NCBI GenBank assembly: GCA_007118805.1 | Contig: SKQW01000177.1 | Location: 1 to 50,708 of the forward strand | Source: Rhodobiaceae bacterium | GTDB taxonomy: Bacteria; Pseudomonadota; Alphaproteobacteria; Rhizobiales; Tepidamorphaceae | Direction: 5' to 3' | Length of the DNA: 50,708 bases | Made by a program: the position numbers and the translations under genes | Shown here: in pieces, positions 1 to 50,708 of the stretch | Position numbering within the stretch: the first letter of the stretch is position 1 | Layout of the letters: each line of letters starts with the position of its first letter | The notes under the pieces: generated by a model | What the model saw: the letters and a program-made list of their open reading frames with translations, nothing else | Told to the model about the DNA's origin: nothing | Databases searched by the model: none

Positions 1-678
1 CAGAAGGGCACTCAGGCCGCGGCTGCCGTCAAGCCCGGCGGCCCAGGGGGCGGTCGAGAGAAGCGCGGCCGGCCTTGCCTCCAGCACAAGGCCGCCATAA
101 ACCCCGGCCGTAAGCGCGGTCGCGAAGATGCCGGCAAACGCTGTCCGGACCAGCACGCCGACATAGGCACCGGCAGGCGAAACGCGCGCCACGGCAACGA
201 GATAGAACGCGCCGCCGGCAGCGATGAACAGGGCGAGTATCTGCACAATGCGCGCCAGGCTCGCCAGCACGCGCCAGGCTGTGCCGGCGGTCTCGTCCGG
301 CGCGGCGATGGCCGTCCCGGTCTCGGCGCCCAGCGAGAAGGTGACGGTTCCGCCAACCGGATGACCATCGAGCGAGCGCACGCGAAAGCTGACGAGATGG
401 GTTCCATCGTCCAGCGAGTCGGGCAGCGCAATGCGTAGGTCATGGTTCTCGGCGCGCACGGCATCGGTTCCTGCAACGGTCTCGCCGGCCGGACCAAGCA
501 CCTGGATGCGGATCGGTGACACCGGCTCATTGAAGACCAGCACGACCTCGCGCGGCGCCGCGTCCAATATCGCGCCGTCCTCGGGCGTGGTGTCGAGGAG
601 GACGGCATGCGCCAGCACCACGACCGGCGTGGCCAGAAGGACCGCAAGGCCCACCAGACTGGCAATCCAATAGCGCAT
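1..678 (-). CDS. CopC-CopD type copper resistance protein (3' part beyond window)
   Basis: This is a periplasmic copper-binding CopC domain fused to the start of a CopD-like membrane part. The minus frame is open from the ATG at 678 to base 1, giving 226 codons without a stop, so the C-terminus lies outside the window. A signal peptide (about residues 1-23) ends before HAVLLDTTPEDGA, where the mature N-terminal His is the usual CopC copper ligand. The second ligand motif, DGHPVGG, lies near residue 120, and membrane segments begin near residue 150. A second in-frame ATG at 684 is equally possible, and neither has a clear ribosome site. It follows the YcnI-like gene by 57 bases on the same strand, which suggests a copper operon. 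Family assignment is firm; import versus resistance is not decided. Confidence 0.85.
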   Translation of the reverse strand, partial: MRYWIASLVGLAVLLATPVVVLAHAVLLDTTPEDGAILDAAPREVVLVFNEPVSPIRIQVLGPAGETVAGTDAVRAENHDLRIALPDSLDDGTHLVSFRVRSLDGHPVGGTVTFSLGAETGTAIAAPDETAGTAWRVLASLARIVQILALFIAAGGAFYLVAVARVSPAGAYVGVLVRTAFAGIFATALTAGVYGGLVLEARPAALLSTAPWAAGLDGSRGLSALL

Positions 679-735
679 GGTCATTGCCGCGTTGGGGTGC
701 GGAGCCGTTGCCGGGGCGCTGGCTCCGCGCTGGCT

Positions 736-1290
736 TCAGTCGCCGTGGCTGTGCCCATTGCCGCCGCTATTGATCAGGCGAAGGGCCGGGGCCGGTTCGT
801 CATAGTCATGCGCCGAGCGGCCTTCCTCGGGGATCTCGATCCAGCGATGGACGCCCTCCTCGCACACCTGCACGGCTGGGAAGTGTAGGACCGTATCCGG
901 CGCATCGGGCAGCCGGACGCGCATGGCGAACTCGTCATAATGCGCGTCGAGCAAATGCCCGTCCGTCCAGTGCACCTCGCGGACCGTCTCCGTGACCATG
1001 TTGCCATGGCCGGCGTCGACCGGCTCATCCAGGGTCTCGATGACGGTGTCGACCGCCCAGCCGGGCTTGGGCTGGGGTCGGACGTCAACGACGCCGTCCG
1101 GGATCTGCACGCGAACGGCGGTGGTAGCCGCGCCGCTGCAGCCATGGGGGATACGAAGGACCACCTTGTGATAGCTGCCGGCCACGGCCTCGCTGGATTC
1201 GAGTGTCACATGCGCCGATGCCGGAATGGCTATGGCGGTGACTGCAACGGCGGCGGCCGCCGCCCCGCGGAAATAGGGGATTGCACGCAT
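736..1290 (-). CDS. YcnI-like (DUF1775) copper-associated periplasmic protein
   Basis: The 184-residue product has a signal peptide ending in PASA, directly followed by HVTLESSEAVAGSYHKV. The mature N-terminal His, the RIPHGCSGAATTAVRV motif and the KPGW motif are typical of the YcnI/DUF1775 family. Those proteins bind copper through the N-terminal His and are usually found beside copC/copD. The C-terminus ends in a His/Gly stretch (NGHSHGD) that could bind metal. I chose the ATG at 1290 because AGGAGA lies about seven bases upstream; the longer frame to 1362 has no such site. It sits between the DUF2946 gene and the CopC-CopD gene on the same strand, so it probably belongs to the same copper transcript. 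Confidence 0.88.
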   Translation of the reverse strand: MRAIPYFRGAAAAAVAVTAIAIPASAHVTLESSEAVAGSYHKVVLRIPHGCSGAATTAVRVQIPDGVVDVRPQPKPGWAVDTVIETLDEPVDAGHGNMVTETVREVHWTDGHLLDAHYDEFAMRVRLPDAPDTVLHFPAVQVCEEGVHRWIEIPEEGRSAHDYDEPAPALRLINSGGNGHSHGD

Positions 1291-1371
1291 TTGCGTTTCT
1301 CCTGAAGGCTTGCGGATTGTGCGAATGACGGCCCGGCGGCGAAATCCGGCCGGGCCGGTCACGGTTTTCCG

Positions 1372-1806
1372 TCAGCTCAGCAGGGGTGGTGCGCGCGGCG
1401 GGGCATGGCTGTAGTCACGGGGGTGGGTTGCGACGGCCCGGGCGGCCGGCCCGAACACTGGGCCGGCTGTTGGCTCAAGGTGCGGCACTGGGCCATGGGG
1501 CGGCGCCAGCACGCTAACGCTCTTGACCAGATTGCACACCGGGCATTCATGCAGCGCGGTGTCGCCATGGTGTCCGTGCCCGCCGCCGTCCTGCGCCCCG
1601 GCGTCATTGGTCGGCCCGTGCGCGGCGTGCGCCCCGTCATGCGCGTGCGAAGCGTGATGGGCGTGGACCCACTGCGTGCCGTGCTTTGTCGCGGCTGCAA
1701 CGGTGTGGGCGGCGATGGGAAGCGCGGCCTGCAGCACCAGGGCAAGCACGCCGAGCAGCGCCATCACGCGTCTGCGATGTCTCTGTTCGGTTGCGATCCG
1801 TGCCAT
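1372..1806 (-). CDS. DUF2946-like His-rich membrane-anchored protein
   Basis: The 144-residue protein has an N-terminal hydrophobic helix (about residues 14-34, MALLGVLALVLQAALPIAAH). A long His-rich stretch follows (HAHHASHAHDGAHAAH), then a CPVC motif near residue 90. This architecture fits the DUF2946 family, which commonly accompanies copper genes. The His-rich region and the Cys pair suggest metal binding, but no biochemical role is established. It is the first gene of the minus-strand copper cluster, ending 81 bases before the YcnI-like start. The opposite strand also has a long open frame, but that frame has no family features and I treat it as a shadow. Confidence 0.75.
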   Translation of the reverse strand: MARIATEQRHRRRVMALLGVLALVLQAALPIAAHTVAAATKHGTQWVHAHHASHAHDGAHAAHGPTNDAGAQDGGGHGHHGDTALHECPVCNLVKSVSVLAPPHGPVPHLEPTAGPVFGPAARAVATHPRDYSHAPPRAPPLLS

Positions 1807-2002
1807 GGCCGTCCAAGGCGTCAGTTCCGAGAGCTTGACGCTAGTGGAACGCGGCGCGCCAGTCGAGACGATTGTGGCAGCCTTCGAGCGTCGTCCCGGT
1901 TGACCGGAGATCGTCGCTGCCAGTGTAAATCGTGCCTTGCCGAAAAAGCGAAATCTTTACGTTTCCGCGCTAGGGTTCCCGAAAACGGGAGACCTTTTGT
2001 TC

Positions 2003-2587
2003 ATGCGTATCGCTCTCGTCATCGCCTTTGCCCTCGTGGTCGGCGCCTGCGCGACGCCGCCGCCGTCCCACACCGCCAATGTGTGCGCGATCTTCAGCGA
2101 GAAGGGTGGGCTGTTCAACAATTGGTACCGGGTTGCCAAGAGCACCGAACGCGAATTCGGGGTGCCGGTGCCGATCCTCATGGCCACCATCAAGACCGAG
2201 TCCAACTTCCGCGCCAACGCCCGGCCGCCCCGCCAGAAGCTGTTCGGCGTTATTCCCTGGAAACGCGCTTCCTCGGCCTATGGCTACTCCCAGGCTCTCG
2301 ACGGCACCTGGGATTGGTATCGCCGCGCCACGGGGCGAACTTCGGCGCGGCGCACCAGCTTCTCGGACTCCATTCACTTCGTCGGCTGGTACCACTACCA
2401 GAGCCACCGCCGGAACAGGGTCGCCCTCAACGACGCCTATCGGCTCTATCTGAATTATTATGCCGGCCACGCGGGATTTAAGCGCGGGGTCTGGCGTCAG
2501 CGCCCGGAGATGCAGCGCGCCGCCCGGCGCAAGGCGAACATTGCCCAGCGCTATGCTCAGCAGATGCAAGCCTGCGGGATCTCCTAA
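2003..2587 (+). CDS. SLT-like lytic transglycosylase lipoprotein
   Basis: The 194-residue protein begins with a lipoprotein signal peptide ending in VVGAC, with Cys16 as the likely lipidation site. The body matches soluble-lytic-transglycosylase-like lipoproteins: ILMATIKTESNF carries the candidate catalytic Glu, followed by AYGYSQALDGTW and YLNYYAGH. Such enzymes cleave the glycan strands of peptidoglycan. The ATG at 2003 was preferred over the upstream frame start (1937) because the signal peptide begins there and a GGGAGA site lies about ten bases ahead. It is divergent from the copper cluster and 81 bases upstream of crcB. Confidence 0.85.
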   Translation: MRIALVIAFALVVGACATPPPSHTANVCAIFSEKGGLFNNWYRVAKSTEREFGVPVPILMATIKTESNFRANARPPRQKLFGVIPWKRASSAYGYSQALDGTWDWYRRATGRTSARRTSFSDSIHFVGWYHYQSHRRNRVALNDAYRLYLNYYAGHAGFKRGVWRQRPEMQRAARRKANIAQRYAQQMQACGIS

Positions 2588-2668
2588 GCGGACTGACCGG
2601 CCGTCTTGGCAGGAGGCGCGGCTTGGCGATTGCCCGCCCGTGAGAGCGGCTGAACGGGGAAGGGCTAA

Positions 2669-3073
2669 TTGAGCGATCTGCTCCACCTCCTCGTCGTTGC
2701 GCTCGGCGGTGCCTTGGGCGGGATCGGCCGCTTCTGGGTGTCAGCCGTGGTGGCGCGCCGCTTCGGCGAGCGCTTTCCCTGGGGCACGCTCGTTGTCAAC
2801 GTCAGCGGTGCGGCGGCCATCGGGGTGCTGGCGGGCGCCATGCTCGCGGGCGGCGCCGGCTTCGACCCGGCGAGTGCGCCCGCCTGGTCGGGGCTCGCCA
2901 TCGGTGTATTCGGCAGTTACACCACCGTTTCCGCCTTTTCATTGCAGACACTGACCCTGATTCAGAAGCGCGAACCGGTTCGGGCGGCCGGCAATGTGGT
3001 CGCGTCCCTGGTGCTCTGCCTTTCGGCGGCGGGGGCGGGATGGGTCGCCGCCGCTCACCAGTTTGGCGGGTGA
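2669..3073 (+). CDS. crcB: Fluoride exporter CrcB/Fluc, first copy
   Basis: The 134-residue membrane protein has four predicted helices and Fluc family motifs: GGALGGIGRFW near the N-terminus, PWGTLVVNVSG in the middle, and GVFGSYTTVSAFS as the TTxSxF pore motif. These proteins form dual-topology dimers that expel fluoride. The start is TTG at 2669, preceded by GGGGAAGGG about five bases upstream. The second copy begins eight bases after this stop. Two diverged copies side by side usually mean a heterodimeric channel, as known for CrcB1/CrcB2 in some bacteria. I found no convincing fluoride riboswitch in the 81 bases upstream. Confidence 0.92.
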   Translation: MSDLLHLLVVALGGALGGIGRFWVSAVVARRFGERFPWGTLVVNVSGAAAIGVLAGAMLAGGAGFDPASAPAWSGLAIGVFGSYTTVSAFSLQTLTLIQKREPVRAAGNVVASLVLCLSAAGAGWVAAAHQFGG

Positions 3074-3081
3074 GGCGCGAG

Positions 3082-3504
3082 ATGCCGGCTCGCCTCTATC
3101 TTGCCGTGGGCGCCGGCAGCGCGTTCGGCGCGCTGGCTCGCTATCTCCTTTCGCTCGGGATGCTGTCGCTGCTGGGGCCGGCCTTTCCATGGGGAACGCT
3201 TGCCGCCAATACCGCCGGTTCGTTTGTCATGGGCCTTTATGTCGCTGTGTCCGAGCCGGGCTGCAGGTTCGCCGCCGCGCAGGCTACCCGCGTTTTCGTG
3301 GTCGCGGGGTTCTGCGGCGGTTTCACCACCTTCTCGATCTTCAGCCTCGAAACGCTGGCGCTGGCCAGGGCGGGCACGCCGGGCCTGGCGGGGCTTTATG
3401 TCGGCGTTTCGCTGGGCTTATGGATGCTCGCCGTCTGGCTGGGCCATTGCCTTGGCGCGCGGATCGACGCTTCAGCGCGGCGCCATTCTGCGGCGCCTGA
3501 TTGA
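3082..3504 (+). CDS. crcB: Fluoride exporter CrcB/Fluc, second copy
   Basis: The 140-residue second Fluc subunit has GSAFGALARYLLS, PWGTLAANTAGSF and GFCGGFTTFSIFSLET, the last being closer to the family consensus than in the first copy. Four hydrophobic helices are visible. The ATG at 3082 fits the conserved N-terminus and lies eight bases after the first copy's stop, so translation is likely coupled. An in-frame start at 3040 would overlap the first gene and add a non-conserved basic stretch. Differences between the copies in the pore motif suggest complementary roles in a heterodimer; this is inference. Confidence 0.92.
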   Translation: MPARLYLAVGAGSAFGALARYLLSLGMLSLLGPAFPWGTLAANTAGSFVMGLYVAVSEPGCRFAAAQATRVFVVAGFCGGFTTFSIFSLETLALARAGTPGLAGLYVGVSLGLWMLAVWLGHCLGARIDASARRHSAAPD

Positions 3505-3557
3505 ATCCGGTACGGGGCGTGTCGGGCCAGCCGTGCCGCTCCCGCTTTCGACACCGC

Positions 3558-6203
3558 TCACACGCCGAGGCTGCGCTCGACGATGTCAGAGACGTCCCGC
3601 GACAGGCCGTCCTGATCGGCGATGCGGCGCAATTCGGCCTGCGCCTTCTTGCGCCGCACCGGCTCTAGGACCCGCCATGTCTTGAAGGCCGACAGCAGCC
3701 TTGCGGCGACCTGCGGATTGCGCCGGTCAAGTTCAAGCACCACCTCGCCCACTAGGCGATAGCCCTGGCCGTCGCGGCGATTGAACTGGGTCGGGTTGGA
3801 GGCCGCGAAGGCGCCGATCAGGGCCCGCAGCCGGTTCGGGTTGGACAGCGAGAAGGCCGGATGTGCCATTAGCTTGCGCACCCGCTCCACGGTGTCGTCG
3901 CGCGGAATGGCCGCTTGCAGGGCGAGCCATTTGTCGAGCACCAGCGGGTCGTCCTGGTGTCGCCTGTGAAAATCCTCAAGCGCACTTTCAGCCTCTATTG
4001 CCGCGTGACGGGTCAAGGCACTCAGCGCGGCCATTCGGTCGGTCATGTTGTCGGCGCTGTGGTAATGGTCCAATGCGCGGGCTGTCGCTTCCGGGGTGGG
4101 CACCGCCGTAAGCAGCGTCAGCGCGGCATTCCTGAGCGCCCGGCGGGCCGCGCTCTGCGGATCGGGGGTGTAGATCTCGGGGGCAGGGGCGGCATAGAGC
4201 GCCTCCAGCGTCGTCGACATGCGTTGCCCGAGTGACTCGCGAAGCCACGAATCGGCGGCATGGATTGCGTCGGGATCGACGTCCTCGCCGATCTCCTGGG
4301 CGATGGTGGCTTCCGAGGGCGGCTGCAGCATCTGGGCGCGGAAGGCGGGGTCGAGGCTGCTGTCGCCGGCGGTGGTGGCGAGCGCCTCGGCCAGCCCGTC
4401 GAGGAAAGCCGGTTGCCGGCCTGCCGCCAGATCGGCCTGGGCCTCGACCAGCAGGGTGGTCGTGAGTTGCTGGGCAGTCTGCCAGCGGTTGAACAGATCG
4501 CTGTCGCTGCGGGCCAGAAAAAGCCGATCTTCGGCGCTGAGCTGAAGATCGAGCCGGACCGGCGCAGAGAAGCCGCGCAGCAGTGAAGGGACGGGGCGCT
4601 CGGTCAGGTTCTCGAAGACGATGGTCTGACGCCCGGCGTTGAGTTCGATGACGCCATCGCGGATCGGCGTATTGGAGGATGCCACGGCCGGCAGGTCCGA
4701 TCCGTCGGCCCCGACCAGACCGAAGGCGATGGGAATGGTCATCGCTTCCTTGGTGGGCTGGCCGGGCGTCGCCGGGCAGGTCTGTTCCAGACTGATCTCG
4801 TAGCGGCCCTTTGCGGGATCAAAATGCGTGCTGGCGGCAAGGTGCGGCGTCCCCGCTTGCGAATACCACAGGCGGAACTGGGTGAGGTCCCGGCCCGACG
4901 CGTCTTCGAAGCAGGCGAGAAACTCCTCCACCGTCGCGGCGGTGCTGTCATGGCGCGCAAAGAACATGTCCATTCCGGCGCGAAAGGCGGCCGGGCCGAT
5001 CAGCAGGCGCAGCATGCGGACGATCTCGGCCCCTTTCTCATAGACAGTTGCAGTGTAGAAATTATTGATTTCGCTGTAGGACTCCGGGCGCACCGGATGC
5101 GCCAGCGGCCCCGCATCCTCGACGAACTGGTGATTGCGCAACAGGCGCACATCGGCGATCCGCTTGACCGCGCGCGAGCGCAGATCGCTGGTGAACTCCT
5201 GGTCGCGGAACACGGTCAGCCCTTCCTTGAGGCAGAGCTGGAACCAGTCCCGGCAGGTGATCCGGTTGCCGGTCCAGTTGTGGAAGTATTCGTGGGCGAT
5301 CACCGCTTCGATATGGGCGTAGTCGGCGTCGGTCGCGGTCTCGGGGCTGGCGAGGATGTATTTGTCGTTGAAGATGTTGAGCCCCTTGTTCTCCATCGCC
5401 CCCATGTTGAAATCGGAGACGGCGACGATGTTGAACATGTCGAGGTCGTATTCCCTCCCGAAGGCCGTCTCGTCCCATTTCATTGCGCGCTTGAGCGCCT
5501 CCATGGCGTAGCGGGCGCGGGTCTCCTTGCCCGGCTCGATATGGATCGCGAGCGCGACGCGGCGCCCCGACATGGTGGTGAACTCGTCCCGGATCGCGCC
5601 GAGCTCGCCGCCGACCAGCGCAAACAGGTAGGCGGGCTTTGGGTGCGGGTCGTGCCAGACCGTATAATGGCGGTCGGCGTTCGGCAGGTCGCCGGCCGAC
5701 ACCAGGTTCCCGTTGCCCAGCAGCACCGGTGCGTCCGTTTTCCGCGCCTCGATCCGGGTCGTATAAACTGAGAGCACGTCCGGCCGATCGGGGAAATAGG
5801 TGATGCGCCGGAAGCCTTCCGCCTCGCATTGCGTGCAGTAGATGCCGTTTGAGCGGTAGAGGCCCATCAGCCGCGTATTGGCGCTCGGGTTGAGAATGGT
5901 CACCAGTTCGAGCTCGAACGGCACCTCCGGCGCATCCGCGATGGTCAGCGCGCGGTCCGAGACCACATAGTCGGAGCGCGGCAACGGCATGCCGTCGAGG
6001 GTGATGGCGGCGAGCTTCAGCTCCTCGCCATTGAGCACCAGCGTGTCGGCATGCGGGCGCGCCGGGTTCTGCCGGATCTTGAGCCGCGCGCGCACCTGGG
6101 TCTGCTCGGGCTCGAGCCGGATATCGAGGTCGACCCGGTCCACCAGGAAGGGCGGGGGCCGATAGTCCTCGAGACGCACACGCGGAAGGGTATCGCCGGT
6201 CAT
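3558..6203 (-). CDS. pepN: Aminopeptidase N (M1 zinc metallopeptidase)
   Basis: The 881-residue enzyme is of the usual PepN length and removes N-terminal amino acids from peptides in the cytoplasm. The exopeptidase motif GAMEN lies near residue 266. The zinc motif HEYFH is near residue 303, and the third ligand Glu is in LKEGLTVF about 19 residues later. The long helical C-terminal part of the proteobacterial PepN type is intact. I placed the start at the ATG at 6203 because AGGAGGAG lies just upstream; the frame continues to 6341 but that segment is non-conserved and low in complexity. It is transcribed away from the dehydrogenase gene at 6463, sharing an intergenic region of about 260 bases. 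Confidence 0.96.
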   Translation of the reverse strand: MTGDTLPRVRLEDYRPPPFLVDRVDLDIRLEPEQTQVRARLKIRQNPARPHADTLVLNGEELKLAAITLDGMPLPRSDYVVSDRALTIADAPEVPFELELVTILNPSANTRLMGLYRSNGIYCTQCEAEGFRRITYFPDRPDVLSVYTTRIEARKTDAPVLLGNGNLVSAGDLPNADRHYTVWHDPHPKPAYLFALVGGELGAIRDEFTTMSGRRVALAIHIEPGKETRARYAMEALKRAMKWDETAFGREYDLDMFNIVAVSDFNMGAMENKGLNIFNDKYILASPETATDADYAHIEAVIAHEYFHNWTGNRITCRDWFQLCLKEGLTVFRDQEFTSDLRSRAVKRIADVRLLRNHQFVEDAGPLAHPVRPESYSEINNFYTATVYEKGAEIVRMLRLLIGPAAFRAGMDMFFARHDSTAATVEEFLACFEDASGRDLTQFRLWYSQAGTPHLAASTHFDPAKGRYEISLEQTCPATPGQPTKEAMTIPIAFGLVGADGSDLPAVASSNTPIRDGVIELNAGRQTIVFENLTERPVPSLLRGFSAPVRLDLQLSAEDRLFLARSDSDLFNRWQTAQQLTTTLLVEAQADLAAGRQPAFLDGLAEALATTAGDSSLDPAFRAQMLQPPSEATIAQEIGEDVDPDAIHAADSWLRESLGQRMSTTLEALYAAPAPEIYTPDPQSAARRALRNAALTLLTAVPTPEATARALDHYHSADNMTDRMAALSALTRHAAIEAESALEDFHRRHQDDPLVLDKWLALQAAIPRDDTVERVRKLMAHPAFSLSNPNRLRALIGAFAASNPTQFNRRDGQGYRLVGEVVLELDRRNPQVAARLLSAFKTWRVLEPVRRKKAQAELRRIADQDGLSRDVSDIVERSLGV

Positions 6204-6462
6204 CTCTCCTCCTGGCTGGGGCCGGGCGGAGGGCAGACTTAGCTCGGACGGGCCGCCTTTGCCAGCCCCCGAAAAAGGGTTGGCCGGTCGTGGTCCGGCG
6301 GCCGCGCCGGGCCTGTCGCAGTGCCGGGATGGCGGTGGCAAGACAGTGGATGTCGTGCCCCGATCAGACCGCGCCGCGCGGGCAGGCTAGTAGGTCGTTC
6401 GGAGACTTGGCGTCAATGCGGGCGCGCCGGCGCGGGCGCCCCGGTCGATCGAGGACGATCCG

Positions 6463-8973
6463 ATGAAGTCACATGCCCGGGCGGTGGTGATCGGCGGCGG
6501 GGTGGTGGGTGTTTCCACCCTCTATCATCTGGTGAAGAAGGGGTGGTCCGATGTGATGCTCGTGGAGCGCAAGGAGCTGACCTCCGGCTCGACCTGGCAT
6601 GCCGCGGGCCTGCTGCCGCTCTTCAACATGAGCTATTCGGTCGGCCAGATCCACAAATACTCGGTCCGGCTCTATGGCGAGCTCGAAGCCGAGACCGGTC
6701 AGCATGTCGGGTTTGCCCGCTGCTCCAATATCCGGCTCGCCCGCACCGCCGACCGCATGGACGAGTTCCACTACTATGCCGGCGTTGCAAAGACCATCGG
6801 CGTCAACGTCAACTGGCTCACCCCGGCGGAGCTCCGGGAGATTTGGCCGCTGTGCAATACCGACGGTATCCTGGGCGCGATCCAGCATCCCGACGACGGC
6901 TACGTCCAGCCGGCCGACCTCACCCAGGCGCTGGCCAAGGGCGCGCGCGCCGGCGGGGCGCAGATCCATCGCAACACCGCCGTCATCGCCATCGAGCAGA
7001 CAGCCGGCGGCGAGTGGCTGGTCAAGACCGACAAGGGCGACATAATCGCCGAGCATGTGATCTCGGCCAGCGGCAATTTTGCGCGCAAGACCGGCGCCAT
7101 GGTCGGGCTCGACGTGCCGGTGATCCCGGTCGAACACCAGTATATCGTCACCGAGCCGCACCCCGAGATCCTCGCGCGCAAGCGTCAGGGGCTGCCCGAG
7201 ATGGGCGTGCTACGCGAGTCGGATTCCTCCTGGTACATGCGCGAGGAGGCCGGCGGGCTCCTGCTCGGGCCCTATGAGGTGGGCGCGCCGTGCTGCTATC
7301 TCGATGGGCCCGGCGACGACAGCGAATACGAGCTCTTCCAGGAGGACATCGAGCGCCTGATGCCGCATATCGAGGCGGCCATCGAGCGCGTGCCCGCCTT
7401 CGGCGAGGTGGGCGTCAAGCAGGTCTATAACGGCGCCATCGCTTATACTCCCGACGGCTCGCCGATCATCGGCCCGGCCTGGGGCCTCAGGAACTTCTGG
7501 TTCAACGAGGGCCACTCCTTCGGCGTCACCGCGGCCGGCGGCGCCGGCTGGCAGCTCGCCGAGTGGATCGTCGAGGGCGAGCCGACCATCGACATGATGG
7601 GCGTCGACCCGCGCCGCTTCGGCCCCTATGCCTCACGCGGCTACCTCAAGGCCAAGAACGAGGAGGCCTACGCCAACGTCTTCACCGTCCACTATCCGGA
7701 CGAGGAGCGCCCCGCCGCGCGGCCGCTCAAGCGCGCGCCCTGCTATGGCCGCATGGCGGATCTCGGCGCCGTCTTCGGCACGGTCTATGGCTGGGAGCGG
7801 CCCAACTGGTTCGCGCCCGAGGGCTATGTGGTGCCGGCCGGGGAGCTCGACGTCGACGATGTCATCACCCGGCACAATCACCCCCCGGCCGACCATTCCG
7901 GGCGCATCCGCGAGCGCTGGTCATTCCGCCGCTCCAACTATTTCGACTTCGTGGGCAGCGAGTGCCGCCATGTCCATCAGGCGGTCGGGCTGCTCGACAT
8001 GTCGGCCTTCGCCAAGTGCGTGGTCAGTGGGCCGGGCGCCGAAGCGTGGCTGGATTCGCTCGTTGCCAACCGGATCCCGAAGAAGATCGGCCGCGTCAAT
8101 CTCTGCCACATGCTGTCCCACAATGGCGGCGTGCGCTCGGAGTTCACGATCTATCGGACCGGCCCGCAGAGCTTCTATCTCGTCTCGGCGGGCGCCTTCG
8201 AGCGCCATGATCACGACTATCTCGAAAAGCGCATGCCGCGCGATGGAAGCGTGCGGTTGCAGCCGGTCACCGCGCAGATCGGCGTCCTGGTGCTGGCCGG
8301 CCCTGAGGCGCGCGCACTGCTCCAGAAGCTGACCGACGCCGATCTGTCCAATGAGGCCTTCCCTTGGTTGACCGGCAAGCGGATCAATGTCGGCCACGCC
8401 ATGGCCGATGCGCTCCGGGTCAACTTTGTCGGTGAGCTCGGCTGGGAGCTGCACCACCCGATCGAGATGCAGACCACCATCTTCGACCTGCTGATGGAAG
8501 CCGGCCGCGAATTCGACATCCGCCCCTTCGGCATTCGCGCGATGGACGCCATGCGCATCGAGAAATCCTACCGGCTGATCCCGCGCGAATTGTCGATCGA
8601 ATACGCGGCCCTGGAATCCGGCCTGGACCGCTTCGTCCACCTCAACAAGGGCACTTTCATCGGCCGCGATGCGCTGGTCGAATGGCAGCAGCAGGGCTTC
8701 CGCAACCGCTTCGTGACGCTCGAGGTTCACGATGCGGAGACGGCCGATGCCCGCGGCAACGAGGCGGTGTGGAAGGAGGGCGAGCTGGTTGGCCGCTGCA
8801 CCTCGGGCGGCTTCGGCTGGCGGCTCGACAAGTCCCTGGCGCTCGCCATGGTGCGGCCGGAGCTGGGCGAACTCGGCAGCGAGCTGGAAGTTCAGATCCT
8901 CGGGCGGAACCACCCGGCCACCGTCATTGTCGAATCGCCGTTCGATCCGGAGAACTCTCGGTTGAGAGCGTGA
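6463..8973 (+). CDS. Dimethylglycine/sarcosine dehydrogenase-like FAD enzyme with GcvT domain
   Basis: The 836-residue protein has an N-terminal FAD oxidoreductase domain (residues about 1-390). It contains the dinucleotide-binding VVIGGGVVGVSTLYH and the motif GSTWHAAGLL, whose His is the covalent flavin site in dimethylglycine dehydrogenases. The second half (about 470-830) is a glycine-cleavage T-protein/folate-binding fold, with GELGWELHHP and an IRAMDAMRIEKSYR segment. Such enzymes oxidatively demethylate N-methylglycines and pass the one-carbon unit to tetrahydrofolate. No betaine or folate genes are adjacent, so the precise substrate is unknown. The ATG at 6463 is preceded by GAGGAC. 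A strong hairpin follows the stop. Confidence 0.88.
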   Translation: MKSHARAVVIGGGVVGVSTLYHLVKKGWSDVMLVERKELTSGSTWHAAGLLPLFNMSYSVGQIHKYSVRLYGELEAETGQHVGFARCSNIRLARTADRMDEFHYYAGVAKTIGVNVNWLTPAELREIWPLCNTDGILGAIQHPDDGYVQPADLTQALAKGARAGGAQIHRNTAVIAIEQTAGGEWLVKTDKGDIIAEHVISASGNFARKTGAMVGLDVPVIPVEHQYIVTEPHPEILARKRQGLPEMGVLRESDSSWYMREEAGGLLLGPYEVGAPCCYLDGPGDDSEYELFQEDIERLMPHIEAAIERVPAFGEVGVKQVYNGAIAYTPDGSPIIGPAWGLRNFWFNEGHSFGVTAAGGAGWQLAEWIVEGEPTIDMMGVDPRRFGPYASRGYLKAKNEEAYANVFTVHYPDEERPAARPLKRAPCYGRMADLGAVFGTVYGWERPNWFAPEGYVVPAGELDVDDVITRHNHPPADHSGRIRERWSFRRSNYFDFVGSECRHVHQAVGLLDMSAFAKCVVSGPGAEAWLDSLVANRIPKKIGRVNLCHMLSHNGGVRSEFTIYRTGPQSFYLVSAGAFERHDHDYLEKRMPRDGSVRLQPVTAQIGVLVLAGPEARALLQKLTDADLSNEAFPWLTGKRINVGHAMADALRVNFVGELGWELHHPIEMQTTIFDLLMEAGREFDIRPFGIRAMDAMRIEKSYRLIPRELSIEYAALESGLDRFVHLNKGTFIGRDALVEWQQQGFRNRFVTLEVHDAETADARGNEAVWKEGELVGRCTSGGFGWRLDKSLALAMVRPELGELGSELEVQILGRNHPATVIVESPFDPENSRLRA

Positions 8974-8978
8974 CCCAT

Positions 8979-9012
8979 TGCGCGGAGATCGCCCGTGGGC
9001 GACCTCCGCGCA
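8979..9012 (+). terminator. Long GC-rich hairpin after the dehydrogenase gene
   Basis: Nested perfect arms lie five bases after the stop codon: TGCGCGGAG (8979-8987) pairs with CTCCGCGCA (9004-9012), and TCGCCC (8989-8994) pairs with GGGCGA (8997-9002) around a two-base loop, with one A/C mismatch between them. There is no T tract, so this may be a transcript-end stabilising structure or a factor-assisted terminator rather than a classical intrinsic one. Confidence 0.6.
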
Positions 9013-9182
9013 CCGCCACGCATACCCGCAATGGCGGAACTCAGCTCGTTGTAGCGCCGGCCGCTGCTGCGACGGGTGCCAGTGGCAAGGGCAGGGCGTT
9101 TCCCACCCGCCCGGCCATAACGACTTGATGCGCTTCCGTCGCGCCCATCATCGCCGGCTGTACCTATAAAGAAGGGACGAGC

Positions 9183-9884
9183 TTAGAACGCTGCGGCTCG
9201 CCGCGGATCATCCTCGGGCAGCTTCTCGAAGCGGTTGCGCCGGATCGTCCCGAAGCCGACCTGCAAATAGCGGTGAAGCAGATCTGGATAGAAGCCGGCC
9301 CGCTGGCAGCCCTTGAGCGAGGGCACGTTGCCGACATCGACGAAGGTGATCACGTAGCGGGCGCCGAGTTCGCGGGCACGCTCGGCGAACGCAGCCATGG
9401 CGGCCGGCATGATCTTCAAGCCGCGATAGGCGGGCGGCGTATAGGCCCCTTCGAGCAGCGCCTCGTCGGGCGCAAGCTCGGGAAAGCCGCCGATCCGGCG
9501 CACGATGTCATTGTCCTGTGGGCCGAGAAGCCATTGCACATAGCATGGCGACCCGGTTGCCGGGTCGACCGCGACCAGACCCCGATCGGGCGCCTTCTCG
9601 GCAAGCCCCAGGCGCGAAGCGGCCTCGCCGAACTCGGCAGCGTCCCGGCCGGTGCTCTCGGCTGGAAAGAGGGCCATCATGTCGGCCTGTTCCAGCGGGC
9701 GCATCGTAAGCGGGATCTTCGCCTCGGGCGGGTCGAATGGTACGTCGAGGTCGCGGCGCAGCCCGTATCGCGTGGCGCGGGCGAAGGGCCCCTCCCGCAG
9801 ACGGCGCTCGATGCGCGAGACAAGGGCATTCGTTGCCGATGCCGGCCCTGTGGACGCGGAATCCGATGCATGTGGCTGCGGCAT
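9183..9884 (-). CDS. GNAT family N-acetyltransferase
   Basis: The 233-residue protein has a C-terminal GNAT-like fold with the cofactor-loop region GAYTPPAYRGLKIMPAAM. The terminal motif, VDVGNVPSLKGCQRAGF, matches the usual 'N..S...y.k.GF' pattern of the family. The N-terminal 60 residues carry a conserved-looking RYGLRRDLDVPFDPPEAKI segment that may recognise the substrate. I chose the ATG at 9884 because GGAGG stands five bases ahead; upstream in-frame starts reach 9932 but overlap that site. It stands alone, converging on the dehydrogenase gene and divergent from tatA. The substrate cannot be inferred. Confidence 0.72.
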   Translation of the reverse strand: MPQPHASDSASTGPASATNALVSRIERRLREGPFARATRYGLRRDLDVPFDPPEAKIPLTMRPLEQADMMALFPAESTGRDAAEFGEAASRLGLAEKAPDRGLVAVDPATGSPCYVQWLLGPQDNDIVRRIGGFPELAPDEALLEGAYTPPAYRGLKIMPAAMAAFAERARELGARYVITFVDVGNVPSLKGCQRAGFYPDLLHRYLQVGFGTIRRNRFEKLPEDDPRRAAAF

Positions 9885-10060
9885 CATGACCTCCATGATC
9901 GACCGACTTAGATTACCGGATTGATTTGCCACAAGAATGCAAATGCGAGGTTACTGCAATCACATAAACCGGCGATGTCGCCGGCACGGTTAACCGACTC
10001 CGCGCGGGGCGCGATTTCCACGCCCGGGCTATGTTGCGGCGGCGCATTGACCTATATAAG

Positions 10061-10076
10061 GTCGCCGAAGGGCGAC
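10061..10076 (+). promoter_or_regulatory. Short hairpin in the tatA leader
   Basis: GTCGCC (10061-10066) and GGCGAC (10071-10076) form a perfect six-pair stem with a GAAG loop, about 28 bases before the tatA start and directly after the AT-rich stretch CTATATAAG that could be a -10 region. It may stabilise the leader; no known regulator is implied. Confidence 0.35.
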
Positions 10077-10103
10077 AACGGACGCTGCCCAAAGGAGAAT
10101 TTC

Positions 10104-10355
10104 ATGGCGCCCAGCTGGTTACAAATTCTGATTGTCGTAGTGCTCCTCGTGCTGCTGTTCGGCCGGGGCAAGATCTCGGAGCTCATGGGCGACGTTGCCA
10201 AGGGGATCAAGAGCTTCAAGAAGGGGCTCAACGAAGAGGACGAGGTCGCCAAGGACGACGACAAGACCATCGAGCATCAGGCGGAAAAATCCGCCGAAGT
10301 GAAGCCCGAGGCCTCCGTCAACACGCAATCCGACAGCAAGGCCAAGGCCGGCTGA
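10104..10355 (+). CDS. tatA: Sec-independent translocase subunit TatA
   Basis: The 83-residue protein has a single N-terminal membrane helix ([15 protein letters not shown]), the FGRGK hinge and an amphipathic helix ([14 protein letters not shown]), followed by an acidic and polar tail. TatA oligomers form the pathway for folded proteins across the inner membrane. The ATG at 10104 is preceded by AAAGGAGAA, an excellent ribosome site. tatB and tatC follow on the same strand, giving the complete three-gene tat operon common in alphaproteobacteria. Confidence 0.96.
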
Positions 10356-10425
10356 GCGATCGGACACTCCGTCCGCTTTCCTCCGGCTGTCGGATGATCG
10401 GCGGCCGGAACCTCATGTGACGCCG

Positions 10426-11106
10426 ATGCTGGACCTCGCCTGGACTGAGATTCTGATCATCGCGATGGTCGCCATTCTGGTGGTCGGCCCGCGCGAGCTG
10501 CCGCGCATGTTGCGCGGCATCGGCAATTTCATGGGGATGGTACGGCGCACCGCCGGCGACTTTCAGCGCCAGTTCAATGACGCGCTCAAGGAGACCGAGT
10601 TGGACGAGGTGAGGCGGGGCTTCGATTCGGTTCGCAAGGCCAATCCGATCAACAAGTTCAAGGACGATCTCAATCCGTTGAAGAACGCCGGCGACGAGAT
10701 GCGCAAGTCGGTGGAAGGCGCCGGTCGGTCCGACAGCGTGAAGAAAGCTTCGTCGAGCGCTGCCGGCGCAGGCGACGCGTCCCAGGGCGCCGCCGGGACC
10801 AAGGCGCCGGGCGCGGGCAAGGGGGACAGCGACGCTGCAAGCGGCGGCTCGAGGTCCGGCACCGCGGGCAAGAAGAGCCCGGCGAAGGCTGGCGGGCAGG
10901 CGGGGACCGCCAAATCGGGCGCGACCAGCGGCGGCACCTCGCGGGCCGGGTCGGCCCGGTCCAAATCCGCGTCCGCGGGCAAGCAGCGGGCGTCGGGTTC
11001 CGGCGTGGCCAAGCGGAACCCGGCGACCAAGAGCGCGCCCGCCGCCAAGCGGGGCGGCACGGCGAAGCCGAAAACGGCCAAGGCCGATACGGACCCGGCC
11101 GGGTAG
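10426..11106 (+). CDS. tatB: Sec-independent translocase subunit TatB
   Basis: The 226-residue TatB begins MLDLAWTEILIIAMVAILVVG, then the PRELPRMLR hinge and an amphipathic helix to about residue 80. TatB receives twin-arginine substrates together with TatC. I chose the ATG at 10426 by homology; a GTG three codons upstream (10417) is an alternative, and neither has a strong ribosome site. From about residue 95 the protein becomes a long, low-complexity Ala/Gly/Lys/Ser-rich basic tail, with repeats such as KSA, TKA and AGKK. This makes it longer than the 170-180 residues typical of TatB. The tail is probably disordered and cytoplasmic. Confidence 0.93.
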   Translation: MLDLAWTEILIIAMVAILVVGPRELPRMLRGIGNFMGMVRRTAGDFQRQFNDALKETELDEVRRGFDSVRKANPINKFKDDLNPLKNAGDEMRKSVEGAGRSDSVKKASSSAAGAGDASQGAAGTKAPGAGKGDSDAASGGSRSGTAGKKSPAKAGGQAGTAKSGATSGGTSRAGSARSKSASAGKQRASGSGVAKRNPATKSAPAAKRGGTAKPKTAKADTDPAG

Positions 11107-11122
11107 CGGCGGGTCTTAAGCG

Positions 11123-11944
11123 ATGGCGCAGCACGATATGGCCCAGGACGACGACGCCGACGAAATCGAGTCGTCGCGCGCGCCGCTGGTCGAGCATCTG
11201 ATCGAGCTGCGCAAGCGGCTGATGTGGTCGCTGCTCGCCATCGCCATTACGTTCGTCTTCTCATTTTATTTCGCCAGGGACATCTTCAACATCCTGCTCT
11301 ACCCCTATGAGCAGGCGGTCGGCGGCACCCGCGCCCTGGAGCTGATCTACACCGCGCCGCAGGAGTATTTCTTTACCCAGCTCAAGATTGCACTGTTCGG
11401 GGCGCTGTTCATTTCCTTCCCGGTGATCGCCTCGCAGATCTACATGTTCGTGGCGCCGGGCCTGTACCGCAACGAGCGCAAGGCCTTCCTGCCCTTTCTG
11501 GTGGCAACGCCGGTCCTATTCCTGATCGGAGGGGCGCTGGTCTATTTCGTGGTCATGCCGCTGGCCATGACCTTCTTTCTGTCCATGGAGCAGACCGGCG
11601 AGGGGCTGGCGCGCATTCAGCTCTTGGCCCGCACCAGCGAGTATCTCGGGCTGATCATGACGCTGATCTTCGCCTTCGGGATCTGCTTCCAGCTTCCGGT
11701 GCTCCTGACGTTGCTCGGCCGGGTGGGCCTGGCCACCTCGGAAGGGCTGAAGAAGAAGCGCAAATACGCCATTGTCGGCGTGTTCGCCGTGGCGGCCTTC
11801 CTCACCCCGCCCGATCCGATCAGCCAGATCGGGCTCGCCCTGCCGACGCTGATCCTCTACGAGATATCGATCTGGTCGGTGCGCCTGGTGGAGCGCAAGC
11901 GCGAGGAGGCCCAGGCCGAGCGCGAGGCGGAGCTCGGCTTATAG
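11123..11944 (+). CDS. tatC: Sec-independent translocase subunit TatC
   Basis: The 273-residue polytopic protein has the six helices of TatC. It opens with an acidic N-terminus, then the conserved PLVEHLIELRKRL motif (substrate signal-peptide contact) and FAPGLYRNERK-type loop sequence (FVAPGLYRNERKAFLPF). The later motifs FLTPPDPISQIGLALP and LYEISIW are also conserved. TatC is the core receptor for twin-arginine signal peptides. It begins 16 bases after tatB and ends the operon; 212 non-coding bases follow before serS. Confidence 0.97.
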   Translation: MAQHDMAQDDDADEIESSRAPLVEHLIELRKRLMWSLLAIAITFVFSFYFARDIFNILLYPYEQAVGGTRALELIYTAPQEYFFTQLKIALFGALFISFPVIASQIYMFVAPGLYRNERKAFLPFLVATPVLFLIGGALVYFVVMPLAMTFFLSMEQTGEGLARIQLLARTSEYLGLIMTLIFAFGICFQLPVLLTLLGRVGLATSEGLKKKRKYAIVGVFAVAAFLTPPDPISQIGLALPTLILYEISIWSVRLVERKREEAQAEREAELGL

Positions 11945-12047
11945 AGAGCTCGACTTGTAGGGGACGCTTGCGCCTTGCCTGCCGGCCGGAGTATGCGGTT
12001 GCCCGTCCCCGCGGGGCGCAACGCATCAGTGGGCGTTCTGATCCTCC

Positions 12048-12105
12048 GCTCATTCCTGCCCAGGCGGGACTCCGAAACCGGGTGCCCGCGGTCGCGGGAA
12101 CGAGC
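12048..12105. repeat. REP-like inverted repeat pair
   Basis: Two related palindromic units lie head to head between tatC and serS: TCATTCCTGCCCAGGCGGGA near 12050-12069, and GTGCCCGCGGTCGCGGGAAC around 12082-12101. The reverse complement of the second (GTTCCCGCGACCGCGGGCAC) resembles the first. Both resemble the widespread 'CATTCCCGC...GCGGGAATCC' extragenic palindromes. I found only this copy in the window. Confidence 0.55.
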
Positions 12106-12156
12106 GTTGAAATGCCGGATTGAGTTCACAGGTCTCGCCATGCTCAGGCTCTCCTA

Positions 12157-13533
12157 ATGCACGACATCAAGCAGATTCGCGACGATCCTGAGGCCTTCGA
12201 TGCGGCCCTGGAGCGGCGCGACAGGGAATTTGAGGGAACAGCGGGGCGACTGATCGCGCTGGACGATGCACGCCGCGCGGTCATAACGCGCCTGCAGGTC
12301 ATGCAGGAGCGGCGCAACGCGGCGTCGAAGGAGATCGGCCAGGCCAAACGCGAGGGTGACGAGGCGCGCGCGAATTCGCTGATGGCGGAAGTGGCTGACC
12401 TGAAGGACACGATGCCAGTGGAAGAGGCGGCCCTCAGGAAGGCCGAAAAGGCGCTCCACGATGCGCTCGCCGAAGTTCCCAACCTGCCGCTTCCCGACGT
12501 GCCGAACGGGCCGGACGAGACGGCGAACCGGCTGGAGCGCGAGGTCGGCGACCGACGCTCCTTCGATTTCGAGCCGAAGCAGCATTTCGAGCTCGGCGAG
12601 ACGCTGGGATGCATGGATTTCGAATTGGCGGCGAAGCTGTCGGGGGCTCGCTTCGTGGTGCTGAAGGGCCCGCTGGCCCGGCTGGAACGGGCGCTGGTTA
12701 GCTTCATGCTCGATATTCATACGGCTGAACACGGCTATGAGGAGACGGCGCCGCCGCTTCTGGTGCGCAGGGCGGCGATGTTCGGCACGGCGCAATTGCC
12801 GAAGTTCGAGGAGGATCAGTTCGCGGCCGTCCGCGCCCTTTCTCCTGAAGAGCGGCAAGCGCTCATGACGGAAGCGAAATACAGCGGGCTTCTTGGCGCC
12901 GAGTTGGTAGCGAGTCTTTGGCAATCGGAGCATTTCTGGCTCATACCCACCGCCGAGGTCCCGCTGACCAACCTGGTGCGCGAAGACATCATCGCCGAGG
13001 ACACGCTGCCCCGGCGCTATACCGCCGGCACGCCCTGCTTCCGCGCCGAAGCCGGTGCGGCGGGCAAGGACACCCGCGGCATGATCCGCCAGCATCAGTT
13101 CTCCAAGGTCGAGCTCGTCTCGGTCACCACGCCCGAGGAATCGCTGGCCGAGCACGAGCGCATGACCGCCTGCGCCGAGGAAGTGCTCAAGCGCCTCGGG
13201 CTCCCTTATCGCGTTATGACGCTGTCGACCGGCGACATGGGATTCGCCGCGCGGAAGACCTACGACATCGAGGTCTGGCTGCCGGGGCAGGGCGCGTACC
13301 GGGAAATCTCGTCCTGCTCGGTGTGCGGCGACTTTCAGGCCCGGCGCATGGACGCCCGCTACCGTCCCAAGGAGGGCGGTTCCCCGCGCTTCGTCCACAC
13401 GCTGAACGGCTCTGGTGTTGCGGTCGGCCGGGCGCTGATCGCGGTGATGGAGAACTATCAGCGGGCCGATGGCAGCATCGATGTGCCCGCAGCGTTGCGG
13501 CCCTATATGGGCGGCCTTGAGCGAATCGGGTGA
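12157..13533 (+). CDS. serS: Serine--tRNA ligase
   Basis: The 458-residue class II synthetase charges tRNA-Ser. The N-terminal coiled-coil arm that holds the tRNA long variable arm spans about residues 1-105 ([20 protein letters not shown] at the start). The catalytic core has motif 2 around [20 protein letters not shown] and HQFSKVEL. Motif 3 lies near the end, with [19 protein letters not shown]. The [16 protein letters not shown] segment is characteristic of bacterial SerRS. Length is normal. The ATG at 12157 fits the family N-terminus. It stands upstream of surE-pcm, separated by 123 bases. Confidence 0.97.
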
Positions 13534-13656
13534 TTAGCGAACAGCGAATGGCGAGTAGGGATTGGAAAGTAGCGGTATTGGGTTGGGCCGGCCCTCTTGA
13601 CGGTTCGCTCCGCGCTATCTCCCCAACCCTGAAACAAAAGGAGCAAGAGCGACCAC

Positions 13657-14427
13657 ATGCGCATTCTGGTCACCAATGACGACGGCATCCATGCCCGCGG
13701 CCTGACGGTTCTGGAGGCGATAGCGCGGGAGTTGTCCGACGATGTGTGGATCGTCGCGCCGGAAACCGACCAGAGCGGGTCGTCGCATTCGCTGTCGCTC
13801 AACGACCCGCTGCGCCTGCGCGAGGTTGGCCCGCGCCATTTCGCGGTCAAGGGCACGCCGACCGACTGCGTTATCATGGGGGTGCGCCACATCCTTGCAC
13901 ATGGCGCGCCGGACCTCGTCCTGTCCGGGGTCAATCGCGGCCAGAACCTGGCCGACGACGTGACCTATTCGGGCACTATCGCGGGCGCCTTCGAGGGTGC
14001 CATCCTGCGGGTGCGCTCGATCGCGCTGAGCCAGGCCTATCGCGATCCGGAGAACATCCCGTGGGAGGTGGCCGAGCGCCACGGGGCGGACGTGCTGCGC
14101 CGGCTGCTCGACGCCGATATAGACCCGTCGGTCGTGCTCAACGTCAACTTCCCCTGGGTCGCGCCGGACGCGGTGACCGGCATCGACATCACCGAGCAGG
14201 GCCAGCGCGACCAGTCGCACCTGAAGATCGAGCCGCGCTTCGACGGCCGGGGCAATCCATATTACTGGGTGGCGTTCGACCGCGGTCGGCAGAACCCGGC
14301 GCCCGGCACCGATCTGCGGGCGATCTATGACGGGGCGATCTCGGTCACCGCCCTGTCGCTGAACCTGACCGATCACCGCGCCAGCGCGGCGCTCAGCGAG
14401 CGGCTTCGGGTCGCGGAGGGGGCATGA
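13657..14427 (+). CDS. surE: 5'/3'-nucleotidase SurE
   Basis: The 256-residue metal-dependent phosphatase acts on nucleoside monophosphates. The N-terminal [16 protein letters not shown] carries the two metal-binding aspartates. [11 protein letters not shown] supplies the metal-binding serine, and [18 protein letters not shown] contains the conserved Asn and active-site loop. A good ribosome site (AAAAGGAGCAAG) precedes the ATG. surE, pcm and an nlpD-like gene follow one another here as in many proteobacteria, with only ytoQ inserted. Confidence 0.96.
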
Positions 14428-14461
14428 AGGAACCAACCGGGCGAAAGGTCAATTGGTGGCC

Positions 14462-15139
14462 ATGAGCGGGCCGGACGATGAGGACGATACGGGGCTTGAC
14501 GAAGATCGCGTGGCGGCGGCGCGCCTGATCATGAACTTGCGCGCCCAGGGCATCCGCGACAACCGCGTGCTCAACGCCATCGAGAAGCTGCCGCGCTCGC
14601 TGTTCGTCGACGAAGCGCTGGCCGACCACGCCTATGACGACCGGGCCCTGCCCATCGATTGTGGGCAGACGATCAGCCAGCCCTTCGTCGTCGCCTTCAT
14701 GACCGAGGCGCTGCGCGTGGGCGATCTGCACAAGGTGCTGGAGATCGGCACCGGGTCCGGCTATCAAACCGCGGTGCTGGCCCAGCTCTGCCGCCGGGTC
14801 TACACTATCGAGCGCTATCGCACGCTCCTTAAGGCAGCGGAAGGGCGCCTGGAGCGCCTCGAAGCGCGCAACGTGACGGCGATGGTGGGCGACGGGCTGA
14901 AGGGCTGGCCGGCCCAGGCGCCCTTCGACCGCATCCTGGTGACGGCAGCGGCCGAGGAGATTCCGCAGACCCTGGTCGACCAGCTCAAGGTGGGCGGTAT
15001 CATGGTGCTGCCGGTGGGGCCTGTGGGCGGCGTCCAGCATGTCTGCCGGGTAACCCTCACCGAGGCGGGAACCGAGGTGGAGGAGTTGATCGGGGTGCGC
15101 TTCGTGCCCCTGGTGCCGGGCCGGGCCGAGCACCTTTGA
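14462..15139 (+). CDS. pcm: Protein-L-isoaspartate O-methyltransferase
   Basis: The 225-residue enzyme repairs isoaspartyl residues using S-adenosylmethionine. The SAM-binding motif VLEIGTGSGYQTAVLAQL is intact, and the family motif PRSLFVDEALADHAYDD and the IDCGQTISQP loop carry the substrate-binding positions. The ATG at 14462 follows surE by 34 bases. A TTG at 14453, five bases after AAAGG, is a plausible alternative and would add three residues. The context (surE upstream) supports the assignment. Confidence 0.94.
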   Translation: MSGPDDEDDTGLDEDRVAAARLIMNLRAQGIRDNRVLNAIEKLPRSLFVDEALADHAYDDRALPIDCGQTISQPFVVAFMTEALRVGDLHKVLEIGTGSGYQTAVLAQLCRRVYTIERYRTLLKAAEGRLERLEARNVTAMVGDGLKGWPAQAPFDRILVTAAAEEIPQTLVDQLKVGGIMVLPVGPVGGVQHVCRVTLTEAGTEVEELIGVRFVPLVPGRAEHL

Positions 15140-15194
15140 CAATGGCCTCCGCGGGGGGCGACAGGGAAAAACAGTCAGGCCAGGGAGTGTCTTA

Positions 15195-15680
15195 ATGTCC
15201 GAGCTGACCGTCTATCTCGCCGGCGAGATCCACAGCGACTGGCGCGAGCGCATCGTGGCGGGCGCCAGGGAGGCTGGCCTCGACATTGCCTTTTCCGCCC
15301 CAGTGACCAGCCACGATAACAGCGACGACTGCGGCGTGGCGATCCTCGGCGATGAGGCCGACGGCTTCTGGAAGGACCACAAGGGCGCCAAACTCAACGC
15401 CATTCGCACCCGCACGCTGATCGACAAGGCGGATGTGGTGGTGGTGCGCTTCGGCGACAAATACAAGCAGTGGAACGCCGCCTTCGATGCTGGCTATGCC
15501 GCCGCCCTCGGCAAGGCGCTGATCGTGATGCACGACCCGGCACTGACCCATCCGCTCAAGGAGGTCGATGGCGCCGCGCTGGCGGTGGCCGAGACGCCCG
15601 GGCAGATCGTCGAGATCCTGCGTTATGTCCTGACCGGCGACTTGCCCGGCCGGCCCGCTATCGGGCGTGCAGCCGAATAA
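15195..15680 (+). CDS. YtoQ family protein
   Basis: The 161-residue protein starts MSELTVYLAGEIHSDWRERI, the hallmark of the YtoQ family. It continues with SAPVTSHDNSDDCG and ADVVVVRFGDKYKQWNAAFD, a Rossmann-like pattern related to nucleoside 2-deoxyribosyltransferase-like folds. The biochemical role of YtoQ is not established to my knowledge. The ATG has the moderate ribosome site AGGGAG about eight bases ahead. It lies between pcm and the nlpD-like gene on the same strand. Confidence 0.85.
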   Translation: MSELTVYLAGEIHSDWRERIVAGAREAGLDIAFSAPVTSHDNSDDCGVAILGDEADGFWKDHKGAKLNAIRTRTLIDKADVVVVRFGDKYKQWNAAFDAGYAAALGKALIVMHDPALTHPLKEVDGAALAVAETPGQIVEILRYVLTGDLPGRPAIGRAAE

Positions 15681-15806
15681 CGGGCGCCGCCGGCACGGGT
15701 AGGTGCCATGCGTTGGGCCGGAAACTCTTTTGATCTCCTTAAGCGCCTGTTTACCTCAACATGTCTTTACTCGCCTTGAGAGTCCAAGTGCGGTGCGAGT
15801 GAGGCC

Positions 15807-17099
15807 ATGCGTGAAGTCAACGGAACCAAGCGGTCGCGGCGGGTAGCGCGGGCGCTTCTGATCGGAACCGTCGGGCTTGCGGCCGCTGGCTGCAGTTCGG
15901 AAGTCACCCGGTTCAGCCAGCCGCTGTTCGGCAGCTCCAGCGAGACCCGCTACACCGGATCGATCACCCCGAGCCCAACGACCGGCGTGCAACGCCAATC
16001 CCTCGATGCGCCCGGCGGTCAGGAGGCCGGCGCGCCGGGGCAGAGCTCGAACGGCAATGTGGTGACCGTCCAGCAGGGCGACACCGTCCATTCGATCGCG
16101 CGGGCCAACGGGGTGCCGCCCGACGCCCTGATGCAGGCTAACAATCTGGGCAGTCCCGACAATCTGAGGCCGGGCCAGCATCTCATCATTCCGACCCATT
16201 CGCGTCCGGCGCAGAACATGCAGGCGCGCCAACCGCAGGATCAGGGCAGCCCGCCGACTTCAGGCGCCCAGCAAGTCGCGGCGGCGCCGGTCTCCACACC
16301 AGCCCCGACAACCGAAGAGCGGCCGACCGCCGGCCGCCAGGGCGGCGGCAGCCATCAGGTCAATCACGGCGAGACGGTGTTCTCGATCGCCCGCGCCTAC
16401 AATGTGAGCCCGAACGACATCATCCGGGCGAACAGTCTCGACTCGCCGAACCAGATTCGTGTCGGCCAGAGCCTGACGATCCCCGGCGCGGCCGGTGCCA
16501 CGCAGACCGCGGGCGGGCAGCCGCAGGTTCAGCCGGCGGCGCAGCGCCAGGCTGACTCCGATGCGCAGTCGCAAGGTGCGGAAGGTCAGGGTACTGGCGG
16601 GCAGCTTGCCCAGGCAGAGATCCCCGAGCCGGCGCCCGTCTCATTGACCACCGGCGGCGAAGAGCGGGCGGAGCAACCCGATACGAGCGCCGGCGTCGCC
16701 GACCCCGCGCCCCTGGCGAGCGGCACGTTCCGCTGGCCGGTGCGCGGGCGGGTTATCTCCGGATTCGGCGATAGCTCCGATGGCGCGACCAATGACGGGG
16801 TCAAGATCTCGGTACCCGAGGGCTCCTCTGTGCGCGCCGCCGAGAACGGCGTCGTAGCCTATGCCGGAGACGAGCTCCAAGGCTACGGGAATCTGGTGCT
16901 GATTCGTCACGATGATGACTGGGTGAGCGCCTACGCCCATAACAGCGAGATCAGCGTCAGCCGGGGCGATCAGGTCCAGCGCGGCCAGGTGATTGCCAAG
17001 GCGGGGCAAACGGGATCGGTCAGTTCTCCGCAGCTCCATTTCGAGTTGCGCAAGGGATCGCAGCCCGTCGATCCGCTGCGCCATCTCTCCGAGAATTGA
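15807..17099 (+). CDS. nlpD: NlpD-like lipoprotein with two LysM and a degenerate M23/LytM domain
   Basis: The 430-residue protein has a lipobox LAAAGC (Cys29), LysM domains at about 84-129 and 183-227, Gln/Ala-rich linkers, and a LytM/M23 domain at about 308-426. In this domain the usual zinc ligands are replaced: the HxxxD motif reads NDGVK (Asn329, Lys333), and the HLH motif reads QLH (Gln409), leaving only His411 and His378. That matches non-catalytic NlpD/EnvC-type proteins, which activate N-acetylmuramoyl-L-alanine amidases during septum splitting. The position downstream of surE-pcm also matches nlpD. A perfect inverted repeat follows the stop. The link to a particular amidase is inference. 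Confidence 0.88.
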   Translation: MREVNGTKRSRRVARALLIGTVGLAAAGCSSEVTRFSQPLFGSSSETRYTGSITPSPTTGVQRQSLDAPGGQEAGAPGQSSNGNVVTVQQGDTVHSIARANGVPPDALMQANNLGSPDNLRPGQHLIIPTHSRPAQNMQARQPQDQGSPPTSGAQQVAAAPVSTPAPTTEERPTAGRQGGGSHQVNHGETVFSIARAYNVSPNDIIRANSLDSPNQIRVGQSLTIPGAAGATQTAGGQPQVQPAAQRQADSDAQSQGAEGQGTGGQLAQAEIPEPAPVSLTTGGEERAEQPDTSAGVADPAPLASGTFRWPVRGRVISGFGDSSDGATNDGVKISVPEGSSVRAAENGVVAYAGDELQGYGNLVLIRHDDDWVSAYAHNSEISVSRGDQVQRGQVIAKAGQTGSVSSPQLHFELRKGSQPVDPLRHLSEN

Positions 17100-17103
17100 G
17101 GAT

Positions 17104-17141
17104 CATGCCCGCGGCCCAGCACTGGCCGGACCGCGGGCATG
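17104..17141. terminator. Bidirectional hairpin between nlpD-like gene and the DUF815 gene
   Basis: CATGCCCGCGG (17104-17114) and CCGCGGGCATG (17131-17141) form a perfect 11-pair stem, and the 16-base interval can fold further (CCAG/CTGG). It sits five bases after the nlpD-like stop and ten bases before the end of the convergent DUF815 gene, so it may end transcripts from both sides. No T run is present. Confidence 0.6.
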
Positions 17142-17151
17142 GAAATCCGCG

Positions 17152-18045
17152 TCAAACGCCATCCTCGGCGGGCGCGAGCGGCACGCCGAGTCTGCCGGCC
17201 AAATCCTGAATGTATTGCCATGCCACGCGCCCGGAGCGGCTACCGCGGGTGGTCGCCCATTCGAGCGCCTCTCGCTCCAGCCTTTCCGCGTCAAGTCGTA
17301 GGCCGTAATGCTCGGCATAGCCGCGCACCATGGCGAGATACTCGTCCTGGCTGCAGCGGTGAAAGCCGATCCACAGGCCGAAGCGATCGCTGAGCGAGAC
17401 CTTTTCCTCGATCGCTTCGGACGGATTGATGGCGGTTGAGCGCTCGTTCTCCATCATGTCGCGCGGCAGAAGGTGCCGCCGGTTCGATGTGGCGTAGAAT
17501 AGCGCGTTGGCCGGCCGGCCCTCGATCCCGCCCTCAAGCACCGCCTTGAGCGACTTGTAAGAGGTATCGTCGGCGTCGAAGGACAGATCGTCGCAAAACA
17601 CCAAAATGCGCAGATCGTAACCACGAATGAGCGCCATGAGCTCAGGGAGCGATTCAATGTCCTCGCGGTGAATCTCGATAAGCTTCAGGGGCTTATCGCC
17701 GGATTTTGAGAATCTCATGTTGACCGTGGCATGGGTGGCCTTGATCAGTGAACTCTTGCCCATCCCGCGGGCGCCCCATAGCAGGGCGTTGTTGGCGGGC
17801 AGGCCGCGGGCGAAGCGCTCAGTGTTTTCCAGCAAGGTATCGCGGGCCCGGTCGATTCCCTTCAGGAGGGTCATGTCGACGCGATTGACGCGCGGCACCG
17901 GCACGAGCTCGCCGGGCCTGGGGCGCCAAATGAAGGCGTCGGCACCGTCAAGGTCGATCTGACGCGCGGCGGCGGGCGCCATGCGCTCGAGGGCGTCGGC
18001 AATCCGCCGCAACAGGTTCGAGGTGTCGTTGCTGTCCTGCTTCAT
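17152..18045 (-). CDS. DUF815 family AAA ATP-binding protein
   Basis: The 297-residue protein has a Walker A motif in NALLWGARGMGKSSLIKA and a Walker B-like ILVFCDDLSFD. The family-typical segments LKAVLEGGIEGRPANALFYA, TSNRRHLLPR and SLSDRFGLWIGF follow. DUF815 proteins are AAA-type P-loop proteins of unknown function, common in proteobacteria. The ATG at 18045 gives the family N-terminus and has GGAGC about ten bases ahead; the frame runs back to 18090. It converges with the nlpD-like gene and is divergent from yajC. No partner is evident. Confidence 0.88.
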   Translation of the reverse strand: MKQDSNDTSNLLRRIADALERMAPAAARQIDLDGADAFIWRPRPGELVPVPRVNRVDMTLLKGIDRARDTLLENTERFARGLPANNALLWGARGMGKSSLIKATHATVNMRFSKSGDKPLKLIEIHREDIESLPELMALIRGYDLRILVFCDDLSFDADDTSYKSLKAVLEGGIEGRPANALFYATSNRRHLLPRDMMENERSTAINPSEAIEEKVSLSDRFGLWIGFHRCSQDEYLAMVRGYAEHYGLRLDAERLEREALEWATTRGSRSGRVAWQYIQDLAGRLGVPLAPAEDGV

Positions 18046-18273
18046 ATCGCGGTGCTCCGGGGCGGGCCGGCGGTTGAAGGGCCGTGTCAAGAAATCCGCG
18101 CCAAGTGAGGGATGGGCGGAACGTATTGGCGTGCCGAGCGGGGGTCAATGGCCGGCCGGCGCGCGGCGCAACCTTGCGGTTTGCAAAGTCGCGGCCGGTG
18201 AGTATAGTCCGCGCGCTTCGCGACGGCGACCGCGGGCGAGGCTCCACGGAAACAGGATGTTCAGGAGAAGGCG

Positions 18274-18603
18274 ATGTTCATTACGCCCGCTTACGCACAG
18301 GCTGGGGGAGGCGGGGGCGAGTTCCTGATTTCGCTGCTTCCGTTTGTCCTGATCTTCGTGGTGCTCTATTTCCTGATCCTCAGGCCGCAGCAACGCCGCG
18401 TGAAGCAGCATCAGGAAATGGTTGCGTCGCTGCGCCGCGGCGATACCGTGGTCACGTCAGGCGGGCTGATGGGCAAGATTTCGAAGGTGATCGACGACCG
18501 CGAGATCCAGCTCGAGATCGCCGAGGGTGTGCGCGTGCGCGTGGTGCGCAATATGATATCGGAGGTGCGGGCCAAGGGCGAACCGGTCAAACAGGACGGA
18601 TGA
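18274..18603 (+). CDS. yajC: Sec translocon accessory subunit YajC
   Basis: The 109-residue protein has one membrane helix (FLISLLPFVLIFVVLYFLIL), then the conserved RPQQRRVKQHQEMVASLRRG and GDTVVTSGGLMGKI segments. YajC associates with SecD-SecF and the Sec translocon. The ribosome site AGGAGAAGG precedes the ATG. secD starts 42 bases later and secF after it, so this is the standard yajC-secD-secF operon. Confidence 0.96.
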   Translation: MFITPAYAQAGGGGGEFLISLLPFVLIFVVLYFLILRPQQRRVKQHQEMVASLRRGDTVVTSGGLMGKISKVIDDREIQLEIAEGVRVRVVRNMISEVRAKGEPVKQDG

Positions 18604-18645
18604 TCGGAAGGCGCTGACCGACCAGACACGGGCCGAAGGCTTCGA

Positions 18646-20247
18646 ATGCTCCATTTTCCCCGTTGGCAGGCCATTGCCATCATCATTGTTAGCGTCTTCG
18701 GGATTCTGGCGACGCTGCCCAACCTCTTCGAAAAGGAGGATGTGGCGGCGTGGCCGGACTGGCTGCCGCATCAACAGCTCGTGCTTGGCCTCGATTTGCA
18801 GGGAGGATCGCACCTTCTGCTCGAGGTCGATGCCGAGACCATCCGCGAAGACCGACTGGAGACGCTGCGTGACGATGTGCGCCAGACGCTGCGTCGCGCG
18901 CGCATCGGCTATACCGGGCTGGAGGCCGAGGGGCGAACCGTTCATGTGCAGATCCGCGACAGCGCGGACATCGATCAGGCGGGGCGGGAGCTCGACGAAC
19001 TGGCGACTCAGGTCGGCTCGCTGATTACCGGTGCGCCGGCGACTGAGGACGTCTCGATTAGCCATGTCGGGGACGGGCGATTTGCGCTGGAGCTGACGGT
19101 GGACGGCCTCGACGAGCGGGTTCGCGCCGCGGTCGACCAGTCGATCGAGATCGTGCGCCGCCGCGTGGACGAACTCGGCACGACCGAACCGACGATTCAG
19201 CGCCAGGGTGCCGACCGCATCGTGGTACAGGTCCCCGGCCTCGACGATCCGGAGCGACTAAAGGACTTGCTGGGCCAGACGGCGCAGCTCACCTTCCGCT
19301 TCGTCGACATGTCGATGCCGGCCGAGCAGGCCGTGGAGTCGCGGCCGCCGGCCGACTCGATTATCCTCTATACCGACCAGGGCCAGCCATACCTCATCGA
19401 GCGGCGCACCATCGTCAGCGGCGAGGATCTGGTCGACGCCCAGCCTGGCTTCGACCAGCGTACCAACGAGCCCATCGTCACCTTCCGTTTCGATTCGTCC
19501 GGCGCTCAGCGCTTCGGGCGTGCGACGCAGCAGAATGTCGGCCGGCCCTTCGCGATCATTCTCGACAACGAGGTGATCAGCGCGCCCGTGATCCGCGAGC
19601 CGATCCTCGGGGGCTCGGGCCAAATCAGCGGCGGGTTCACGGTCGAGGAGGCGAACGATCTCGCGATCCTGCTGCGCGCGGGCGCCCTGCCGGCGCCCCT
19701 GACGGTGCTTGAGGAACGGACCGTTGGCCCCGGCCTTGGGGCTGATTCCATCGAGGCGGGACGGATAGCGGCGATAATCGCCGGGGTCCTCGTCGTCGTC
19801 TTCATGATCGCCGTTTATGGGCTGTTCGGCATTTTTGCCAACATCGCGCTGCTGGTGAACATGACGATGCTGTTCGGCATCTTGTCGGCGATCAGCGCGA
19901 CGCTGACACTGCCGGGCATTGCCGGAATCGTATTGACCATCGGCATGGCAGTGGACGCCAACGTGCTGATCTATGAACGAATACGCGAGGAGCAGCGGGC
20001 CGGGCGCAGCGCCATCGCCTCGATCGATGCCGGCTACAGCCGCGCCCTGTCGACTATCATGGACGCCAACATCACCACGCTGATCGCGGCGACGATCCTG
20101 TTCTATCTCGGGTCGGGGCCGATTCGCGGTTTCGCCATCACGCTAGCCATCGGCATCCTGACGACACTGTTCACCGCTTACATGTTCAATCGCCTCGTTG
20201 TCGCCCAGTGGGTTCGCGCGAGGCGGCCGTCCGCGGTGCCGATCTAG
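18646..20247 (+). CDS. secD: Protein translocase subunit SecD
   Basis: The 533-residue inner-membrane protein uses the proton gradient to pull translocating proteins into the periplasm. An N-terminal helix is followed by LGLDLQGGSHLLLEVD, the large periplasmic P1 domain with REIVRRRVDELGTTEPTIQR-type sequence, and five C-terminal helices. GMAVDANVLIYERIREE contains the conserved membrane Asp. Length is normal for alphaproteobacteria. It starts with an ATG and is followed by secF after 28 bases. Confidence 0.97.
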   Translation: MLHFPRWQAIAIIIVSVFGILATLPNLFEKEDVAAWPDWLPHQQLVLGLDLQGGSHLLLEVDAETIREDRLETLRDDVRQTLRRARIGYTGLEAEGRTVHVQIRDSADIDQAGRELDELATQVGSLITGAPATEDVSISHVGDGRFALELTVDGLDERVRAAVDQSIEIVRRRVDELGTTEPTIQRQGADRIVVQVPGLDDPERLKDLLGQTAQLTFRFVDMSMPAEQAVESRPPADSIILYTDQGQPYLIERRTIVSGEDLVDAQPGFDQRTNEPIVTFRFDSSGAQRFGRATQQNVGRPFAIILDNEVISAPVIREPILGGSGQISGGFTVEEANDLAILLRAGALPAPLTVLEERTVGPGLGADSIEAGRIAAIIAGVLVVVFMIAVYGLFGIFANIALLVNMTMLFGILSAISATLTLPGIAGIVLTIGMAVDANVLIYERIREEQRAGRSAIASIDAGYSRALSTIMDANITTLIAATILFYLGSGPIRGFAITLAIGILTTLFTAYMFNRLVVAQWVRARRPSAVPI

Positions 20248-20275
20248 TCCGGCGGACGGCAAGGGAGACTGAATC

Positions 20276-21208
20276 GTGCGGCTACTTCGCATCATACCCG
20301 ACGATACCCACATCCGCTTCATGTGGCTGCGGCGGGTCATGCTGCCGCTGTCCATGGCGACCGTGGTGCTCTCGCTGGCGCTTTTCTTTACGGTCGGACT
20401 CAATCTGGGCATCGACTTTCGCGGCGGCACGCTGATCGAGATCCAGACGGAGGGACCAGCCGACATCGGCGAGCTGCGCTCCCAGATCGGGGAACTCGAG
20501 CTGGGTGACGTCCAGATTCAGGAATTCGGCGCCCCCAACGACGTGCTGATCCGGATCGCGCAGCAGGAAGGCGGCGACGCCGCGCAGCAGGTGGCGATAA
20601 GCCAGGTGCGCGACCTGTTGGGCGATGCGGTCGACTACCGCCGCGTCGAGACCGTCGGGCCGACGATCAGCGCCGAGCTGGCGCGGGCCGGCACCATCGC
20701 CGTGATCGTCGCGATCTTTGCCATCATGATCTATATCTGGTTCCGCTTCGAGTGGCAGTTTGCCATCGGCGCGGTGATCGCGCTCGTCCATGACGTGGTG
20801 CTGACCATCGGCGTATTCAGCCTATTCCAGCTCGATTTCGCGCTGGCCAGCATCGCCGCCATCCTCACGATCGTCGGCTATTCGCTCAACGACACGGTGG
20901 TGGTGTACGACCGGGTACGCGAGAACCTCCGGCGTTACAAGAAGATGCCGATCATCGAGCTGCTCGATGTCAGCATCAACCAGATGCTGCCGCGCACGGT
21001 GATGACGTCCTTGACCACTTTGCTCGCGCTCGGCGCCCTCTATGTCTTCGGTGGCGAGGTGATTCGGACCTTCGTGTTCGCCATGATCTGGGGCGTCATC
21101 GTCGGCACCTACTCCTCGGTCTATATAGCCGCGCCGGTGCTGCTCTATCTCGGCCTGCAACGCGGCGCTCCGGCGGCCGGACAGGAGGCGACGCAGCCCG
21201 CCGAATAG
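20276..21208 (+). CDS. secF: Protein translocase subunit SecF
   Basis: The 310-residue partner of SecD starts with GTG at 20276, preceded by GGGAGA. It has an N-terminal helix, then GLNLGIDFRGGTLIEI, and later GYSLNDTVVVYDRVRENLRR with the functional membrane Asp, and PRTVMTSLTTLLAL. The six-helix topology is complete. It is the last sec gene of the operon; the Mth938-domain gene begins 68 bases further on. Confidence 0.97.
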   Translation: MRLLRIIPDDTHIRFMWLRRVMLPLSMATVVLSLALFFTVGLNLGIDFRGGTLIEIQTEGPADIGELRSQIGELELGDVQIQEFGAPNDVLIRIAQQEGGDAAQQVAISQVRDLLGDAVDYRRVETVGPTISAELARAGTIAVIVAIFAIMIYIWFRFEWQFAIGAVIALVHDVVLTIGVFSLFQLDFALASIAAILTIVGYSLNDTVVVYDRVRENLRRYKKMPIIELLDVSINQMLPRTVMTSLTTLLALGALYVFGGEVIRTFVFAMIWGVIVGTYSSVYIAAPVLLYLGLQRGAPAAGQEATQPAE

Positions 21209-21276
21209 GGGTGGCGCCGGAACTTGCGCGTGGCGCGCCGGATCGCCAACTGTCTCGAGGACAGCCATCCGTCGTC

Positions 21277-21654
21277 ATGGAGTTGAAGGAAGCCCATTTC
21301 CCCGGAACGGTGCCGATCGACTCCTATGGGGGAGGCGGTTTCCGTTTCGCGGGCATGTCCCATCGCGGATCAATCATGGCGCTGCCGAGCGGGGTCTATG
21401 CCTGGGATATCGACGATCCGGGCGCGCTGACGCCGAACGCCTTGAGCCGGGTGTTCCAAGAGGCGGCGTTGCCGCAGCTCCTGTTGGTGGGCACCGGACG
21501 CACCCTCACGCCGGCGCCGATGGCGGTCCGCCTTGCCTTCAAGCAAAGGCTGGTCGGACTTGAGACCATGGATACCGGCGCGGCGGCGCGAACCTATAAT
21601 GTCCTCCTGGCGGAGGGGCGCCTGGTCGGGGCGGCGCTGATCGCGGTGGAGTGA
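21277..21654 (+). CDS. Mth938-like domain protein (bacterial NDUFAF3 homologue)
   Basis: The 125-residue protein contains YGGGGFRFAGMSHRGSIMAL, LLLVGTGRTLTPAPM and a C-terminal AARTYNVLLAEGRLVGAALI. This is the small alpha/beta fold of the Mth938 (DUF498) family. Its mitochondrial relative NDUFAF3 is an assembly factor of respiratory complex I. The ATG at 21277 gives the conserved start MELKEAHFPGTVPIDSYG; a GTG at 21211, two bases after the secF stop, is in frame but would add non-conserved sequence. The next gene begins immediately at this stop, so the pair is probably co-translated. The complex I role in bacteria is inference. Confidence 0.85.
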   Translation: MELKEAHFPGTVPIDSYGGGGFRFAGMSHRGSIMALPSGVYAWDIDDPGALTPNALSRVFQEAALPQLLLVGTGRTLTPAPMAVRLAFKQRLVGLETMDTGAAARTYNVLLAEGRLVGAALIAVE

Positions 21655-22518
21655 ATGGGACCGATGCGGCGCCCGGCTACGGCCGAAAGCTATGCGGAAT
21701 GTCGCGAGATTGTGCGGCGCGCCGACAAGGATCGGTTTCTTGCCACCCTGTTCGTGCCGGCCGACCGGCGCGACCACGTCTACGCGCTCTACGCGTTCAA
21801 CGCCGAGGTTGCCCAGGTGCGCGAGAAGGTGAGCGACGCGCTGCCCGGCGAAGTGCGTCTGCAATGGTGGAGCGAAGCGCTGGCCGGCTGCGGCCAGGGC
21901 GAGGTGATGCGCCATCCCGTGGCGGCGGCACTGATCGATACGCTGGACCGGTGCGAACTCGACCCGGAGCCGCTGATCGACCTTCTCGAGGCGCGCGCCT
22001 TCGACCTCTATGACGAGCCCATGGCGACCATGGTCGATCTAGAAACCTATTTGGCGCGCACCGCCGCGATCCCCTTCCACATGGTGGCGCGCATCATCGG
22101 CGCGGGCGGTAACCACGCGGCCGAAACCATGGCCCATTACGGCGGGATCGCCTATGGCCTGGCTGGTCTGCTGCGCGCGCTGGCCCACCATGCCGCTCAG
22201 GGAAAAGTCTATATTCCGGAGGAGTTGCTCGCCCGACACGGGGTGGCCCCGCACGACATATTGATGGCGCGGCGCAGTGCGCCGCTCGACAGGGCGCTGG
22301 CCGAGCTGCGCGACACGGCCCGCGAGCGCCTCGACCGCGCCGCGGCGGCCCATCGCGAACTCCCGAGCGAGGCGGCGCCAGCGCTTCTGCCGCTGGCCCT
22401 GGTTCGGCCCTATCTCGACCGCATGGAGCGGCGGCGCCACGATCCCTTTTCCGACGGCACCATGGCGCAGTGGCGCCGGCAATGGGTGCTGTGGCGTGCG
22501 GCCCGGCGTGCGGGGTAG
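21655..22518 (+). CDS. Squalene/phytoene synthase-like protein lacking Asp motifs (NDUFAF6-like)
   Basis: The 287-residue protein has the all-helical squalene/phytoene synthase fold: RFLATLFVPADRRDHVYALY, LPGEVRLQWWSEAL, and YGGIAYGLAGLLRALAHHAA. The aspartate-rich motifs that bind prenyl diphosphates via magnesium are absent: position one reads AFNAEVAQVREK, and position two reads LLRALAHHAAQGKVYIPEE. It is therefore unlikely to be a catalytic prenyl synthase. It resembles NDUFAF6, a mitochondrial complex I assembly factor of the same fold. It starts with the ATG directly at the stop of the NDUFAF3-like gene. No carotenoid or hopanoid genes are nearby, which supports the non-synthase reading. 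Confidence 0.85.
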   Translation: MGPMRRPATAESYAECREIVRRADKDRFLATLFVPADRRDHVYALYAFNAEVAQVREKVSDALPGEVRLQWWSEALAGCGQGEVMRHPVAAALIDTLDRCELDPEPLIDLLEARAFDLYDEPMATMVDLETYLARTAAIPFHMVARIIGAGGNHAAETMAHYGGIAYGLAGLLRALAHHAAQGKVYIPEELLARHGVAPHDILMARRSAPLDRALAELRDTARERLDRAAAAHRELPSEAAPALLPLALVRPYLDRMERRRHDPFSDGTMAQWRRQWVLWRAARRAG

Positions 22519-22633
22519 CCGCGAATGGCCTGTCGGACGGGGTTGATCCAGCGCAAGGCCTGGCCGGCGACGGGTTGATAGTCAGGATGGCGCCGGATGC
22601 GGCCGGCGAGCCCGGAAGACTGGCAGGAAAAGC

Positions 22634-22930
22634 ATGCCCGAGCCCTGGATAGCGGTACTCCTATTCGCGGCCTTCCTTGTCGCGGCTTGGGTCTATGTGG
22701 CAATGGCCAGGCATCCCGGTCAGAAGCCGCTGGCGGCCTATCTGATCTTCGTTGTCGCCTTCTCGGTGACGGTCGGGCTCGTCTACGGCCTGCTGGTCTC
22801 CCTCATCGCGCGGATTGGCGTTGTCGGCAATCTCTCTCTGGCCCTCGCGGTGGCCGTCGCCGCGGTGGTCGCGTTCCTGATCGCACGCATGCTTATCCGG
22901 CGGTCTCCGCGTGCCTCACCGCCGCTGTGA
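22634..22930 (+). CDS. Small three-helix membrane protein, unknown
   Basis: The 98-residue protein is almost entirely hydrophobic, with three likely membrane helices at about 5-24, 33-59 and 65-86, and a basic Arg/Pro-rich tail (RMLIRRSPRASPPL). GGCAGGAAAAGC precedes the ATG, a good ribosome site. I recognise no family. It follows the NDUFAF6-like gene by 115 bases on the same strand and precedes another small gene by 40 bases, so it may be the end of the sec transcript. It could be lineage-specific. Confidence 0.6.
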   Translation: MPEPWIAVLLFAAFLVAAWVYVAMARHPGQKPLAAYLIFVVAFSVTVGLVYGLLVSLIARIGVVGNLSLALAVAVAAVVAFLIARMLIRRSPRASPPL

Positions 22931-22970
22931 ACGCGGCGGTTCTCAGGCGACCCATGGCAGGCGAAGGGCG

Positions 22971-23342
22971 ATGAAGCACCCGATAATCGACAAGGCTCTG
23001 GTTTCGATCGACTTTCCCGACAAGTTCTATTCTGGTTCCTTCGGGCGGCACGCGACCTTTGATCTGAAGGTAGACGAGATCGGGCTGCATCTCACACTTG
23101 AGAGCGGCGGCGCGCAGAAGCGTCGGGTCGGAATCCATCTCCACCACTATCTGCTGGGTGAGATTGTCGAAGCGATGGCAGCCGAGTTGGCTGCGGCACG
23201 CGATCTGCCCGTTGACCGGCGTCAAGAAATCCGCGAAGCAGCGCTTGTGCTGGCGGAGGCGGCCGCGCCTGTCGAGGCGGAGGCCGGAGCGGCTAAGCGG
23301 CGGCCACCTGGTGGGCGGCGAGCCAGCCATCGAGATCGTTGA
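22971..23342 (+). CDS. Hypothetical protein overlapping trmFO tail to tail
   Basis: The 123-residue protein begins [20 protein letters not shown] with GAAGGG just ahead. It has a plausible globular N-terminal half ([40 protein letters not shown]), then an Ala/Glu-rich helix and a basic end. I do not recognise a family. The last 50 bases (23293-23342) overlap the 3' end of trmFO on the opposite strand. The overlap makes the extreme C-terminus Arg-rich and unlike the rest. Confidence 0.6.
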
Positions 23343-24699
23343 GCGCGCGCGCCGTGGTGGCGTGCTTCTTTGCCAGTGACTTCTCCTTGCCGCGCAACCT
23401 TCTGCCCACGGGGCGCGGGATCTCGACCGGGGGAAACAGGCCAAAATTGACGTTCATCGGCTGGAAGCTGCGCGAGCCGTCCTGGTCGGCCGCCAGGTGG
23501 CCACCGGTGATATGGGCGAGAAGCGCCCCGAGCGCCGTCGTTTGCGGCGGCGGCGAGACCGGCTCGCCCTTGCGCTCGGCGGCGGCGAAGCGGCCGGTCA
23601 GGAGGCCGATCGCGGCCGACTCCACATAGCCTTCGACACCGGTGATCTGGCCGGCGAAGCGCAGCCGCGGCATCGCCCGTAAGCGCAGCGTGGCATCGAG
23701 CAGCCGCGGGCTGTTGAGGAAGGTGTTGCGGTGCAGGCCGCCGAGCCGGGCGAACTCGGCCCGCTCGAGCCCCGGGATCATCCGGAATATGTCGGCCTGG
23801 GCGCCGTATCTCAGCTTGGTCTGAAACCCGACCATGTTGTACAGCGTGCCGAGCGCGTTGTCCTGGCGGAGCTGGACGACGGCATGGGGCTTGACGTCGG
23901 GTTGGTGCGGATTAGTCAGCCCGACCGGCTTCATCGGCCCGTGGCGCAGGGTCTCGCGGCCGCGCTCGGCCATTACCTCGATGGGCAGGCAACCGTCGAA
24001 ATAGGGCGTCGACGCCTCCCAGTCGCGGAACTCGGTCTTGTCGCCGGCAAGCAGCGCGTCGACGAAGGCGTAGTACTGGTCCCGGTCGAGCGGGCAATTG
24101 ATGTAATCCGCTCCCGTCCCGCCGCCGGGGCCCGGCTTGTCGTAGCGCGACTGGAACCAAGCCTTCGAAAAGTCGATGGTCTCCTTGTAGGCGATCGGGG
24201 CGATGGCGTCGAAAAAGGCAAGCTCCGTCTCGCCGGTCAGGGCGGCGATGGCCTGCGACAGGCCCGGCGAGGTGAGGGGGCCGGTGGCGATGATCACCGA
24301 ATCCCAGTCCGCCGGAGGCAGGTCCGGAATCTCCTCGCGGCGGATTTCGATCAGCGGGTCGGCTTCAAGCGCTTCGGTCACAGCGTCGGAGAAGCCGTCG
24401 CGATCGACCGCCAGGGCGCCCCCGGCGGGCAGCTTGTGGGCATCGCCCGAGCGCATAATGAGCGAGCCGCAACGGCGCATTTCCTCGTGAAGCAAGCCCA
24501 CGGCATTACTCTGCGCATCGTCGGAGCGGAACGAATTGGAGCAGACGAGCTCGGCGCAGCCCCCGGTCTTGTGGGCGTCGGTGCCGCGCTCCGGTCGCAT
24601 CTCGTGAAGCACGGCCGGCACTCCGGCCCGCGCGATCTGCCAGGCAGCTTCCGAGCCGGCGAGGCCGGCCCCGATGACATGTAAAGCTTGGTGCATCAT
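23293..24699 (-). CDS. trmFO: Methylenetetrahydrofolate--tRNA-(uracil-5-)-methyltransferase TrmFO
   Basis: The 468-residue flavoenzyme makes 5-methyluridine at position 54 of tRNAs with methylenetetrahydrofolate as carbon donor. The FAD motif [16 protein letters not shown] stands at the N-terminus. [20 protein letters not shown] contains one conserved catalytic-region Cys, and [17 protein letters not shown] another. [29 protein letters not shown] and [12 protein letters not shown] are diagnostic. Two adjacent ATG codons (24699 and 24696) are possible starts, and a TTG at 24708 is less likely; no strong ribosome site is seen. Its 3' end overlaps the convergent hypothetical gene. Confidence 0.95.
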
Positions 24700-24764
24700 G
24701 CTGCGCAAGGTAGGATGAGCGTAAGCCTAGGACAAGCCGCTGTAGTTGGCGTTGAGCGGCAAGC

Positions 24765-25382
24765 ATGACCAGAGTGAGTGTGGCAATTCTGTTCAGTACG
24801 GCCATCGCCGCGCCTCTGATCGTCGGCGGTGCGCCGGTCGAGGCGCAGCGGGTGAAGTCGGTCGCAGTCCATGACGTGCCGGCGCCGCAGGGCGGGCGGA
24901 TCGTGATCTGCCATGGCTATGGCTGTTTCCACCGCACGCCGATACAGCTTTCGCCGGCCGACCTTCGCCGACTCCGGGCCATCCTCCGCCGCGGCAGCTC
25001 CGGTCCGAAGGCCGAACGCCAGGCGATCTCGGCAGCAATCCAGTGGTTCGAGCGCCGCGTCGGCCGCGCGCTCGGAACCTCCGCCGATCAACTGGGCTCT
25101 CCGCCGTCAGGGGCGGGGGATCCGACGCAGCTCGACTGCATCGATCATTCCTTGAACACCATGCATCTCCTGAATGTCGCCGCAGAGAATGGCTGGCTGA
25201 GCCATCATGTGGTCGACAGGCCGCGCACGCGCGGCTTCCTGATCGACGGGCGCTATCCCCACTCCTCCGCGGTGATTCGGGCGACGGCGGGAGGCGGGCG
25301 ATGGGCCGTGGACCCCTGGGCGAGCGCCCATGGCCAACCGCCGAAGATCATGCCGCTGGAAGTCTGGCTGCGCGCGGGCTGA
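24765..25382 (+). CDS. Exported protein with a Cys-His-Asp, transglutaminase-like pattern
   Basis: The 205-residue protein has a signal peptide ending near PVEAQ (residue 28). The C-terminal half has the order of a transglutaminase-like cysteine peptidase: Cys125 in TQLDCIDHSLNTMHLL, His166 in YPHSSAVIRA and Asp183 in GRWAVDPWASA. These are the expected Cys, His and Asp of the triad. This is a pattern match by eye, not a confirmed family; the protein may be periplasmic and act on amide bonds. It is divergent from trmFO, with 65 bases between the starts. A 216-base stretch without a supported gene follows. Confidence 0.6.
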   Translation: MTRVSVAILFSTAIAAPLIVGGAPVEAQRVKSVAVHDVPAPQGGRIVICHGYGCFHRTPIQLSPADLRRLRAILRRGSSGPKAERQAISAAIQWFERRVGRALGTSADQLGSPPSGAGDPTQLDCIDHSLNTMHLLNVAAENGWLSHHVVDRPRTRGFLIDGRYPHSSAVIRATAGGGRWAVDPWASAHGQPPKIMPLEVWLRAG

Positions 25383-25598
25383 AGGGAGATGTCATCGCGT
25401 GTTCGGCAAGGCATACGCTCGTGTCGGTACGGGGGACGGCAGCCCGCTCCGATCCGTCCTGGCCGCGCTCGTTGGGGGCTTCGATGATGCCCCGTCACCG
25501 CCAAGGATGGGTTTCGCCGGCGGCAGGCCGATTGTAGGATGCCGCACCATCGGCGGTATTCTCCGTCCGTTTCCCAGGCACAATCGGGAGAGTTACTC

Positions 25599-26651
25599 TT
25601 GGCGACGCAACATGCTGTGATCCTCGGCGCGCTCGGCGTGACGGGGCGCAACCTTCTACACTGGCTCGAAGCCAACACCGACTGGCGCATCACCGGCGTG
25701 GCGCGCCGCAAGCCCAACTTCGAGACGCGGGCGCAATTCGTGCAAGTCGACCTGCTCGACCGCGATGCGACCTTCGAGGCGCTCGCCCATCTCAAGGACG
25801 TTACCCACGTCTTTTTCTGTGGCTTCGTGCCGATGCCGAGCTGGCCCGAGCACGATGCGCCGAACCTGGCGATCCTGGCCAATGGGGTCGAGGCCATCGA
25901 GAAGGCTTCGCCGGCGCTTGAGCATGTCCACCTGATCGAGGGGACGAAGATCTATGGCAGCCATCTCGGCCGCTTCCGCACGCCGGCCAAGGAGGACGAT
26001 CCGCCGCACATGCTGCCGAACTTCTACTACACGCAGGAGCAGTGGCTGCGCCGCCACCGGCAGGGCAAGGACTGGTCGTGGTCGGCGCTGCGGCCGCAAA
26101 CGGTCTGCGGATTTTCCCTTGGCAGCCCGATGAACCTGATCAACGCAATCGCGGTCTACGCCGCCATTTCCAAGGAAATGGGCCTGCCGCTGCGCTATCC
26201 TGGATCGGAAGCGGCCTATCGCGCCATCTATCAGGTCACCGATGCCGATCTCCTGTCCAAATGCATGCATTGGTGTGCCACCGCCGAGGGCGCGCGCGAC
26301 GACGTCTTCAACATCACCAATACCGATTTCTTCCGCTGGGAGAATGTGTGGCCGCGTTTCGCCAAGGCCTTCGACATGGAGCTCGGCCAGGTGCAGCACA
26401 TCTCGCTTGCCCAGTTCATGCCGGACAAGGCCGGCCTGTGGCAGGACATCCAGAAGAAATACGGCCTCGAGCCCTATTCCTTCGAGGATCTGGTGAGCTG
26501 GCCGTTCGCCGACTACTGTTTCACGCGCGACTATGACGTGATGACCGACACGCTGAAGATCCGGCGCGCCGGCTTCCACGACTGCGTGGACACCGAGCAG
26601 ATGTTCATCGACCTGTTCGATACCCTGCGAGCAAAGCGCGTCATTCCCTGA
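25599..26651 (+). CDS. PRISE-type SDR enone reductase
   Basis: The 350-residue short-chain dehydrogenase/reductase has an N-terminal NAD(P) motif (AVILGALGVTGRNLLHWL). The features that mark the PRISE branch (progesterone 5-beta-reductase and iridoid synthase relatives) are EGTKIYGSH, with the active Lys region, and PNFYYTQEQWLRR, with the active Tyr. These enzymes reduce the double bond of activated enones. The start is TTG at 25599 with GGGAGAG seven bases ahead; the frame extends back to 25539 without a better site. Substrate is unknown and neighbours give no hint. Confidence 0.8.
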   Translation: MATQHAVILGALGVTGRNLLHWLEANTDWRITGVARRKPNFETRAQFVQVDLLDRDATFEALAHLKDVTHVFFCGFVPMPSWPEHDAPNLAILANGVEAIEKASPALEHVHLIEGTKIYGSHLGRFRTPAKEDDPPHMLPNFYYTQEQWLRRHRQGKDWSWSALRPQTVCGFSLGSPMNLINAIAVYAAISKEMGLPLRYPGSEAAYRAIYQVTDADLLSKCMHWCATAEGARDDVFNITNTDFFRWENVWPRFAKAFDMELGQVQHISLAQFMPDKAGLWQDIQKKYGLEPYSFEDLVSWPFADYCFTRDYDVMTDTLKIRRAGFHDCVDTEQMFIDLFDTLRAKRVIP

Positions 26652-26685
26652 GGGCGGCAGCCCGCGGCTCACAGCAAGGGGAGGA

Positions 26686-26700
26686 CGGGGTGAAGCCCCG
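26686..26700. terminator. Weak hairpin between convergent genes
   Basis: CGGGG (26686-26690) and CCCCG (26696-26700) can pair around TGAAG in the 67-base gap between the convergent PRISE and DJ-1 genes. The stem is short and has no T tract, so the call is tentative. Confidence 0.3.
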
Positions 26701-26718
26701 CCCACTGAGCACCGATCA

Positions 26719-27279
26719 TCACGCCGCCCGTTCGGCGTGGTGGCCCTCGGCGATCTCCTCGGCGATCTTGGCGCTGAACCGGTCCAGGTCGCCCGGATTG
26801 CGACTGGTCACGATGCCCTGATCCACGACGACACTCTCGTCGCGCCAGTCGGCGCCGGCGTTGATCATGTCTGTCTTGATGGACTTGTAGGACGTGGCTC
26901 TCAGTCCCTTGGCGATGCCGGTCTCGATCAGCAGCCACGGGGCGTGGCAAATGGCGGCGATCACCTTCTTCTGGGAATTGAAATCCCGAATGAGCGCGAG
27001 CGCCTTGTCGTCGACCCGGAGCAGATCTGGATTGATCTGGCCGCCGGGCAGGACCAGCGCGTCATAGTCGTCGGCGGACACTTGATCGAGCGTCTTGTCG
27101 ACGGCGACGTCGCGGCCCCAGTCCGTCTTGTCCCAGCCGCGGATGCGGCCGTTCGCCGGGGCGGCTACATGGACTGTGGCGCCGGCTTCCTTGAGCCTGG
27201 CAAGCGGGATTTCGAGCTCCGACTGCTCGAAGCCGTGCGTGGCGACGATCAAGACCTTCTTGCCGGATATGTCGTGCAT
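26719..27279 (-). CDS. DJ-1/PfpI family protein (YhbO-like)
   Basis: The 186-residue protein has the glutamine amidotransferase-like fold of the PfpI branch. FEQSELEIPL contains the active-site Glu, DALVLPGGQINPD the strand-loop, and AAICHAPWLL the nucleophilic Cys in the typical 'CHAP' elbow. RATSYKSIKTDMINAGA and IVTSRNPGDL are also family segments. Members are described as stress-protective proteins or deglycases, the latter being debated. The ATG at 27279 was chosen because AGGAGG lies seven bases ahead. It is downstream of nothing on its own strand except uvrA, 153 bases away. Confidence 0.9.
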   Translation of the reverse strand: MHDISGKKVLIVATHGFEQSELEIPLARLKEAGATVHVAAPANGRIRGWDKTDWGRDVAVDKTLDQVSADDYDALVLPGGQINPDLLRVDDKALALIRDFNSQKKVIAAICHAPWLLIETGIAKGLRATSYKSIKTDMINAGADWRDESVVVDQGIVTSRNPGDLDRFSAKIAEEIAEGHHAERAA

Positions 27280-27432
27280 TCTCACCCTCCTGCTACGCGA
27301 AACCGAATTGTCCAGGTCACAAGTCCCGAAGCGAGGGATGGTTCCGGTAGGGTAGTCTGGAGACCGGCGGATGCGGCGTGACCGTTGGTTAGACGGGAGG
27401 GTGCAGACCTTTGGCGTTCTGAGCGCCTAATA

Positions 27433-30312
<2,880 letters not shown>

Positions 30313-30479
30313 GTTTGGACGGCTCCGAGATGGAAGCGGATGGCGGCGCGCCGCCGGCCGGCGCATTGGGCTAGTTTGCGGGATATGAGGTTCGTTACAA
30401 AGCTTGCAGCAGGCTCCCGAAACGAACGTCAAATCCAAAACCACACGAGAGTCATAAAGTTGCTGGTGTCCTTGTCGAC

Positions 30480-30525
30480 TCCGAAATTCGTGAGGAGATC
30501 GCTGAAAATGATATCGAATTTCGGA
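30480..30525. repeat. 11-base inverted repeat in the uvrA upstream region
   Basis: TCCGAAATTCG (30480-30490) and CGAATTTCGGA (30515-30525) are perfect reverse complements separated by 24 bases. Located about 170 bases upstream of the uvrA start, it could be a regulator site pair or a hairpin; no known binding consensus is recognised. Confidence 0.5.
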
Positions 30526-30623
30526 TTCAGGTCACTAGAGATAGGTCATTGCGCGGCGAATGATAGTCGAACGTCGTGACACGAATCCGGTGGACATTCT
30601 GCACGATCGCACGGTATCTACAA

Positions 30624-30638
30624 GAACAAATGCGGAAC
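30624..30638. promoter_or_regulatory. LexA (SOS) box, uvrA / LigD-type polymerase
   Basis: GAAC-AAATGCG-GAAC is an exact match to the alphaproteobacterial LexA operator GTTC-N7-GTTC read on the other strand. It lies 101 bases before the polymerase start and 311 bases before the uvrA start, so it could repress either or both genes. uvrA is a classical SOS gene. Confidence 0.75.
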
Positions 30639-30739
30639 TTTTGGCCGGCCGGCTCACGACGGAACCTCGGTGCGCGGCGCGGTGTTCGCCCTAGAGGCCG
30701 CCATAGCCGGCCGGCGCGCGAGATCGTGGAGTAGGACCG

Positions 30740-31669
30740 ATGGCTGCAGGGGGTGGTGCAAAGAGCGCCAGAGTGACGAGCAGTGCGGGCGGCGATGAGG
30801 TGGCGGGCGTCCGGGTCACGCATCCCGAGCGGGTGCTCTATCCCGACCAGGGTGTGACCAAGCGCGCCCTGGTCGACTACTACGTGGCGGTGGCTGACCG
30901 GATGCTGCCTTTCGTCGCGAACCGTCCGCTGGCGCTCGTGCGCTGCCCCGCGGGGCAGAATCAGGAGTGCTTCTTCCAAAAGCATGCCTCGCCCGGATTC
31001 CCCGACGCCTTCAAGGCCTTGGAGATCCGAGAGAAATCGGCGAAGGGCGCCTATCTTTATATCGACGGCGTGGACGGGCTTGCGGCTTGCGCTCAGATGG
31101 GCGTGCTGGAAATCCATCTGTGGGCTTGCCGCGCCGACAGGGTGGAACGCCCGGACAGGCTGGTCTTCGACCTTGACCCGGACGACGACGTGGCGTTCGA
31201 CAGGGTTAAGGCGAGTGCGCACGAGCTGCGCGAGCGGCTGGAGGACCTTGGCCTGACCTCGTTCCTGCTTGCTACCGGCGGCAAGGGGCTGCACGTGGTC
31301 GTACCGTTAGAACGTCGCCACGGCTGGGAGGACCACAGGGATTTTGCCGAGGCGATTGCCCGGATGATGGCGGCAGACAGCTCGGAGCGCTACACGGCCG
31401 AACTGTCCAAGGCGAAGAGGCAAGGCAAGATCTTCATCGACTATCTGCGTAACGGGCGCGGTGCGTCGGCCATTGCGCCCTACAGCAGCCGCGCGCGGGC
31501 CGGCGCGCCGGTGGCGCTGCCGGTCTCCTGGCGGGCGCTGGGCCGGCTCAACAACGCGCAGCTTGCAACCGTCGGCGAGGCGAGAAAGATCGCCGGGCGC
31601 GCGGACCCGTGGGCGGACTATCTCAAGGTAAGGCAGAGGCTGCCGCTGGCGAAGGTCAAGCCAGACTGA
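30740..31669 (+). CDS. Stand-alone LigD-type DNA polymerase/primase domain protein
   Basis: The 309-residue protein is the archaeo-eukaryotic primase-like polymerase domain found in bacterial LigD. THPERVLYPDQGVTKRALV opens the domain, and LVRCPAGQNQECFFQKHA follows. The catalytic metal site is LVFDLDPDDDV (Asp144, Asp146), with the third acidic residue probably in KIFIDYLRN. The nucleotide-binding motif LATGGKGLHVVVPL and the GASAIAPYSSRARAGAPVAL segment are intact. There is no ligase or nuclease domain and no Ku gene in the window. The ATG lies 101 bases after a perfect LexA box. A role in end joining, gap filling or damage tolerance is inferred. Confidence 0.9.
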   Translation: MAAGGGAKSARVTSSAGGDEVAGVRVTHPERVLYPDQGVTKRALVDYYVAVADRMLPFVANRPLALVRCPAGQNQECFFQKHASPGFPDAFKALEIREKSAKGAYLYIDGVDGLAACAQMGVLEIHLWACRADRVERPDRLVFDLDPDDDVAFDRVKASAHELRERLEDLGLTSFLLATGGKGLHVVVPLERRHGWEDHRDFAEAIARMMAADSSERYTAELSKAKRQGKIFIDYLRNGRGASAIAPYSSRARAGAPVALPVSWRALGRLNNAQLATVGEARKIAGRADPWADYLKVRQRLPLAKVKPD

Positions 31670-31768
31670 TCCGGAACGTGCGCGCGACGACCGGGCGCAT
31701 GGAAGCCGTTGCGACGGTCGGCCGTCATGGCTGAAAGTGATAGGTGGGGCAGTGGCGAGGGGGCAGGG

Positions 31769-32248
31769 ATGAACGAAGCTGAAGGCGAGCCGGTCTCGAT
31801 ATCCGCGTTCGCGCTGAGGGCTGGCGAGGAGATCGGCGTGTCGCGGTGGTTTCTGATCGACCAGGGGCGCATCGACCGCTTCGCCGTGGCGGTCGAGGAC
31901 CATCAGTTCATACATGTCGATCCTGAGCGGGCGCACGTCGAAACGCCGTTCGGCGGCACGATCGCCCACGGCTTCCTCTGTCTCTCGCTCCTGTCGGCGA
32001 TGGCCTATGACGTTCTGCCGCGCTTTCGCGAGCCGCTCATCAGCGTCAATTACGGGCTCGACCGGTTGCGCTTCCTGGCGCCGGTGTCGGCCGGCGAAAG
32101 GATTTGCGGTCGGTTCGTCCTCGCCGAAGCGCTCGAGCGCAAGCCCGGCGGATTCCGTCTGCGCCACGAAGTCACAGTCGAGCGCGAGGGCGCGACGCGC
32201 CCGGCCCTGGTGGCCGACTGGATTACCATGCTCATGGTGCGGGAGTAG
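31769..32248 (+). CDS. MaoC-like (R)-hydratase/dehydratase
   Basis: The 159-residue hot-dog fold protein has the hydratase motif around VEDHQFIHVDPERAHVETPF, with the catalytic Asp/His pattern, followed by GGTIAHGFLCLSLLSAM. Family members hydrate enoyl-CoA compounds or similar substrates. The ATG at 31769 is preceded by GAGGGGG; the frame opens earlier (31709) without such a site. It is set between the polymerase and ssb genes, with 99 bases before and 177 after, although its predicted chemistry has no obvious link to DNA repair. Confidence 0.87.
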   Translation: MNEAEGEPVSISAFALRAGEEIGVSRWFLIDQGRIDRFAVAVEDHQFIHVDPERAHVETPFGGTIAHGFLCLSLLSAMAYDVLPRFREPLISVNYGLDRLRFLAPVSAGERICGRFVLAEALERKPGGFRLRHEVTVEREGATRPALVADWITMLMVRE

Positions 32249-32277
32249 GGCCTTGCGTCGGGCGGCACGTCACGCTA

Positions 32278-32292
32278 GAACGGATCAAGAAC
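32278..32292 (+). promoter_or_regulatory. LexA (SOS) box upstream of ssb
   Basis: GAAC-GGATCAA-GAAC is a second exact match to the alphaproteobacterial LexA box. It lies 134 bases upstream of the ssb start codon in a 177-base intergenic region, a position consistent with control of ssb. Confidence 0.75.
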
Positions 32293-32425
32293 ATAGGGAG
32301 GGGTGGAGATGCGCCCCTGTGGAAAGGCACGTGCGGCGGTGGCGTCAGGCAGCGGTTAGCGCCTAAGGTGCGCCGGACGCGCAGGCCAACCAGCGGCGGC
32401 TGTCGCCGCATCAGGGAGAGCGATC

Positions 32426-32908
32426 ATGTCGGGCTCGGTCAACAAGGTGATCCTCGTCGGCAATCTCGGGGCCGACCCGGAGATCCGGCGCACCCAGGAT
32501 GGGCGGCCGATCGCCAATCTGCGCGTCGCCACGTCGGAGTCGTGGCGCGACAAGAACAGCGGCGAGCGGCGCGAGCGCACGGAGTGGCACCGCGTCGTGA
32601 TCTTCAACGAGGGTCTGTGCCGGGTCGCCGAGCAGTATCTGCGCAAGGGCTCGAAGGTCTATCTGGAGGGCCAGCTTCAGACCCGCAAATGGGAGGATCA
32701 GTCCGGCCAGGAGCGCTATTCCACCGAGGTCGTACTGCAGGGCTTCAACTCGGTGCTCACCATGCTCGATTCGCGCGCCGGCGCGGGGGGCGGTGCCGGG
32801 GACCGGAATGAATATGGCGGCGGCTCCGATTTCGGCCGCTCCGGGCCGATGGAGCAGGGCGGCGGCCGTGGCGCCCCGGCCGATCTCGATGACGAGATTC
32901 CCTTTTAG
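32426..32908 (+). CDS. ssb: Single-stranded DNA-binding protein
   Basis: The 160-residue protein has the OB-fold DNA-binding domain at about residues 1-110 ([60 protein letters not shown]). A Gly-rich flexible linker follows, and the acidic tip DLDDEIPF recruits repair and replication proteins. Length and tail are standard. GGGAGAG precedes the ATG. The LexA box upstream fits known SOS regulation of ssb in several bacteria. Confidence 0.97.
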
Positions 32909-33208
32909 ACCTGAGCCGGCTCGGGCGTAGCGTCGGCTTCCTGCGCCGTCTGCGACCTCCTTTCACTTGTCGAGCACTGTTACCGGTAGAGCCTTGGGCA
33001 GCGGCCGTTCGCGGTCGGTGGCAGGGCTGTTCCGCCATCGCAGTGCAGGCCCGCCGGCCGGCGCGATTGCCGCACCGGAACCATTTCTCGCCGTGCCGTG
33101 TTGAAATCGCGTGCGGGCTCAACGCCATGCGCGCCACGGCAGCGCACCGAGCCGACATATATTCGCCCTATTTTGTGCGATGATGCAAGGACCTGTAAGG
33201 CGCCTCTC
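32909..33208. other. Intergenic region downstream of ssb
   Basis: About 300 bases without a supported gene. It contains one GCCGGCCGGCGC copy (33053-33064) and an AT-rich stretch near 33157-33175 (ACATATATTCGCCCTATTT) that may be the promoter of the following hypothetical gene. Confidence 0.5.
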
Positions 33209-33679
33209 ATGTTGTTTCGAAAGACAAATCTTCAAAAGACGAAGAAAATTGGCGATATCCTCGCCGTGCAGGTGTGGATGGACTATGCGCCGGAGCGCCT
33301 GCCGGAGTACTGGCGTGAAGCGCTGGTTTCGAGAGGTGTCGGCGCGTTGAAGCAGGACGGTACCGTACGGCTCACCCGCCGCGGCCGCCGCTTGCGGGCG
33401 GAGCTTCGGGCTACGCCCGACGACTCGGCGCTACGGGATCACGCCAATCGACCCGCCCCGGATGACAGGGCGCGCGGCGCAGGAGAGACGAGGGCGGGAC
33501 AGGAAGACATACCGGCACGAGGTGTAGCCGGTCGGCCAGCCGCGGAGCCAGCATCGCCGATGCCGGCGGGATGGGGACGGCGACCCTGGCGGGAAGTTCT
33601 GGCCCGTTGCACCGAGGAACTGGCCCATATTCCGTCGGCCCCACGCATCGGCTCCGGCCCGCGCCGTTCTGAGAGTTGA
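33209..33679 (+). CDS. Hypothetical protein, basic
   Basis: The 156-residue product starts MLFRKTNLQKTKKIGDILAV with AAGG about nine bases ahead, preceded by an AT-rich promoter-like stretch. The middle (WMDYAPERLPEYWREALVSR, then VRLTRRGRRLRAELRA) could be a small helical or winged-helix-like fold. The C-terminal half is Pro/Ala/Arg-rich and possibly disordered. I recognise no family. It is uncertain whether the whole frame is translated; the opposite strand also has open frames of low quality. Confidence 0.4.
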   Translation: MLFRKTNLQKTKKIGDILAVQVWMDYAPERLPEYWREALVSRGVGALKQDGTVRLTRRGRRLRAELRATPDDSALRDHANRPAPDDRARGAGETRAGQEDIPARGVAGRPAAEPASPMPAGWGRRPWREVLARCTEELAHIPSAPRIGSGPRRSES

Positions 33680-33843
33680 CTTGCCCCCTGCCTTGTTGCG
33701 CCCCCGCGCCACAAGCCGGCATTGCGACCGCCTTCTCGATTTTCTGGACCCCGAGGTGGTCGCACGCCGCGCCACGCGTTACGCTGGATGCGAATGGCTG
33801 CCCCGGGGCGGGTAGCTGGATGATTGGCGATGCCAGCGAGGCG

Positions 33844-33942
33844 ATGATGGTCGGACTGCGCCGATTGCTTTACAAGCTTGCCAGGCTGCTCGGCGATGTG
33901 AACGTGGTGCGCTGGGGGCGCGTAGCGCCAAAGGATTGCTAA
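33844..33942 (+). CDS. Very short ORF, possibly a truncated small alphaproteobacterial protein
   Basis: The 32-codon product contains MMVGLRRLLYKLARLLGDVN followed by VVRWGRVAPKDC. The segment RRLLYKLARLLGDVNxVRxGRV resembles, from memory, the N-terminus of a small basic protein family of Hyphomicrobiales, in which a further basic stretch (KRI...RRA.GK) follows. Here a stop ends the frame early, so it may be a remnant. Recognition rests on memory and is weak. Confidence 0.3.
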   Translation: MMVGLRRLLYKLARLLGDVNVVRWGRVAPKDC

Positions 33943-34012
33943 GCGGCGCAGAAACGCCATTTCTAGTCTTCAGGACATGGGAACTCGACAGCAGGAAAAT
34001 CTGCTTGAGGCA

Positions 34013-34744
34013 ATGACGCGCGATAATTCGACTCCCTCCAAGCGGCCGGACAGCCGGCCCGACGACTCCAGTTCGCGGGCGGAGATCGACGCCTTTCTGG
34101 AAAAGGCACGGGGCATGACGTCGAGCCGCCAGCCCGGCGCGCGGGGGCGGTTGATCTTCGCCCTTGATGCCACGATGAGTCGGCAGCCGACCTGGGACAG
34201 GGCCTGCCAGCTCCAGGCGGATATGTTTCGCGAAACGGCGGCAATCGGCGGGCTGGAGGTTCAACTCACCTATTTTCGTGGTTTCGGCGAGTGCCGGTCG
34301 AGCCGATGGGTCGACGATCCGCGCCACCTTGCCGACCTGATGACGCGTATCGATTGCCGGGGCGGCGCCACCCAGATCCGCCGCGTCCTGAAGCATGCGC
34401 GCAAGGAGACCGCAGGCAAGTCGGTTCAGGCGCTCGTCTATATCGGAGATGCCATGGAGGAGCCGATCGACGAGGTCTGTGCGCTTGCCGGCGAGCTCGG
34501 TGTGCTCGGCGTTCCGGCCTTCATGTTCCATGAAGGACCGGACCCGGTGGCAGCGAAAGCCTTCAAGGAGGTCGCGCGGTTGACCAGGGGCGCCTATTGC
34601 CCGTTCGATGCTGGCTCAGCCAGGCAGCTTCGCGAGCTGCTGTCGGCGGTGGCGGTCTACGCAGCGGGCGGGCGCACGGCGCTTGAAGATTACGGCCGCA
34701 GGAGCGGTGGACAGGCGCGGCTGCTGATCGAGCAGATCCGCTAG
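34013..34744 (+). CDS. VWA domain-containing protein
   Basis: The 243-residue protein has an N-terminal polar segment, then a von Willebrand A fold. [20 protein letters not shown] carries the metal-ion-dependent adhesion site in the DxTxS form, and [14 protein letters not shown] holds the second metal-site Thr. [16 protein letters not shown] gives the third metal-site position. No signal peptide is seen, so it is probably cytoplasmic. The ATG at 34013 ([14 protein letters not shown]) is my choice; 33977 in the same frame is possible, and both ribosome sites are weak. The membrane J-protein gene starts 20 bases after the stop, suggesting co-transcription. Confidence 0.78.
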
Positions 34745-34764
34745 GACGGTCCGGGCGAAGCGCG

Positions 34765-35484
34765 ATGGGCTATTTTCTGCTCGGTCTGTTGGCGCTTGTC
34801 CTGGTGATTATTGCCGTGCGGGCCTTCGTCGAGGCCAACCCGGCCAATGTCGCGCGCTTGGTGCGCACCGGCGGCGGGGCGTTGTGTCTCATCGGCGCTC
34901 TTGTCCTCACCCTCGCCGGGCGTTGGATGCTGGCCCTGCCGCTCGGCGCCTTTGGCCTGTCGCTCCTGGGGTGGGGCCGCAACCCGTTCGCCGGCACCGC
35001 CCACACGCAGCGCAGTGGAGGTCAGACCTCGCGGGTGAGCTCGCGCTGGCTCGACATGACACTCGATCACGATACCGGCGATCTCGAGGGCAGGGTGCTT
35101 CAAGGCACCTATGCCGGGCGTGCTCTATCCACGCTCGAACCGGTTGAACTCTTCGACTTGCACGCCTCGATCGACGATGGCGAGAGCCGCCGGCTACTCG
35201 AGGCGTATCTGGACCGCCGGGAGCCCGGATGGCGTGACGACGCTGAGACGGATGGCGCAACGGGGCAGGGCGCCGAGGCGCCGACGGGCGCCGGGCCAAT
35301 GACGCCGCAGGAGGCCTATGAGATACTGGGCGTGTCGCCGGGGGCGCCGGATGCCGAGATCCGCCGCGCCCACCGGGACCTGATGATGAAGTTCCACCCC
35401 GACCGCGGCGGCTCGACCTATCTCGCCGCGAAGATCAACGAGGCCAAAGAGCTTCTGCTTGGCAGGCATGCCCGGCGCTCCTGA
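34765..35484 (+). CDS. Membrane-anchored DnaJ-domain protein, Tim14/Pam18-like
   Basis: The 239-residue protein has two N-terminal membrane segments (about 2-20 and 36-68), a soluble middle and a C-terminal J domain at about 180-235. The J domain contains [20 protein letters not shown] and the essential HPD in [20 protein letters not shown]. The [21 protein letters not shown] pattern is characteristic of mitochondrial Tim14/Pam18 and its bacterial relatives rather than of general DnaJ. It should stimulate an Hsp70 (DnaK) at the inner membrane. It forms a likely unit with the VWA gene and converges with the carboxypeptidase gene, leaving seven bases between stops. Confidence 0.87.
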
Positions 35485-35491
35485 GGGCCGA

Positions 35492-36850
35492 TCAGTTGCG
35501 CACGGCAAAACAGGCGAAGTCGGCCCGTTCGAGTGCCGCGCAGGCGGCTTCGGCGTCATGCTGTTGGAAGCCGGCGAACCGGGCGCGCCACAGCGTGGTG
35601 CCGTTGCTGTTGACCGTTTCCGTGAAGGGCGACGTGCCCGTGAGGGCGTCGGGGACCTGACCCTGCGCGCGGTCCAGCGTGCGCTTGGCGAGTTCTTCCG
35701 AGTTGAAGGCGCCGATCTGAATCGTCCAGCCGCCGTCGCGCTCGGCCGGGGCGATCTCGTCGATCGCCGCCTCGGCGGAGCCGGCTTCCTCCTGCTGTGG
35801 CGCATAAGCGATCGCTTCGACCGACGCGTCCTCCGCTTCCCTGGCAGGCCGGCTCGGGCCGGCGCGCACTACGGTGGCCGGTACTACGGTGGACGGCATC
35901 AGGACGGCGGCGGCCGTCCGCGCCGCGGGCGACAACGGGGACCGTGTGGCGAGGGGGCGCGGTCGTGGCAACGGCGCGCTCGCAAGCGCGAGGTGCGGGC
36001 CGGATCGTGCCTGCGGCAAGGCATTGGACAGGATCTCGCGCATGTGCGCATTGCGGGTGGCGCCGGTGCGTCCGCCCATCACGACGCCGATCAGATGCTT
36101 TCCGTCGCGCCGCAGATTGGCCAGCAGGTTGAAGCCCGAGGCGCGGATGAACCCGGTCTTCAGCCCATCGATGCCGGCCATCTGCCCGAGCAGCCGATTG
36201 TGGTTGCGGTAGGTCGTGCCGGCATAGGTGTACGAACGCATGCCGAAAAAGTGATAATATTGAGGGAAGCGGCGCTGAACGGCCAGGCCGAGCTTCACGA
36301 TGTCACGTGCGGTCGTCACCTGTTCGGAATTGGGCAGGCCATGAGGGTTGCGGTAGGTCGTGTTGTGCATGCCGATCGAGCGGGCGGTGCGGGTCATCCG
36401 CTCGGCAAAGGCCTGTACGCTGCCGCCGATATGCTCGGCGACGACCACCGACACATCATTGGCCGAGCGCGTGACGAGAACGCCGATGGCGTCGCGAACC
36501 GTGATCGTGGTGCCTGGCCTGACCCCCACCTTGGAGGGCACCTGATTCGCCGCATTTTGGGAGACCCGCATTGGGGTATCGAGCGATAGCCGTCCTGCTT
36601 CGAGCTCTTCGAACACTATATAAAGCGTCATCACCTTCGTAATCGAGGCGGGATATCTCCGCGCATCGGCGTTGCGGGAGAACAGGACCTCGCCGGATTT
36701 CACATCATAGACAATCGCGGCATAGCGCGGATTGGCTTGCGCAGGCTGTCCCGTCTGAATGACGACGACGCAGGCAAGAAGCACGGGAAATATGACGCTG
36801 TGGGCGCCTGGGAAGATGGCGGTGCGAAGCCGCCTGAGTACGCCGATCAT
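35492..36850 (-). CDS. D-alanyl-D-alanine carboxypeptidase with C-terminal SPOR domain
   Basis: The 452-residue penicillin-binding protein (class C low-mass, peptidase S11) is exported by an N-terminal hydrophobic segment ending near QPAQA. Its active site has SxxK in YPASITKVMTLY, SxN in VTRSANDVSVV and KTG in GIDGLKTGFIRASG. A Pro/Ala-rich linker leads to a C-terminal SPOR domain (about 380-452, WTIQIGAFNSEELAKRTLDR) that binds denuded septal glycan. It trims stem pentapeptides at the division site. The ATG at 36850 has AAGGGGAT seven bases ahead; the frame runs on to 36949. Divergent from the phasin gene. Confidence 0.93.
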   Translation of the reverse strand: MIGVLRRLRTAIFPGAHSVIFPVLLACVVVIQTGQPAQANPRYAAIVYDVKSGEVLFSRNADARRYPASITKVMTLYIVFEELEAGRLSLDTPMRVSQNAANQVPSKVGVRPGTTITVRDAIGVLVTRSANDVSVVVAEHIGGSVQAFAERMTRTARSIGMHNTTYRNPHGLPNSEQVTTARDIVKLGLAVQRRFPQYYHFFGMRSYTYAGTTYRNHNRLLGQMAGIDGLKTGFIRASGFNLLANLRRDGKHLIGVVMGGRTGATRNAHMREILSNALPQARSGPHLALASAPLPRPRPLATRSPLSPAARTAAAVLMPSTVVPATVVRAGPSRPAREAEDASVEAIAYAPQQEEAGSAEAAIDEIAPAERDGGWTIQIGAFNSEELAKRTLDRAQGQVPDALTGTSPFTETVNSNGTTLWRARFAGFQQHDAEAACAALERADFACFAVRN

Positions 36851-37124
36851 GGATCGATCCCCTTCACACTGATCATCACCCGTCGCCTGGAATGCGCCGG
36901 AATCACCCCTGGCAGGCGCGGCGGAGACGGGTACGCTGGCGAGAAACAATCCCCCGTAGTGAATTCATGTCTGCGGCATGCCGTGAATCTCCGCTGCTAA
37001 CGCCCTGTCGAGGCAGCGGTTTCCTCCACATCCCCGTTTTCCATTAGGCGTTCAATCATGGAGAGATAATGGCCGGGCGGTTAGGAAACCGTAAAACCTG
37101 ACGCCACGGCATTGATTCTAATTT

Positions 37125-37139
37125 TTGTGCGATGCACAA
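37125..37139. promoter_or_regulatory. Candidate PhaR operator 1 upstream of phasin
   Basis: TTGTGC-GAT-GCACAA is a perfect palindrome containing TGC-N3-GCA (37128-37136). PhaR repressors of PHB-producing alphaproteobacteria bind TGC-rich sites of the form CTGC-N3/4-GCAG. It lies just upstream of the -35 box. Confidence 0.5.
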
Positions 37140-37144
37140 TTTCC

Positions 37145-37172
37145 TTGACGGGCATGCTGCACCGCATATATA
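37145..37172 (+). promoter_or_regulatory. Sigma70-type promoter of the phasin gene
   Basis: TTGACG (37145-37150) and TATATA (37167-37172) are separated by 16 bases; TATAAA at 37169 with an 18-base spacer is the alternative -10. The expected start of transcription is near 37180, giving a leader of about 60 bases. Confidence 0.65.
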
Positions 37173-37177
37173 AAGGG

Positions 37178-37186
37178 TGCAATGCA
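37178..37186. promoter_or_regulatory. Candidate PhaR operator 2 at the phasin transcription start
   Basis: TGC-AAT-GCA repeats the TGC-N3-GCA form of the upstream site, centred 50 bases away (about five helical turns), and overlaps the predicted start of transcription, where a repressor would block the polymerase. Confidence 0.45.
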
Positions 37187-37238
37187 ACAGAGGCGGTGTC
37201 GCTCGATGCGGGCGGCATATCGACAAAGGAGTTTTGAC

Positions 37239-37571
37239 ATGATCAACGGATTTGAGGACGTCCAGAAGCTCGGCAAGGCCAATCTCGACCTCGCGCTCAA
37301 GAGCTTCGGCGAGCTCAGCAAGGGCATGCAGTCCATTGCCCTGGAGATGGCCGACTATTCCAAGCGCTCTTTCGAGGAAGGCGCGGCAACCGCCGAGAAG
37401 CTGGCGGGCGCCAAGTCGCTGGACAAGGCCTTCGAGATTCAGAGCGATTACGTCAAGCGGTCCTATGAGGGCTTCGTAGCACAGGCCACCAAGGTCGGCG
37501 AGCTCTATGTCGACCTTACCAAGGAGGCCTACAAGCCGCTCGAAGGCGCGGTCGCAACCAACGGAAAGTAA
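37239..37571 (+). CDS. Phasin family protein
   Basis: The 110-residue phasin, mostly amphipathic helices, starts [20 protein letters not shown]. It continues with [20 protein letters not shown] and [20 protein letters not shown], the phasin_2 type pattern. Phasins coat polyhydroxyalkanoate granules. AAAGGAG stands ahead of the ATG, the promoter is strong, and a classical terminator follows, so this is a single-gene, highly expressed unit. Two TGC-N3-GCA sites at the promoter suggest PhaR control. No PHA synthase gene is in the window. Confidence 0.92.
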
Positions 37572-37607
37572 GCTCGGCGCCCCTTTTGGGAGCATGCCAG
37601 CGAAATG

Positions 37608-37638
37608 AGCCCGGCCTTTTGGCCGGGCTTTATTTTTT
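37608..37638 (+). terminator. Intrinsic terminator of the phasin gene
   Basis: AGCCCGGCC (37608-37616) and GGCCGGGCT (37621-37629) form a perfect nine-pair stem with a TTTT loop, followed by the T-rich tract TTATTTTTTT. This is a textbook rho-independent terminator, 37 bases after the stop codon. Confidence 0.93.
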
Positions 37639-37813
37639 TGGCGCTTGCCGCGCTCGGGCTGTGGACCCAAGGCATCGACGGCTTATGTTAAGCGATGGCT
37701 GGAATCCAGCCGCCCGCAACCCTACAATGCTGCAAAGCGTTGACAGTGGCCGTGGTCCTTCGGAAAGCTCGGAGTTCCGACAGAGCATGATTGCGTTTCC
37801 GGAGTTGAGAACG

Positions 37814-38188
37814 ATGAGCGGCGCAGCCTTCGATGCCGAGACCCGCATGGCGCCGAGGATGAGCCAACGCGACCGCGGCAACGGCGACAACGGTTCGGGC
37901 ACGGAGATCGTCACCCGAACCCGCACAAGGACCAAGCGGCCCAGCCTCTACCGAGTGCTGCTGCTCAATGACGACTACACACCCATGGAGTTCGTCGTTC
38001 ATGTCGTGGAGCGGTTCTTTAACAAGAGCCGGGAGGAGGCCACCCGAATCATGCTGCACGTCCATCATCACGGCGTCGGCGAATGCGGGGTCTTCACATA
38101 TGAGGTGGCTGAGACCAAGGTAACCATGGTTATGGACTTTGCCCGCAAGCACCAGCATCCTTTGCAGTGCGTCATGGAGAAGAAGTAG
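37814..38188 (+). CDS. clpS: ATP-dependent Clp protease adapter ClpS
   Basis: The 124-residue adapter delivers N-degron substrates to ClpAP. The N-terminal 45 residues are a polar, Arg/Gly-rich extension, as expected for the ClpS flexible arm. The core follows: [20 protein letters not shown] (the NDDYTPM substrate pocket), [20 protein letters not shown] and [11 protein letters not shown] chose the ATG at 37814 ([12 protein letters not shown]) with GGAG ten bases ahead; the frame extends to 37586 but that crosses the phasin terminator. clpA follows 10 bases after the stop. Confidence 0.95.
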
Positions 38189-38198
38189 GATTTCAGCC

Positions 38199-40652
38199 GT
38201 GCCATCCTTCTCACGCAGTCTGGAACAGGCCCTGCACCGGGCCCTCGCGCTCGCCAATGAGCGCCATCACGAGTATGCCACGCTGGAGCATCTGCTTCTG
38301 GCCCTGATCGAGGATCAGGATGCTGCGGCGGTGATGCGCGCCTGCAATGTCGACCTCGATGTGCTGCGCCAGAATTTGCTCGACTACGTCGACAGCGAGC
38401 TCGACAACCTCGTCTCGGATGTGGGCGAGGACTCCAAGCCCACCGCCGGCTTCCAGCGGGTGATCCAGCGCGCGGTGATCCATGTCCAGTCCTCGGGCCG
38501 CGAGGAGGTCACCGGCGCCAACGTGCTGGTCGCCATCTTCGCCGAGCGCGAGAGCCATGCGGCGTATTTCCTGCAGGAGCAGGACATGACCCGCTATGAC
38601 GCGGTCAATTACATCAGCCACGGCATCGCCAAGCGGCCCGGCTACTCGGAGACGCGCACCGTGCGCGGCGCTGAGGACGAGGCGACCGAGGCGGAGGATG
38701 GCGAGAAGAAGAAATCGGATGCGCTCGAGGCCTACTGCATCAATCTCAACCAGAAGGCCAAGGATGGCCGTGTCGACCCGCTGATCGGCCGCATGCCGGA
38801 ACTGCGGCGCACCATCCAGGTCCTGTGCCGGCGCCAGAAGAACAATCCGCTCTTTGTCGGCGATCCCGGCGTCGGCAAGACCGCGATCGCCGAGGGGCTG
38901 GCCCGGCAGATTGTCGAGGGCGAGGTCCCGGAGGTCCTCAAGAAGGCGACGATCTTTCAGCTCGACATGGGCGCGCTGCTGGCTGGCACGCGCTACCGCG
39001 GCGATTTTGAGGAGCGCCTCAAGGCGGTCGTCAAGGAGATCGAGAAGTATCCCGGCGCCATCATGTTCATCGACGAGATCCATACCGTGATCGGGGCCGG
39101 CGCAACATCCGGTGGGGCGATGGACGCGTCCAACCTTCTCAAGCCGTCCTTGCAGAGCGGCCAGCTACGATGCATCGGCTCGACCACCTACAAGGAATAC
39201 CGGCAATATTTTGAGAAGGATCGGGCGCTGGTGCGGCGCTTCCAGAAGATCGACGTTACCGAGCCGACGGTGCCCGACACCATCAAGATCCTCAAGGGAC
39301 TCAAGCCTTATTTCGAGGATTTCCACGGCCTCAAATATACCAACGAGGCGATCTCGACGGCGGTCGAACTGTCGGCGCGGCACATTCACGACCGCAAGCT
39401 GCCCGACAAGGCGATCGACGTTATCGACGAATCGGGCGCCTCGCAGATGCTTTTGCCCCCGTCGCGGCGGCGGCGCATGATCGGGGTCAAGGAAATTGAG
39501 GCGACCGTCGCGACTATGGCCCGGATTCCGCCGAAATCGGTGTCGAAGTCCGACTCCGAGGTGCTGTCGCATCTGCAGGAGAACCTCAAGCGCGTCGTGT
39601 TCGGCCAGGACAAGGCGATCGAGGCCCTCTCCGCGGCGATCAAGCTCGCCCGGGCTGGCCTGCGCGAGCCGGAGAAGCCGATCGGCAACTATCTCTTCTC
39701 CGGGCCGACCGGCGTCGGCAAGACAGAGGTCGCGCGTCAGCTTGCCGAGCTTCTGGGCGTCGAGCTTGTTCGCTTCGACATGTCGGAATACATGGAGCGT
39801 CACACCGTCTCGCGGCTCATCGGCGCACCGCCCGGCTATGTCGGCTTCGACCAGGGCGGGCTGCTGACCGACGCGATCGACCAGCACCCCCATTCGGTGC
39901 TCCTGCTCGACGAGATCGAGAAGGCGCATCCGGATCTGTTCAATATCCTGCTTCAGATCATGGATCACGGAAAGCTGACCGACCACAACGGCAAGCAGAT
40001 CGACTTCCGCAACGTGATTCTGATCATGACCACCAATGCCGGGGCCGCCGACCTGGCCAAGCCGCCGATCGGCTTTCAGCGCACCAAGCGCGAGGGCGAC
40101 GACCAGGAGGCGATCAACCGCATGTTCGCGCCGGAGTTCCGCAACCGGCTCGACTCGGTCATCTCGTTCGGCAATCTGCCTACCGAAGTGGTGGCGATGG
40201 TGGTGGAGAAGTTCGTCCTCCAGCTCGAAGCCCAGCTTGCCGACCGAGGAGTCTCCATCGAATTGTCGAAGGAGGCGAACGCCTGGCTGGCCGACCGCGG
40301 GTATGACGAGCAGATGGGGGCTAGGCCGCTGGCACGCGTGATACAGGAGCACATCAAGAAGCCGCTGGCCGACGAAGTGCTGTTTGGCCGGCTCAAGGAT
40401 GGCGGCGCGGTCAAGGTCACGGTCGAAACCGACGACAACGGCGAGGAGCGCCTGGCGTTCGACTTCCCGGTGGTCGGCAAGCCGCGCAAGAAGGACAGCG
40501 AGAAGCCCAAGCGCAAGCGTCCAAGCGGTAACAAGCCCAAGGGCGGGGGCGGTAGTGGCGGCGGCGGTCGGACGGGGTCGAGGAAGCGCCCGGGGTCCGA
40601 TAGTCGCGGCGGCGGCGCCTTCGTGCCCAAGATCCCGCTACCGAGTGAATAG
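38199..40652 (+). CDS. clpA: ATP-dependent Clp protease ATP-binding subunit ClpA
   Basis: The 817-residue AAA+ unfoldase feeds ClpP. The N-terminal Clp_N repeats ([33 protein letters not shown]) bind ClpS. The first nucleotide-binding domain has GDPGVGKT near residue 222 and the second [13 protein letters not shown] near 502, followed by [20 protein letters not shown]. The start is GTG at 38199 with AGGA ahead. The C-terminus carries an extra Lys/Pro/Gly-rich tail of about 55 residues (from [12 protein letters not shown] through a Gly-rich run to [10 protein letters not shown]), longer than in E. coli ClpA. Confidence 0.97.
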
Positions 40653-40688
40653 AATCCCTGCCGGAGCGGACGCTGGCCACGGCTCGTC

Positions 40689-41399
40689 GTGACGGGGGGC
40701 AAGGCGAGGGGCGGACGCGCCTTCCTGCGCGGCGTTGGCGGTGTCTTCTCGGTGCCGGGGCTGGTGCTGAGCGCCTCCTTCTTCGGCTTCGGCGCGTTTG
40801 CCCGCGAAAGCGGGCTTGATCTTGCCCAGACCGTGTTCATGGGCGGCATATTCGCTCTGCCCGGGCAGGTGGTCCTGGCCGACGAAATGGCCACGGGGGC
40901 AGGGTTGGCCGCGGCGTTCATCGCAGTCACCCTGACCGCGGTGCGCCTGCTTCCCATGACCGTGGCGCTCGTGCCCGTTATCCGGGACGAGCGCACGCCG
41001 CTGTGGCAACAGCTCGTCCTGTCTCACCTCGTGGCCGTCACGGTGTGGGTGATGGCGCTGCGGGAGCTTCCGCAGATGCCGCGCCCGGCGCGTGTGCCCT
41101 TCCTTGCCGGGCTGGGAACCGGGCTGCTGCCGACTGTGCTGGCTTTTGCGGCGGCGGGACATGTGATCGCCGGTGCTGTGCCCGGCCCCCTGGCGGCCGG
41201 GCTGATGTTCCTGACCCCGATCTACTTCCTGCTGTCGATGGTGGCCGCTGCCCGCGAGCGCCTTGATGGCATGGCGATCGGCACTGGCCTTGCGCTGGGG
41301 CCGATCTTCTATGTCTACGCGCCCGGCTTCGACCTGCTTCTAACCGGCTTGGTGGGCGGAAGCCTGGCCTACGGCCTGAGCCGATGGCTGCGGCGATGA
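40689..41399 (+). CDS. azlC: AzlC family branched-chain amino acid exporter, large subunit
   Basis: The 236-residue protein has an N-terminal GVGGVFSVPGLVLSASFFGF segment and about six to seven helices. FMGGIFALPGQVVLADEMAT and TLTAVRLLPMTVALVP carry the typical AzlC loop motif. AzlC pairs with small AzlD to export branched-chain amino acids in Bacillus; here the substrate is unproven. The start is GTG at 40689, without a strong ribosome site. Its stop overlaps the AzlD start (ATGA), so the two are coupled. Confidence 0.85.
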   Translation: MTGGKARGGRAFLRGVGGVFSVPGLVLSASFFGFGAFARESGLDLAQTVFMGGIFALPGQVVLADEMATGAGLAAAFIAVTLTAVRLLPMTVALVPVIRDERTPLWQQLVLSHLVAVTVWVMALRELPQMPRPARVPFLAGLGTGLLPTVLAFAAAGHVIAGAVPGPLAAGLMFLTPIYFLLSMVAAARERLDGMAIGTGLALGPIFYVYAPGFDLLLTGLVGGSLAYGLSRWLRR

Positions 41400-41749
41400 T
41401 CTATTCGGGAGAGGTCTGGCCGTTCATCGTTATTTTGGTGGCGGGATTCCTCGCCACCGACCTGTGGCGCTGGCTCGGCGTGCTCACGGCGCAGCGGATA
41501 GACGAATCGAGCGAATTGCTGCGCTGGGTCCGCGCCGTCTCGACGGCACTCGTTGCCGGGCTGGTAGCACGGATCGTGCTGTTCCCGGTCGGCGCCATGG
41601 CCCTTGCCCCGCTGTCCGGACGGGTCGGCGCCGTCGCTGTCGGTTTTCTCGTCTTTATCCTCGTCAGGCGCAACGTCTTCGCTGGCATCCTGGCCGGCGA
41701 GGCGGTGCTGGTCGCACTGACGGTGGCGGCCTCCGGCCAGCTGTTCTGA
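41396..41749 (+). CDS. azlD: AzlD family exporter, small subunit
   Basis: The 117-residue protein has four predicted helices, including WPFIVILVAGFLATDLWRWL and AVAVGFLVFILVRRNVFAGI, which match AzlD. The ATG at 41396 overlaps the AzlC stop by the four-base ATGA, the best argument for the start and for co-translation. The frame could begin at 41384 in the middle of AzlC but adds nothing conserved. It ends five bases before the convergent HIT gene. Confidence 0.85.
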   Translation: MIYSGEVWPFIVILVAGFLATDLWRWLGVLTAQRIDESSELLRWVRAVSTALVAGLVARIVLFPVGAMALAPLSGRVGAVAVGFLVFILVRRNVFAGILAGEAVLVALTVAASGQLF

Positions 41750-41754
41750 TCGAG

Positions 41755-42180
41755 TCAGTCCTGGAGAGCGGCGCGCAGCCGTTCCGCGTTACGGGCGAGC
41801 ACCGCCTCGTCCTCCTTGATCGCAGCCGGGGGCTTGAGCTCGACCCCCGCGCGGCGCGGGATGACATGGAAGTGGGTGTGGAAGACGACCTGGCCGCCCT
41901 CGGCTTCGTTGAACTGTTGGATGATCGCGCCTTGCGCCTGAAAGGCCTTCAACCCGGCGCGCGCGATCATCTGCACGGTGGCCATTACCGCGCACAGATC
42001 GGCGATCTCGATGTCGAGAACATTGCGCGACGGCGCCTTCGGAATGACCAGCGCATGCCCGTCGGCCCGCGGCATGATGTCGAGAAAGGCGAGCGTATTG
42101 TCATCCTCGAAGACCTTGTGAGCGGGCAGTTCGCCGCGAATGATCTTGGCGAAGATGTTGTCGTTGTCATAATCGGGCAT
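41755..42180 (-). CDS. HIT family protein (Hint-like nucleotide hydrolase)
   Basis: The 141-residue protein has the Hint-like start NDNIFAKIIRGELPAHKVFE and HALVIPKAPSRNVLD. The catalytic histidine triad is in VVFHTHFHVIPRRAG. Bacterial members hydrolyse adenosine 5'-phosphoramidates. It is the last gene of a minus-strand run (RidA, phosphodiesterase, GNAT-like, HIT) with 57 bases from the previous gene. It converges with azlD. Confidence 0.93.
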   Translation of the reverse strand: MPDYDNDNIFAKIIRGELPAHKVFEDDNTLAFLDIMPRADGHALVIPKAPSRNVLDIEIADLCAVMATVQMIARAGLKAFQAQGAIIQQFNEAEGGQVVFHTHFHVIPRRAGVELKPPAAIKEDEAVLARNAERLRAALQD

Positions 42181-42237
42181 CGATCGGCCTCCGCGCTGTT
42201 GCCACCGTCCGTTTGCTTCCAGAGGTCAGGTCTCGCG

Positions 42238-43464
42238 TCAAGCGTCCCCGCCGGTGCATTTGCGGAACGGCGCGTGGGCGGCGAGAAGCTGCGACTCCTC
42301 CGCCACATAGGCCCGTTCGCTTTCGAGATAGTCGGCCACGGCCCGTCGCAGGCCGGGATGGGCGATGAAATGGGCCGAACGAGTCGTCACCGGGACATAG
42401 CCGCGGGCCAGCTTGTGCGGCCCCTGGGCGCCCGCCTCGACTCGGGACAATCCGGCACCGATGGCGAACTCGATGGCCTGATAGTAGCACAGCTCGAAAT
42501 GCAGGAAGGCGTGATCCTCAAGACAACCCCAGTAGCGCCCGTATAGCGCATTGCCGCCGATGAGGTTGAGCGCGCCGGCGATGTAGCGGCCATTGCGCCG
42601 GGCCATGACGAGCAGCAGGCGATCGGCCATGGCCTCGCCCAACAGGCTGAAGAAGCGGCGGTTGAGATAGGGCCGCCCCCATTTGCGGCTGCCGGTGTCC
42701 ATGTAGAAGGCAAAGAAGGCGTCCCAGTGCGCCTCGCTAATCTCTGTGCCGGATATCCACTCCACCGCGATCCCGGCATGGGTGGCGGCGCGCCGCTCCC
42801 GACGGATCGTCTTGCGTTTGCGCGAGGTCAGGGCGGCAAGGAAGCCGTCGAAGTCGGCGTAACCATGGTTCAGCCAGTGGAACTGCTGGTCCGTGCGCTG
42901 GAGCATGCCGTGATTGGCCAGAAGGTCCCACTCCGGCTGTTCGAGGAAGGTCCAGTGCACCGACGAAGCCGCGTGGCGGCGACACAATTCCAGCGCCGCG
43001 GCGATCAGTGACTTGCGGCTGTCATGGCAGTCGGGCCGGGCGAGGAGCCGGGGGCCGGGCACCGGCGTGAAGGGCACAGAGCATTGCAGCTTCGGATAGT
43101 AGCGCCCGCCGGCGCGCTCGAAGGCGTCGGCCCAGCCATGGTCGAACACGTATTCGCCCTGGGAGTGGCTCTTGAGGTAGCAGGGCATCGCCGCTGCGAT
43201 ACGCCCCGAGGCATCACGCAGCACGAGATGCTGCGGCAGCCAGCCGGCCCGCGCGCTGACCGCGCCCGAAGCTTCGAGGCAGGACAGGAATTCGTGCACG
43301 ACGAACGGGTTACGGGGATCGCCCGCGTCTGGCCCGGCCGGATCACCCGGCCCGGTGTGTGCGCAGGCATTCCATTCTGCCGGGTGCACCGTCGAGATTG
43401 CATCGATGATCTCGACGGTCACCTGACCGCCATCCGTCGCCGCTCCGGCGTCGTGATCGTTCAT
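42238..43464 (-). CDS. FemAB-like / COG3146-type N-acyltransferase
   Basis: The 408-residue protein matches the large GNAT-related family with a FemAB-like double fold. NPFVVHEFLSCLEASGAVS and YCHDSRKSLIAAAL-type segments come first. AALTSRKRKTIRRERRAAT carries a strongly basic patch, and FFAFYMDTGSRKWGRPYLNR with ALYGRYWGCLEDHAFLHFEL follow. The function in this family is not known; FemAB-like proteins transfer amino acids to cell-wall precursors, which is only analogy. The ATG at 43464 lies 26 bases after the phosphodiesterase stop. Confidence 0.85.
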   Translation of the reverse strand: MNDHDAGAATDGGQVTVEIIDAISTVHPAEWNACAHTGPGDPAGPDAGDPRNPFVVHEFLSCLEASGAVSARAGWLPQHLVLRDASGRIAAAMPCYLKSHSQGEYVFDHGWADAFERAGGRYYPKLQCSVPFTPVPGPRLLARPDCHDSRKSLIAAALELCRRHAASSVHWTFLEQPEWDLLANHGMLQRTDQQFHWLNHGYADFDGFLAALTSRKRKTIRRERRAATHAGIAVEWISGTEISEAHWDAFFAFYMDTGSRKWGRPYLNRRFFSLLGEAMADRLLLVMARRNGRYIAGALNLIGGNALYGRYWGCLEDHAFLHFELCYYQAIEFAIGAGLSRVEAGAQGPHKLARGYVPVTTRSAHFIAHPGLRRAVADYLESERAYVAEESQLLAAHAPFRKCTGGDA

Positions 43465-43490
43465 TGCGCACCCTGCTCGGCAACGCGGCC

Positions 43491-44228
43491 CTATGGCCGG
43501 AAGCCCTCGAAGATGATCTGGTCGGCCCAGCGTTGCGCCTGCGCTCGTTGCGTCTCGTCGTGCACAGTCCAGGCCAGAAGGGGCAGACCGAAAACCCGCC
43601 GGGCGACGAGCGGCCCGAGCTGCGGCAGATCGTCCACCCGGTAGGCAATGAAATGGGGCCTGGATTGCGGGAAGTGAAGAAGGTGGCGCAGGCGCAAGCG
43701 CTGCGCGGCGTCGGTGGCCGGCGGGGCCCACTGGTTAGAGGCCTCGGCGACAACGCCCCGAGGCAGGAATATTGCGATACGCCGGAAGGCCTGGATCGCC
43801 TTAGGGTCGAATGACATGACAGCGACCGGGCCAGGATAATCTTTCAGGAGGTCGACAATACGGGCGCAGAACTCGGGCATCCCGCTCCAGTCGGTCTTCA
43901 CCTCGATGATGAGCGGCGTGCGGCCAGCCACGAGGTCAAGCAACGCCCGCAGGGTAGGGATGCGCTCCCTGGTCCCCTTAAGCGGGATCTTGGCGAGCTG
44001 GTCGGCCGTCCGTGCGGCAACCGGACCGACCTCTCCGGTGAGCCGTTCCAGCGCGGCGTCATGAAAAACCACTGGCTCGAGGCCGGCCGCCGCCTGGACG
44101 TCGACCTCCACCGCGAAACCCGCCTCCAGCGCCGCCTCGACGGCCTGCAGCGAGTTCTCGACGATCCGCCCGTCATGCAGCCCCCGATGGGCGACGGGCC
44201 GGCTCGTCACCCAATCGAGCCGCGCCAT
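43491..44228 (-). CDS. Glycerophosphodiester phosphodiesterase
   Basis: The 245-residue TIM-barrel enzyme hydrolyses glycerophosphodiesters. RPVAHRGLHDGRIVENSLQA has the catalytic His-Arg and Glu-Asn, FAVEVDVQAAAGLEPVVFHD has the metal ligands and second His, and TPLIIEVK the final Glu. No signal peptide is present, so it is cytoplasmic. It is in the same run as the RidA gene upstream (27 bases) and the GNAT-like gene downstream. Confidence 0.92.
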   Translation of the reverse strand: MARLDWVTSRPVAHRGLHDGRIVENSLQAVEAALEAGFAVEVDVQAAAGLEPVVFHDAALERLTGEVGPVAARTADQLAKIPLKGTRERIPTLRALLDLVAGRTPLIIEVKTDWSGMPEFCARIVDLLKDYPGPVAVMSFDPKAIQAFRRIAIFLPRGVVAEASNQWAPPATDAAQRLRLRHLLHFPQSRPHFIAYRVDDLPQLGPLVARRVFGLPLLAWTVHDETQRAQAQRWADQIIFEGFRP

Positions 44229-44255
44229 GAAGCCTTCGCCTTCTCAAACAGGCTC

Positions 44256-44717
44256 TTAGGCAATCTCGAAAATGCCTTCCACTTCGACGGCGACGCCGAA
44301 GGGCAGGGCAGCGACACCCACGGCGGAGCGGGAGTGCTTGCCTTTTTCGGCGAGCGCTTCAACCATGAGGTCGGATGCTCCATTGATCACTTTGGGGTGA
44401 TCGCCGAAATCCGGCGCGGAATTTACAAATCCCGTCAATTTCAAGCAGCGCACGCGGTCGAGATCGCCGCTTGCCAATTTCGCCACGGCAAGCAGGTTGA
44501 CCGCGCACAATCGCGCCGCCGCCTGGCCTTGGTCCACTGTGAAGCCGGCGCCGAGTTTGCCCTGATACTCCAGCCCGTCCGGTCCCATGGGCACCTGACC
44601 TGAGATGAAGAGCTGATTGCCGGACCGGACGAAGGGCACGTAGTTGGCCACCGGCGGCTTCGGCGTGGGCAGGGCGATGCCAAGTGCGGCTAGGCGCGAC
44701 TCGACGGTCTCGGTCAT
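44256..44717 (-). CDS. RidA family (YjgF-like) protein
   Basis: The 153-residue protein has the RidA fold, with NYVPFVRSGNQLFISGQVPM early, QAAARLCAVNLLAVAKLASG in the middle and SRSAVGVAALPFGVAVEVEG at the end. That last stretch contains the Arg-containing ligand motif. Members hydrolyse reactive enamine/imine intermediates of amino acid metabolism; this is the longer YjgF-type subgroup. The ATG at 44717 has GAGG ahead; the frame extends to 44912 across the divergent promoter region. It heads the minus-strand run. Confidence 0.9.
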   Translation of the reverse strand: MTETVESRLAALGIALPTPKPPVANYVPFVRSGNQLFISGQVPMGPDGLEYQGKLGAGFTVDQGQAAARLCAVNLLAVAKLASGDLDRVRCLKLTGFVNSAPDFGDHPKVINGASDLMVEALAEKGKHSRSAVGVAALPFGVAVEVEGIFEIA

Positions 44718-44844
44718 GATATGCCTCGCGAGGTTTGTGAGACTCGGGATCGAAGGGATACTCGTGGAGCAGGATATTCGCAGCGCCGACCCGATAAGAC
44801 AAGACGCCGCAATTCGGCCTCCCTCATACCCTAGGGCCGCTTCC

Positions 44845-45699
44845 ATGAAGGGCACCAGATCAACGTCTGCCGCATTTGGCCCCGCTGTTGTTGCCGTGAC
44901 CGCTTGTGTCATCGCGGGATCAAGTGGGGCGGGGGTTCAAGCGGCGACACCCGGGGAGCCGGGCCTTGCCGCCCATCGAGCGGTCTATGAGATGTCGCTG
45001 GGCCAAAGCCGCGGCGCCAGCACCGTCACCGACATTTCGGGTCGGCTGGTTTTCGAGGTCCAGGGCTCCGCCTGCGCGGGCTATTCGGTCAGCCGCCGCT
45101 TCGTTAGCCATATCGCGAGCGAGCAGTCGGTGACCACGAACGATCAGCGGCTGACCACATTCGAGGAGCCTGACGGCTCGCGCTACCGTTTCATATCCCG
45201 CAGCTACCATGGCGAGACGCTGCGCGAATCGGTCAATGGCCTCGCGACCCGCCGCGACAATGCGGTCCATGTCGATCTGTCCGAACCCCAAGACAGCGAA
45301 CTGCTGCTGCCATCCGACGTGCTCTTTCCATTCCAGCACCTGAAGAAGCTGATTGCGGCGGCGCACAACGGTGAAACCATGGTTTCGGCCAATGTCTTCG
45401 AGGGGGCCGATGCCGGCCAGACAGTCTACGAGGCCTCTGCCGCCATCGGGCTGCCTGGAAGCGGCGCGGTGCTGCCCGTCATCGCCGACATCGAGCCGCT
45501 GAGCGATCTGCCACGCTGGCACGTCGATATCGCCTATTTCGATCATTCCGAGGGGCTCGCCGAGCTGCCCGAATACGAGTTCAGCTACACGCTACTGTCC
45601 AATGGCGTGAGCACCGATGTTTTCCTCGACTATGGCGACTTCACGCTGCGCGGCGAGCTCGTGTCCCTTGAGCTTCTCGACACGCCGGCATGTGAGTAG
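44845..45699 (+). CDS. eipB: EipB-like cell envelope protein (DUF1849)
   Basis: The 284-residue protein has a signal peptide ending near GVQA. The DUF1849 core contains LAAHRAVYEMSLGQSRGAST, GRLVFEVQGSACAGYSVSRR and YRFISRSYHGETLRESVNG. The Cys of GSACAGYSV and the Cys of the C-terminal TPACE match the pair that forms the disulfide in Brucella EipB. EipB is a periplasmic beta-spiral protein supporting envelope integrity. The ATG at 44845 places the signal peptide at the N-terminus. It is divergent from the RidA gene with 127 bases between starts. Confidence 0.87.
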   Translation: MKGTRSTSAAFGPAVVAVTACVIAGSSGAGVQAATPGEPGLAAHRAVYEMSLGQSRGASTVTDISGRLVFEVQGSACAGYSVSRRFVSHIASEQSVTTNDQRLTTFEEPDGSRYRFISRSYHGETLRESVNGLATRRDNAVHVDLSEPQDSELLLPSDVLFPFQHLKKLIAAAHNGETMVSANVFEGADAGQTVYEASAAIGLPGSGAVLPVIADIEPLSDLPRWHVDIAYFDHSEGLAELPEYEFSYTLLSNGVSTDVFLDYGDFTLRGELVSLELLDTPACE

Positions 45700-45749
45700 G
45701 GCAGGGAGCCTAGCCTGCACCTGCGGGTCCGATCGCTCAAGGCGGCCGT

Positions 45750-46668
45750 TCAGACCTCCCAGAGCCGGGCGGCCCCGCGCACCCCGCTGGCGTCGCCGAA
45801 GCGCGGTTGACGCACCTTAATGATAGGGTGGGCCGCGAATATGTGGCGCGCGGCGGCGTCCGGCAGCCGACGGTAGAGGTGCGGCATGCGCGACAGTCCG
45901 CCGCCAATCACGATCACCTCGGGATCGAGCACATCGACTATGATCGCCAGTCCGCGCGCAAGGCGCGACAGGTGCCGGTCCAGGCTGGACCGCGCGGCAT
46001 GGTTGCCGGCGGCAGCCCGGCCGGCGATCTCCTCGGCGCTGAGCGCTTCGCCGGTGTGCAGCGCGTGGTCGCGTTCAAGGCCGAGCCCCGACAGCCATGT
46101 CTCCAGGCAGCCGTGGCGCCCGCACCAGCAGGCAGGGCCGGGATATTCTTCGGTCTCCGGCCAGGGCAGCGGCAAATGCCCCCATTCGCCGGCGCAGCGA
46201 TTCGGCCCGTCGGCGAGGCGGCTGTGCACCGCATAGCCGCCGCCGCATCCGGTGCCGAGAATGATGCCGAAGACGCTGCGCGCATCGGCCCCGGCGCCGT
46301 CGGCGGCTTCCGAAAGGGCGAGGCAGTTCGCGTCGTTGGCAAGCCGCACCGGACAGCCAAGCTCGGCTTCGATGTCGGCGGGGAAGGGGCGGTTATTGAG
46401 CCAAACAGAATTTGCGTTCTGGACGCGGCCGGTGACCGGAGAGATCCGACCCCGGCATTCCGATTCCAACCGGCAGCCGGGTCCTCGCGCCGACATCGTG
46501 CTCCAGCTCCCTCACCAGGCGGGCTACCCCTGTCACCGTCGCATCGTAGCTTCCGCGCGGCGTGGGGCGCCGGCGCTGGGCACGTGCGTTGCCGTCCTCC
46601 GCATGCACGAGGCCGGCGATCTTCGTTCCGCCGAGATCAATGCCGATCGTGAGGCCGCTTGCCGGCAC
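45750..46668 (-). pseudogene. ROK family sugar kinase, interrupted by a one-base frameshift
   Basis: The N-terminal part (GTG start 46668) reads [20 protein letters not shown] with the ROK phosphate loop, and continues to LPVGIGMPGS near 46450. The frame then runs on as DLSGHRPRPERKF to an early stop. The correct continuation, ISPVTGRVQNANSVWLNNRP, is in the next frame, and continues through RLANDANCLALSEA and ILGTGCGGGYAVHS to the zinc-binding CWCGRHGCLETW. It ends EVIVIGGGLSRM...LWEV at 45750. Removing one C of the CC at 46447-46448 restores a 305-residue ROK kinase (918 bases plus one). It may be a sequencing error or a recent inactivation. Confidence 0.88.
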
Positions 46669-46670
46669 CG

Positions 46671-46955
46671 CTAACCCTGATCCTCCGAGAGCCGGCCAAG
46701 GGTCCGCCGGGCAGCCCAGACATCCTCGCTCGGCACGCCGGCCTCTTCGCAATAGATCAGGAGCAGCGGCTCGTCGGCCAGCAGATGGTCGAGCACGCCG
46801 GCCAGAAAGGCCGGTTCCTCGGCTACGGACCGGATGTCGCCGGGCGACAGCCCGGTGGCCAGAAGGAAGCGCTCGATGCGCTCGCCGTCGCGGGCCAGGA
46901 AGCTCAGGGCGTCGACCGCGCATGCGAGCGCGGCATCACTGGGTCTTCGAGTCAT
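46671..46955 (-). CDS. DUF3572 family protein
   Basis: The 94-residue protein fits DUF3572 of alphaproteobacteria: [40 protein letters not shown] and [16 protein letters not shown]. Function is unknown. The ROK kinase starts two bases after this stop, so the two are almost certainly one transcript. The gene is divergent from divK with 102 bases between starts. Confidence 0.85.
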
Positions 46956-47057
46956 AGATGTGGTTTGCGCTTGAGTAATGTTTTACGGGTATCTCTTAGC
47001 GCAGTGTCTCGTCGGCGGCGAGACGCGACGCAACCTTGCGCAGGGTCTGGAAATCGA

Positions 47058-47447
47058 ATGGCTGCCAAGACCGTTCTGATTGTCGAGGACAATGAGCTCA
47101 ACATGAAGCTCTTCAATGACCTCCTCGTGGCCCATGGCTACGAGACCATCCAGACGCGCAGCGGCACGGAGGCGCTCGGGCTGGCCCGCCAGCACAAGCC
47201 GGACCTTATCCTGATGGATATCCAGCTGCCCGAGGTGTCGGGCCTCGATGTAACGCGCTGGATCAAGGAGGACGATGAACTCCATGCGATCCCCGTCGTG
47301 GCGGTTACCGCCTTCGCCATGAAGGGGGATGAAGAGCGCATCCGCAAGGGAGGCTGCGAGGCCTATATTTCCAAGCCGATCTCGGTAGCCAAGTTTCTCG
47401 AGACGATTCGCCGCTATCTCGGCGAGTATTCAGGAGACCGTCCGTGA
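47058..47447 (+). CDS. divK: Single-domain response regulator DivK
   Basis: The 129-residue receiver domain has the acidic pocket Glu10-Asp11 in [16 protein letters not shown] and the phosphoacceptor Asp54 in [18 protein letters not shown]. The Thr in VVAVTAFAM and the Lys in AYISKPISV complete the site. No output domain is present. DivK relays polarity and cell-cycle signals from DivJ/PleC to DivL-CckA-CtrA in Caulobacter and relatives. The identification rests on length, sequence and the immediately overlapping pleD gene. Confidence 0.95.
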
Positions 47448-48817
47448 GCGCACGCGTCCTCGTCGTCGACGATATCCTGGCCAACGTGAAGCTGCTCGAA
47501 GCGCGGCTGCTCAGCGAGTATTTCGAGGTCGAAACCGCCATGAGTGGTCCGCGCGCCCTGGAGATTGCCGCGCGCGGGCAGTGCGATATCGTGCTGCTCG
47601 ACGTCATGATGCCGGAGATGGACGGATTCGAGGTCTGTCGGCGCATCAAGCAGAACCCGCAGTCGCACCACCTTCCCGTTGTCATGGTCACGGCGCTGGA
47701 CCAGCCGGAGGACCGGGTGCGCGGACTGGAAGCCGGCGCCGACGATTTCCTGACCAAGCCGGTCAATGATATCGCGCTGATTACCCGGGTGCGAAGCCTG
47801 GTGCGCGTCAAGCTTCTGACCGACGAACTGCGCATGCGCGCCACGACCAGCCGCCAGCTCGGCATCGACGACTCGCTGCGCGATGCCGTCAATGTGAGCG
47901 GCGAAGGCGGGCGTATCCTCATCGTCGACGACCGCAAATCTTCTCACGAGCGGATTGCCGCCACGCTCGGCAAACATCACCATGTCGCCGTTGAGGAGCG
48001 CCCCCAGGAGGCGTTGTTCCGCGTTGCCGACGGCGATTTCGACGTCGTCGTCATCTCCCTCGAGCTTCAGGATTTCGACGGGCTCAGACTGTGCTCGCAG
48101 ATCCGCACGCTCGACAGGACAAGGCATCTGCCGATCCTTCTGGTTATGCAGCCGGAGGACGATCAGCGCCTTTTGCGTGGGCTTGATCTCGGCGTCAATG
48201 ATTACGTCCAGCGGCCGATTGACGGTAACGAACTGGTCGCGCGCGTGGCCACGCAGGTGCGTCGAAAGCGATATGGCGAGAAGCTGCGCGATAATGTGCA
48301 GCTATCGGTGACGATGGCGATCACCGATCCGCTGACCGGGCTCTACAATCGGCGCTATATGGAAAGCCACCTTGCGACCCTGGTCGGCCAAGCCGGTGAA
48401 ACAGGACGTTCCCTGTCGCTCCTTGTCCTCGATATCGATCACTTCAAGGCCGTAAACGACACCCATGGTCATGATGTCGGTGACGAGGTTCTGCGGGAAT
48501 TTTCTGGCAGGGTGCGTCGGGCGGTGCGCGGGATCGATCTGGTGTGTCGCCTGGGCGGGGAGGAATTCGTCGTGGTGATGCCCGAGACTGACCTTGCGCA
48601 CGGGATAGGCGTGGGGGAACGAATCCGTCAGGCCATTGCGACCGAAGCCTTCGCCTGCGACGAAAACGGGGCGGCGCTGAACATAACCGTCAGCATCGGC
48701 ATCGCCGCGATCGAACATGCCGAGGACACGTCCGATTCCCTCTTGAAGCGCGCCGATCGAGCGCTTTACGCGGCAAAACGCGAGGGCCGCAACCGCGTTG
48801 TTTCCGATGCTGCCTAG
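47444..48817 (+). CDS. pleD: Diguanylate cyclase response regulator PleD
   Basis: The 457-residue PleD has two receiver domains and a GGDEF domain. The first receiver has Asp53 in [15 protein letters not shown]. In the second the corresponding Asp is Ser ([15 protein letters not shown]) and the conserved Lys is Arg (VQRPIDG), as expected for the adaptor receiver. The cyclase site is [13 protein letters not shown] near residue 370, with the RGID inhibitory site five residues before it, so product inhibition by c-di-GMP is likely. It starts with GTG, overlapping the divK stop by four bases. Confidence 0.96.
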
Positions 48818-49253
48818 ACCGATTTAGGGGATCGGCTTGCCCGTCCCGATGCGAGTGCTACGTTCCCACCACGCCTATAACCCGCCTTTACCTTAATCGT
48901 CATTTAGACAGCGATATCATAATTTTCGATTGATTCTTTCGAATCCGACGCTAATCTCAAACAGGTACATATCGTTCGACGGGCTGGATCCGATCCTGTA
49001 AGATTATGGTCCATCGAACGAATCAGTTGCCCTACGGAATGCTCAGGTCCGCCGCATCTCCTGGGTCCGTGGGGTTTGGCCGGTCGGGGTGCGGCTGGAG
49101 TGGCCTCCTCGTATCACCGCCCTCGGCCGGCCACCTCTCCCTTCGGCAAGCCGCTATCAATGCGGCACCATAGGATCCGGGCGCGCGCCGCCTGACCTCG
49201 TCCGGGCGCCCGACGCCTGAAGGGGCAAGGAATATCCGAAGCCACTGCGAGCC
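48818..49253. other. Intergenic region between pleD and rpmG terminator
   Basis: About 435 bases without a supported gene. The first 200 are AT-rich for this genome and hold an eight-base inverted repeat, TCGTTCGA (48972-48979) / TCGAACGA (49014-49021), and a near-CtrA motif TTAA-N7-TTAG (48893-48907). The second half is GC-rich and shows a poor minus-strand frame ending at 49032 that runs into the rpmG terminator, so I do not call it. Confidence 0.55.
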
Positions 49254-49281
49254 AAAAAAAAGCACCGCATCAAGCGGTGCT
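49254..49281 (-). terminator. Intrinsic terminator of rpmG
   Basis: On the minus strand AGCACCGC pairs with GCGGTGCT (plus-strand arms 49261-49268 and 49274-49281) around a five-base loop, followed by a run of eight T. It begins 32 bases after the rpmG stop. Confidence 0.92.
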
Positions 49282-49313
49282 CGTGCTCATTCCCGTGCCG
49301 ATCGCAAGGCTGC

Positions 49314-49481
49314 TCACTTGATCTTGGCTTCCTTGAACTCGACGTGCTTGCGAATGACGGGGTCGTATTTCTTGACCGACATCTTCTCTGTCATGGTGCG
49401 GGTGTTCTTCTTGGTCACATAGAAATAGCCCGTGTCGGCGCTGGACACGAGGCGGATCTTGATGGTTGTCGGCTTGGCCAT
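49314..49481 (-). CDS. rpmG: 50S ribosomal protein L33
   Basis: The 55-residue L33 starts [20 protein letters not shown], continues [20 protein letters not shown] and ends [12 protein letters not shown]. It contains no Cys, so it is the zinc-independent form. It was read directly from the minus strand; GAAGGA lies about nine bases before the ATG at 49481, and a strong intrinsic terminator follows. It is a single-gene unit downstream of the MFS gene by 104 bases. Confidence 0.96.
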
Positions 49482-49585
49482 CGCCGGTATCCTTCATTCA
49501 TCCTGGGCCGCCGCCAGGCAGCCAGCTCAAGAGGTTTCGCCGCAACCTACGTGGCGGCGGGCAAAAGTCAAGGCAGGAACGGTTT

Positions 49586-50708
49586 TCAATGCCCGCGTAG
49601 CCAGCGCGCGCCGGCGATTGCGGCGTAAAGGCCGAAAAAGGAGGCGAGCACGACCGGCAGCCCATTCACATGAATGTCCATCGCGGCGCCGGCCGCCGCC
49701 GGGCCGATCAGCATGCCGAAGGAATACAGCATGACGAACAGGGCGTTGGCGGTGGCGAGATCGGCTCCGGAAAAACGGGCGCCGAGCTGGGTCAGCCCGA
49801 CCGTGTAAAGCCCCGCGGCGAGGCCGCCCCACACGAACATCACGGCAAAGGCAGCCCAGGGCGTGCCGATAACGACGGGAAGCAGCGCCGCGCCCGCGCA
49901 TCCCACGGCGCCGCACAGGGCAAGGATCAGGGTGCGGTTCAAGCGGTCCGCGAGAAGCCCGATAGGGACCTGGAACAGCATGTTGCCGAGCCCGGCCATG
50001 GTGATCAGAAGGGCGGCATGGGCCTCGGCGAGCCCGCTTCGGATGCCGAACAGCGCCATGAAGGCGAACATCGTCGATTCGCCGGCGCCGAAGACCAGCG
50101 CGGCAAGAACCGCCGAGGGCGCCACGAGCAGGAAGGCCAGCAGGCGCTGGCTGGGGCGCGCGTCTACCTTGGGCGCGATGGCGCCGCCTAGCGTGACGGG
50201 AATGGCGGCAAGCGCAAAGGCGAGCCCGGTCGCGGCCAAGGGCACAATGCTGTCGCTGCCGAAGGCCGCAAGGATTGCCGGCCCCGCCGCGAAGCCGGCC
50301 GACAGGACAGTCGCGTAGACCCCCATGACGAAGCCGCGCCGGCCGTCCGGCGCGATGGCGTTGATCCAGAATTCCGACACCACGAACAGCACCGTGATCG
50401 CGGCGGAGAAGACGAAGCGCAGGGGAAACCACGCCCAGAACGGCGCGGCGGGAAAGGCGAGGAACGCGGCGAGCCCCGCCGCTAGGGCAATATAAAGCAG
50501 GCGCACCGTGCCGATGCGCCGGACCGCCCAGGTGACACAAGGGGCGGTGGCAAGGGCCGCAACCCCGGACATGGCGGTGTTCAAGCCAATCCAAGTGTCT
50601 GAAATACCACGGGATTCGAGCATCAGGGAAAGTAGCGGGATGGACAGAGACAGTGCGAAGCCGACCACCGAGATGCAGGCGATCGCGGCGGCCATGCCGC
50701 ACCAGCGC
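49586..50708 (-). CDS. MFS transporter (YcaD-like), 5' end possibly beyond window
   Basis: At least 369 residues of a twelve-helix major facilitator are visible, with repeated hydrophobic helices. The loop segments LYIALAAGLAAFLAFPAAPF, FWINAIAPDGRRGFVMGVYA and FQVPIGLLADRLNRTLILAL are present; the last carries the MFS-type G-x-L-a-D-R motif. An ATG exists at 50695, but the frame stays open upstream to the window edge and the ribosome site there is poor, so the true start may lie outside. The family is clear; substrate unknown. Related YcaD/UMF-like proteins are drug or metabolite exporters. Confidence 0.85.
   Translation of the reverse strand, partial: RWCGMAAAIACISVVGFALSLSIPLLSLMLESRGISDTWIGLNTAMSGVAALATAPCVTWAVRRIGTVRLLYIALAAGLAAFLAFPAAPFWAWFPLRFVFSAAITVLFVVSEFWINAIAPDGRRGFVMGVYATVLSAGFAAGPAILAAFGSDSIVPLAATGLAFALAAIPVTLGGAIAPKVDARPSQRLLAFLLVAPSAVLAALVFGAGESTMFAFMALFGIRSGLAEAHAALLITMAGLGNMLFQVPIGLLADRLNRTLILALCGAVGCAGAALLPVVIGTPWAAFAVMFVWGGLAAGLYTVGLTQLGARFSGADLATANALFVMLYSFGMLIGPAAAGAAMDIHVNGLPVVLASFFGLYAAIAGARWLRGH

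Follow-up and report, generated by a model that had tools for sequence, protein, structure and literature searches.

Two genes behind secDF in Alphaproteobacteria resemble NDUFAF3 and NDUFAF6, and the second appears to be a non-catalytic factor of native complex I

NDUFAF3 and NDUFAF6 are human disease genes, and the locus described here raises the question of whether their bacterial look-alikes also serve complex I, or whether one of them is simply an enzyme of isoprenoid chemistry. The window, the whole 50,708-nucleotide stretch of DNA that was analysed, carries on its plus strand yajC (18274..18603; TIGR00739, 95.7 bits, cut-off 44.2), secD (18646..20247; TIGR01129, 498 bits, cut-off 244.4) and secF (20276..21208; TIGR00966, 323.5 bits, cut-off 160). 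Behind secF on the same strand lies a 125-aa gene with an Mth938/DUF498 domain, the domain that NDUFAF3 carries. This NDUFAF3-like gene is called AF3 here (21277..21654, ATG to TGA; PF04430, E 4.6e-29, whole profile covered), and its best solved relative is 2fi9 (E 1.2e-35). Directly after the AF3 stop codon, in frame and with zero spacing, comes the ATG of a 287-aa gene with the squalene/phytoene synthase (SQS_PSY) fold. This NDUFAF6-like, apparently non-catalytic gene is called AF6 (21655..22518, plus strand, ATG to stop; PF00494, E 4.7e-62). The order proposed in a sequence-only reading of this DNA, an Mth938 gene and then an SQS_PSY-fold gene set without spacing behind yajC-secD-secF, was confirmed by open frames, Pfam and NCBIfam.

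The surroundings of these five genes are as follows. Upstream of yajC are a DUF815 ATPase gene (17152..18090, minus strand; PF05673, E 1.2e-104), often found there in related loci too, pcm and a peptidoglycan-endopeptidase-like gene, the last with no model above cut-off. A YtoQ-family nucleoside 2-deoxyribosyltransferase-like gene (15195-15680, plus strand; PF11071, E 1.5e-65) sits between pcm and the endopeptidase-like gene. Downstream of AF6, on the opposite strand, are trmFO (23293..24708, minus strand; TIGR00137, 518.8 bits, cut-off 428.65) and uvrA (27433-30444, minus strand). Two small plus-strand frames between AF6 and trmFO, 22634-22930 and 22911-23342, gave no Pfam match, and the first resembles a short membrane protein. 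NDUFA12 and an NDUFAF7-like gene were found elsewhere in the window's genome, as were pieces of NuoD on different contigs.

Among the results that would speak against it, the sequence-only reading had named a firm placement of AF6 by profile with HpnC, HpnD or CrtB. No such placement was obtained. AF6 scored 130 bits with the curated NCBIfam model for HpnD (cut-off 278.6), 76.9 bits with HpnC (250.45) and 71.4 bits with CrtB (550), so that even its best match, HpnD, was far under the cut-off. The two sites of the catalytic DxxxD motifs were located by alignment with catalytic paralogues. At the first, AF6 reads AQVRE (residues 53-57; 21811..21825, plus strand), which is AxxxE, and at the second it reads ALAHH (residues 175-179; 22177..22191, plus strand), which is AxxxH; in the catalytic controls, DxxxD stands at the two sites in 12 of 12. 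The same was seen in A1, an alignment of 38 AF6 proteins. There, 30 of the 38 carry AxxxE and 4 carry AxxxD at the first site, 20 carry AxxxH and 2 SxxxH at the second, and none has DxxxD at either. The pattern is looser than in A1 when the AF6 rows are extended to 81, with AxxxE or AxxxD in 49, AxxxH or SxxxH in 29 and a gap at the second site in 7. DDxxD did occur in 2 of the 80 AF6 frames from the best 80 named loci described below, in the N-terminal tail and away from the motif position. AF6 also has residues of its own. D24, R27, R68, W71 and R114 are present in 76, 68, 79, 77 and 68 of the 81 rows, respectively, and in at most 1, 0, 2, 2 and 0 of the 12 catalytic controls.

The fold itself is that of the enzymes, as far as prediction goes. 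The AlphaFold2 model of AF6 has a pLDDT of 95.1 and a pTM of 0.93; its best Foldseek match was the CrtM-like structure 8is6 (TM 0.86), HpnC matched with a TM of 0.78, and a search of the PDB with A1 returned only synthases and prenyl transferases. Shared fold and PF00494 membership would also be expected of a catalytically competent squalene/phytoene synthase, whether HpnC, HpnD or CrtB. The scores below cut-off and the two missing DxxxD motifs led us to rule this candidate out. Moreover, AF6 was the only SQS_PSY gene found in the window's genome, which is 93% complete, and consequently no HpnC/HpnD pair was found there. A catalytic AF6 is hardly credible on these data.

The relationship of AF6 to the catalytic families was examined with trees. 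A larger set was thinned to about every second row, and in the resulting tree of 72 rows AF6 formed one clade with an SH-aLRT of 94 (91 when a small third paralogue is included), apart from the HpnC-, HpnD- and CrtB-type rows. A FastTree built from 152 rows, whose labels were faulty, gave AF6 no side of its own; the best split also held 20 catalytic-labelled rows and had a support of 0.44. Some HpnC-like labels had called trimmed rows motif-less, and the 71 rows of the smaller tree besides the window were re-checked on full frames. On the catalytic side, the motif was seen within the first 200 residues in 38 of 44 rows, elsewhere in the frame in 3 (L058, L097, L158) and not at all in L206, L042_2389 and L145_6259. 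On the AF6 side, 25 of 27 rows are without the motif, and the two with it (L074_6997 and L092_9998) are the third paralogue. With its domain and its lost motifs, AF6 fits the NDUFAF6-like label that it was first given, as AF3 with its DUF498 domain fits the NDUFAF3-like one.

The third paralogue is SQS_PSY-like, has an IDDxVDD-type motif and lies directly beside AF6 at L074:6997-8037 (minus strand), L092:9998-10960 (plus), L138:7011-7985 (plus) and L152:4746-5645 (plus). DDxxD-bearing SQS_PSY-like frames were also seen a few kilobases from AF6 in L065, L075, L079, L080, L097 and L107. Outside Alphaproteobacteria, 20 loci were picked from the matches in other classes, and in 19 of them the best match bears DDxxD. 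The DDxxD motif is missing from L206, but this candidate was rejected as an AF6 since it groups with HpnD-like rows in the tree. It looks like an HpnD-like protein (L206:6310-7275, plus strand) that lost its first DxxxD motif independently of AF6.

The lost motifs can be compared with those of mitochondria. A paper on a nematode homologue (PMC12470011) gives AxxxD and AxxxH/SxxxH as the forms found at the two sites in the human and Arabidopsis proteins, and other letters for Drosophila NDUFAF6. A second paper (PMC8007014) describes NDUFAF6 and its orthologues as lacking the DxxxD motifs. The window's AF6 thus has a glutamate at the first site where the human and Arabidopsis proteins have an aspartate, and shares AxxxH at the second. 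In bacteria, the loss of the catalytic motifs is a direct observation on the AF6 clade. Set against the published NDUFAF6 motifs, it suggests that the loss, often with similar replacing residues, was already present in bacteria and most likely predates mitochondria. Both factors also appear in a list for the jakobid Andalucia godoyi (PMC7050145), in which NDUFAF3 and NDUFAF6 are given and NDUFAF4 is undetected.

To see how widely the gene order holds, we drew one genome from each of 114 alphaproteobacterial families. DUF498 was found in 63/114 families. AF6 was found in 70/114, the 78 families with A1 matches minus 8 judged catalytic only; of these 8 calls, four were made on a visible motif (G037, G059, G098, G107), two on a pair of side-by-side matches plus score (G040, G060) and two on score alone (G096, G111). 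The 66 DUF498 matches gave 64 loci after removal of the window's own and of one 21.6-bit fragment, and up to about 8 kb per side was fetched for each. Both yajC and secD were present on the same strand in 61 of the 64 fetched stretches, and yajC, secD and secF in 58. In 47 loci, a separate secF frame ends no more than 400 bases upstream of AF3 or overlaps it by up to 60. The three loci without the yajC-secD pair are L082, which has yajC only, and L118 and L124. The latter two are divergent second copies of DUF498 placed elsewhere (L118:7925-8272 and L124:8005-8397, both minus strand), and the DNA fetched around them contains no yajC, secD or secF. NuoD, the one nuo gene examined in this respect, never falls within a fetched AF3 locus, to judge by its coordinates. 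The neighbourhood of AF3 and secDF is therefore conserved: SecDF-YajC and AF3 are co-located and, to judge from the spacing of the genes, probably co-expressed.

The position of AF6 is less constant. It lies downstream of AF3 on the same strand in 44 of the 64 loci, a count that includes L076 and also L115, whose 37-bit match is outside the 70 families. Of these 44 loci, just 5 (L076, L100, L106, L109, L115) have the two genes side by side. Eleven frames from the gaps between AF3 and AF6 were scanned: five matched Urate_ox_N, two were superoxide dismutases and four had no match, two of the four being from loci without AF3. All seven matched frames are on the strand opposite AF3. The Urate_ox_N-type genes, of 169-213 aa, match only the C-terminal part of PF06181 and were seen in five alphaproteobacterial loci (L064:8546-9187, minus strand; L082:8375-8986, minus; L103:7239-7865, plus; L073:8335-8937, minus; L098:7331-7840, plus).

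Closer to the window, the picture is tighter. The best 80 named loci are the closest matches and so speak for the window's near kin rather than for the class; by their titles (Bosea, Microvirga, Methylobacterium, Rhodoplanes and others), they presumably belong nearly all to Hyphomicrobiales genera. AF3 is upstream of AF6 in 79 of the 80, with a gap of less than 100 bases in 71 of the 79, and trmFO is downstream of AF6 in 61/80. No fusion of AF3 with AF6 turned up in the window's frames or in those of a different set of 80 fetched loci. A block running pcm-M23 peptidase-DUF815-yajC-secD-secF-AF3-AF6-trmFO-uvrA recurs largely whole. A tight AF3-AF6 pair is therefore typical of the window's relatives (71/79), whereas the class as a whole has a looser neighbourhood (5/44). 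Of the gene-neighbourhood comparison called for by the sequence-only reading, the side joining AF3 to yajC and secD held up and the side joining AF3 to AF6 proved looser across the class.

Across the 114 families, AF3 and AF6 occur together in 55 and are both missing from 36; 8 and 15 families have one without the other. Among NuoD-positive families, their co-occurrence has an odds ratio of 11 and a p of 5e-7, uncorrected for kinship; within each genome-size class p is only about 0.07. These figures bear on the possibility that the gene order was simply inherited and says nothing about function, and that AF3 and AF6 have separate jobs. The recurrence of the wider pcm-to-uvrA block would be expected if this were so, as would the rarity of adjoining pairs across the class and the independence of the two genes in 23/114 families. 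On the other hand, the short gaps in near relatives and the co-occurrence, with the limits just given, speak against mere inheritance, and we judge this explanation decidedly unlikely. The same 23 families weaken the proposal of an ancestral AF3-AF6-SecDF unit, which was too strong: the two genes part in these families and, as shown below, in the family f23 as well, where 59 of 60 genomes lack AF3. A fixed unit is not supported. That the two proteins act together with SecDF is something we infer from gene order.

Next, the presence of both genes was compared with that of complex I, using NuoD as its marker. Neither AF3 nor AF6 was found in any of the 12 NuoD-less families. All 12 of these genomes are smaller than 2.05 Mb, and within the <2.05 Mb class the link to NuoD is not significant for AF6 (p 0.08) or AF3 (p 0.16), while NDUFA12, a true complex I subunit, is still tied to NuoD (p 2e-5). 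The whole-class co-occurrence with NuoD (p 3e-5 and 4e-6) was set aside as proof because it is confounded with genome size, and our case does not rest on it. AF3 is missing from 39/102 NuoD-positive families and AF6 from 32/102; in many lineages, then, complex I can do without these factors. Family f122, with NuoD in 61/61 genomes, offered no complex-I-less genome.

A family in which complex I varies was more telling. We sampled 60 genomes of one alphaproteobacterial family, f23. NuoD was above cut-off in 53/60; in 5 there was none above it, only remote matches or nothing; and its state was undecided in G465, where it is cut at a contig end, and in G472, a fragmented assembly, both of which have AF6. 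In 7 of the 53, NuoD was found only as a NuoC-NuoD fusion, with PF00329 and PF00346 in one frame. AF6 was present in 45 of the 46 genomes with a separate NuoD, in 0/7 with fused NuoCD only and in 0/5 with no NuoD. Three genomes have both a separate NuoD and a fused NuoCD, and all three, which are among the 45, have AF6. The sole exception is G500 (4 contigs, 100% complete), where a separate NuoD is present and AF6 was not found. In the 45 positives, the AF6 call was checked by motif in 23 and accepted on a score of more than 200 bits in 22. The separate NuoD was called by Pfam in 10/46 and in the remainder by score and open-frame length, including the Pfam-unscanned 614-residue frame of G492. 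The AF6 search reached an E of 1e-15, and a very divergent AF6 with a match weaker than that would escape it.

These 12 absences do not look like 12 separate events. A tree of HpnD was built from the 12 negatives, G500 and 10 positives, 23 genomes out of the 60, and it joins the negatives in a single clade with support of 97/93, the bootstrap not being fully settled. The family thus seems to record a single event in which AF6 and native complex I were lost together. AF3 and AF6 separate cleanly here: most genomes keep AF6 and a complex I with separate NuoD, and 59/60 are without AF3, whatever their complex I. AF3 thus does not follow complex I in f23. The link to complex I that had been proposed for both genes therefore survives for AF6, which goes with the native enzyme in this family, and is tempered by the many complex I-bearing families that lack one factor or the other.

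From the fit of its complex I pattern, f23 would be the acetic acid bacteria. PMC4596401 describes Gluconobacter oxydans as having no nuo operon and Gluconacetobacter diazotrophicus as having two, and in Asaia one nuo operon is thought to have been gained, possibly horizontally, and the common one lost. A literature search that left out most subscription journals returned no report of the f23 result, no paper joining NDUFAF6 with Acetobacter and no paper joining NDUFAF3 with YajC.

In all 12 AF6-less f23 genomes, the best-matching protein bears DDxxD, meaning that an SQS_PSY gene has been kept. A general loss of SQS_PSY chemistry consequently fails to explain the pattern. The finding also bears on the idea that AF6 binds an isoprenoid, such as quinone or a hopanoid precursor, without turning it over, and senses or delivers it. 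An isoprenoid-synthase fold, predicted with high confidence, would suit such a role. Both Mg-diphosphate motifs are lost, though, and the AF6-less genomes retain their DDxxD-bearing relatives, which makes isoprenoid binding improbable as the function of AF6.

Another explanation is that AF3 and AF6 serve membrane-protein insertion at large, together with SecDF-YajC and for many clients, of which complex I would be the one left in mitochondria. This would account for the presence of yajC and secD near AF3 and the absence of NuoD from the fetched AF3 loci, and for the many complex-I-bearing families without both factors. To our knowledge, SecDF is near-universal. Against this, families without AF3 or without AF6 are common, and AF6 is gone from the f23 clade that has no native complex I, where membrane-protein insertion must presumably continue. 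We consider a general role unlikely, though it deserves more weight than an inherited gene order.

The reading that we prefer, with a probability of roughly two in three, is that AF3 and AF6 are the alphaproteobacterial NDUFAF3 and NDUFAF6, with AF6 chaperoning one of the membrane subunits of native complex I without catalysis and AF3, on weaker grounds, as its partner. As an assembly factor of native complex I, AF6 is supported by the data above; AF3 is less supported in such a role. AF6 is an SQS_PSY fold whose two catalytic aspartate motifs were lost in bacteria. It most likely works at the cytoplasmic face of the membrane, where it would chaperone the native complex I subunit without catalysis. 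By analogy with NDUFAF6, the client is most likely NuoH, the counterpart of ND1. Expression from the secDF cluster could bring AF3 to sites of membrane insertion, where it may act in the same process as AF6. More tentatively, AF3 probably helps the quinone-reducing module to meet the freshly inserted membrane arm.

A fuller history can be suggested, on which we lean neither way. AF6 would have been a dedicated non-catalytic factor of alphaproteobacterial complex I before mitochondria. A lineage like the acetic acid bacteria would have discarded it on replacing or losing its own complex I, because the acquired, enterobacterial-type enzyme with fused NuoCD does not use AF6. Mitochondria would have kept AF6 because they kept the native enzyme, and AF3 would be a separable partner throughout. 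Should the bacterial proteins share the function of NDUFAF6 and NDUFAF3, its mechanism becomes accessible in tractable bacteria, and lineages with two kinds of complex I would then offer a built-in specificity control.

Among known systems, HpnD, HpnC and CrtB have the fold and PF00494 in common with AF6. AF6 differs in being without both Mg-binding motifs, in scoring far under their cut-offs and in conserving D24, R27, R68, W71 and R114, which are mostly missing from those enzymes. NDUFAF6/C8orf38 shares with AF6 the SQS_PSY fold and the absence of both DxxxD motifs; the replacing letters of AF6, mostly AxxxE/AxxxD at the first site and often AxxxH at the second, resemble the published ones in part. 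Unlike NDUFAF6, AF6 is bacterial and encoded beside the secDF-AF3 block, and its role with NuoH is argued by analogy. AF3 has the Mth938/DUF498 domain in common with NDUFAF3/C3orf60, but complex I is frequently found without AF3. The loss of motifs in NDUFAF6 is already in print, and the f23 comparison is a modest new test. Lemire (2017) reportedly treats the evolution of NDUFAF6. The linkage of NDUFAF3 and C8orf38 to secDF, and its reading, are also said to be known already: Saada et al. (2009, Am J Hum Genet 84:718) reportedly described a link of NDUFAF3 with both the SecF/SecD/YajC cluster and C8ORF38. By this account, that work shares with ours the neighbourhood and the idea; here, the linkage is counted over 114 families and joined to tests by motif, tree and replacement of complex I.
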